DNA from: Candidatus Fermentibacterota bacterium
Lineage (GTDB): Bacteria; Fermentibacterota; Fermentibacteria; Fermentibacterales; JCC-6
Reading direction: 5' to 3'
NCBI GenBank assembly: GCA_014728175.1
Contig: WJMA01000003.1
Span: forward strand, 130,191 to 172,507
DNA length: 42,317 bases
A program made the translations under genes and the position numbers. Positions 1 through 42,317 of this stretch are shown piece after piece (the stretch's first letter is position 1; every line of letters starts with the position of its first letter). Below the pieces are notes generated by a model, which worked only from the letters and a program-made list of their open reading frames with translations, searched no databases and was not told the origin of the DNA.

Positions 1-135
1 TCCTTAACGGTGACTACTATCTCGTCCCCTATGCCTGCGTAGCGCCTCCCCGATCCGCCCAGGACCTTGATGCACTGCACGCGCCTGGCGCCGGAATTGT
101 CGGCCACGTTGATCTTGGATTCCTTCTGAACCATG
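1..135 (-). CDS. rplN: 50S ribosomal protein L14, N-terminal part (cut by window edge)
   Basis: The first 45 codons of L14 are visible. L14 is a large-subunit protein at the subunit interface. The reading starts at ATG (133-135) and contains the L14 hallmark [10 protein letters not shown], then [12 protein letters not shown] and [10 protein letters not shown], matching the start of the family almost residue for residue. The rest lies beyond position 1. It follows rpsQ by 12 bases and is the last visible gene of the S10 operon, where L14 normally follows S17. Confidence 0.96.
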
Positions 136-147
136 TCGGGTCTCTTT

Positions 148-411
148 CTACCGGGCCTTCTCCACGATATCCAAGAGTCGCCAGCGCTTCTTCTTTGACC
201 GGGGCCTGGTCTCCTCCATATGGATCAGGTCTCCCACGCTGCACTCGTTGTTCTCATCGTGGACGTAGTACCTCCTGGTCGTGCGGTAGCGCTTCTTGTA
301 GACCGGGTGGGCCCTGAGGATGGTCACCTCGACCACCGCCGTCTTTTCCATGGCTACGGATACGACCTTTCCCTTTAAAATCTGCCTGCTGCCGGCATGG
401 GTCTCGGTCAT
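148..411 (-). CDS. rpsQ: 30S ribosomal protein S17
   Basis: S17 is a primary 16S rRNA-binding protein of the small subunit with an OB fold. The 87-residue product has the family core: [15 protein letters not shown] near the N-terminus, then [19 protein letters not shown] and the GD(L)[15 protein letters not shown] segment. Length is normal. Its ATG shares four bases with the rpmC stop (ATGA), so translation is probably coupled. A short Ser/Arg-containing N-terminal stretch before ILKGKVV is ordinary for the family. Confidence 0.97.
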
Positions 412-641
412 TCACTACTCCCTTCGGGCTTCTCCGGAGTCGGCGGGGAGGAGGACGATTCCTTCTCCCTGAGCACGGTCAGCGCCCTGGCCAGCTCCCT
501 TCTGGCGACCCTGAGCCGAAGAGGATTGTCCAGGTTCTGGGAAACCCTCCGGAAGCGGAGGTTGAATATCTCCTCCCGCAAATCACGGGTATGATCCCTG
601 AGCTCTTCGGCGGTCATGGCACGCAGCTCGTGGGCCTTCAC
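408..641 (-). CDS. rpmC: 50S ribosomal protein L29
   Basis: L29 is a small helical protein at the exit of the peptide tunnel. The N-terminal 60 residues are typical: [12 protein letters not shown], then [11 protein letters not shown] and the arginine-rich helix [18 protein letters not shown] Ser/Pro/Glu-rich tail of about 17 residues ([13 protein letters not shown]) extends beyond the usual family end. It starts at GTG (639-641), which overlaps the rplP TGA stop by four bases; the first in-frame ATG comes eight codons later and would remove the conserved start. Confidence 0.95.
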
Positions 642-1060
642 GTGCTCTCGCTCCTGTCCCGGGCAACGAAGCGGGTGGGAACGGGCAGCTTGTGGCCTGC
701 CAGGCGCAGAGCGTCTCGGGCCACGTCCCTATCCACCCCTTCCAACTCGAACATCACCCGCCCGGGCTTGACCACGGCCACCCAGTACTCGACGGGGCCC
801 TTGCCCTTACCCATCCGGGTCTCCGCGGGAGTGGACGTTATGGGCTTGTCCGGGTAGATGCGTATCCATACCTTCCCCCCCCGCTTGACGTACCTGGTTA
901 ACGCTATTCTCGCAGCCTCTATCTGGGCACTGGTGATCCGCCCGGGCTTCATCGCCTGCAGGCCGTACTCGCCAAAGGCAACGACGTTACCGCCCTTGGC
1001 CTTGCCCCTGGTGCGACCACGGTGCTGCTTGCGGTACTTGGTTCTGCTCGGCATCAACAT
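638..1060 (-). CDS. rplP: 50S ribosomal protein L16
   Basis: L16 helps form the aminoacyl-tRNA region near the peptidyl transferase centre. The 140-residue product begins [15 protein letters not shown], equivalent to the usual MLxPxRTKxRK start, so the first of two close ATGs (1058-1060) is preferred. The middle carries the motif [24 protein letters not shown] and the end matches the family ([15 protein letters not shown]). It lies 11 bases after rpsC and overlaps rpmC by four bases. Confidence 0.97.
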
Positions 1061-1071
1061 GGGATCACCCG

Positions 1072-1722
1072 CTATTCCGTGATCGGTTCCAGCTCTTCGG
1101 TAGCCTCGCCGTGCGAGACCCAGACCTTTACACCAATCGTTCCGTACGTGGTCCGCGCCACCCGGCGGGCGAAGTCTATCCTGTTCCTCAGGGTATGAAG
1201 GGGAACCTTTCCCTCGTGGTACTGGTTCACCCTGGACATCTCCGCGCCACCCAGCCTTCCGGCGCAGCAGACACGGATTCCCTCGGCACCCGCTCTCATG
1301 GCGTCACTGATGGCTCTCTTCATGGCCCTGCGAACAGAGACCCGCTTTATTATCTGGTGGGCAATGTTTTCGGCCACCAGTACGGCGTCGAGCTCCGGAC
1401 GACGGACCTCTTCTACCAACGTCCTCACACTCTTGCCGGTGAGGATCTTCAGCTCCTTGGTAAGCTTGTTTATGGTGCTGCCCCGGCTGCCTATGACCAG
1501 GCCTGCCCTGGCCGTGTAAATGGATATCTGCAGCTCCTGGGGCTTGCGCTCGATCGCTATCCTGGAGATCTGGGCGCCTTCCATCCTCTCGCGGATGTAC
1601 TTCCGAATCTTCATGTCCTCCTCGAGGTACTCCGCGAACTTCTTTCCTCTGGCAAACCAGATCGAGTCCCAGGTTCGACTTATGCCAAGCCTGAGCCCGA
1701 TGGGATTGGTCTTTTGACCCAT
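1072..1722 (-). CDS. rpsC: 30S ribosomal protein S3
   Basis: S3 sits at the mRNA entry channel of the small subunit. The product begins [13 protein letters not shown], the universal S3 start. This sets the start at 1720-1722, one base after the rplV stop, although the frame is open further upstream inside rplV. A KH domain with the [10 protein letters not shown] loop (VIGSRGS) spans about residues 60-95, followed by the C-terminal domain with [18 protein letters not shown]. The total of 216 residues is normal for bacteria. Confidence 0.97.
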
Positions 1723-1723
1723 T

Positions 1724-2089
1724 CTACTCCTCTCGGTCCGACCCGACAGAATCCTGGGCAAGGGCAACCGTTATATGGCTGGTCCTATGGCGTATACGGG
1801 TCGCCCTACCTCTGGCCCTGGGCTTCCATCTCATCATCGTCGGCCCCTGATCTATGGTTATTCGGGAGATCCGGAGCTCGTCTACGTCCAATCTCGATCC
1901 CTCGGACTGCTCCACGGCGTTGGCCACCGCGGAGTCCAACGTCTTTTCCAGTATCCGGGAGGCCCTTCTGGGTACGGTGGTCAGAATCGATATGGCCTCG
2001 TTGACCGTCTTTCCCCTTATAAGGTCGGCCACCTGCCGGGCCTTTCTGGGGGATATCCTTACGAATCTGGTCCTGGCCAAAGCCTCCAT
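1724..2089 (-). CDS. rplV: 50S ribosomal protein L22
   Basis: L22 lines the nascent-peptide tunnel with a long beta-hairpin. The 121-residue product has RTRFVRISPRKARQVADLIRG, then the central helix with SAVANAVE, and a hairpin tip and end of the form RWKPRARGRATRIRHRTSHITV, which is diagnostic. The last residues after HITVAL (AQDSVGSDREE) are a short lineage-specific tail. It sits between rpsS and rpsC in canonical S10 order. Confidence 0.96.
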   Translation of the reverse strand: MEALARTRFVRISPRKARQVADLIRGKTVNEAISILTTVPRRASRILEKTLDSAVANAVEQSEGSRLDVDELRISRITIDQGPTMMRWKPRARGRATRIRHRTSHITVALAQDSVGSDREE

Positions 2090-2100
2090 GGCCTACCCGC

Positions 2101-2367
2101 CTAGATGCTTTGGATCCGGTGACCACGGAACGTTCTGGTGGGAGCGAACTCCCCCAGCTTGTGGCCTACCATGTTCTCGTCCACGTATACGGGAATGAAC
2201 TTGCGGCCGTTGTAAACGGCGAATGTATGCCCTACGAACTCGGGGGGAATGGTCGATCTGCGGGCCCAGGTCCGTATCACCTTCTTTTCTCCGGAGGCAT
2301 CCATCTGCTGGACCTTCTCCATGAGCTTCTCGTTTACGTAAGGGCCCTTCTTCAGAGAGCGCGTCAT
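2101..2367 (-). CDS. rpsS: 30S ribosomal protein S19
   Basis: S19 binds in the head of the small subunit near the A-site finger. The start is set at ATG 2365-2367 because the family begins [11 protein letters not shown]; a longer reading from 2511 runs back into rplB and is rejected. The motifs [22 protein letters not shown] and [16 protein letters not shown] are textbook. At 88 residues it is slightly shorter than the usual 91-93, missing only the lysine-rich end. Confidence 0.97.
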
Positions 2368-2371
2368 CGAT

Positions 2372-3211
2372 CTAACCCTTCCTTTTGCCCGTAGGCCTTC
2401 GCTTGGTAATGAACCTGTCGGAATCCTTCCGCTTCCTGGTTCTGAGCCCCTTGGCCAGTTGGCCCCACGGCGAGCAGGGGTGCCTGCCGCCGCTGGACCG
2501 GCCCTCGCCACCGCCCATGGGGTGGTCGACGGGATTCTTCACCACTCCGCGCACCTTCGGTCTTCGACCCTTTTTCCTCTTGCGCCCGGCCGTTCCCGGG
2601 TTGACCATGTTGTGTTCGGCGTTTCCCACACTTCCCATGGTAGCCATGCACTTGCGGGGAACCATCCTCATCTCCCGGGAGGGCATCCTCAGGGTGGCGT
2701 ACTTGCCCTCGCGGGCCATCAGCTGAACCGCCGATCCCGCCGCATGGGCTATCTGGCCCCCCTTGCCCGGTCTCAACTCGACGTTGTGAACCATGGAGCC
2801 CAGAGGTATCCGGTCCAACGGCAGGTGGTTGCCAACTTCCGGTGGCGCTTCTATTCCGGACACTACCTCCTGTCCGACCCTTATTCCCTCCGGAGCGAGC
2901 ATGTAGCGCTTCTCGCCGTCTCCGTAGGCGAGAAGAGCTATCCTGGCCGACCGGTTCGGGTCGTACTCCACGGTCTTCACCGTGGCGGGAATACCGTGCT
3001 TGTCCCTCTTGAAGTCTATCTCCCGGTAGCGCCTCTTGTGGCCGCCACCCCGGTACCTGGTCGTGATTCGACCCTGGTTGTTGCGCCCGGCCCTCCTCTT
3101 GCTGGGGGCCATCAGCGGCTTCTCACCGTGGCCGCGGGTAATCTCGGCGTAATCGGGGGTGATCCTGAATCTGCTTCCCGGCGACACCGGTTTGGATCTC
3201 TTTACGCCCAT
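2372..3211 (-). CDS. rplB: 50S ribosomal protein L2
   Basis: L2 is a core 23S rRNA-binding protein needed for subunit joining and peptidyl transferase assembly. The 279-residue product contains [21 protein letters not shown], the OB-fold/SH3-like middle with [18 protein letters not shown], and the C-terminal loop [14 protein letters not shown]-like segment ([13 protein letters not shown]) followed by [10 protein letters not shown], where the histidine of the GGRHP motif is kept. Length is normal. It ends four bases before rpsS. Confidence 0.97.
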
Positions 3212-3215
3212 GCTT

Positions 3216-3503
3216 CTACACCCCCTCGAAGAAGTCCACTGAATCGCCTTCGGCCAGGGTAACCACAGCCTTCTTCCACGAGGACCTGCGTCCCACGTTC
3301 CGCCCCAGCCTCTTCATCTTTCCCTGCATTCTCATGGTTCTCACCTTGACCACGCTGACCCCGAAGATATCCTCCACGGCCCTCGCGATCTGATGCTTGT
3401 TGGCCCGGGGATGAACCCTGAAGCTGTACTGGTTGCTCATCTCCCTGGCAACGGTGGATTTCTCCGTGACCAACGGCTGGACTATTATCTTCCTGGCTTC
3501 CAT
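3216..3503 (-). CDS. rplW: 50S ribosomal protein L23
   Basis: L23 lies at the tunnel exit and docks trigger factor and SRP. Core motifs are visible: [12 protein letters not shown] at the start, [24 protein letters not shown] in the middle and the basic loop [28 protein letters not shown] start it at ATG 3501-3503, which shares one base with the rplD TGA and has GAGAGG about 9 bases upstream. A GTG three codons earlier (3510-3512) is the alternative. The predicted length is 95 residues. Confidence 0.96.
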
Positions 3504-4135
3504 CACGGACACCTCTCGCTCAACTTCTCCACCGCGGGCTCGGATATCAGGACCATCTCGGCTTCCACCAGGAAGCTAACCGGGACGTCGACGGCTCTGT
3601 GGACCCGCAAATGGGGAATGTTGCGGGCCGCTCTCATAACCAGATCGTCGTCGTCGCCCAGCAGCAAAACCGTCCGCCTCCCGTGGCACTCGTGCGCCCT
3701 GAGCATATCGGCTATCTCCCTGGTCTTTCCCTCACTGGAGAGGTCCCGGATGATTCTCAGGTTGCCCTCACCCAGCCTCTCGCTGAGTATGCCGGCCAGA
3801 GCCTTTCTCCTCAGCTTTCGGTTTACCTTCAGCCTCCATCTCTTGGGGCTCGGGCCTCCGGTCACGCCCCCGCCCCTCCAAATCGGCGAGGCCACGCTTC
3901 CGGCCCGGGCTCGACCGGTGTGCTTCTGTCTCCAGGGCTTTCTTCCCGACGCCCATACCTCGCTTCTGCTCTTGGTGGAGGCGGTTCCTCTGCGGGCATT
4001 GATCTGCTCGGCATGGACCACTTCCCACAACACGTGCGTCTTGCCGGCGGTACCGAAGACGTCGTCGGAAAGCTTGGTTACCCCGACCTCGTTGCCGTCC
4101 ATGGTGTACACCCTGGCCTCGGCCACGGTACTCAC
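3503..4135 (-). CDS. rplD: 50S ribosomal protein L4
   Basis: L4 is a tunnel-lining protein and, in E. coli, the autogenous repressor of the S10 operon. The product has the tunnel-loop signature ARRGTASTKSRSEVWASGRKPWRQKHTGRARAGS split over residues about 40-75, then SPIWRGGGVTGGPSP and KRWRLKVNRKLRRKAL. I start it at GTG 4133-4135, which overlaps the rplC TGA (GTGA) and gives about 210 residues; the frame stays open upstream inside rplC, but that sequence has no L4 similarity. Whether this L4 regulates the operon cannot be seen. Confidence 0.96.
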   Translation of the reverse strand: MSTVAEARVYTMDGNEVGVTKLSDDVFGTAGKTHVLWEVVHAEQINARRGTASTKSRSEVWASGRKPWRQKHTGRARAGSVASPIWRGGGVTGGPSPKRWRLKVNRKLRRKALAGILSERLGEGNLRIIRDLSSEGKTREIADMLRAHECHGRRTVLLLGDDDDLVMRAARNIPHLRVHRAVDVPVSFLVEAEMVLISEPAVEKLSERCP

Positions 4136-4761
4136 GCCCTTCCCAGCCGGTTCTTGCGAACGAGTATGTACCCGTTCCTGGCGCCCGGTACCGATCCCTT
4201 GAGAACCAGAAGGTTCCTTTCGGTGTCGATCTCCATCACCTCCAGGTTCCTGATCGTAACTTTTCCGTTCCCGGTGTGTCCGGGCATTTTGCGGTTCTTC
4301 CATACCTTCGACGGCGTTGCGCACTGCCCTATGGCTCCGGTGCCGCGCTCCTGCTTGGTGCCGTGGGTGGCGTCGCCCCCGGACTGGCCGTGCCTCTTGA
4401 CGTTTCCCTGGAATCCCTTGCCCTTGCTGAAGCCGGTAACGTCCACCTTCTCGCCGGGCTTGAACATCGACACGTCCAACACATCTCCCTCGGATACCTC
4501 CTCCGAGGGCATGGAAACCTCCTTGAACCTGGAGACCGGTGGGGCTCCCGTCTTTTTCAGCCGGCCCAGGACCGGTTTGCTCAGCCTGCTTTCCCGCTTG
4601 CCGTGGTAGCCTATCTGCACGGCGCTGTAGCCATCGCGCTGCGGTGTTTTCACCTGCACCACGGGGCAGGGTTCGGCCTCCAACACGGTTACCGGAAATA
4701 CTTTGCCGTCCTCACCGAACAGACGGGTCATGCCCACCTTACGGGCCATTATCCCGCTCAT
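4132..4761 (-). CDS. rplC: 50S ribosomal protein L3
   Basis: L3 is an early-assembly protein that reaches the peptidyl transferase centre. The product starts at ATG 4759-4761, with GGAGAGG two bases upstream, and reads MSGIMARKVGMTRLFGEDGK. The central loop KGKGFQGNVKRHGQSGGDATHGTK and the RTGAIGQCATPSKVWKNRKMPGH-type segment (GAIGQCATPSKV, KMPGH) are diagnostic. The C-terminus has the family's VPGARNGYILVRK. About 209 residues is normal. An ATG ten codons earlier is possible but lacks a ribosome-binding site. Confidence 0.96.
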   Translation of the reverse strand: MSGIMARKVGMTRLFGEDGKVFPVTVLEAEPCPVVQVKTPQRDGYSAVQIGYHGKRESRLSKPVLGRLKKTGAPPVSRFKEVSMPSEEVSEGDVLDVSMFKPGEKVDVTGFSKGKGFQGNVKRHGQSGGDATHGTKQERGTGAIGQCATPSKVWKNRKMPGHTGNGKVTIRNLEVMEIDTERNLLVLKGSVPGARNGYILVRKNRLGRA

Positions 4762-4901
4762 AACCTCTCCCGTCGCTGAAGTCCCCATCAAAAGGCGGGG
4801 GGACGAGCGTTGTTGTTTCCCTCGTCCGCCGGGCGCCCGCCTGCGCCCGACAGTCCGATGGTCTCTTAGCCCGGCATGCCGGGCCAGTTAGAACTGGTTC
4901 G
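4762..4901 (-). promoter_or_regulatory. Structured rpsJ-rplC intergenic leader with three hairpins
   Basis: This 140-base gap is unusually long for an S10 operon in which most genes touch or overlap. It holds three inverted repeats: CCAGTT-AG-AACTGG at 4884-4897, a perfect 16-base palindrome GCCCGGCATGCCGGGC at 4869-4884, and GGACGAG/CTCGTCC at 4801-4807 and 4821-4827. None is followed by a U-run on the minus strand, so they do not look like simple intrinsic terminators. An r-protein-responsive leader or an RNA-processing site is plausible but unproven. Confidence 0.45.
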
Positions 4902-5207
4902 CTACTTTACCTCGACGTCGACTCCCGCCGGAACGTCGAGTTGCCTTAGAGCCTCCGTGGTCTGCTCGTTGGGCTCCCGTATCTCTATCAGGCGGGAGTG
5001 GACCCTGACTTCGAACTGCTCACGTGACTTCTTGTCCACGTGAGGGCCTCTCAGGACTGTTATCACCGACCGCCTCGTGGGAAGCGGTATGGGCCCCGCA
5101 ACGTGGGCGCCGGTCCGCATGACACCCCGAACGATGTCCGTAGCGGAGGCGTCCAGCAGCCTGTGATCGTAGGCCCTCAGCTTGATCCTGAGCCTCTCTT
5201 GGGTCAA
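4902..5207 (-). CDS. rpsJ: 30S ribosomal protein S10 (NusE)
   Basis: S10 is a small-subunit head protein that also acts as NusE in transcription antitermination. The 101-residue product contains [52 protein letters not shown] and the end [11 protein letters not shown], all diagnostic. The start codon is TTG (5205-5207) with GGGAG six bases upstream; no ATG or GTG gives the conserved N-terminus. It lies 31 bases after fusA, with no tuf gene between them, unlike many bacteria. Confidence 0.96.
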
Positions 5208-5238
5208 CTCACTCTCCCACCGATATACGCAGTCGACC

Positions 5239-7302
5239 CTAATAGTCGACTATGCCCATACTCTCCAAAAGGTTTTTCGCTACGTTTCCCGGAACCCTGT
5301 CGAAATCCAGGAACTGCATGTTGTAGCCTGCGTGACCCTGGGTCAGAGAACGCAGGGCGCTAGTATAACCAAAAAGCTCGGCGAGGGGAACCCTCGCCCT
5401 AACTGTCCTAGAGACACCTCGTTGCCCCATTGACTCCACTTTTCCGCGGCGGGCGTTCAGATCGCTTATCACGTCTCCCATGTACCTTTCGGGACACACC
5501 ACGTCCACAGTCATTATCGGTTCCCGCAGAACCGGTTCGGCGTTCCGCAGGGCCCGGCCCATGGCGGTGGCCGCCGCGGCGGAGTATCCGAACTCGGAGG
5601 AGTCGGTCTCGTGCACCCTGGCCTCCAGGAGCTCCACCAGGATCCCGTCCATTGGAAAACCGGCCACGGGTCCGGCACCGACGGAGCCCATGACGCCCTT
5701 CTCAACGGCCTCCTCGAAGCGCTGGGGAAGCAGGGTGGAATCCACTCGGCTGGTAAATTCTATTCCCGAGGGCCGGGGGGAAATGGCCAACCTGGCATGA
5801 CCGTAATGGCCCCTGCCCTTAATGGCCCGGGTGAACTCGCACTCGCCCACCCCCCGGGAAGAGACGCTCTCCCTGTAGGATACCTGCGGGTTCCCGGTCC
5901 TGGCCTCCAGTCCCTTCTCCCTCTTCATCCTGTCGGCCACGATCTCCAGATGAAGCTCGCCCATGCCCTTTAGAAGGGTCTGCCCGGTCTCGGGGTCGGT
6001 ATCCACGCGCAGAGTCGGGTCCTCCTTCTCCAGCTCGGCCAGCGCCTTTTCCAGATCCTTCTCGTCGCTGGTGCTGACCGGCTCTATGGCCATCTGCATC
6101 ACCGGTTCGGGGAACTCTATAACCTCCAGGATCATCGGGTGCTTCTCGTCGGTGAGGGTATCCCCGGTCATGGCCTCTCTCAATCCGGCCGCCGCGATGT
6201 CCCCCGCTTCTATGCAGTCCAAATGGTTCCGCTTGTCCGCATGCATCCTGACCAGGCGGGTCAACCTCTCCCGGCCGCCGTTGCGGTTGTTCAGTACCTT
6301 GTCACCGTCGCCCACTCTACCGGAGTAGACCCGTATGTGCGCCAGCCTTCCCAGATGGGGGTCGCTGCGCACCTTGAAAACCAGCGCGGTAAAGGGCTCG
6401 TCCGCCGACCTCTCTCGTCTGAGGGGCTCGCCCTCCCGGGTCTGACCGTCTACGGGGGGCAGTTCCTCCGGGGCCGGAAGCCATTCCACTATGGCGTCCA
6501 TCAGGTTCTGGATGCCCACGTTCTTCAGCGCCGACCCGCAGAGCACGGGAACGAAATCGCCGCCCAGGGTTCCCACCCGGATAAGACGACGTACTTCCTC
6601 CTCGTCCAGGTCATCGGCGAAGAACTTCTCCATGGCGGATTCCTCCAGCTCGGCAACCGACTCCCACACCAGTTCCCTGGCCTGGTCCACCTCGGCCCTC
6701 ATGTCCGGGGGAACCTTTCCGTACTCGAACGTCGCTCCCAGGGTACTTTCGTCGAAGTAGAGCGCGCGGTTCTCTATGATGTTGACCACACCCTCGAAGG
6801 AATCGCCGTCTCCTATGGGCAGCACGGTGGGCAGGGGTACGGCTCCCAGCACATCTTTCATCATCTGCAGCGTACGGGGGAAGTCCGCCCCCCGGCGGTC
6901 CATCTTGTTAATAAACGCCACCCGGGGAACGCCGTACCTGTCGGCCTGGTGCCATACGGTCTCCGACTGGGGCTCCACTCCTCCCACCGCGCAGAAGACC
7001 GCCACCATCCCATCCAGGACCCGTAGGCTTCTCTCCACCTCCACGGTGAAGTCCACGTGTCCCGGAGTATCGATGATGTTGATTTGGCAGTCCCGCCAGA
7101 AACAGGTGGTCGCGGCAGAGGTTATGGTAATGCCCCGCTCCTTCTCCTGGGGCATCCAATCCATGGCCGCCGTGCCGTGGTCCACGTCACCCATTCTATG
7201 GAGCCTGCCCGTATAGTACAGAATCCTCTCGGTGACGGTGGTCTTACCCGCGTCTATGTGCGCCGCTATTCCAATGTTGCGTATCGGATGGGGCTCGCCC
7301 AT
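5239..7302 (-). CDS. fusA: Translation elongation factor G
   Basis: EF-G is the GTPase that drives ribosomal translocation and, with RRF, ribosome recycling. The 687-residue product has all G motifs: AHIDAGKT (residues 14-21), the switch I RGITI region, DTPGHVDF and NKMDRRGAD. It continues through domain II, the domain III-V blocks, the domain IV loop region ([14 protein letters not shown]) and the end [12 protein letters not shown]. Length is normal. The ATG (7300-7302) is preceded by GGAGGAT, and that Shine-Dalgarno sequence lies inside a long inverted repeat (see 7311-7356). Confidence 0.97.
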
Positions 7303-7310
7303 TCGGGGTT

Positions 7311-7356
7311 ATCCTCCGGCCCGGCCGGTTCGGCCCATGCCTTGACTCCGGAGGAT
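7311..7356 (-). promoter_or_regulatory. Inverted repeat that would sequester the fusA ribosome-binding site
   Basis: In the minus-strand transcript, AUCCUCCGG (7356-7348) is perfectly complementary to CCGGAGGAU (7319-7311). The second arm contains the GGAGG Shine-Dalgarno sequence of fusA, eight bases before its ATG. The 28-base loop is itself GC-rich and holds a smaller GGCC-rich fold. The element lies between the rpsG stop and fusA, so pairing would couple or restrict fusA translation. In E. coli the S7 operator of the str operon lies between rpsL and rpsG, so this is a different position. Confidence 0.5.
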
Positions 7357-7377
7357 CGAGCCTTTGGGGGTGGGGCT

Positions 7378-7851
7378 CTACCAGCGGTAGTGGGCAAAGG
7401 CCTTGTTGGCCTCGGCCATCTTGTGCGTATCTTCCTTCTTCTTCACACTTCCTGTTGCTTCACCTTGCGCTGCGTCCAGCAGCTCTGCGGCCAATTTCTC
7501 GGCGGTGGATTTGCCTCGCCTGGCCTTCGCATAATCGACGATCCACCTTATGGCTATCGAATCACGCTCCCCCGATCTGACCTCGACCGGGACCTGGTAG
7601 GTGGATCCACCCACTCGCCGGGACTTCACCTTGAGAACGGGACGAACGTTCTTCATCGCCCGGTTGAAGACGGACACCGGGTCCTTACCGGTCTTCTCGG
7701 CAATGATGTCGAACGCGCCGTACACGACGTTTTCCGCCGTGCTCCTTCGCCCGTCGCTCATGATTTTCGATATAAGCCTGGAAACCATAAGGTTGCCAAA
7801 CTTTCTATCTGGAATCGTCTTTCTTCTCTTAGGCCTGGAACGTCTTGCCAT
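7378..7851 (-). CDS. rpsG: 30S ribosomal protein S7
   Basis: S7 nucleates assembly of the 30S head and binds tRNA at the E site. The 157-residue product carries MARRSRPKRR, PDRKFGNLMVSRLISKIMSDGRRSTAE-type helices, the VRPVLKVKSRRVGGSTYQVPVEV hairpin and the C-terminal helix ending KMAEANKAFAHYRW. All are canonical and length is normal. The ATG is preceded by a strong GGAGGAGGA. It follows rpsL by 42 bases and precedes fusA by 75 bases. Confidence 0.97.
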   Translation of the reverse strand: MARRSRPKRRKTIPDRKFGNLMVSRLISKIMSDGRRSTAENVVYGAFDIIAEKTGKDPVSVFNRAMKNVRPVLKVKSRRVGGSTYQVPVEVRSGERDSIAIRWIVDYAKARRGKSTAEKLAAELLDAAQGEATGSVKKKEDTHKMAEANKAFAHYRW

Positions 7852-7893
7852 TCCTCCTCCAGCCTGTCGGGAGCCGGCTTACGAGCCTCGAAA

Positions 7894-8265
7894 TCAGCCC
7901 GGCCTCTTGGTTCCGTACTTCGATCTTCCCTGACGCCTTCCCTCGACGCCCGAGGTATCCTCCACTCCCCTGATGATATGGTACCGAACCCCGGGAAGGT
8001 CCTTTACCCTGCCTCCCCTTACCAGCACCACCGAGTGCTCGTTGAGGTTGTGGCCCTCGCCGGGAATGTAGGCGGTGACCTCGAAACCGTTACGCAGCCT
8101 CACCCTGGCCACTTTCCGAAGGGCGGAGTTGGGCTTCTTGGGCGTGGAAGTGTACACCCTGGTGCAGATGCCCTTCTTCTGCGGGGACCCCTGCAGCGCC
8201 GGTGCCTTCCTCTTCTTGTCCTGCCTCTTCCTGCCGTGGCGGATGAGCTGGTTTATGGTCGGCAA
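7894..8265 (-). CDS. rpsL: 30S ribosomal protein S12
   Basis: S12 monitors decoding at the A site. The 123-residue product reads [13 protein letters not shown], then [22 protein letters not shown] and the [29 protein letters not shown] loop. The lysines of the [11 protein letters not shown] and GGRVKDLPG segments that are associated with streptomycin sensitivity are present. The start codon is TTG (8263-8265) with AAGGGAG upstream; the match to the universal MPTINQL start leaves little doubt. It lies 60 bases after rpoC with a hairpin in between. Confidence 0.97.
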
Positions 8266-8295
8266 ACTCGCTCCCTTCTCAATTCCCTCGAACCA

Positions 8296-8316
8296 CCTTC
8301 CGATCCTCCCGGAAGG
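8296..8316 (-). promoter_or_regulatory. rpoC-rpsL intergenic hairpin with an SD-like loop
   Basis: A perfect 7-bp stem, CCUUCCG/CGGAAGG in the minus-strand RNA, closes a 7-base loop GGAGGAU. No U-run follows, so it is unlikely to be an efficient intrinsic terminator. The loop resembles a Shine-Dalgarno sequence but is about 37 bases from the rpsL start. It marks the junction between the rif and str gene blocks and could be a processing, pausing or r-protein-binding element. Confidence 0.4.
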
Positions 8317-8325
8317 GCTGTTACC

Positions 8326-11300
8326 CTAAGCATCGAACTCCGTTTCGTCAACATCTCCAACCGGCAGAGCGGGTTTGGGCAACTCGCTGCCGTCAGACAT
8401 CTTGATCTCAACCTTCCTGTAGTCTCGCGTACCGGTGCCGGCCGGAATAAGGTGACCGACTATGACGTTCTCCTTCAGCCCGTTCAAATAGTCGATCTTA
8501 CCCGCGGTCGCTGCGTCCGCCAGAACCTTGTTGGTCTCCTGGAACGAGGCCGCCGACAGGAAGCTGTCCGTGGCCAGGGAGGCCTTGGTTATTCCCAGAA
8601 GCAGAACGTCGGACGTGGCCGGCCGCTTGCCCTCTCTCATAACCGTCTCGTTCTCCGAGTTCAGAAGCAGTCTGTCCACCTGGGCGCCCTCCAGGAACCT
8701 GGTGTCACCGGGATCCTCGATCTTGGCCTTGGACAGCATCTGCCGCACCACTATGCCTATGTGCTTGTCGTTTATCTTAACGCCCTGCAGCCGGTAGACC
8801 TCTTGAATCTCGTTGAGAAGGTAGTCCTCCACCGCCTCGGTACCCTTGATACGGAGTATGTCGTGGGGATCCAGGGGACCCTCGGTAAGCTTGTCGCCGG
8901 CTTCTACGGAGTCTCCCTCCCTCACCCGGATGTGCCGGGTCGCCGGTATCCTGACGCTTGCTTCCTGGCCCTGCTCGCCGCGTATGGTCACCGTTCTCAT
9001 ACCCGCCTTGATGGGGCTGAGGGCTACCACGCCGCTTATCTCCGCTATCGCCGCGGCGTTCTTGGGCCTTCTGGCCTCGAACAGCTCGTCCACCCGGGGC
9101 AACCCGCCGGTGATGTCCCTCTGCTGCCCCAGCTTCTTCTCGATCCTTGCTATGTGAACTCCGCTGTCTATGACCGAGCCGTCCCTCACCCGCAGATGGG
9201 CGCCGCTGGGGATGGGATAGATGCCCCGGATCTGGTCCTTGATGAACTCCTCCACCGGATCCTTGGCCTGCTGCTTCCGTTTTCCCCTGGCCACCACGTG
9301 GCTGCGAAGCCCGCGGTAGGTGAAGCTGGCCACGAAGCACATCCTGCTGTCGTGTATCACGTTCCTCACCTTCTTCACCACGTTGCGGGTGCCGGCGTGC
9401 GAACGCTCCAGCGCCGACAGGCACATGAAGAAGGGGTAGCTCTCGCTGAAATCGGCCAGGGTCTCCGCGAACGAGGACTCCAGGGCATCGTTCTTCTTGG
9501 AGCTCTTTGCCTGCCGGAGCTTCTCGTTCATCTCGGCCAGCGTCTTTTTCTTCTTCCCGCCCCTGCGACCCAGCTTCTTTATCAGGCTGTCCACGGCGTC
9601 GCAAATCGCGGCGTAGCTGCCCTTGGATACCTTCCGGCAGTCCACGCGAACGAACGGATGCTCGTACTCCGGCGATCTCTGTTCGATCTCCTCCAGAAGC
9701 GTGTCCGGCCGGTGGGAACTTACGTCCCTGTAAGTGAAGATGATCCTGCCCTCACCCTCGGCGGCCTGCCTCAGGTAGTCCTCGGCGGCGTGGATCTCCT
9801 CCTCCCTTCTGCGCGGCCGTCCGCTCAGGGCGATCATGTGTTCGGGGAGGAGGAAGACGTGCGGATGCAGCGTTCTGCTGCGATCGCCTACTATGACCAT
9901 CTGGCGCCGCTGCTCGCTGTCTATCTCCTCCTGGAGGGTTATGTCCTCCTCTATATCCACGTAATGAACCGAGCCGCTCTGCTCGGCTACTATGGGGATA
10001 ATGAACGGGTCGCTACGGCAGAGAATTGCTCCCTTGCGCACCTTCTGGCCGTCCTCGACCTGTATCTCGCTTCCGGCGACTATGTCGTAGGTGGAAAGAA
10101 CCTCCCCGTTCTCGTCGAGAAGGTCTATCTGGGCGTTCCGAGTGGCGATCTTCGATACGTTGCCCTCCTCGTCTCGCCCGCTCACTATATGCATGTTCCG
10201 GAAGCTTACCACACCGGAGTGCCTGGCGTGGACCTCGAACTCCTTGGCCTCCCGGCCGGCGACCCCGCCGGTATGGAAGGTCCTCAGGGTGAGCTGAGTA
10301 CCGGGCTCTCCGATGCTCTGAGCCGCTATAACTCCCACCGCCTCGCCGACGTTGAGCCTGGCGTTGCGGCTGAGATCCCATCCGTAGCACTTGGCGCACA
10401 AACCCCGACTTGCCTCGCAGGTCAACACGCTGCGTATGCGGACCGTCTCCAGACCGCACTCTTCGATGCGCGCCGCCAACTCGGCCGTGATTGGTTCTCC
10501 GGCCTCGCATATGACCTCGTCCGTGATCGGATCGAATATGTCCTCCGCCGTGAACCGGCCGCTGACCCTGTCGCTTAGAGGCTCTATGATCTCCTCGCCC
10601 TCCTTCAGGGCGCTTATGTTACGTCCCCTGACCGTGCCGCAGTCCTCCATCGTAATGACCACGTCCTGACACACGTCCACCAGCCTTCTGGTCAGGTATC
10701 CTGCGTCGGCCGTCTTCAGCGCGGTATCAGCCAGACCCTTACGGGAACCGTGGGTGGAGATCGAGTACTCTATGACGGACAGGCCCTCCTTGAGTGAGGA
10801 TATTATGGGGGTCTCTATGGTCTCTCCGTGACCACCGGTGAGCCGCTTGAGGGGCTTGGCCATAAGGCCTCTCATACCCGCCAGCTGCTTGACCTGGTCG
10901 ACGCTTCCCCGGGCTCCGGAGTTGGCCATCATGTAGATGGGGTTGAAACCGTGCTTCTGATGGCTGAGGACCTCCATCATGGCGTTCTTAACGTCGTCGG
11001 TAGCCTTGCCCCAAATGTCTATGACCCTGTTGTAACGCTCCGCCTCTGTAAGCTCTCCCCTGCGGGCGCTCTCCTCTATCTCCGAGAGGGCCCTCTTGGC
11101 CTTGCTGATGATCTCGATCTTCTTGGGGGGGACTACCATGTCGTCCATTCCCACGGTCAGACCGATCCTGGTGGCGTAGTGGAAGCCCAGGTCTTTTACG
11201 TTGTCCAGGAACACCGCGGCCCTTACCGGGCCCAGCCGGTCGTAGCATTTGGCCACCAGCCTTTTCAGGCCGCCCTTGCCGAAGGTAGCCTCGTGGGAAA

Positions 11301-13092
11301 CGGTGGCGTCGGCCTTCACATACCCCAACTCGTCGGGGATGATCTCGTTGAACAGAACCTGCCCCACCGTGGTGTAATCCTTCCAGTACGCATGCTTCCT
11401 GGGCTCTCCCTTTTTGTTCAGCTCCATAATCTGGTTGATGCCCTTGATCTTGATCTTGGCGTGCATGGATACCTTGGACATTCCGTAGGCTCCCAGCACC
11501 TCCCCGATGGAGGAGAAGATCATGCCCTCCCCCTTGGCCCCGGGAACCGGCTTGGTAAGGGCGTAGGGCCCTATGACCATGTCATGGCTGGGGGTGGCCA
11601 CGGGATCCCCGCTGGCCGGTTTCAGTATGTTCCGGTCGGCCAGCATCAGTATCCTGCTCTCTATCTGGGCCTCCGCCGAAAGCGGAACGTGGACGGCCAT
11701 CTGATCTCCGTCGAAGTCGGCGTTGAAGGCTGCGCAGGCCAGAGGGTGCAACCTGATTGCCAGCCCCTCGACCAGAACCGGCTCGAAGGCCTGTATGCCC
11801 AGGCGATGAAGGGTGGGGGCCCGGTTGAGCAGAACCGGGTGGTTGCGTATGACCGATTCCAACACCTCCCAGACCGAGGGATCCTTCTCGTCCACCTTCT
11901 TGGCGGCCAGCTTTATGCCTTCGCCGGTCTTGTCGGCCAGCCGGGCTACGACGAACGGCTTGAAAAGCTCCAGGGCCATCATCTTGGGCAGACCGCACTG
12001 GTAGAACTTAAGCTCCGGGCCTACCACTATCACGCTCCTGCCGGAGTAGTCGACCCTCTTGCCCAGGAGGTTCTGCCTGAACCTGCCCCGTTTTCCCTTC
12101 AACAGGTCGGAAAGGCTGCGCAGGGGTCTCATTCCGGCACCCTTTACCGGCTTGCGCCGGGAGCTGTTGTCCAGCACCGCGTCCACGGCCTCCTGCAGCA
12201 TCCTCTTCTCGTTCCGCAGAATCACCTGAGGAGCCTGCAGGTCCAGCAGCCTCTTCAGCCTGTTGTTCCTGTTGATCACCCGGCGGTAGAGATCGTTCAG
12301 GTCGCTGGAGGCGAACCTGCCGCCCTCCAGGGGAACCAGGGGACGCAGATCGGGCGGCAACACCGGCAGGACCTTCAGAACCATCCAGTCGGGGCTGTTG
12401 TCGCTCTTGGACAGGCGGAAGGCCTCCACTTCCTTGAGCCTCTTGATGTTCTTCTGCCTACGAGCGACGGTCGTCTCGTTGGCTATGCTGGTCCTCAGAG
12501 TGGCCGCCAGCTCGTCGAGATCGATCTCCTCCAGAAGCTGCAATATGGCCTCCGCGCCCATTCCGGCCTTGAACGTGTCACCGTAAGTTTCCCGGGCCTC
12601 GGCGACCTCCTCGTCGGTAAGAACCGTTCCCTCTCGGAGGGAGGGGTGCTCGGACTCCATCACTATGTACGACTCGTAGTAGATTACCCTCTCCAGTTTG
12701 AGATTGGTAACGTCCAGCAGCTTGGAGATCTTGCGAGTCTTGTAGTACCAGATGTGGGTCACCGGCACCGCCAGCTCTATGTTCCCCATCCTCTCCCGGC
12801 GAACCCGGGAATGGGTCACCTCGACTCCGCACCTGTCACACCTTACGCCGCGGTAGCGGATGCGCTTGTAACGTCCGCAGCTGCACTCCCAGTCCTTGAC
12901 CGGACCGAAGATCCTCTCGCAGAAGAGACCGTCGGGCTCGGGCTTGTAGCTCCTGTAATTAATCGTCTCCGCCTTGGTGACCTCTCCGTGGGACCAACTG
13001 CGGATGGTCTCCGGGGAGGCGAGGCTTATCTTCATGCCTTCGAAGGTGCTGGGAAAGGCCTTTGCGCTTCGGAGCGATATCGTCTCCAGCAT
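8326..13092 (-). CDS. rpoC: DNA-directed RNA polymerase subunit beta'
   Basis: This catalytic subunit of RNA polymerase has 1588 residues. The N-terminal zinc ribbon has cysteines 70, 72, 85 and 88. The clamp and switch regions follow, then the catalytic [12 protein letters not shown] motif near residue 460, where the three Asp hold the active-site magnesium. After the bridge-helix/trigger-loop region ([17 protein letters not shown]) there is an SI3-like insertion. Inside it lies an extra, highly basic block of about 200 residues (about 1091-1290, positions 9220-9825) with no counterpart in the E. coli protein as I recall it. The closing DITGGLPRV and FEARRPK motifs are intact. Its ATG directly abuts the rpoB stop (TAGATG). 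Confidence 0.98.
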
Positions 13093-16000
13093 CTACTTCT
13101 CCTCCTCTTCGGAAACCAGTTCCACATCCAATGCCAGGCTCCTCATCTCGTTGAGCAACACGTTGAAAGATTCGGGAGTCGACGGCTCGGGGATGTTCTC
13201 GCCATTGACCATCGCGCTGTAGGCCCTGGATCTGCCCTCGACGTCGTCCGACTTAATGGTGAGCATCTCCCGGAGGGTATAGGCGGCCCCGTACGCCTCC
13301 AGGGCCCATACCTCCATCTCCCCCAGCCGCTGGCCGCCGTTCTGGGCCTTGCCTCCCAGGGGTTGCTGGGTGACCATGGCGTAGGGACCGGTGGATCTGG
13401 CGTGAATCTTGTCCTCCACCTGATGCGCCAGTTTGAGCATGTACATGAAACCAACCGTTACCAGCTCGTCGAAGGGCTCGCCGGTCCTGCCGTCGTACAG
13501 CACGCTCTTGCCGTCCCGAGGCAAGCCGCTCTCCTCCAGCGCATCCTCTATCTGCTCGTTGCTGGCCGAGTTGAACACCGGGGTGACCGCGGTAAATCCC
13601 AGCTGGTGGGCGGCCCATCCCAGATTGGTCTCCATGATCTGTCCCACGTTCATTCTGCTGGGAACGCCCAGAGGATTCAGGCAGATGTCCACCGGCGTCC
13701 CGTCGGGCAGGTAGGGCATGTCCTCCTCCGGGACCACTATGCTCACCACGCCCTTGTTGCCGTGCCTTCCGGCCATCTTGTCGCCTATGCGGAGCTTCCT
13801 TCTGCGGGCAACGTAGATCTTGACCAACTTGATGATTCCCGGGGGAAGGTCGTCGCCCCGGGCGATCTTGTCCTCCTCGGACTCACACTCCGCCTCTATC
13901 CGCCTCAGCTTGGCTGCGACCTTGGACAGTATCTGCCTTATCTCGTCATCCTTCTTCAAGTCCTCCACGATCTGCTGGTGGTAATCGATGTCCGAGAAGT
14001 TCACCTTCTTCAGGAACGCCTTGGTCAGCTTCCTGCCGGTGGGAATTATCTTCTCCCCCGTGAGCACGTCGACCAGGTTGACCGCTTTGCAGCCCGGAAG
14101 CAGAGACATCAGCAGCTCTTCCCTCTCTTCCTCCAGTCTTCTCTTCCTGTTCTCACCCTCGGTACGGATCTTGTCTATCCTCTCCTCCACCACCCTTCTG
14201 GTCCGGTCGGAGCGATCGCGGCGAGAGTAGACCTTGACGTCGATGACCACGCCATCCATGCCCGTGGGCGCCCTGAGCGAGGCATCCTTGACGTCTCCGG
14301 CCTTCTGGCCGAAGATGGCCCGGATCAACCTTTCCTCGGGTGACAGGTCCTGCTCACCCTTGGGAGTCACCTTCCCCACCAGTATGTCTCCGGCAACGAC
14401 CTTGCTGCCTCTCTTTACTATGCCATCTTCGTCCAGATGGTCCTTGTCCTTCTCGCCCACGTTGGGGATCTCCCGGGTAAGTTCCTCCGGGCCCAGCTTG
14501 GTCTCCCTGAACTGGGTCTCCAGCTCCACCACGTGGACCGAGCTGAATATGTCCTTCTTGACCAGCCTCTCGCTTACCACGATGGCGTCTTCGAAGTTGT
14601 AGCCGTTCCATGGAGTGAAGGCCACCAGGGTGTTTACTCCCAGGGCCAGCTTGCCCTTGCTGGTCGCCATGCCGTCGGCCAGAGCCTGTCCCTTCTCGAC
14701 CTTCTGCCCGGGGGTCACCAGCGGGCGCTGGTTTATACAGGTGTCCTGGTTGCTGCGTACGAACTTCTTCAGCCTGTACTCGTCGTGCCTGTCGAAATCG
14801 TAGCCCTCGACCTCAGCCTCCACGACGACCTTGGATGAATCCACCTCGACCACCTTGCCGGGCCTTCGGGCCATAACGATCGCCCCGGAGTCCTTGGTGG
14901 CCTGCTCCTCCATCCCGGTACTGATGATCGGAGGCTCGGTATGCAGAAGGGGCACGGCCTGTCTCATCATGTTGGACCCCATCAGTGCCCTGTTGGCGTC
15001 GTCATGCTCCAGGAAAGGTATCAGAGCGGCCGAAACCCCCACCAGCTGCCGGGGGGAGACGTCTATGAACTCGACCTCCTCCGGCTTTACCATCGGGAAC
15101 GTACCGGCCCTTCGGGCCCGCACGAACTCTCCCACCAGCCTGCCCTTGTCGTCCTGCTCGGCGCTGGCCTCGGCTATGGTGGTCCGGTCCTCACGGTCGG
15201 CGGACAGGTACACCACCTCGTCGGTCACCTTTCCGTTCACCACCCGGCGGTAAGGTGTCTCCAGGAAACCGAACCTGTTTATGGACGCGTAGAGGGCCAG
15301 GGTGGTTATCAGACCGATGTTGGGGCCCTCCGGGGTCTCCACGGGACAGACCCTTCCGTAGTGGGTATGGTGAACGTCCCGGACGTCGAATCCCGCTCTC
15401 TCCCTGGTCAGGCCACCCTCGCCCAGGGCGCTGGTTCGCCGCTTGTGGGTCAGCTCGGCCAGGGGGTTGGTCTGCTCCATGAACTGCGATAGCTGGCTGG
15501 AGCCGAAGAAGGTGTTTATCACGCTGGAAAGGGTACGGGAGTTGACCAGGTCGTGAGGGGTGAGCTTTTCCCTGTCCTGGTGTCCCATGCGGTCCCTTAT
15601 GGTTCGGGACATCCTGCTCAGGCCCTTGGAGAACTCCTGTCCCAGCAGCTCGCCCACGGTCCTCACCCGGCGGTTCCCCAGATGATCTATGTCGTCTGCG
15701 CTTATCTTGCCCTCGCGCAGCTTGATCAGGTTGTCAACCACCGCCACCAGGTCGTTCACGGTAAGGGTGAGCTTGTCCATGGGAGTGTTTATGTTCAACC
15801 GCTCGTTCAGCTTGTACCTTCCCACCTCGCTCAGGCTGTAACGCTTGGAATCGAAGAACATCGAGCGCAGGTAGCTGCGGGCGTGGTCCAGGGAGGGAGC
15901 TTCGGTTCCCCGCAGGGCCTCGTATATCCACATAGTGGCGGCGTCCTCGGACTTCTCCATCCCCGCTCCCAGGCTGCTCTCCTCCTTGTTGAGGGTCTTC

Positions 16001-16899
16001 CTTATGCCATCGAAGTCGGTCTTCTCCGAACGGGGACTGAGGAAGTCGCCCTCCTCTATTCCCTTCTCCACCAGCATCTCCAGCTTGTCGGCGCTCTCAA
16101 CCGGTTCGTCGCAGCGGGTCAGGACCTCTCCGGTCTTCGGATCCACTACGTCCTCGGCGAATCTCTTGAGGGTGAGCTCGACCAGCTTGCTGCGGCTGCG
16201 CAGGGCGGGCTTCAGCTTGGTTCTGATGCGGGGATAGAACTCGGAGAGGATCTTGGAGTCCTGGTCCAGGCCCAGGGCCCGGAGGAGCATGGTTATGGGT
16301 ATCCTCTTGGGGCGACGGTCTATGTTCACGAAGATCACGTCGTTGCTGTCCAGCATCAAATCGAGCCAGGAACCCCGCTGGGGGATGACCCGGGCGCTGC
16401 ACACCCGTCTTCCCCGTTGCATGGTCTTCTCCTCGAAGAAAACCCCAGGGCTCCGATGTAGCTGGTTCACGATTATTCTCTCCGCGCCGTTGATTATGAA
16501 GGAGCCGGTCTCGGTCATCAGCGGTAGCTCTCCCAGAAAGACCGACTGCTCTACTATTCGGGATATCTTCCGGGCGTCGGAGGAGTCCCTGAACACCAGC
16601 CTCAGGGTGGACGTAAGTGGTGCGGAGTAACTCAGACCCTTGTCCAGCGCTTCCTGTATCTCGTACTTGGGACGGCCGATGTCGTAGCTTACGTACTCCA
16701 GGGAGAACTCCCCGTTGGAACTCTCTATGGGAAACGTGTCCAGGAAGATCTGGTGCAACCCATGGGGAAGTCGCTCTCCCGGTTCGCAATCCAGCTGAAG
16801 GAACTGGTTGAAGGATTGCTTCTGAATCTCCAGCAGATACGGTATCTCCAAGGCGGGCTTCACCAGTGCATAATTCCTTACAGGTCTGCTCTCGTTCAC
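13093..16899 (-). CDS. rpoB: DNA-directed RNA polymerase subunit beta
   Basis: RpoB is the second large catalytic subunit of RNA polymerase, about 1268 residues. I start it at GTG 16897-16899 (VNESRPVRNYALVKPA), which has GAGGAG six bases upstream; the open frame runs 24 codons further but into the rplL gap. The rifampicin region reads FGSSQLSQFMEQTNPLAELTHKRR, keeping the family His and Ser but with Glu at the position equivalent to E. coli Asp516. GDKMAGRHGNKG and the C-terminal LGEMEVWALEAYGA motif are intact. A charged coiled-coil-like stretch (RRVVEERIDKIRTEGENRKR) lies near positions 14,150-14,220. The 185-base gap to rplL shows only a short AGGCA-AC-TGCCT hairpin. Confidence 0.98.
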   Translation of the reverse strand: MNESRPVRNYALVKPALEIPYLLEIQKQSFNQFLQLDCEPGERLPHGLHQIFLDTFPIESSNGEFSLEYVSYDIGRPKYEIQEALDKGLSYSAPLTSTLRLVFRDSSDARKISRIVEQSVFLGELPLMTETGSFIINGAERIIVNQLHRSPGVFFEEKTMQRGRRVCSARVIPQRGSWLDLMLDSNDVIFVNIDRRPKRIPITMLLRALGLDQDSKILSEFYPRIRTKLKPALRSRSKLVELTLKRFAEDVVDPKTGEVLTRCDEPVESADKLEMLVEKGIEEGDFLSPRSEKTDFDGIRKTLNKEESSLGAGMEKSEDAATMWIYEALRGTEAPSLDHARSYLRSMFFDSKRYSLSEVGRYKLNERLNINTPMDKLTLTVNDLVAVVDNLIKLREGKISADDIDHLGNRRVRTVGELLGQEFSKGLSRMSRTIRDRMGHQDREKLTPHDLVNSRTLSSVINTFFGSSQLSQFMEQTNPLAELTHKRRTSALGEGGLTRERAGFDVRDVHHTHYGRVCPVETPEGPNIGLITTLALYASINRFGFLETPYRRVVNGKVTDEVVYLSADREDRTTIAEASAEQDDKGRLVGEFVRARRAGTFPMVKPEEVEFIDVSPRQLVGVSAALIPFLEHDDANRALMGSNMMRQAVPLLHTEPPIISTGMEEQATKDSGAIVMARRPGKVVEVDSSKVVVEAEVEGYDFDRHDEYRLKKFVRSNQDTCINQRPLVTPGQKVEKGQALADGMATSKGKLALGVNTLVAFTPWNGYNFEDAIVVSERLVKKDIFSSVHVVELETQFRETKLGPEELTREIPNVGEKDKDHLDEDGIVKRGSKVVAGDILVGKVTPKGEQDLSPEERLIRAIFGQKAGDVKDASLRAPTGMDGVVIDVKVYSRRDRSDRTRRVVEERIDKIRTEGENRKRRLEEEREELLMSLLPGCKAVNLVDVLTGEKIIPTGRKLTKAFLKKVNFSDIDYHQQIVEDLKKDDEIRQILSKVAAKLRRIEAECESEEDKIARGDDLPPGIIKLVKIYVARRRKLRIGDKMAGRHGNKGVVSIVVPEEDMPYLPDGTPVDICLNPLGVPSRMNVGQIMETNLGWAAHQLGFTAVTPVFNSASNEQIEDALEESGLPRDGKSVLYDGRTGEPFDELVTVGFMYMLKLAHQVEDKIHARSTGPYAMVTQQPLGGKAQNGGQRLGEMEVWALEAYGAAYTLREMLTIKSDDVEGRSRAYSAMVNGENIPEPSTPESFNVLLNEMRSLALDVELVSEEEEK

Positions 16900-17084
16900 C
16901 TGTGACTCCTCACGCCTACAATTGCCCTTCCAGGCCGTACCGGTGGCAAGAGTCTCCGGCCAGGAAAGCACAGCCCGTTTCTACAGCGTACTCGAACTTT
17001 TCAAGACGTGCGGCTCTGGACACACCGAGGCAACTGCCTGGGGTGACGGCCGCGATTCTGATAATCTCGATTCTCAACTACTCT

Positions 17085-17465
17085 TCACTCGAGGGCTACT
17101 GTTGCGCCAGCTTCTTCGAGCTGCTTCTTGATCTGCTCCGCCTCTTCCTTGCCCACGGTCTCCTTGACCTTTGACGGGGCCTCGTCCACCAAGGCCTTGG
17201 CTTCCCTCAGCCCCAGGCTGGTTATCTCTCTGACTACCTTGATCACCTGAATCTTCTTGGCTCCGAAGTCCTGGAGAACGACGTCGAACTCGGTCTGCTC
17301 CTCTTCCTCCTCCTCGGCAGCGGCGGGAGCGGCCGCGACCGCAGCCACGGGTGCGGCAGCGGAGACACCGAACTTCTCTTCCATCTCCTCGACCAGCTCG
17401 GCGAGCTCCAGTACGGTCATCTCGGAGATCGCATTGATGATCTGCGTCTTCTTGTCTTCGGCCAT
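17085..17465 (-). CDS. rplL: 50S ribosomal protein L7/L12
   Basis: L7/L12 forms the flexible stalk that recruits translation GTPases. The 126-residue product shows the three expected parts: an N-terminal dimer helix ([19 protein letters not shown]), an Ala/Pro/Val-rich hinge (residues about 40-55), and the C-terminal domain with EKTEFDVVL-type sequence, [29 protein letters not shown] strongly acidic EEEEEE run joins the hinge to the C-terminal domain. It follows rplJ by 49 bases. Confidence 0.97.
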
Positions 17466-17514
17466 CTTACTCCTCCGTGATCGCTTGGCGACGCACAGGC
17501 GCGCAGCCGGGCCT

Positions 17515-18048
17515 TCAGCCCTCCCTGCTCCTCCTTATCGCGTCGACCGCGTAAACGAACTTCCTTATCATTCCGGCTCCAACAGCCACGAAACCCCTCA
17601 CGGGAGCCTGTAGAGAGCCTACCATCTTGGACAGTAGCTCGTCCCGTGCCGGCAGCTCTGCAAGTCTCCTGATCGACTCGGCGTCCAGGCTTCTACCCGC
17701 AACGTAACCGGCCTTGACTGAAGGTCTGCCGTCATGGTCCTTGGCGAATCTCTCTATCACCTTGGCGGGCATAACCTCGTCGGAAGCGTAGGCTATCCCG
17801 GTCTGCCCTTCCAGATCTCTCAGGCAGGCCTCGTCCTCGGCCAGGCCTACGTGGTCCATTATCCGCCTCAACAGGGTATTCTTCACCACGGTGAACCGGA
17901 CTCCCTCATCCTGCATCCGCCTTCTGAGAACGTTTATTTCCTGGACGTCCATTCCCTTGAAATCGGCGAAGACGAACGTGGAGGCCGTGGAAAACCTTTC
18001 CGAAAGATCCTCTACTATGCTCTCCTTCTTCTCCCTGGTCAGCGCCAA
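17515..18048 (-). CDS. rplJ: 50S ribosomal protein L10
   Basis: L10 anchors L7/L12 dimers to the ribosome. The 177-residue product has [45 protein letters not shown] and the C-terminal L12-binding helix region, all typical. The start codon is TTG (18046-18048), directly after the rplA TAG, with GGGGTGAGG as the ribosome-binding site. No ATG exists before residue 28, and starting there would lose the conserved N-terminal segment. Confidence 0.95.
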
Positions 18049-18768
18049 CTACCTCACCCCCCGCTCCAGCAGTCTCGAGCGCAGATCTGAGACGTCTATC
18101 TTTATTCCCGGGCCCATGGTGGAGGAGAGGGCCGCTCTCCTGAGGTAGGGGCCCTTGGCCGAGCTGGGTCTGAGCTGGGTCAGCTTCTCCACCAGGGTCA
18201 TGGCGTTCTGCTCCAAGGCTTCCGGCTCGAAGCTGGCCTTGCCGACGGGAGCGTGCAGGTTCCCCTGCCTGTCCACGCGGAAGCTTATCTTCCCCGCCTT
18301 GGCCTCCTGGACCGCCTTCGACACGTCCTCGGTTAGGGTGCCGGTCTTGGGGCTGGGCATCAGGCCCCGCGGACCCAGGATGCGACCCAGCTTTCCGATG
18401 TCGCGCATCATGTCCGGCGTTGCCACCACCACCTCGAAATCCAGCCAGCCCTCCTCTATCTTCTCCACGTACTCCTCATCACCCACGTAGTCGGCGCCGG
18501 CCTCCCTCGCCTCGTCCGCATGCTCGCCCCTGACCAGGGCCAGCACCCTGACGGTGCGGCCGGTACCGTGGGGAAGAACGCACGTTCCCCGGACCACCTG
18601 CTCGGAGTCCCGGGGATTCACTCCCAAAAGGACGCACATCTCTACAGTCTCGTCGAACTTCGCCGTTGCCAGCTCCCTGACTATTCTTACACCCTCTGAG
18701 AGGGAGTGACGGGTCTCCCTTTCCGCCTTGGCCCGGGCTTCGAGGTACCTGTGGCTCTTACTCGCCAT
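18049..18768 (-). CDS. rplA: 50S ribosomal protein L1
   Basis: L1 forms the mobile stalk at the E site and, in E. coli, represses the L11 operon. The 239-residue product has [35 protein letters not shown], the second domain with [26 protein letters not shown], and [18 protein letters not shown], all diagnostic. It overlaps the end of rplK by 11 bases and abuts rplJ, giving tight translational coupling within the L11-L1-L10-L12 block. Confidence 0.97.
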
Positions 18769-19195
18769 CGCCGCCCACCACCTCGAGGCCCATGCTTCGG
18801 GCGGTTCCCTTTATCATCTCCACCGCCCCCTCCTCGGAGGCCGCGTTGAGGTCCCTCATCTTCTGACGGGCTATCTCCAGACACTGCTGGACGGTTACCG
18901 TGCCCACCTTTTCCCGGTTGGGCTCCGGAGAGCCCTTGGCCAGCCCGGCCGCCCTCTTCAGAAGGACCGACGCGGGCGGCGATTTGAGCTCGAAGGTAAA
19001 GCTCCTGTCTTTGTAGATTGTTATCACCGCGGGTATTATCAGTCCCTCTTTGCCCTGGGTCTGGGCATTGAAGTCCTTGCAGAAGCCGGTCAGGTTCACG
19101 CCGTACTGCCCCAGTGCCGGGCCGACCGGCGGGGCCGGAGTGGCCTGTCCCGCGGGAAGCTGAAGCTTTACCACGCCCAAGATGCTCTTGGCCAT
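18758..19195 (-). CDS. rplK: 50S ribosomal protein L11
   Basis: L11 is part of the GTPase-associated centre and is needed for RelA activation. The start is ATG 19193-19195 ([18 protein letters not shown]); an ATG seven codons earlier is possible but lacks family support. [27 protein letters not shown] with the thiostrepton-region prolines, and the C-terminal [25 protein letters not shown], are canonical. The total of 145 residues is normal. Confidence 0.97.
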
Positions 19196-19218
19196 GGCAT
19201 TAATCCTTTCATCCATTC

Positions 19219-19294
19219 GAAAGCGGCCTGCCGCCTCCCCGTGACGGCGGCCCCCGCCGCTTTCCGAAGCTTCTCGGGTCGGAAATACCGCCCG
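19219..19294 (-). promoter_or_regulatory. Two-hairpin leader between nusG and rplK
   Basis: The gap upstream of rplK contains a strong two-tier hairpin: an outer 9-bp stem GAAAGCGGC/GCCGCTTTC (19219-19227 with 19256-19264) and an inner 6-bp stem GCCGCC/GGCGGC (19230-19235 with 19246-19251) around a 10-base loop. A second, smaller stem (CGGG...CCCG, 19275-19294) lies just after the nusG stop. No U-run follows either. The position equals that of the L1-binding leader of the E. coli L11 operon, but I cannot confirm an L1 motif by eye. Confidence 0.45.
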
Positions 19295-19297
19295 ATC

Positions 19298-19930
19298 CTA
19301 AACCGATCTTACCTGGGAGAACTCCACCTCCACCGGTGCCTTGCGACCGAAGATGGTGAATATGACCCGGGCCTTGCCCCGGTCGGGGTTGAGTGATTCC
19401 ACCACCCCGGTGAAGTTCTTGAAGGGCCCTTCCACTACCCTGACCGTCTGGCCAACGCTGAAGGGAACCCTTACCACCTTCCTCTTCTCCGTGCCCTCGG
19501 CCTGGCCGAGGATCCTCTTCACCTCGTCCTCGTTGAGCGGCTGGGGATAACCCTTGTTCATGGGAGGAAAACCGCTGACGTTGCTCATCGCCCGAATGTC
19601 CATCACTATCTCTTCGGTCAGGTCCAGTTTTACGAACACGTACCCGGGATAGAGCTTCTTCTGACGGATGCTCTTGCGGCCCTTCCTGGTCCTCCTGGTT
19701 ACCTCCTCGGTCGGGATGAGCACCTCCTTCAGCTTTTCCGGGTACTTGCGGACGATGGTTCCCTCCAGGTACTTCTTCACCCTCTTCTCGTATCCGGAGA
19801 AGGAATGAACGACGTACCACTTGAAGCGGCCGTCCTCCTCTTCTTCTTCTTCGCTGGGAGCCTGTAGCTCCTCCTCGGCGTCCTCCGCCGACTCAGGCTG
19901 CAATTTCTCCTCTTCCGGCTCTTTGGGCAT
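19298..19930 (-). CDS. nusG: Transcription elongation/antitermination factor NusG with acidic N-terminal extension
   Basis: NusG binds the RNA polymerase clamp and links it to Rho or to the ribosome through S10. Residues about 37-150 are the NGN domain (KWYVVHSFSGYEKRVKKYLE, LYPGYVFVKLDL) and about 155-207 the KOW domain (FSVGQTVRVVEGPFKNFTGVV, VIFTIFGRKAPVEVEFSQV). The first 36 residues are an added, mostly Glu/Asp segment not present in typical NusG. It lies 21 bases after secE and starts at ATG 19928-19930. Confidence 0.96.
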   Translation of the reverse strand: MPKEPEEEKLQPESAEDAEEELQAPSEEEEEEDGRFKWYVVHSFSGYEKRVKKYLEGTIVRKYPEKLKEVLIPTEEVTRRTRKGRKSIRQKKLYPGYVFVKLDLTEEIVMDIRAMSNVSGFPPMNKGYPQPLNEDEVKRILGQAEGTEKRKVVRVPFSVGQTVRVVEGPFKNFTGVVESLNPDRGKARVIFTIFGRKAPVEVEFSQVRSV

Positions 19931-19951
19931 TGTATCTCCCGAGAGTATCGC

Positions 19952-20188
19952 CTAGCTGAAAAGGCCTATGAGCAACGACATCATTACCGAAGAGAACTTG
20001 TCGGCGATGTAGATCCATACGGCCGCCACCGCCACTGCGCCTACGACCACCCAGGTGGAAGCCACGATCTCGTCCTTCGTGGGCCAGGCAACCTTGGTCA
20101 GCTCGATCCTGACCTCCCCCAGGAAGCGGATAGAGGTCCGCAGCGCACGGCTGATAATGTTTCCATCCGAGCTAACCTTGCCGGCCAT
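19952..20188 (-). CDS. secE: Preprotein translocase subunit SecE
   Basis: SecE is the small clamp subunit of the SecYEG channel in the inner membrane. The 78-residue product has the amphipathic signature ELTKVAWPTKDE (the family ELxKVxWPT motif) followed by a single membrane segment of about 20 residues (VVVGAVAVAAVWIYIADKF). This is the short single-span form common outside Enterobacteria. It lies between tRNA-Trp and nusG, the standard order. Confidence 0.95.
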   Translation of the reverse strand: MAGKVSSDGNIISRALRTSIRFLGEVRIELTKVAWPTKDEIVASTWVVVGAVAVAAVWIYIADKFSSVMMSLLIGLFS

Positions 20189-20234
20189 GCGTTCCCTTCA
20201 GCTTCACCGCACCGGGTCCGTCCGTCTTGCGGAT

Positions 20235-20310
20235 TGGCAGGGCCGGAGGGACTCGAACCCCCAACCGCCGGATTTGGAATCCGGTGCACTGCCAGTTGTG
20301 CTACGGCCCT
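20235..20310 (-). tRNA. tRNA-Trp (CCA anticodon)
   Basis: The minus strand folds into a full cloverleaf: acceptor AGGGCCG/CGGCCCT, an anticodon stem CCGGA/TCCGG around the loop TTCCAAA (anticodon CCA), and the T-loop GGTTCGAGTCC. The discriminator is G and the 3' CCA is encoded in the DNA. It sits between rpmG and secE, a position tRNA-Trp holds in many bacteria. Confidence 0.96.
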
Positions 20311-20346
20311 GCGCCTGGCTCTCTACCGCCTCCTCCGGAGGACCGG

Positions 20347-20496
20347 TTACTTAGTCTCCTTGTGCAGCGTGTGCTTTCCGCAGAACCTGCAGTACTTCTT
20401 CTGCTCTATCCTGCCGGAGTGCGTACGTCTGTTCTTGGTGGTCGTGTAGTTGCGACGCTTACATTCCTGACAGGCCAGTGTAACGATCACCCTCAC
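20347..20496 (-). CDS. rpmG: 50S ribosomal protein L33 (zinc-ribbon type)
   Basis: A 49-residue protein, read from GTG at 20494-20496 to TAA at 20347-20349. It reads [24 protein letters not shown], then the end [15 protein letters not shown]. Two CxxC pairs (C9/C12 and C36/C39) form the zinc ribbon of the Cys-containing L33 class, and YTTTKNRR is the L33 signature. It lies 12 bases after tuf and just before tRNA-Trp, the classical tuf-rpmG-trpT-secE-nusG order. Confidence 0.95.
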
Positions 20497-20508
20497 CTTT
20501 GGTTCCAG

Positions 20509-21702
<1,194 letters not shown>

Positions 21703-21754
21703 GGCACTCTCCTCCTGACCGCCGTGCTCCGGCAAGTGCGGAGCACTAACCAGC

Positions 21755-21830
21755 TGGAGCCCACGAGCGGAATTGAACCGCTGACCTCATCCTTACCAAG
21801 GATGTGCTCTACCGACTGAGCTACGTGGGC
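21755..21830 (-). tRNA. tRNA-Thr (GGU anticodon)
   Basis: A minus-strand cloverleaf with acceptor GCCCACG/CGTGGGC, D-arm AGCTCAGTCGGTAGAGC, anticodon stem CATCC/GGATG around TTGGTAA (anticodon GGT in DNA), and T-arm GCGGTTCAATTCCGC. Discriminator T and an encoded CCA follow. It is the tRNA nearest tuf and equals thrT of the E. coli tufB operon. Confidence 0.96.
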
Positions 21831-21866
21831 ACGTTCTTGCACATCGAACTGCGTAGAGCCTCACCC

Positions 21867-21917
21867 GCGGTTCACGGAGCCGACAGAATGCACTGTACCA
21901 TCGGCTGCGCGAACCGC
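21867..21917 (-). other. Long hairpin in the spacer between tRNA-Gly and tRNA-Thr(GGU)
   Basis: The spacer carries a 7-bp stem GCGGTTC/GAACCGC (21867-21873 with 21911-21917), then a 6-bp inner stem AGCCGA/TCGGCT (21878-21883 with 21901-21906). Inside these, ACAG/CTGT can extend the fold. The whole element is about 51 bases and lacks a U-run. It is most simply an RNA-processing structure of the polycistronic tRNA-tuf transcript. Confidence 0.45.
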
Positions 21918-21930
21918 AGCAATCAACCCG

Positions 21931-22006
21931 TGGAGCGGGAAACGGGAATCGAACCCGCGACCCTCAGCTTGGAAGGCTGATGCTCTGCCAACTGAGCTAT
22001 TCCCGC
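21931..22006 (-). tRNA. tRNA-Gly (UCC anticodon)
   Basis: A minus-strand cloverleaf with acceptor GCGGGAA/TTCCCGC, D-arm AGCTCAGTTGGCAGAGC, anticodon stem TCAGC/GCTGA around CTTCCAA (anticodon TCC in DNA), and T-arm GCGGGTTCGATTCCCGT. Discriminator T and an encoded CCA follow. It corresponds in order to glyT of the E. coli tufB operon. Confidence 0.96.
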
Positions 22007-22100
22007 CCAGTCCTCGGTATTTTTTCTCCGCCCGGCGTGGCAATTTGAAAGCGCAATCGCTGGCGTAGCGTTTTCCGACGCCTCCCGGGCTATTTCAAAC

Positions 22101-22118
22101 GGGCTCTTCGGAGAGCCC
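22101..22118 (-). other. Perfect hairpin in the spacer between tRNA-Tyr and tRNA-Gly
   Basis: A 7-bp perfect stem GGGCTCT/AGAGCCC encloses a 4-base loop. A wider repeat TTTGAAA/TTTCAAA (22044-22050 with 22093-22099) lies in the same spacer, downstream in the transcript. No U-run follows. A processing or spacer structure is likely; function is not shown by the sequence. Confidence 0.4.
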
Positions 22119-22136
22119 TATCATCGTCGTTCCTGT

Positions 22137-22222
22137 TGGTGGCGAGGGGTGGATTCGAACCACCGAAGGCTATAGCCAACAGATTTACAGTCTGCCCCCT
22201 TTGACCGCTCGGGAACCTCGCC
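22137..22222 (-). tRNA. tRNA-Tyr (GUA anticodon)
   Basis: A class II tRNA of 86 bases on the minus strand, with acceptor GGCGAGG/CCTCGCC, anticodon stem GCAGA/TCTGT around CTGTAAA (anticodon GTA in DNA), a long variable arm (GGCTATAGCC stem) and T-arm GGTGGTTCGAATCCACC. Discriminator A and an encoded CCA follow. It corresponds in order to tyrU of E. coli. Confidence 0.96.
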
Positions 22223-22241
22223 ATCTAAGACAGCGATACCA

Positions 22242-22317
22242 TGGAGCTGGCGATGGGACTCGAACCCGCAACCTGCTGATTACAAATCAGCTGCTCTGCC
22301 AATTGAGCTACGCCAGC
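22242..22317 (-). tRNA. tRNA-Thr (UGU anticodon)
   Basis: A minus-strand cloverleaf with acceptor GCTGGCG/CGCCAGC, D-arm AGCTCAATTGGCAGAGC, anticodon stem GCTGA/TCAGC around TTTGTAA (anticodon TGT in DNA), and a normal T-arm. Discriminator T and an encoded CCA follow. It is the first gene of the supercluster transcript and equals thrU of E. coli. Confidence 0.96.
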
Positions 22318-22342
22318 AACCCCGTGAGCGACACGAGTCGCA

Positions 22343-22371
22343 AAAATAGTTCCAGCGCAGGTTACCGTCAA
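22343..22371 (-). promoter_or_regulatory. Proximal sigma70-type promoter (P2) of the tRNA-tuf supercluster
   Basis: On the minus strand, TTGACG (22371-22366) is followed after exactly 17 bases by TATTTT (22348-22343). A start about 7 bases on would leave a leader of roughly 18-20 bases before tRNA-Thr(UGU). The bases after the -10 box (TGCGACTCG) are GC-rich, as in stable-RNA promoters under stringent control. Confidence 0.65.
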
Positions 22372-22398
22372 GCTGTACAAGCACATGGAAAGTGATTG

Positions 22399-22427
22399 TT
22401 GACGCTACCTTTGCGCTGTCTTAGCCT
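22399..22427 (+). promoter_or_regulatory. Possible promoter for the lipoprotein-ABC exporter operon
   Basis: On the plus strand, TTGACG (22399-22404) and TAGCCT (22422-22427) are 17 bases apart. The -35 box is good and the -10 box weak. It would give a leader of about 39 bases before the ATG at 22473. It lies between the two minus-strand promoters, so the divergent promoters interleave. Confidence 0.35.
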
Positions 22428-22439
22428 ACCGGGGCAGGA

Positions 22440-22468
22440 AAATTAACCCCACCACCTGGAAGTGTCAA
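22440..22468 (-). promoter_or_regulatory. Distal sigma70-type promoter (P1) of the tRNA-tuf supercluster
   Basis: On the minus strand, a consensus TTGACA (22468-22463) is followed after 17 bases by TAATTT (22445-22440). It is the best promoter I see in the window. The transcript would have a leader of about 115 bases before tRNA-Thr(UGU). The -35 box ends only four bases from the start codon of the divergent lipoprotein gene. Confidence 0.7.
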
Positions 22469-22472
22469 GAAG

Positions 22473-23288
22473 ATGCCCGTAAGCAAGCTCCGCGTTGCCT
22501 TTCTCTTGGCTCTCGTGGCCGCCGTCGGCTGCGGCGGGTCCGACGACCTCGCGCTGGTTCCCTCTCACAGCCTTCTCTACGTCCACGTTTCCGACGCAGT
22601 GGATCCGACCGTGCTGTCCCTGATTCCCGCCGACCTTTCCGGCGTTCCCCAGGGCCTGTGGGAGGAATTGCTGGCCGAGGGGCCTCTGGGGATAGACGTG
22701 GTGGCCGTAGACCTGAGCACCCTTCGCCCCCAGCTTCTTCTTCTCACCTCCTCCATCGACCGGGAACGACTGGTGGAGATCGGCAGCCGGTTCCTGGAAT
22801 GCGAGCGTAGCGAGGCGGAAGACAGGACCGATCTCCGGACCTCCAGGGGATCGGTGCGGGGCTCTGTAGCCGAGCGAGACGGATGGTGCTGCCTCTACAT
22901 AGGCCACGCTCCGGAATCCGTCGTCAGATCCTGGCTCTCCATGACCACGGAGGAGTCCCTGGCCGCCGACTCCGCTCTGGGCGAGCTCGACAGGGAGAGG
23001 GGCCAGATAACGGTGCTCCTGCCCAGCAACCTCATCCAATTCATCACCGTACTCCCGGTGGAGCGGTGGCTTTCCAGCTGGGACACCATCCAGGAGGTCC
23101 TGAACAGGGTGAGGCCCTCCGCGATACGGATCGACCTCGACCTGTCGCCCTACGCGGTAGCCGAGATAAGGCTGGCCCGTGGCGGCGGCAGCGTTACCAG
23201 GTTTCGCGTAGAGCTCGAGGACACCGAGTACGGCCTCGATCAGCTTCTGCCCATGCTGCGCCTGGTTTCGGAAAGATTCTCCCGTTGA
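22473..23288 (+). CDS. Putative lipoprotein of unknown function, exporter-linked
   Basis: The 271-residue product has a lipoprotein signal: a basic start (PVSKLR), a hydrophobic stretch and AAVGC with Cys20 as the likely lipidated residue. The rest is a soluble alpha/beta sequence without motifs I recognise. It contains a Cys-Cys pair (WCCLY) and many acidic residues. It is first in a plus-strand set with an ABC ATPase (17-base gap) and an FtsX-type permease, so it may be an accessory or substrate-binding partner of that exporter. The function is inferred only from context. Confidence 0.8.
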   Translation: MPVSKLRVAFLLALVAAVGCGGSDDLALVPSHSLLYVHVSDAVDPTVLSLIPADLSGVPQGLWEELLAEGPLGIDVVAVDLSTLRPQLLLLTSSIDRERLVEIGSRFLECERSEAEDRTDLRTSRGSVRGSVAERDGWCCLYIGHAPESVVRSWLSMTTEESLAADSALGELDRERGQITVLLPSNLIQFITVLPVERWLSSWDTIQEVLNRVRPSAIRIDLDLSPYAVAEIRLARGGGSVTRFRVELEDTEYGLDQLLPMLRLVSERFSR

Positions 23289-23305
23289 GCCCCGACGGAG
23301 AGCCC

Positions 23306-23959
23306 ATGGTCAGGGCGACCTCCATAAGCAGGTCGTTCGAGGGGATCCAGGTCTTGAGGAACCTCGACCTCCACGTGCAGCGGGGAGAGTTCATCTCCAT
23401 AGTCGGCCGCAGCGGAGCCGGCAAGAGCACCCTCCTGGGGATCGTCGGCGCCCAAGACACCGCCTTCCGGGGCAAGCTGTTGATAGATGGAAGCGACGTG
23501 GAAGAGCTGGATCGAAGGCAGCTGGCCGCGCTTCGCAGGACGACCATAGGATTCGTGTTCCAGGATTTTTATCTGCTGCCCAACCTGACCGCCCTGGAGA
23601 ACGTCCTGCTTCCCGCCGTATTCGCCGGCTCCGACCTGGAAATGGCCACCGCCCAGGCCCGGGAGGTACTGAACCATCTCTCGGTGAGGATCGACGACAC
23701 CATGACCTCCGTGCTCTCCCGGGGGGAGCGCCAGAGGGTGGCGGTAGCCAGGGGGCTGGTCAACAGGCCGCAGATACTGCTGGCCGACGAGCCCTCCGCC
23801 AGCTTGGACGATCAGAGCGAGAAAACGCTGTTCAACCTTCTGGACGAGTTGCGGGCCGAGCAGGGCTTCGCCCTGGTGGCGGTGGTCCACTCGGGGAGGG
23901 TGCTGGAAAGGTGCGACCGGGTGCTCGAGCTCAGGGAGGGAAAGCTCCATGAGGCTTAG
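23306..23959 (+). CDS. ABC transporter ATPase, LolD/MacB-like
   Basis: The ATPase powers a MacB/LolCDE-type exporter. The 217-residue protein has Walker A GRSGAGKST (34-42), Q-loop Q86, Walker B ILLADE (157-162) and H-loop His195. The signature motif reads LSRGE (137-141) instead of LSGGE/Q, and the D-loop is ASLDD. I chose ATG 23306-23308 because GGAG lies six bases upstream; a TTG overlapping the previous stop (23285) is the alternative. It overlaps the permease gene by 11 bases. The family is confident, the substrate unknown. Confidence 0.9.
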   Translation: MVRATSISRSFEGIQVLRNLDLHVQRGEFISIVGRSGAGKSTLLGIVGAQDTAFRGKLLIDGSDVEELDRRQLAALRRTTIGFVFQDFYLLPNLTALENVLLPAVFAGSDLEMATAQAREVLNHLSVRIDDTMTSVLSRGERQRVAVARGLVNRPQILLADEPSASLDDQSEKTLFNLLDELRAEQGFALVAVVHSGRVLERCDRVLELREGKLHEA

Positions 23960-25238
23960 CCGGGTCCGTTTCGCTCTACACCTGTGGAACAGGGGGCACT
24001 GGAAGGATTACGTCTTCAGCCAGGGAATGCTGCTCACCGCGTCCCTGCTCCTGGTTTTCTTCATATCCATCGGTCTGGGAGTGCAGAAGGTTCTGAACAG
24101 GTTCCTGGCTACCGATCTTCCGGCCGAGCAGGTAAGGGTGACCCCCAGAGGCAGAAGGGCCGGGTTCTTTCAGACCGAGGTGGGGGGCGTGGAGATAACC
24201 GAGCCCCTGCGGGACTCCATAGAGGCCATGCAACAGGTGGAAACGGTGGACCCTCAGATCTACGCCCACGTACCCGCATACCTAAGGGCCAGGCTGGGAG
24301 GCAGCCCCTACTACACGGACATAACCCTGGAAGGGGTGACCGACGCCTTTCTCCCGGACTCGGTGCGGGAGGAGGTGAACTGGTCCTTCCCCCTGGCCGA
24401 CAGCTCCTCCCGGATGCTTCCCATAATTCTCAGCGAGAATCTGCTGATCCTATACAACGCCGGTTTCGCCGAGGCGAACGACCTGGTGGGCCTGACCCCG
24501 GACGGGGTGATAGGGATCGAGGGCAAGCTGACCGTGGGTCGGAGCTCGATAGCCGATACGGAGAAAGAACCTATAACGTTAAGAGGAAGGATAGTGGCTA
24601 CCTCCCGGAGCCTGTCGCTGTTCGCGCTGGCGGCTCCCATAGACTTCGTGGACACCATTAACACCATCTTCCGCCCCGAAAGGCAGCGGACTTACAGCAC
24701 CCTGCTGGTAACCGCCGCCCGGGCGGAGGACGTCCCCGAGATAGTCCGCAGGGTCGAGGACCTGGGGCTGAGAGCGGAGACCAGGAGAGGAATCGCCCAG
24801 AAAGCGGAGATATTGGTGGGAGCAGTCACCGCGGCTCTTTCCGCCCTGGCGGCCATAATTCTGTTATCGGCGATGGCCAGTGCGGTGCACACCCTGGTGG
24901 CCGACTTGAAGAACAGGAGGTTCGCCCTGGGCGTTCTGAGAGCGCTGGGGACGGATCACACCAGGCTGGCCATGCTTTTCGCCTTCCAGATATTCCTTAT
25001 GTCCCTGATAACTACTGTTCTGGGAGCTCTCATAGGTTGCGGGATAGCCGCCGGTGCCAGCCGGGCCCTGCTGTCGCTGGTGCCGGTGTTGGGCTCGGCC
25101 GTGGACACGTTGGCCGTGTTCCCCGTGCCCTGGCTGGTGCTGGGCCTGGGGCTGGTTCTGCTCAGCTCCACGGCGGCGGCCTACTCGTTCTTCTCCAAGC
25201 TTCTCAAGACGCCGGTAAGCGAGCTTCTGCGTCACTGA
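23949..25238 (+). CDS. ABC transporter permease, FtsX/LolC/MacB type
   Basis: The 429-residue membrane protein has the four-span layout of the family. One N-terminal span (about residues 26-45) is followed by a periplasmic domain of about 240 residues. Three C-terminal spans (about 288-310, 340-365 and 392-415) form the FtsX domain, with the cytoplasmic loop KNRRFALGVLRALGTDHTRL that couples to the ATPase. It overlaps the ATPase gene by 11 bases. With the ATPase it forms a mechanotransmission-type exporter, perhaps for lipoproteins or a peptide. It ends seven bases from the convergent TPR gene. Confidence 0.88.
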   Translation: MRLSRVRFALHLWNRGHWKDYVFSQGMLLTASLLLVFFISIGLGVQKVLNRFLATDLPAEQVRVTPRGRRAGFFQTEVGGVEITEPLRDSIEAMQQVETVDPQIYAHVPAYLRARLGGSPYYTDITLEGVTDAFLPDSVREEVNWSFPLADSSSRMLPIILSENLLILYNAGFAEANDLVGLTPDGVIGIEGKLTVGRSSIADTEKEPITLRGRIVATSRSLSLFALAAPIDFVDTINTIFRPERQRTYSTLLVTAARAEDVPEIVRRVEDLGLRAETRRGIAQKAEILVGAVTAALSALAAIILLSAMASAVHTLVADLKNRRFALGVLRALGTDHTRLAMLFAFQIFLMSLITTVLGALIGCGIAAGASRALLSLVPVLGSAVDTLAVFPVPWLVLGLGLVLLSSTAAAYSFFSKLLKTPVSELLRH

Positions 25239-25245
25239 CCGGCGA

Positions 25246-28050
25246 TCAGTAGAGCCTTACGTTTAGCTTGAGGTAGGTCTCGCTGTCCAGGTTGTCCCAG
25301 ATGGGGATCGTGGGCTCCTTGGTGTACTCGAACGTGTAACCGACGCTCACCGATACGGGATCGAAGGCGGAAAAGGATATCTCGGCATTCCCATCTGCTA
25401 CCATGTCGTCGGTTTCACGGGGGGGGATGTACAACCCGGTTCCCACCCACAGCTCCGGCAGGTAGCTCCCCTGTTTACTCAGCCATATTCCCAGGGACAC
25501 GTACCCCGTCCATTGGTCGATCTCCCTGCTCTTGTCCAGAAGGCTCCATTTGCTGTTGACCATGCCCGCCCCCATCTCCGGAGCGAACCACGCCCAGTCC
25601 GATATCCAGTTCTTGTAACCCACCGCCAGGTAGGAGCTGAGCTGCCAGGGCCGGACGGTCAGGGGTTGGCGGTCCCAGGACGAGCTGGTCTCCAGATAGA
25701 TTTTCTCCGTAAGGTAGTATTCGGCCCGAATCGAAGCGTAGGCGGTGTTGCTGGTTTCCAGGTCATCCCTCTCCTCCAGGCCTGCGCTGCCCTCCAGGGT
25801 TATCCCGCTGCCGTTGCGGTCCATCCTCCAGGTGGCCTCCAGCCCACCCTTGTACGTGGACTCCTCCTGGTTGCCCCGTTCCAGGGACATGTCCAGCCAG
25901 GCGCTGGCCGAGAACTCGGCGGCGTCGCTCTTCCACCAGTCGGCGTCGTAGGAAGGGTCCACTATGGTTTCTATCCTCTGCTCGGCGTAATCGTACCCCG
26001 GCGAGCTTTCCAGGGCCTGCAGATAGTAGTCCACGGCCTCCAGGGGCCTACCCTGCCTCTCCCTGATAAGCCCCAGGTAGGATACGGCGTAGACCGACCC
26101 CGGATCCAGCTTTAGAAGCGTGTCCAGGGCCGCTTCAGCATCGTCGTACTTGCTCGCGAAGATCAGCGACTCTCCCAGGAACAGCCAGGCCTCGGCCGAA
26201 AGGCTGTCCCGTTCCAGAGCCCGTCTGTGCATCCGGGCGGCCCGCTCGTAATCGCCCCGGTCGGAAAGGAAGTTCCCCCAGGCCACCAGCGGTTGTGTGG
26301 CAACGGAGTCCAGCTCCGCCGCCCGCCGGTAACTGGACTCGGCCAGCCCGGGCCTGTCCAGGTAAGCGTACAGCTCGGCCAGGGAGAGCCAGGAGTCGGG
26401 GTCGACCGGAGACTTAGCCTCGGCCCGCTCGGCGGCCAGAAGGGCGAAGTCGTCCAGGTTGGAGTAGTGGTAGCTCCAGGCCAGGGTGGCCCAGGCGTCC
26501 GTGTATTCTCGTTCCACCACCCCGGCGAGACTGTCGGCAATGGCATCATCGCCCATAAGATCGTGCAGGAGGGCCATCTCTGTCATCGCGATCTCCGGGT
26601 CGCCGCCGCATTCCATGTACCTCCTGGTCTGCTCCAGGGCCTCCTCGAAACGTCCGTTTCTCTGCATGAGCCGGCTGAGGGAGATCCTTCCGAAAGTGTA
26701 GCATGAATCCAACCGAATGGAGCGGCGGTAGCAGATTCGGGCACTGTCCTCGTCTCCCTGATTCTCCAGAAGACTGCCCAGCTCACCCAGTATCCAGGCG
26801 TTGGGCTCGGTGCTCCTCACCGCCCTGCGGAACCATCTGACGGCGCCCTCCTCGTCGCCCATGGTCTCGTAGAGTAGGCCCCTCTGCTGCCATCCCCAGA
26901 TGTACTCGGGATTGACCCTCACCCCTGCCTCGTACGCTTCCGCGGCTTCCTCCAGTCTACCCATCTGCTCCAGCACGAATCCCAGCTCTCCCCAAATCCA
27001 GGAGTCCCGGGGAGCGTACTCCAAGGCGTTCCTGTAGCTCTCAGCGGCCTCCTGGTAGCGGCCCAGGTCCTCCAGCGCCAGCCCTCTCTCCTTCCAGGCA
27101 TCGACCATTTCCGGGGCCTTCTGCACGGCCAGATCGAACCACTCCATCGCTTTCTCCAGGTTCTGCTCCGAGCGGTCGAGCATTCCCAGCCGCATCGCCG
27201 CCCAGGCGTAGGAAGAGTCTAGAGCGAGGCCTTTCTCGTACCACTCCCTGGCCTTGTCCTCCAGTCCCAGCTGCTCGAAGCACAGACCAAGCTCGCCGTG
27301 GACCCAGAGGTCCGTGGAGTCCGTGCCCAGCACCTCCCTGTAGACCTTTATGGCCTCCGCCAGGCGGTTCTCCCGCTCCAGTATCAGGCCCTTGGTCCGC
27401 AGAGCCTCCTGATCGCTCGGTCTTATGGAGGCCAGGTTGTCGCAGGCGGCGAGGGCCTCCTCTACGAAGCCCGCCTGATGCCAGAGCTCGGCCAGGTCCA
27501 GCAGGGCCCCGGGCACGTTCCGCCTGTCCCGCAGCCATAGATCGAGAAACTCCGCCCCCTCCCTGGGAACACCCAGCTCCGCGAACAGATCGGCCCGACC
27601 TATCGCGGCCGGAGCGTAGGAGGAGTCCAGGGAAAGTGCCCGGTCCATGGCCGACAGGGCTCCGTCCAGATCACCCAGGGCCGTCCGGGCCCTGCCCAGT
27701 CCCTCCCAGGCCAGGGTCATGGTGGAATCCAGCCTTATGGCCCTGTCGAAAAGATCCCTCGACGCCTCGGGGTCCTCTTCCAGCATGGAGAACGCCCTGG
27801 AGGCCCAGGCCAGCGAGGATGTGGAATCCAGGGCCAGTGCCCGGGAGGAGTAGCGATCGACCACCGCGGGGGTCTCACCGGTCCGCCGCGCGGACAGAGC
27901 CAGTAGGGCCCAGGCGTCGGAACTGGACGAGTCGGAGGCCACCAGGCTCTCCGCCGCCGCCAGGGCCGCAAGGTTCTCTCCCTCCGAGTAAAGCCGCAGC
28001 CACTCTTGCAACCCCGAGCCGATAGCCAGGATCAGAAGAACCGCAACCAT
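25246..28050 (-). CDS. Long TPR protein with C-terminal barrel-like (DUF481-like) domain
   Basis: A 934-residue protein. The first 15 residues are hydrophobic (MVAVLLILAIGSGL), a short anchor or signal without basic residues. Residues about 20-690 are a run of roughly 18-20 tetratricopeptide repeats, with recurring patterns such as A..LG......A...YE.AL.LDS; Asp-Ser pairs recur at the repeat ends (ALALDS, ALSLDS, AIRLDS). From about 715 to the end, alternating aromatic beta strands (YLTEKIYLETSSSWDR, ELWVGTGLYIPP, SVSVGYTFEY, YLKLNVRLY) look like a small outer-membrane barrel of the DUF481/YdiY type. Its ATG overlaps the uppP TGA by one base. It may be an envelope scaffold. Confidence 0.85.
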   Translation of the reverse strand: MVAVLLILAIGSGLQEWLRLYSEGENLAALAAAESLVASDSSSSDAWALLALSARRTGETPAVVDRYSSRALALDSTSSLAWASRAFSMLEEDPEASRDLFDRAIRLDSTMTLAWEGLGRARTALGDLDGALSAMDRALSLDSSYAPAAIGRADLFAELGVPREGAEFLDLWLRDRRNVPGALLDLAELWHQAGFVEEALAACDNLASIRPSDQEALRTKGLILERENRLAEAIKVYREVLGTDSTDLWVHGELGLCFEQLGLEDKAREWYEKGLALDSSYAWAAMRLGMLDRSEQNLEKAMEWFDLAVQKAPEMVDAWKERGLALEDLGRYQEAAESYRNALEYAPRDSWIWGELGFVLEQMGRLEEAAEAYEAGVRVNPEYIWGWQQRGLLYETMGDEEGAVRWFRRAVRSTEPNAWILGELGSLLENQGDEDSARICYRRSIRLDSCYTFGRISLSRLMQRNGRFEEALEQTRRYMECGGDPEIAMTEMALLHDLMGDDAIADSLAGVVEREYTDAWATLAWSYHYSNLDDFALLAAERAEAKSPVDPDSWLSLAELYAYLDRPGLAESSYRRAAELDSVATQPLVAWGNFLSDRGDYERAARMHRRALERDSLSAEAWLFLGESLIFASKYDDAEAALDTLLKLDPGSVYAVSYLGLIRERQGRPLEAVDYYLQALESSPGYDYAEQRIETIVDPSYDADWWKSDAAEFSASAWLDMSLERGNQEESTYKGGLEATWRMDRNGSGITLEGSAGLEERDDLETSNTAYASIRAEYYLTEKIYLETSSSWDRQPLTVRPWQLSSYLAVGYKNWISDWAWFAPEMGAGMVNSKWSLLDKSREIDQWTGYVSLGIWLSKQGSYLPELWVGTGLYIPPRETDDMVADGNAEISFSAFDPVSVSVGYTFEYTKEPTIPIWDNLDSETYLKLNVRLY

Positions 28051-28835
28051 CAGGGAATACCTTTCAAGAAAGTGCCAACCACGCCTAGGGCTCCCACCAC
28101 CCAGCAGTAGTAGCAGAAGGATTGGAATCTGCCCTGCTGCAGGAAACGTAGAAGCGCCCTCAAGGCCAGATACCCCACTAGAGCCGAAACCACAAGGCCC
28201 ACCACCAGAGATGCGGCAGGGATAGAGGTCGCCTCTCCGCTCATCAACTTGAGCAGTCCGGCCCCGGCGATCGCCGGGATGGCCAGAAGGAAGGAGAACC
28301 TGGCCGCCGAGTCCTGCCTTAACCCGGTGAACAATCCCCCCGAGATGGTCAGCCCGGATCGGGACAGCCCCGGCAGAAGGGAGAGAGCCTGGGCCGCTCC
28401 CACCAACAGGGCGGAGGCGATGCCCGGCAACTCCGCTCCTCCCCGGCGGGCCTTGCCAGCGGCGAAGAGCACCGTACCGGTAATGATAAGCATTAGAGAT
28501 GCCCGCAACGGGCTGGCGAAGGATTCCTCCACCAGATCGCCCAGCAGCAGGCCCACGGCGGCGGCCGGCACCGAGGCCAGGGCCAGAAGGCCTACCGTCC
28601 GCAGGGGGCGCCTCTCACCCCGGAGCGCTCCCGCCAGCAGACCCACCAGATCCCTTCCGTATACCCCCAGCACCGCTATCAACGTACCCACGTGGACCAC
28701 CACCTCGAACATTATGCCTTCTCTGGGAAGATCCATCAGCCACCCCGCCAGCACCAGGTGGCCGGAGCTGGACACCGGTAGGAACTCGGTCAATCCCTGC
28801 AGGGCCGCCAGGGCGGCTGCGGAAAGCACACTCAC
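28050..28835 (-). CDS. uppP: Undecaprenyl-diphosphatase (UppP/BacA)
   Basis: UppP dephosphorylates undecaprenyl diphosphate so that the lipid carrier can be reused for peptidoglycan and glycan export. The 261-residue polytopic protein has the first active-site motif LQGLTEFLPVSSSGHL (Glu17, His26) and the second motif LLPGLSRSG, plus about eight membrane spans. Length is normal. It overlaps the aspartokinase gene by four bases (ATGA) and the TPR gene by one base. The neighbouring glycosyltransferase fits a cell-envelope theme. Confidence 0.94.
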   Translation of the reverse strand: MSVLSAAALAALQGLTEFLPVSSSGHLVLAGWLMDLPREGIMFEVVVHVGTLIAVLGVYGRDLVGLLAGALRGERRPLRTVGLLALASVPAAAVGLLLGDLVEESFASPLRASLMLIITGTVLFAAGKARRGGAELPGIASALLVGAAQALSLLPGLSRSGLTISGGLFTGLRQDSAARFSFLLAIPAIAGAGLLKLMSGEATSIPAASLVVGLVVSALVGYLALRALLRFLQQGRFQSFCYYCWVVGALGVVGTFLKGIP

Positions 28836-30037
28836 GATTCCAGAAACTCTTCGTGCAGGGCCCGCAGCGCCGCCTCCCGCTGCGATAGTTCAACCAGGGC
28901 GGATATGGTGGCATGGGAGTCCACGGTCTGCAGCATGGTGGCTCCCGCTCGGTTCAGGGCCCGGGCGAACCGGGCCATCACTCCCTCCATCCCGTGCATG
29001 CCGGCACCGACTATGGATACCTTGGTGCAGGGCCCCACCGTGCGATAAGAGATCTCGGCGTCCTCAAGGACGGCGGCTACCGTTTCCGAACTGGAAACCG
29101 CGACCGTGAACATCGCCGAATGGTCGTAAACGCTGAACATGTCCATTGAGACTCCGGCCTCGGCCACCCGGCCGAACACTTCGGCGAAGAACTCGGCGGA
29201 AGACTCCGCCCCATCCGGGGAGGACACCCTGAATTGCACGACCTCCGGGCCGGAGGCCACTCCGCTTATGTACCTTCCGGTACTGATGACGTAAGGAGTG
29301 ATCTCCGTCACTACTTTCCCCGTGCGGTGCGACCTGACCTCTATGGGAAGATCCTTCTCTCCGGCCAACTCGGCGGCCCTGGGATGGACTATCTTGGCTC
29401 CCTGCCACCCCAGCTGCCTGAGGTCTTCCGAGCTTATTCGCTCTATCTCCATCGCTCCCGGCACCAGCTCCGGATCGGCCGTATACACCGACTCCACCTT
29501 CTTGTAAAGCACGACCGACTCCGCATCCAGGGCGCAGGCCAGGGCCAGCGCGCTGGAGTCGCTGCCGCCCCTCCCCAGGGTGGTGATCCTGCCGTCGGTG
29601 CTCAGGCCCTGGAAGCCGGCCACCACTATGCATTCCGCCCTCTTCAGCGCCTGCAGCAACGGCTGACGACGGACCCTTTCTATTCTGGAGTCGCACTCCA
29701 CGCCGTCGGTCACTATTCCCGCGTCGCCCCCGCTCAATGCTTCCGCTCTCACCCCGGAGCCCCTGAGCAGGGAGGCCATTACCACGGCCGAAATCACCTC
29801 TCCGCAGGACAAGAGCAGGTCCCTCTCCCGGGGAAGCACAGAGGGAGCCAGTTTCAGGAGGGTGTCGGTGGCGTAGGGATCACCCTTTCTCCCCATGGCG
29901 GAGACCACGACCACCAGACGGTCGCAAGCCTCGCCGGCCAACATCTCCCGGCAGTGCTCCACGGACCTCTCCCTGTCCTCAGGCGTTCCCAGGCAGGTAC
30001 CCCCGAACTTGGCCACCATCAGCGACCCGGTATTCAT
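28832..30037 (-). CDS. Aspartate kinase with C-terminal ACT domains
   Basis: Aspartate kinase makes aspartyl phosphate, the first step towards lysine/diaminopimelate, threonine and methionine. The 401-residue protein has the kinase start VAKFGGTCLG (usual KFGGTS, here Cys at that position), the GFQGLSTDGRITTLGRGGSDSSA substrate/nucleotide block at about residues 140-165, and VESVYTADPELV. Two ACT-type regulatory segments follow (about 265-330 and 340-400), so end-product feedback is likely. It overlaps the glycosyltransferase and uppP genes by four bases each. It could supply DAP for peptidoglycan, but its feedback specificity is not readable. Confidence 0.92.
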   Translation of the reverse strand: MNTGSLMVAKFGGTCLGTPEDRERSVEHCREMLAGEACDRLVVVVSAMGRKGDPYATDTLLKLAPSVLPRERDLLLSCGEVISAVVMASLLRGSGVRAEALSGGDAGIVTDGVECDSRIERVRRQPLLQALKRAECIVVAGFQGLSTDGRITTLGRGGSDSSALALACALDAESVVLYKKVESVYTADPELVPGAMEIERISSEDLRQLGWQGAKIVHPRAAELAGEKDLPIEVRSHRTGKVVTEITPYVISTGRYISGVASGPEVVQFRVSSPDGAESSAEFFAEVFGRVAEAGVSMDMFSVYDHSAMFTVAVSSSETVAAVLEDAEISYRTVGPCTKVSIVGAGMHGMEGVMARFARALNRAGATMLQTVDSHATISALVELSQREAALRALHEEFLES

Positions 30038-31125
30038 TCGTCACTCTCCCATCCGGCCGTATCGAAAGCCAGGCGGCAAAACCGGGCGGAAGTCTGCTCC
30101 CAGTCGTCGAACTCCTCCGCCGAGCTACGGGCGCTGCGACCGATGCGCAATCGCTGCCGGGGTGAATCTAAGAGAAGGCCGATCCTCTCCGCCAGGACCT
30201 CGACGTCTCCCGGTGCCACCAGAAACCCGGTTCGGCCGTCCTCCACCAGCTCCGGCAGCGCCCCCCGGTCGGAGGCCACCACCGGCAGGCCCCACCACAT
30301 TCCCTCGGCGACCGACATCCCGAAACCCTCCCAAAGAGAAGGTTGCACCAGGATGTCCGCCGCCCGGTACAAACCCCTGAGATCGCTCCGTTCCACGTGA
30401 CCTACAATCTCCACCCGGGGGCCCAACTCCAGTCGCTCGATCAGCTCCCCGACCTCCCGGGCGTAGTCGGGGCAGGCTTCCATGCTACCGGCCAGTACCA
30501 GGCGCCATTCCTTCAGCTTCAACCTCGCGCATGCCCGCACCACGTCCAGCTGGGCCTTTCTGGGGCATACCGAACCGGCGCACAGTATCGTCGCCGGGCC
30601 CCTCCCGCCGCTTCTGTCCGGCGGAGCCTCCGGAGCCTTGTCCAGACCGGGGGATACTACGGTGGTCTTTCCCGGCTCGATTCCCAAACGCTCCAGGTCG
30701 TCCGCGGTGGAGCGGCTGTTCGCCCAGATCCCGCTCGTGCCCTTCAGCAGCCACCTCACCATCGACCTCCGGAACACGGAGCCTTCCGTGCCCCGGTCGT
30801 GCCATTCCAGGTGGTGAATCAGGTAGAGCACGGGTACGGGCTTAAACCCAAGGTATAGCCTGAGGGCCCACACGTATCGGTAGCTCTTGCTGATCACCAC
30901 CAGACCGGGATCGAATTCCCGGCAGGTTTTCAGAACGTGTATCGAAGTTCGGATGGTGCTGCCGCGAACCTCCTCGGGTAGAGTTCCCACATGCAGTACT
31001 CTAACCTCCACCCCGGCATTCTCCAGGGCCCGGACCATCCTTCGGTTGAAGTAGTACCCGCCGGTGGGAAGGTCTTTCTTGCCTATCATCACGAACAGGG
31101 CCCGTCTGGGGGCAGGTGAGTCCAT
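30034..31125 (-). CDS. Glycosyltransferase, GT4-like (GT-B fold)
   Basis: The 363-residue protein has the GT-B layout: an N-terminal domain starting ALFVMIGKKDLPTGGYYFNRRMV (glycine-rich acceptor region), a hinge with ANSRSTADDLERLGI, and a C-terminal donor domain (ILCAGSVCPRKAQLDVV, IVGHVERSDLRGLYRAADILVQPS). The family E-x7-E motif reads EGFGMSVAEG (two Glu seven residues apart), followed by GLPVVASDRG. There are no membrane spans. It is first in a four-gene overlapping operon with aspartokinase, uppP and the TPR gene. The sugar and acceptor are unknown. Confidence 0.88.
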   Translation of the reverse strand: MDSPAPRRALFVMIGKKDLPTGGYYFNRRMVRALENAGVEVRVLHVGTLPEEVRGSTIRTSIHVLKTCREFDPGLVVISKSYRYVWALRLYLGFKPVPVLYLIHHLEWHDRGTEGSVFRRSMVRWLLKGTSGIWANSRSTADDLERLGIEPGKTTVVSPGLDKAPEAPPDRSGGRGPATILCAGSVCPRKAQLDVVRACARLKLKEWRLVLAGSMEACPDYAREVGELIERLELGPRVEIVGHVERSDLRGLYRAADILVQPSLWEGFGMSVAEGMWWGLPVVASDRGALPELVEDGRTGFLVAPGDVEVLAERIGLLLDSPRQRLRIGRSARSSAEEFDDWEQTSARFCRLAFDTAGWESDE

Positions 31126-31166
31126 GGTGTCCGATCCGGGTGCGTGTTCAACGACGATCAGCCGTA

Positions 31167-31194
31167 AACATACGGAGCGCTAAACTCTTTTCAA
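31167..31194 (-). promoter_or_regulatory. Candidate promoter of the glycosyltransferase-aspartokinase-uppP-TPR operon
   Basis: On the minus strand, TTGAAA (31194-31189) and TATGTT (31172-31167) are 16 bases apart, leaving about 35 bases before the ATG at 31125. A small CCGTA-AACA-TACGG palindrome overlaps the -10 box (31162-31175). It lies inside the 5' part of the gap shared with the glycosyltransferase remnant. Confidence 0.45.
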
Positions 31195-31211
31195 AGCAGA
31201 TCCGGCCCATC

Positions 31212-31582
31212 CTTTTGGAAGGCTATTCCCCTCTGGCAATCGCTCCGGGGCGAACACCGACCGTCCGGGCAGCGAGGTCAAGATTCCGGCCAAGTTGTCG
31301 GAGTACGTGCTCGCCGGCCGGCCGGTGCTGGCCATAGCGCCCGACGGCGACCTGACGGAGATGGTGAATCGTCTGCGGGCGGGTTACACGTGTCCGCCCC
31401 GTCCGGAATCCGTCGCCGAGGTGTTGCAGAGGATTTACCGGGACTGGGAGCACTCCTCGCTGGTCGGGCCGGCGGACCTCGACAAGGCAAGGGAAACTCC
31501 GGACATGCGCCGAAGCTGCCTGAGGCTGGGAGAGTTCCTGCGGGAGGTTGCCGGCCGGTCAGGCTCTGAGAAACGGCCCTAG
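31212..31582 (+). pseudogene. Remnant of a glycosyltransferase C-terminus, frameshifted
   Basis: The plus strand reads RPGSEVKIPAKLSEYVLAGRPVLAIAPDGD, which fits the C-terminal block of GT4-type enzymes (GSEVxxPxKLxEYLxAGRPxLAL). It then runs to a TAG at 31580-31582. Upstream the family-like reading (LLEGYSPLAIAPGRT) is in another frame, with the switch near 31,250, and the catalytic N-terminal two thirds are missing. Translation from the only start in frame (TTG 31295) would make a useless 95-residue stub. I call it a decayed gene. Its end overlaps the convergent nuclease-like gene by 24 bases. Confidence 0.65.
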
Positions 31583-31945
31583 ATCGAACATCGCCCGACG
31601 CGGCAGTCCGGTTTTCACCAGCAGCCGCCGAGATCCCAGGAGCTGCTCCAGCCTCTCTCTTGACCTCCTGTAGAACTTGCTCTTGTGGGGCTCGGACGCC
31701 GTGGACAGTAGGCCGGCCCGGAGCTCGGTGCCCGTGGAGTCCTCCCCTTCGCCCAGCTTGCGCTTAAACCCCCTGCAGGTCACCTCCAGCTGCCTGAGGC
31801 CCCGGGAGATGTTCCGACCCTTCAGCTCGACCGGACATATCCTGACCGATCCGTCGAAACGGACCAACAGGACCACCAGATCGCAGACCGGCCGGTTCTT
31901 TTTCAATCCAAGGTAACTACGGAACAGATCTCGGGCCCTATCCAC
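31559..31945 (-). CDS. PD-(D/E)XK nuclease-like protein, start uncertain
   Basis: From GTG 31943-31945 the product has 128 residues. CDLVVLLVRF (Asp22) followed by CPVELKGR (Glu40, Lys42) and then SRGLRQLE (Gln52) fits the PD-(D/E)XK endonuclease core, but this is a by-eye motif call. The frame is open for 49 more codons upstream and that sequence looks like protein (LPIIERLEPC, LDVPRYKDP, GERTYLFAV), up to the TGA that ends the cyclic-nucleotide-binding gene in the same frame. No ATG, GTG or TTG lies in that stretch. An ACG at 32087-32089 sits where a start would be expected. The gene may begin at a non-standard codon, be read through, or be damaged. Confidence 0.6.
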   Translation of the reverse strand: MDRARDLFRSYLGLKKNRPVCDLVVLLVRFDGSVRICPVELKGRNISRGLRQLEVTCRGFKRKLGEGEDSTGTELRAGLLSTASEPHKSKFYRRSRERLEQLLGSRRLLVKTGLPRRAMFDLGPFLRA

Positions 31946-32092
31946 GGCGAACAGGTAGGTCCTTTCCCCCTCGGCCAGATCTACTCGGGCCCCGAGTGCG
32001 CTTCCCGAGGCGGGGTCCTTGTAACGGGGAACGTCCAGAAGGCAGGGCTCCAGACGTTCTATGATGGGAAGGTTCGAGCGGTCAGACGTGGC

Positions 32093-32605
32093 TCAGCTAT
32101 CCTCGGTCTCCTGGCCGATGGAGCCGCGCAGCTCCCCCATCAGCCTTCTTATCTCGTAACGCTCCCGGAGGTCGCTGTCGTCCGAGAGCAGGCTCAGCGT
32201 GGAGTCGGCCTGCGCCAGGCGTCTGGCCAACAACTGGGCTACGGTTATGATCACCCTGACCGCCAGCAGGGCGTTGCTCCGGTAAAGCTCTTCGAAAGAG
32301 TCTCTGGAGAAGCGGAGCAGCTCTCCGGGGGAGGAACAGGTAACGGTCGCCGAGCGACTGTCGGACCTTAGAAAAGACATCTCGCCAAAGACGTCCCCAT
32401 CGGTCAAGGTAGCTATCACCAGCTCCTCACCGGCGGTATCGCTCACCACGAAGCGCCCGCTCCTTATAACGTACAGATCCGTTCCGTCGGAATCCTGATC
32501 TATTATTTCGTCTTCCTCGCCGGCACTCAACGCCTCACAACTGCCGACGAACTCCTCCTCCCGGAGAAATTTCACAGGTTCGAAGAATCCAAGCTCTGAG
32601 CCCAT
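32093..32605 (-). CDS. Stand-alone cyclic-nucleotide-binding domain protein
   Basis: The 170-residue protein is mostly one cNMP-binding (CRP-type) beta-roll, residues about 15-135. The phosphate-binding cassette reads FGEMSFLRSDSRSATV, keeping the Glu and Arg used by ligand-binding members. An amphipathic helix follows (residues about 120-165), but there is no helix-turn-helix, so it is not a CRP-type regulator. It starts at ATG with GGAAAGGAA upstream. It is followed in the same frame by the nuclease-like gene. The ligand could be cAMP or cGMP, or none. Confidence 0.85.
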   Translation of the reverse strand: MGSELGFFEPVKFLREEEFVGSCEALSAGEEDEIIDQDSDGTDLYVIRSGRFVVSDTAGEELVIATLTDGDVFGEMSFLRSDSRSATVTCSSPGELLRFSRDSFEELYRSNALLAVRVIITVAQLLARRLAQADSTLSLLSDDSDLRERYEIRRLMGELRGSIGQETEDS

Positions 32606-32739
32606 TCTCGGATTCCTTTCCCTCAGTTTTCACGAGATCAGCACCGAACACTACCAACTATATCACTTCAGAGCTGCTCCGCATCCCCCCAACCCTAGCC
32701 AAAAGACTACCTTACGTAGGCACTTTTCGCATCAACCCT

Positions 32740-33939
32740 ATGTCTTATAATCAATACATGAACAATCTAGGGCTCGTTATGGGAACCGCCCTCCTGATCG
32801 GCCAGGCGGCGTACGCCTTGGAAGCCGAACGGCCGATCGGCCGAAACGTGACCGCCGCGGCGCCACTCGACCGGTCCAGGGTGCTTTTCGCTACCTCCAC
32901 GGCAGACTCCCTCTATTTACTGGACCTTATAACCGGCGACAGCGTCCGCTGGCAGGTCGACTGGTCTCCGCAGTCGGAGGGTTGGGGCGGTTTCGGCGAG
33001 GTAGCCCGCATCATTCCCAGCCCCGACGGTAATCACATCTGCATCCTGCGCCGGATGCTTCCCCCGGAGGTGGGGTACGACGTTCCGCTTCCCTCTCCCC
33101 TGGGGGTCCTGCTCTGCCGGGCGGACGGCACGGCCACCAGACTGGTGGCGTTGGCTCGACCCGACTTCAGGTACGGATGCGACTTCACGTCCGACTCCCG
33201 CTACCTGGTGGGCTGCGGCTTCTACAGGATAGTGCCCGACACCGCTCATTATCTGGACTACTTCACGGGCGAGCTCTCCCTCGAGCTAACTCCCGATTTC
33301 AACATGGTAGAGACCGCCACCGGGGCGAAGATAAGGCTGGACGGCCTGGACCTCTCCGGGGAGTACAGGAAGTGCCCTTACTCCGATTCCTACCTGGTGA
33401 AGAGCGGAACCGGAGGCGGGCCCTATCCGGCCCTGGTAAGCATCGATACTACCGACCTGACCATAGAAAGCGTTCTGCACCCGTCCGATAGCTATCCGGG
33501 GATAGACCCCCTCCGATGGGTCCTTCCCGACGCGCTTATCTCGGCCTATCGCAACCGCCGCGGCCTTCTGTACCTCGACGGCCGCTTCGCGCCGATGCCC
33601 CAGGACGGATGGAGGATCTACCGCTGGCTTCCCGACGGCAGTTACCTTCTCAGCACCGACGGCGGAGCAACGGTGATCCATGCCCTGATAAACTGGAGCG
33701 GATACACCATAGAGCGAGCGGTTCCCCAGCCGAACATCGATCCCTACATCGACGACACCCTCATCCCCATGCCCGGTTCGGACACCATGCTCCTGGCTCA
33801 CGACCGGTCTACGGGCGAGCTCACTCTACTGCAGCTGTCCACCGCCTCTCCGCAGGAGGAAGAAGAGACCGGGGGGGGACCCGAAGAGGAAGCGGAGGAG
33901 GAAGAGGAAGAGCCGGAAGCGGAAGCAGGAGAAGAGTAG
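32740..33939 (+). CDS. Secreted propeller-like protein with acidic tail, unknown function
   Basis: A 399-residue product whose N-terminus carries a signal-like segment (LGLVMGTALLIGQAAYA, probable cut after AYA). The mature part resembles a beta-propeller: repeated strand-turn units such as LYLLDLITGDSVRW, RIIPSPDGNHICILR, GVLLCRADGTATRLV and WLPDGSYLLSTDGG. The last 35 residues are almost all Glu and Gly. A perfect TATAAT (32746-32751) overlaps the first codons, so the true start may be the ATG at 32758 or at 32779 (the latter has AGGG upstream). It precedes the TauE-like gene by six bases. I do not recognise its function. Confidence 0.78.
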   Translation: MSYNQYMNNLGLVMGTALLIGQAAYALEAERPIGRNVTAAAPLDRSRVLFATSTADSLYLLDLITGDSVRWQVDWSPQSEGWGGFGEVARIIPSPDGNHICILRRMLPPEVGYDVPLPSPLGVLLCRADGTATRLVALARPDFRYGCDFTSDSRYLVGCGFYRIVPDTAHYLDYFTGELSLELTPDFNMVETATGAKIRLDGLDLSGEYRKCPYSDSYLVKSGTGGGPYPALVSIDTTDLTIESVLHPSDSYPGIDPLRWVLPDALISAYRNRRGLLYLDGRFAPMPQDGWRIYRWLPDGSYLLSTDGGATVIHALINWSGYTIERAVPQPNIDPYIDDTLIPMPGSDTMLLAHDRSTGELTLLQLSTASPQEEEETGGGPEEEAEEEEEEPEAEAGEE

Positions 33940-33945
33940 GCAGCC

Positions 33946-34677
33946 TTGCCCAACCACCTTTTCGCCGTTACGGCGGTCCTTACCGCCGCGGCCGCCTTTC
34001 AGGGAACCATGGGATTCGGTTTCTCGCTATTCTCGGTGCCTTTGTTGGTCATGCTCCTACCGGCCTCCCGAGTCGTACCCCTTCTGGCCGGGCTCAGCCT
34101 CATCGTAAACGCGGCCGTACTGTACCAAACCCGAAGCCACCTTCGCCCACGGAGGATTTTGCCTCTGATTCTGGCCGGCCTGGCGGGAGTTCCCCTGGGA
34201 GTTCGGCTGCTCGCCGTGGCCTCGGAGTCGACGCTTCGTGTGGGCCTGGGCGGGGCGACGGTCGTCCTGTCTTCCGCCTTGCTGTTCGGGGTGCGCTTCC
34301 GGGTTAAGAGGGAGGCGCTGGCCATGGTTCCCGTGGGCCTCCTCAGCGGGGTGATGAACGGTGCGGCCACCCTCAGCGGCCCTCCGGTAATAATCTTCCA
34401 GATAGCCCAGAGAGCGGGTAAGGGCCTCTTCAGAGCCACCCTGGCCGGCTACTTCCTGGCCCTGACCTTTCTCACGATTCCGGTGCTTTGGCTCAACGGC
34501 CTGGTGGACGAGGAGCTGGCCGTGTCGGCCCTCTACCTGCTGCCGGGAGTGGTTGTGGGCCTGGGCCTGGGTCTGGCCCTGTCCCGAAAGCTGGACTCGG
34601 ACCGCTTCCGAAAGACGGCCCTGGTTCTGGTGATGCTTCTGGGGCTGATGGCCGTATTCACGGGAGGTTCTTACTGA
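33946..34677 (+). CDS. TauE/SafE-family membrane transporter
   Basis: The 243-residue polytopic protein has about seven or eight membrane spans. The two half-repeat signatures of the family are visible: FQGTMGFGFSLFSVPLLVM near the N-terminus and GVMNGAATLSGPPVIIFQIAQ in the middle. Members export sulfite, sulfonates or organic acids; the substrate here cannot be read. The start is TTG 33946-33948, with no ATG giving the first span. It lies six bases after the secreted propeller gene, probably one transcript. Confidence 0.87.
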   Translation: MPNHLFAVTAVLTAAAAFQGTMGFGFSLFSVPLLVMLLPASRVVPLLAGLSLIVNAAVLYQTRSHLRPRRILPLILAGLAGVPLGVRLLAVASESTLRVGLGGATVVLSSALLFGVRFRVKREALAMVPVGLLSGVMNGAATLSGPPVIIFQIAQRAGKGLFRATLAGYFLALTFLTIPVLWLNGLVDEELAVSALYLLPGVVVGLGLGLALSRKLDSDRFRKTALVLVMLLGLMAVFTGGSY

Positions 34678-34693
34678 AAGCCCGGGACACTTT

Positions 34694-34735
34694 TAAAGAA
34701 ACCATTTAAATATAATCTTCTTCTAGGTTTCTTTA
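34694..34735. terminator. AT-rich inverted repeat between convergent genes, possible bidirectional terminator
   Basis: TAAAGAAACC (34694-34703) pairs perfectly with GGTTTCTTTA (34726-34735) around a 22-base AT-rich loop. A second TTTCTTTA copy follows (34737-34744). It lies exactly between the ends of the plus-strand TauE-like gene and the minus-strand cyclase gene. The stem is AT-rich, so termination strength is doubtful. Confidence 0.4.
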
Positions 34736-34741
34736 GTTTCT

Positions 34742-35386
34742 TTAACAGCGTCCCGTACGCCTTAGGAACGTCCCGTAGTACACCAAATCCACGCCGGAAA
34801 CGGTAGCGGAAATCCGCTCGAATTCGGACGAGAGCTCCTCCGGCAGCTGGGCCAGGGCCGCCTCGGTCAGCAATATCTCCTCTCCGGAGGCCACGTCCTC
34901 CCCCAGCTTGGAGGCCAGGTTCATCTGGTCGCCGAACGCCCCGTCCTCTGCCGACCACAATACACGTCCATAGCCGATTCCCGCACAGATCCTGAACCTC
35001 TCCTCGCCGTCCAGCGCCACCTTCGCCCGTCTGACCTCCTCGTTGGCCCGAACGGTCGCCCGGAGCGCGCTGTCCGCGGTCTCGAACTCCGAGTAAACGT
35101 TATCGGCCTCGTAGCGCAGCGATACGCATCCGTAATCTCGAAAAGCCGACGAAACCATCTTCCGCACCCGCAGAAGACCGGTCAGGAAACCTACTATCCC
35201 CCGACTCCGGGTGGTTCTGGTGAACCCACAGGTATCCACGACCACCAGGGCCAGCGTTCTGCCGAACAGCCGGTAGATCCGCTCCTCTATCTCCTCCTCC
35301 GACAGCCCCTCGACCATCATTCTCTCCAGGGCGTCGAAGAGCTCCGATCCCTTTTCCCCTTCGGGTCCCAAGAGGTTAATCACCAT
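34742..35386 (-). CDS. Divergent class III nucleotidyl cyclase-like protein
   Basis: Class III cyclases make cAMP or cGMP as homodimers. The 214-residue protein has an N-terminal helical part (residues 1-45) and a single cyclase homology domain: the first metal Asp in LVVVDTCGFT, the second in RYEADNVYSEF (usual KxxGD, here Ala-Asp with Arg at the Lys position), and GAFGDQMNLASKL (usual VNxAxR, here Lys at the Arg position). Both metal ligands are kept, but base- and transition-state residues are swapped, so activity or substrate may differ. It overlaps the end of the CCA-adding-type gene by 11 bases and has GGAG upstream. Confidence 0.72.
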   Translation of the reverse strand: MVINLLGPEGEKGSELFDALERMMVEGLSEEEIEERIYRLFGRTLALVVVDTCGFTRTTRSRGIVGFLTGLLRVRKMVSSAFRDYGCVSLRYEADNVYSEFETADSALRATVRANEEVRRAKVALDGEERFRICAGIGYGRVLWSAEDGAFGDQMNLASKLGEDVASGEEILLTEAALAQLPEELSSEFERISATVSGVDLVYYGTFLRRTGRC

Positions 35387-36839
35387 CCTCTCTCCGCAAA
35401 AGACCGCGCCGGCGGAGGTAATCTATGTATATCTGCTTGTCCGCCTCCGCCGGCAGCTCGCCGTCGGCCACCGCGTCCTCCAGGATGGATTTGAGGCGTC
35501 CAATTACGGGTCCTTCCCTTCCCCCGAGAGCCTTTCTTATCGCGCTTCCCATCTTTCGGGGAAGCAGCCTCTTCTCCACCATGCTGGAAAGCTCGTCCAA
35601 CCGCTCCCGGAGCGCGTACAGGTTCTGCAGACTCCGGGCGGCCCTGGCCTCCACGTAGGAAGAGATGTCAGCTTTGGACAGCTCCAGAAGCTCGTCCAGG
35701 TGCTCTCCGGCTCTGCGGGCCAGCCTGTTGACCGCGCTGTCCCTCCATTGGGGCTCGTACTGGCCCGGTCTCATGTGGTTCCGTACCAGAAGCGCCACAC
35801 AGGCCCGTTCCTTCCTGGGAAACCGAAGCTCCTCCGCGGCCCGCAGAAATATCTCCTCGCCCACCTTCTCATGACCGTAGAAATGGACCTCGTCGTCGTC
35901 CACCGTCAGGGTGGCCGATTTGCCGCAGTCGTGGAACAATGCCGCCCATCTGGTACAGGGCGTGCTTCCGTCCAGCCTGCGCAACACGTCCAGCGTATGC
36001 TCCCAGACCCCCTTGCCCTGATAGCTGCCGTGCCTGTCCCTGCTGAACTCCACCATGGGCCTCAGCTCCGGAACCATCGCGCAAAGCAGGCTGGTTCGTC
36101 CCATGATCTGGAAGGCCTCGGCGACCCTCTCTCCGCTCTCGACCTCCATTACCTTGTCCAGCTCCTGCTTCCACCGCTCCCGGGAAACTTCCCGGATGCA
36201 GCCGCTCATGGACTCCATCGCCCTCTCCACGTCCGCGTCCAGCTCGAAGCCCAGGGCGCAGGCGAACCGTACCGCCCTGAGTATCCGCAGCGGATCTTCC
36301 TCGAATGTCGACTCGGCCTTCCGGGTGGTCCTGATCAGCTTGCGCCTGAGATCGGCCAACCCGTCCAGGGGATCGATCAGCTGCCCGTCCGGCCCCATGG
36401 CCATCGCGTTTACCGTGAAGTCCCGCCTGACCAGGTCCTCTCTCAGTGACTCACCGAATGCAACCTCCGGATGACGTGAGCCCTTTCGGTAGCTTTCCTT
36501 GGTCCTGTAAGTGGTTATCTCCGCCTGGATACGGCGGTCGGGTCCCTGCAGAATGGCGGCGACCGTTCCGAACTCCATGCCTATGGGGAACACCTTTATA
36601 CCGTTGGATTCCAGTATTTCCAGGGACCTCTCCGGAGGCGCGCTGGTGGCCAGGTCGATATCCTCGGAGTAGCGCCCCATCATCAGGTCCCTGACGTAAC
36701 CGCCCACCAGGTACAGCTCTTCCCCGGCCTTCCCGAATACGTCGAACAACCGCTCGGCTCCCCCCGGAAGGGGGGGCAGACGTTTCGCAGGACCGGGCTC
36801 CGGGCGTTCGAGCCCTTCTGGTGGTTTCCCCCCGGTCAT
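35376..36839 (-). CDS. tRNA nucleotidyltransferase / poly(A) polymerase family with HD domain
   Basis: The 487-residue protein has the class II nucleotidyltransferase head: LYLVGGYVRDLMMGR and the catalytic EDIDLAT, then RRDFTVNAMA and the EEDPLRILRAVRFA neck motif. A C-terminal HD domain follows (GVWEHTLDVLRRL ... ALFHDCGKSAT), as in CCA-adding enzymes with phosphohydrolase activity. All five tRNAs in this window encode their CCA, so the enzyme would mainly repair tRNA ends if it is the CCA type. Poly(A) polymerase cannot be excluded. Its first 30 residues are Pro/Gly-rich. It is followed by the overlapping cyclase gene. Confidence 0.88.
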   Translation of the reverse strand: MTGGKPPEGLERPEPGPAKRLPPLPGGAERLFDVFGKAGEELYLVGGYVRDLMMGRYSEDIDLATSAPPERSLEILESNGIKVFPIGMEFGTVAAILQGPDRRIQAEITTYRTKESYRKGSRHPEVAFGESLREDLVRRDFTVNAMAMGPDGQLIDPLDGLADLRRKLIRTTRKAESTFEEDPLRILRAVRFACALGFELDADVERAMESMSGCIREVSRERWKQELDKVMEVESGERVAEAFQIMGRTSLLCAMVPELRPMVEFSRDRHGSYQGKGVWEHTLDVLRRLDGSTPCTRWAALFHDCGKSATLTVDDDEVHFYGHEKVGEEIFLRAAEELRFPRKERACVALLVRNHMRPGQYEPQWRDSAVNRLARRAGEHLDELLELSKADISSYVEARAARSLQNLYALRERLDELSSMVEKRLLPRKMGSAIRKALGGREGPVIGRLKSILEDAVADGELPAEADKQIYIDYLRRRGLLRREDGD

Positions 36840-36952
36840 ACCGGACCTCCCATCCGCAGCCGTGCCGTGTTGACCCGGCCGTCGGCTGGCTTCATTCTAA
36901 TCCCTCGCGGCGGCGACCATAACCCCAACACAGCGAAAACGGAGGCGAGCCG

Positions 36953-37690
36953 GTGAGAGTAATAATTGCCCTGATCCTGGTGGTGTCCGGCCTGTTTCCG
37001 ACGGCCCGCGCCGGATGGTGGGTGGAGAACGAGTTCGGCACGGTCTTCGGTGGCTACAACGATGTAAGGGTACCCGCAACAACGGGCACCGGGTTCTCCT
37101 TCACCGGAGACTTGGACGACGACCCGGCCGTATTCGCAAGGTTGAGACCCGGGTACACTTTCGGCAAGCGCCATCACCTGAGCCTCCTGCTGGCGCCCCT
37201 CAGACTCGAGGCCGAGGGAAGCTTCGACCAAAACGTGACGTTCAACGGCGTGCTCTTCCCGGCGGGAGCGCCCGTGGAGGGAAGCTACAGGTTCGACTCC
37301 TACCGTCTCAGGTACAGGTACCAGCTGTACAAAACCCCCGAGCTGGTACTCTCGGCCGGAGCCTCGGCCAAGATAAGAGACGCTTCCATAACCCTCAGCT
37401 CCGGCTCGGAGCTGTCGGCGCGCAAATCCAACACCGGGTTCGTTCCCCTGCTCAGCTTTCGCGGGGAGTGGCATCCCGGAGGAAGCCTGTACGGCCTGCT
37501 GGACGTAGATGCTCTGGTCGGCCCGCAGGGAAGGGCGGAGGACGTGTTCCTGGGCCTGGGATGCAGACTGGGCGGCTCCTCCTCGCTCCTCGCCGGCTAC
37601 AGATTCCTGGAGGGTGGAGCCGACGTCGAAGAGGTTTACAACTTCACCATGCTGCATTACGCGAGTTTCGGAGCCCGAATCGAGCTCTAA
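36953..37690 (+). CDS. Outer-membrane beta-barrel protein, unknown function
   Basis: The 245-residue product has a clear signal peptide (MRVIIALILVVSGLFPTARA, cut after Ala20). The mature part is made of alternating-polarity strands with aromatic ends (WWVENEFGTVFGGYND, YRLRYRYQLYKT, SLLAGYRFLEGG) and closes with a strand ending in Leu. This fits a small 8-10-stranded barrel. The start is GTG 36953-36955 with GGAGG seven bases upstream. It starts divergently from the nucleotidyltransferase gene, with a weak TTGACC/CATTCT promoter candidate at 36870-36898, and precedes the Gate-domain protein by 27 bases. Confidence 0.8.
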   Translation: MRVIIALILVVSGLFPTARAGWWVENEFGTVFGGYNDVRVPATTGTGFSFTGDLDDDPAVFARLRPGYTFGKRHHLSLLLAPLRLEAEGSFDQNVTFNGVLFPAGAPVEGSYRFDSYRLRYRYQLYKTPELVLSAGASAKIRDASITLSSGSELSARKSNTGFVPLLSFRGEWHPGGSLYGLLDVDALVGPQGRAEDVFLGLGCRLGGSSSLLAGYRFLEGGADVEEVYNFTMLHYASFGARIEL

Positions 37691-37717
37691 CCTGCCCATT
37701 CCTGAAGGGTGTTGCCG

Positions 37718-38710
37718 ATGACATCCCGTTCCTCCCACACCACCACGCTTCGCAAGCTCCTGCAGGCCGCCCGAAAGGCCCTGAAGGAAGCTCTGGACGT
37801 CAGCTTCATCCTGTTCAGGGTGATGGTCCCGGTGATAATCGTGGTGAAGTTTCTGCAGGAGGCGGGAGCCGTAGGAGTGCTGGCCTCGATCCTGTCTCCG
37901 GTTATGAGGGTGGTCGGGCTGCCGGGGGAGATGGGACTGGTCTGGGCGACCGCTCTGGTGACCAACCTCTACGGAGGCATAGCCGTATTCCTTTCTCTGG
38001 CCCCCGAGACCCCCCTCACCGTGGCCCAGGTAACGGTTCTGGCCAGCATGATGCTGGTGGCCCACGCCATGCTCATAGAGCTGAGGGTGGCCCAGAAGGC
38101 CGGGGTCCGGATGCGCTTCCTGGGCACCGCCCGCCTGGTGTCCGCCTTCTTGCTGGGCCTGCTTTTGCATCTGATCTACTCGGTGACGGGTACGCTGCAG
38201 GGACCCAGCAGGCTCCTCTGGAAACCTACCCCGCCCGGAGGGTCGCTGCAGTCCTGGGCCCTGGGCCAGCTGCGGAACCTGGTGATGATATTCGTCATCG
38301 TGCTGGTGCTGGTGATACTGATGAAGGCGCTGCGGAGGCTGGGGGTGACCAGGCTTCTCAACAGGGCGCTCAGACCGGTCCTCACCTCGATGGGAATAGG
38401 CGAGTCGGCGGCCACCATAACCCTGGTGGGAATGCTGCTGGGCCTGTCCTACGGCGGGGGGTTGATAATCAAGGAAGCCAGGTCGGGGAGGCTCTCCTCC
38501 CGCGACGTCTTTTTCTCGGTAAGCCTGATGGCCCTGGCCCACGCGGTGATAGAGGACACCCTTCTGATGACCTCCCTGGGCGCCAATCTCTCCGGCGTCC
38601 TGTTCGGAAGGGTTCTGTTCGCCTGGCTGATGACTGCCGCACTGGCCAGGCTGCTTTCAAGGGTTCCGGAACGTATCTTCGACCGGTGGTTCTACCGGCC
38701 TGGCACCTAG
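37718..38710 (+). CDS. Nucleoside-recognition (Gate) domain membrane protein
   Basis: The 330-residue polytopic protein has two half-repeats with the Gate glycine motifs TNLYGGIAVFLSL and GLSYGGGLIIKEA, each in a bundle of membrane helices, about eight spans in all. A soluble loop with the segment PSRLLWKPTPPGGS joins the halves. Related proteins are SpmA/SpmB and nucleoside transporters, but members of this stand-alone type have no settled role. The ATG 37718-37720 has AAGGG eight bases upstream; GTG and TTG codons just before it are alternatives. It is probably co-transcribed with the barrel protein. Confidence 0.82.
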   Translation: MTSRSSHTTTLRKLLQAARKALKEALDVSFILFRVMVPVIIVVKFLQEAGAVGVLASILSPVMRVVGLPGEMGLVWATALVTNLYGGIAVFLSLAPETPLTVAQVTVLASMMLVAHAMLIELRVAQKAGVRMRFLGTARLVSAFLLGLLLHLIYSVTGTLQGPSRLLWKPTPPGGSLQSWALGQLRNLVMIFVIVLVLVILMKALRRLGVTRLLNRALRPVLTSMGIGESAATITLVGMLLGLSYGGGLIIKEARSGRLSSRDVFFSVSLMALAHAVIEDTLLMTSLGANLSGVLFGRVLFAWLMTAALARLLSRVPERIFDRWFYRPGT

Positions 38711-38804
38711 ACGTCGGGGCTTCGTTAACCCGTATAAACCGGTTATATCATCCTGACAGACTATTACATGTTATTACGGCTCATATTCGGCGGACGCAAG
38801 CGGG

Positions 38805-38942
38805 TTAGGATTCATGCACGGATGTCATGGCCCCGACCAGGGACTCGCCCGACGGGTCGGTCACCACTCCCGCAATCTTACCCGTCGTCCCTGCGCGGCC
38901 GACAGCGGCCAACAGCAAGGCGGTAAGGATGGTACGCTTCAT
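38805..38942 (-). pseudogene. 45-codon remnant of a secreted carboxypeptidase-regulatory-like/TonB-receptor-type gene
   Basis: From ATG 38940-38942 the minus strand reads MKRTILTALLLAAVG, then TTGKIAGVVTDPSGESLVGA, and stops at TAA (38805-38807). This is a signal peptide followed by the first strand of a CarboxypepD_reg-like domain (GKIxGxVTDxxGExLxGA), as at the start of many TonB-dependent receptors and secreted proteins. The rest of the domain and everything after it are missing. The flanks (38,711-38,804 and 38,943-39,024) show no other gene. A truncated gene is the simplest reading; a real small secreted peptide is less likely. Confidence 0.6.
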
Positions 38943-39024
38943 GGTTAGTAAAATAGGCAAACCGCTTGCGATCGGCCAGTATCGGTAAATAGCGTCGATT
39001 CAGTAACGGCAGAACCGTATTTGA

Positions 39025-40350
39025 TCAAAGATAGCCGAGATCCCTCAACGCTCTCACCCCCGGCTCATCCAGGGAAACCGGATCGGGGTGACCGATTGGG
39101 GGGGTCGACCAATGCCATTTCACGGCCTCCACCAGAGTTGTATCAACGTAATCGAGTTGCTCCTGTTCAAGCGGATCGGATGCCAGGTCGAACATAAAGG
39201 CCGCATCCGACTTCTGTATCCAGTGTACCTTCCGGTCGTGTCTGCGAACCGTAACCCTCGGCCCGCTGGATAGAATAAGGCTGGACGGTAGCTCGCGATC
39301 CGCAGGTAACTCCGCCAGTACGTTATGGCCCTCGATTACATCCGGGGCCCTCAAGCCGCAATAAGCCATGATGGTGGGGAAAACATCTATCTGCCCCACC
39401 AGGATTGTATCCTGCCTGCCGGATGGGATGCCGGGCCCAGCTATGATCAAAGGTACGTACAGCACCTCTTGGTACAGGGTATGTCCGTGAGACAGGCCCT
39501 CGTGCTCGAAGAACTCCTCACCGTGATCAGCGGCAAGAACTACTAGAGTATTCTCTGAAATGCCTGAAGAACGAAGGTAATCGAACAGCCTACCAAGGCT
39601 ATGATCGGTAAAAGCGATTTCTCCATCGTAAAGATTTACAAGGTGCTCGACGTCGGTTGAATCTATACCAACTCTACCTCGGTTTACGTCGGCAACGTCG
39701 TTTCTACCACCCCATTCATTGTTGAAGAATCCGGTGTAGGTCGTATCGGCATACAAAGCGTTGAATGGATATGGAGGATCGTACGTCAAATGCGGATCAT
39801 AGAAATGAACTGCGAGGAAGAAGGGCTGCGACGGCTCATCCCTGTTTTCCAACCAAGCAATCGCTTCATCAACAGTGGTGGCAGCATCTCTGGAAAGGGT
39901 CTTGCCGACCGAACTGTTACAGTCGAAGTGTTCGAATCCCCTGTGGAACCCAAAGGCCTCGCTCATGAAAACCACGTTGAAGAACGCCCCCGTTTCGTAC
40001 CCAGCTTCGCTTAATTCCTGGGGAAGGTGCGGAAGAGAGGGGTCGATTCCACACATGTTCTTCCCCCAGAAGCCCGCCTGGTGCATCCTGTGGGTAAGCC
40101 CCGTCATGATTGAGGACATTGCCGGAAGGGTCCAGGAGTTCTGAGCCTGCACTCTGCGGAATGTAATACCTGCGGAAGCCAGGCTGTCGATCACCGGAGA
40201 GGTGTCTCTATGGTAGCCGTAGCAGCCTAGATGATCAGCTCTAAGTGTATCTATCAAAACCAATAGAACGTTAGGTTTTTTCTCGGATATGCCACAGCTG
40301 AAAAGAATAAAAGTGCAAGACAGAACAAAAATCAACTTCCTGCCGAACAT
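39025..40350 (-). CDS. Sulfatase-fold (alkaline phosphatase superfamily) lipoprotein
   Basis: The 441-residue protein has a lipoprotein signal ending LFSC (Cys19). The sulfatase core follows: NVLLVLIDTLRADHLGCYGY with metal Asp34, then SWTLPAMSSIMTGL, where the nucleophile position is Thr74 rather than the Cys or Ser needed for formylglycine. A second metal block AADHGEEFFEHEGLSHGHTLYQE (split over about residues 278-300) and HVPLII-like VPLIIAGPG complete the fold. It could be a phosphatase, phosphotransferase or a non-FGly hydrolase. Its base composition is visibly lower in GC than neighbouring genes. AGGAG precedes the ATG. Confidence 0.85.
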   Translation of the reverse strand: MFGRKLIFVLSCTFILFSCGISEKKPNVLLVLIDTLRADHLGCYGYHRDTSPVIDSLASAGITFRRVQAQNSWTLPAMSSIMTGLTHRMHQAGFWGKNMCGIDPSLPHLPQELSEAGYETGAFFNVVFMSEAFGFHRGFEHFDCNSSVGKTLSRDAATTVDEAIAWLENRDEPSQPFFLAVHFYDPHLTYDPPYPFNALYADTTYTGFFNNEWGGRNDVADVNRGRVGIDSTDVEHLVNLYDGEIAFTDHSLGRLFDYLRSSGISENTLVVLAADHGEEFFEHEGLSHGHTLYQEVLYVPLIIAGPGIPSGRQDTILVGQIDVFPTIMAYCGLRAPDVIEGHNVLAELPADRELPSSLILSSGPRVTVRRHDRKVHWIQKSDAAFMFDLASDPLEQEQLDYVDTTLVEAVKWHWSTPPIGHPDPVSLDEPGVRALRDLGYL

Positions 40351-40666
40351 ATCCTAATCTCCTATCAAAAGGCCATTTTGCGATAATTTACCGATTCATA
40401 AGAACATATATGGGATACGTAGCACATCCGGTGCAAGGTGACATTTAAGAGAACCCGTTCTTGTATTTACCACTCAGGCTACCACGAGAAAAAGGCCTCC
40501 TTCCAATAGGCAGGTGATTCGGTTTAGCCTTGCCCCCATCCTCCACGAGCTGGCGGCAGTTAGATATCCATAATAATGAGAATGCGCTGTTGAAAGGGCT
40601 ATTGACAAATAAACAGACTTTAGCATTCGATGGGTGTAGTGGGTAGTTGATGGAAGGAGGTAGGTC
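40351..40666. other. AT-rich intergenic region between divergent genes
   Basis: About 316 bases with no convincing gene; the one minus-strand reading frame here lacks a ribosome-binding site and protein-like features. For the plus strand there is a consensus TTGACA at 40602-40607 but only a poor -10 box 17 bases on. For the minus strand no promoter stands out. The low GC continues from the sulfatase gene. Confidence 0.5.
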
Positions 40667-40891
40667 ATGACTGGGTCATTCATGCTGCTTGCATTGGTGT
40701 GCGCAATCTTTGCGGCAGGTACGGCAGCAGTTGAGGTGAAGTGTTACTTTCAGGGCTCTGTAACGTGGCAAAACCCCTGTGACTACGCCGTTGTGGAGCT
40801 GGTGAATGAAAACTCTCTGACCCTCTACGACACGCTGACTACGAGCGGCAACATCTACAGCTTCTGGGATGCGACCGGCAATTATCCATAG
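40667..40891 (+). CDS. Small secreted protein, unknown function
   Basis: A 74-residue product with a very strong ribosome-binding site (GGAAGGAGGTAGG just before the ATG). Residues 1-21 form a signal peptide (FMLLALVCAIFAAGTAA). The mature part of about 53 residues has two cysteines (C26, C38) that could form a disulfide, and beta-rich sequence (YAVVELVNENSLTLYDTLTTSG). It ends at TAG 40889-40891. It could be the intact N-terminus of a longer, truncated protein, since the end (WDATGNYP) is abrupt. I do not recognise a family. Confidence 0.6.
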   Translation: MTGSFMLLALVCAIFAAGTAAVEVKCYFQGSVTWQNPCDYAVVELVNENSLTLYDTLTTSGNIYSFWDATGNYP

Positions 40892-41089
40892 AGACTTCGG
40901 TGTTGGCTCGTTATCAAGGAATCGGCTGGCTTTCCCCAGACCGAATCGGGCATAAACTGGCCCGAGGACTTCGAGGGTATGTATCATTACAAAGACTTCA
41001 GCCGGCCATGATCCATCAATCTCACTGGCTTATATGGGATTTCCCAGTAAATGCGTATTTTCAATATTCCTGGGCTTTCATGCTTAATC

Positions 41090-41109
41090 AGCCATACTGG
41101 CTCTTTTTT
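41090..41109 (+). terminator. Possible intrinsic terminator downstream of the small secreted protein
   Basis: A short hairpin AGCCA-TAC-TGGCT is followed directly by CTTTTTT on the plus strand. It lies about 200 bases after the small secreted gene and just before the end of the convergent acetyltransferase gene. The stem is only five pairs, so strength is moderate. The 40892-41089 stretch before it holds no gene I can support. Confidence 0.4.
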
Positions 41110-41149
41110 GCTCCTATCAACAAACCTGCTTACCCCCGGCAAATCGATC

Positions 41150-42250
41150 TCAGTAGTCCCAGTCGAACCTCGGTGGAGGCAGCAGAAAGGCCCGATCCAA
41201 TTCTGCGAGAAGCTCGAGCGGCCCGGAGAGGTCGTCGGTCACGGCCAGACCCGAAGCCGGCCGTACTCCCAGCCACATCCGGCTGAAAGCCCCCACGGAG
41301 GCCTTAAGCGTCGGTAGATTCTCGTCCGGTACTTCCGTGATGCCGCTGTCCTTTCCCAGGGTCACCACGTACCGCCCGCCGACGCCCTTCCAGGGAGCAT
41401 CTTCTTCCAGGTATCCGGCCACCGGATCGGACAGCTCCAGGTTGAAGCTCAGCTCCCCGCAGGGAAGGCGGACGGCTTCGATGCACTTCCGTAGGTCGCA
41501 TATTCTCAGCTGCCAGTAGGCGAAAGCGGACACCCGGGCCTCATATTTGGACTTCTTCCGAACGGTGAACTGCTTCAGGGGTCTATTCATCAGGTCCTGT
41601 ATCTGGATGCCCACCGGCTCTTTCAAGCGTACCAGATGGACCTGGTCGCCCAGTTGCCGCAAAAGGCCCAGCAGCTCTGTCAGCTGGTCTAAGTTTCGGT
41701 AGGCCATCCACCATACGGTGTCGGGCCCGTGCTCGTCCTTGCCGGCGTTTATCCACAGATGATGGGTGATCTCTCCTCCGGAGTCGTCCCTGTAACCCAG
41801 CCCGAAGCCCCTTCCGCTCCATATCATCTCCGCCTTGGTCAGGCCGGGTGGATCGAGACTACATGCCCCGTGGGCCGGCATTCTGGACAGCCTGCCGGCA
41901 TGGATGTCCTCGAAATCGTCCATCCCGAGTCTGACCGGGGGACGGGGAAGTACGTCCACCTCCAGGTCGGAGGGATCCAGACTCACCCAGGGAACGTAGC
42001 TGCCGGTGCCGAAGCCCAACCGGTCGTAGTAGCCCTGCTCGAACATCCCCAGGCCGCTCACGGCCGCGCCCTCTTCGGCGTCCAGCGCCAGAAGCTCGGC
42101 GGTCATCCTGCCGGCCAGGCCCCGCTTCCTGCCCACCCTTCCGGTGGTTATGGCGATTATGGCCGAGAGGGGCAGGTCCGAGTCTACGTAGCGCATCCTG
42201 CCGGGCGCGGACATTCCCATGCACTCCGGCCTTCCACCCGCATCCATCAT
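41150..42250 (-). CDS. Eis-like GNAT acetyltransferase, possibly N-terminally shortened
   Basis: The product from ATG 42248-42250 has 366 residues. The N-terminal part matches the acetyl-CoA loop of Eis-type GNAT proteins (VGRKRGLAGRMTAELLALDAEEG, then GMFEQGYYDRLGFGTG), followed by a second GNAT-like region and a C-terminal sterol-carrier-like domain (LPCGELSFNLELSDPVAG). The usual first 40-50 residues of the GNAT fold are absent, and in the bases to the window edge the frame is open only to a TAG near 42,315. Either the start is a shorter form or the N-terminus is broken there. Substrate unknown; Eis relatives acetylate amines and aminoglycosides. Confidence 0.75.
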   Translation of the reverse strand: MMDAGGRPECMGMSAPGRMRYVDSDLPLSAIIAITTGRVGRKRGLAGRMTAELLALDAEEGAAVSGLGMFEQGYYDRLGFGTGSYVPWVSLDPSDLEVDVLPRPPVRLGMDDFEDIHAGRLSRMPAHGACSLDPPGLTKAEMIWSGRGFGLGYRDDSGGEITHHLWINAGKDEHGPDTVWWMAYRNLDQLTELLGLLRQLGDQVHLVRLKEPVGIQIQDLMNRPLKQFTVRKKSKYEARVSAFAYWQLRICDLRKCIEAVRLPCGELSFNLELSDPVAGYLEEDAPWKGVGGRYVVTLGKDSGITEVPDENLPTLKASVGAFSRMWLGVRPASGLAVTDDLSGPLELLAELDRAFLLPPPRFDWDY

Positions 42251-42317
42251 CCTGGTCCTGCAGGAGTCGATGGATACCCGTAGCCCCTCTTCCTGGCCCT
42301 TTTCCAGCCAGCCTATC

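Follow-up and report, generated by a model that had tools for sequence, protein, structure and literature searches.

A cyclic-nucleotide-binding protein gene ending at its usual stop codon and a probable lineage-restricted gene directly downstream in a Candidatus Fermentibacterota genome

The window analyzed here, a stretch of 42,317 nucleotides from a Candidatus Fermentibacterota genome, carries on its minus strand a gene for a cNMP-binding protein and, directly past its TGA stop, a second open frame in the same register (Table 1). The original prediction had put this continuation at 178 codons, and the frame is indeed open, with 177 sense codons and the terminal stop making up that figure. 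Residues of the downstream frame are numbered from the codon after the TGA as residue 1. Its codons 1 to 49 hold no ATG, GTG, or TTG, exactly as had been stated, and the earliest such codon is the GTG at 31945. An ACG near the stop, previously placed three codons beyond it, is present as codon 2, where it begins three bases past the TGA. The sharing of a frame is in itself unremarkable, since one in three tandem gene pairs shares a frame; next to one orthologue of the first gene (L011), the downstream gene likewise lies in the same frame, 36 nt past the stop.

Table 1. The two frames, the stop codon between them, and the candidate start codons of the downstream frame (window coordinates)
Feature	Position	Strand	Remarks
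cNMP-binding protein gene	32093..32605	-	170 aa; ATG start at 32605, TGA stop
TGA stop of the cNMP gene	32093..32095	-	Natural protein end, judged by 13 orthologue ends
Downstream open frame	31559..32092	-	177 sense codons (32092-31562) plus TAG 31561-31559; candidate protein, coding-like, without homologue
ACG, candidate start	32087..32089	-	GAGGA upstream, spacing 9-10 nt; anti-Shine-Dalgarno duplex -5.9 kcal/mol
CTG, alternative candidate start	32036..32038	-	GGAG upstream, spacing 6-8; duplex -5.6 kcal/mol
GTG, first standard start in frame	31943..31945	-	128-aa product; duplex -4.6 kcal/mol, spacing 13, poor Shine-Dalgarno placement

The domain assigned to the first gene product turned out to be real: the protein matched PF00027 with an E value of 2.8e-19 and 69.3 bits, above the gathering score of 27.5. 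The domain spans residues 31-111 and includes the phosphate-binding-cassette motif FGEMSFLRSDSRSATV; the retained FGEM...RSATV fits the known cassette, and cyclic-nucleotide binding is accordingly a prediction from the motif. Proteins with a cNMP domain were present in all 36 of the family genomes searched. Matches above 50% identity numbered 14, namely, the copy in the window itself and 13 orthologues of one sister genus from Candidatus Fermentibacteria, which were about 52 to 61% identical to the window protein and matched it over the whole length, with a shared C-terminal signature, LSLLSDDS.LR.RYEIRRL..EL. All 13 ended close to the window protein's end, at most a few residues away (compare ...LNSEDSEDS before the stop in L006 with ...GQETEDS in the window), and their stop codons were mixed, being TGA in eight, TAG in three, and TAA in two. 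Since the orthologues end there with different stop codons, the TGA is best seen as the family's ordinary terminus, and these aligned ends are strong evidence that it is the normal end of the cNMP protein. The window protein thus resembles the stand-alone PF00027 proteins of Candidatus Aegiribacteria and Fermentibacteria in length, signature, end position, and phosphate-binding cassette, but differs from them in what follows, which is an ORFan in the window and a GGDEF-AAA-TPR protein in most of the relatives. Candidatus Aegiribacteria also carry frames, about 326 aa long, in which two cNMP domains belonging to the same group stand in tandem (G034:C86, G032:C23, G015:C134, and others; L019-L021 and L061-L068).

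That most frequent next gene encodes a GGDEF-AAA ATPase. One orthologue (L052) is followed by a radical-SAM-like gene, and another (L057) by a beta-propeller-like gene, both named by eye, the latter preceding a GGDEF gene. The downstream frame of the window had no match in 101 loci, even at an E value of 1, and when the other window genes chosen for testing were compared with the 16 to 20 kb around eight orthologues, only a sulfatase-like gene matched. The neighbors vary among the orthologues, and the cNMP gene thus retains its own borders. A recurrent pair was observed in L006-L018, in which the cNMP protein precedes a protein of about 1,090 aa that combines GGDEF and AAA ATPase portions with a TPR-like one; its intact GGDEF motif suggests that cNMP and c-di-GMP signaling are linked in this phylum.

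We then examined the coding character of the downstream frame by a codon score, the mean log-odds against out-of-frame and antisense sequence, trained on the window's own genes. The whole frame scored +0.22, its first 49 codons +0.23, and the remainder +0.21, while 312 noncoding open frames averaged -0.31 (standard deviation, 0.29), only a handful of them reaching 0.2 or more. The five competing frames over the same stretch scored from -0.03 to -0.56 and held three to seven stops each, and the GC content by codon position was 0.64/0.48/0.76. As its scores exceed those of nearly all noncoding frames, the downstream frame is more than a chance opening, and the impression that the 49 codons look like real protein was borne out.

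Searches with the downstream frame yielded no homologue among roughly 500 distinct genomes, which comprised two largely overlapping samples of relatives (388 and 386 genomes), 42 genomes of the phylum, and 62 from three other small phyla, nor in plasmids, phages, and viral contigs searched with two query cuts, nor in a pattern scan of 84,980 genomes. The sole weak match outside the family (G346, E value of 0.005) was a basic protein whose C-terminal segment resembles a winged helix and which lacks the motif described below, and was taken as chance. The downstream frame thus encodes a candidate ORFan protein, lineage-restricted and without known relatives in the collections searched. A convergent frame at 31184-31582 on the plus strand resembles the C-terminal portion of a GT4 glycosyltransferase (PAKLSEYVLAGRPVLAIAPDGD...), with a PF13692 match below the cut-off (E value of 0.0099), a coding score of 0.25, and the rest of the gene absent; it is probably a truncated glycosyltransferase remnant, and its overlap with the end of the orphan frame suggests a rearranged site.

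The locus is likely to hold two separate, closely spaced genes, a cNMP receptor with its usual stop codon and a lineage-restricted gene with a probable upstream start. The first gene would give a stand-alone cNMP-binding protein ending at the usual terminus, as the orthologues indicate, and translation of the second would probably begin ahead of GTG 31945, be it through reinitiation close to or at ACG 32089, from CTG 32038, or from a former ATG or GTG that was altered in the strain or in the assembly. Any joint action of the two products would be that of neighboring gene products and not of one chain.

When computed with a slightly different training set, the coding scores were 0.12 from the ACG to the CTG, 0.31 from the CTG to the GTG, and 0.24 from the GTG to the end, the strongest signal residing in the 31 codons from CTG 32038 to GTG 31945. 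The coding signal therefore starts upstream of GTG 31945; it is distinct from around 32038 on and less so from 32089. Since the frame is coding-like throughout, translation probably begins upstream of that GTG, either at the ACG, at the CTG, or at a start lost to a mutation or a base-call error. For comparison with the duplex energies in Table 1, the cNMP gene had an anti-Shine-Dalgarno duplex of -6.1 kcal/mol, and the other genes of the window ranged from -2.5 to -10.7 kcal/mol. The ACG start proposed originally is possible, having a Shine-Dalgarno-like GAGGA upstream, but the CTG and an altered base are candidates as well. Starts at ACG and CTG are very rare. CUG accounts for 0.024% of bacterial start codons and yields 0.86% of the AUG-level product (PMC11497404), so a nonstandard start should not simply be assumed, and a changed base in the draft genome is about as likely.

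Such a loss of the start codon, by a point mutation or a base-calling error, for example, at the ACG, is a subcase of the two-gene explanation and would make the second gene a fresh pseudogene or its missing start a one-base assembly artifact. The ACG lies directly past the stop, a position typical of the starts of coupled genes, and has the GAGGA upstream of it; moreover, the draft genome consists of 67 contigs, which is why a base error is possible. As CTG 32038 could serve as the start instead, with a comparable Shine-Dalgarno score, we hold a lost start to be possible but rather unlikely. It is less likely still that the second gene is genuine but begins at GTG 31945, with the 49 preceding codons as a coding-looking spacer. 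No standard start codon precedes the GTG in the frame, and the predicted core strands with D71 and E89/K91 (see below) fall downstream of it, but the 49 codons are gene-like by their score and lie above nearly all noncoding frames, the Shine-Dalgarno placement is poor, and the start would coincide with the end of a predicted strand. Lower again in probability is the view that no gene lies in the downstream frame and that it is open by chance in a GC-rich region, for which the absence of any homologue or family match everywhere searched and the different gene carried by the orthologues at the corresponding place could be adduced; the 177 codons free of stops, the coding-like codon use, the GC pattern by codon position, and the stops in the rival frames all argue against it.

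In the downstream protein, D71-x17-E89-x-K91 forms a motif, and the segment after it contains a Q. When the motif was defined strictly (D, at least four hydrophobics, a gap, hydrophobics, and [DE]xK), a definition drawn up after the sequence had been seen, it occurred in 17 of 10,000 shuffles (0.17%) and three times in 265,000 aa of real long open reading frames, or about 0.2 per 100 stretches of 177 aa, while a loose form occurred in about half of the shuffles. Single-sequence AlphaFold models, although poor (pLDDT of 35 and 45), predicted a helix and, after it, strands in the segments of D71 and of E89-x-K91; Foldseek with these low-confidence models returned nothing at an E value of 0.001 or below. 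No match to PD-(D/E)XK or another family was obtained in Pfam, PHROGs, PADLOC, or the PDB at E values up to 10, or in NCBIfam at E values up to 1. The original prediction had named a PD-(D/E)XK-like nuclease and had let the matter hinge on a profile match; neither a profile nor a structure match was found, so that this part of the prediction fails on its own terms, and it is the motif that speaks for this assignment. With the D...E-x-K residues on two successive predicted strands, the protein is a tentative candidate for a PD-(D/E)XK-type nuclease, to which we would give somewhat less than an even chance.

The neighborhood was considered with regard to a defense function, since the locus had been likened to effectors of anti-phage signaling systems. 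A Pfam scan of the window genes revealed no cyclase near the cNMP gene; nine class III cyclase domains were found in the genome, all on other contigs, several of them in long frames (780 to 1,384 aa) that also matched an AAA/TPR query. In PADLOC, TIR effector and PycC models matched weakly and within the cNMP part alone, a result to be expected with any cNMP domain. Pycsar systems pair a pyrimidine cyclase with an effector such as PycTIR, and the likeness to them lies in the cNMP-binding domain; here, the Pfam scan of window genes showed no adjacent PycC cyclase, there is no TIR effector, and, unlike PycTIR, the cNMP protein ends at residue 170 and carries no fused effector domain. In the sensor-nuclease effectors Cap4 and Cap5 of CBASS and in the CARF nucleases Can1 and Card1, sensor and nuclease form one chain. 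What the window has in common with them is the concept of coupling a nuclease to a nucleotide sensor, but here there are two genes and no sequence match to these proteins. The neighbors are of a housekeeping type (aspartate kinase, UppP, a glycosyltransferase, and a poly(A) polymerase/tRNA nucleotidyltransferase-like protein), with rpoB and rpoC farther off from the cNMP gene. The divergent neighbor of the cNMP gene at 32740-33939 on the plus strand encodes 399 aa that look propeller-like by eye and matched nothing in Pfam or NCBIfam.

The proposed resemblance to anti-phage effectors was not upheld, as the genes scanned included no cyclase partner and no homologous pair of genes was found elsewhere, and nothing indicates a defense system. 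That the two genes form a cNMP-responsive unit, in which the sensor would control a new small PD-(D/E)XK-type nuclease made by stop-coupled reinitiation at the ACG or CTG, is very improbable. Readthrough of the TGA, by selenocysteine insertion or leaky termination, giving a cNMP-gated nuclease as a single chain, is the least credible reading of all. The two parts do share one frame with a single stop between them, and selenocysteine was considered because the genome encodes SelA (E value of 2.2e-152); against this, the orthologue ends coincide with all three stop codons in use, the frame past the stop encodes the downstream domain in none of the orthologues, and the homologue search that the original prediction had called for yielded no fused homologue in any collection. 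The 50 nt from the UGA gave no SECIS-like hairpin (z of +0.47, with 130 of 200 shuffles folding equally well or better), the 75-nt stretch from the UGA folded worse than its shuffles (z of +2.0), and an Rfam search after the TGA returned no match. Neither of the marks of a selenoprotein, a SECIS hairpin just downstream and a conserved selenocysteine, was found, and selenocysteine was rejected on the orthologue ends and the folding; it is the want of a stable hairpin, together with the mixed stop codons, that leaves readthrough with so small a probability.

The tempting reading of the locus as a sensor-nuclease fusion made by readthrough is thereby removed. What is left is a lead of modest weight: in a phylum that has received little study and is rich in cNMP signaling, a cNMP receptor gene has as its neighbor an orphan gene for a candidate nuclease, which may also use a rare nonstandard start codon.
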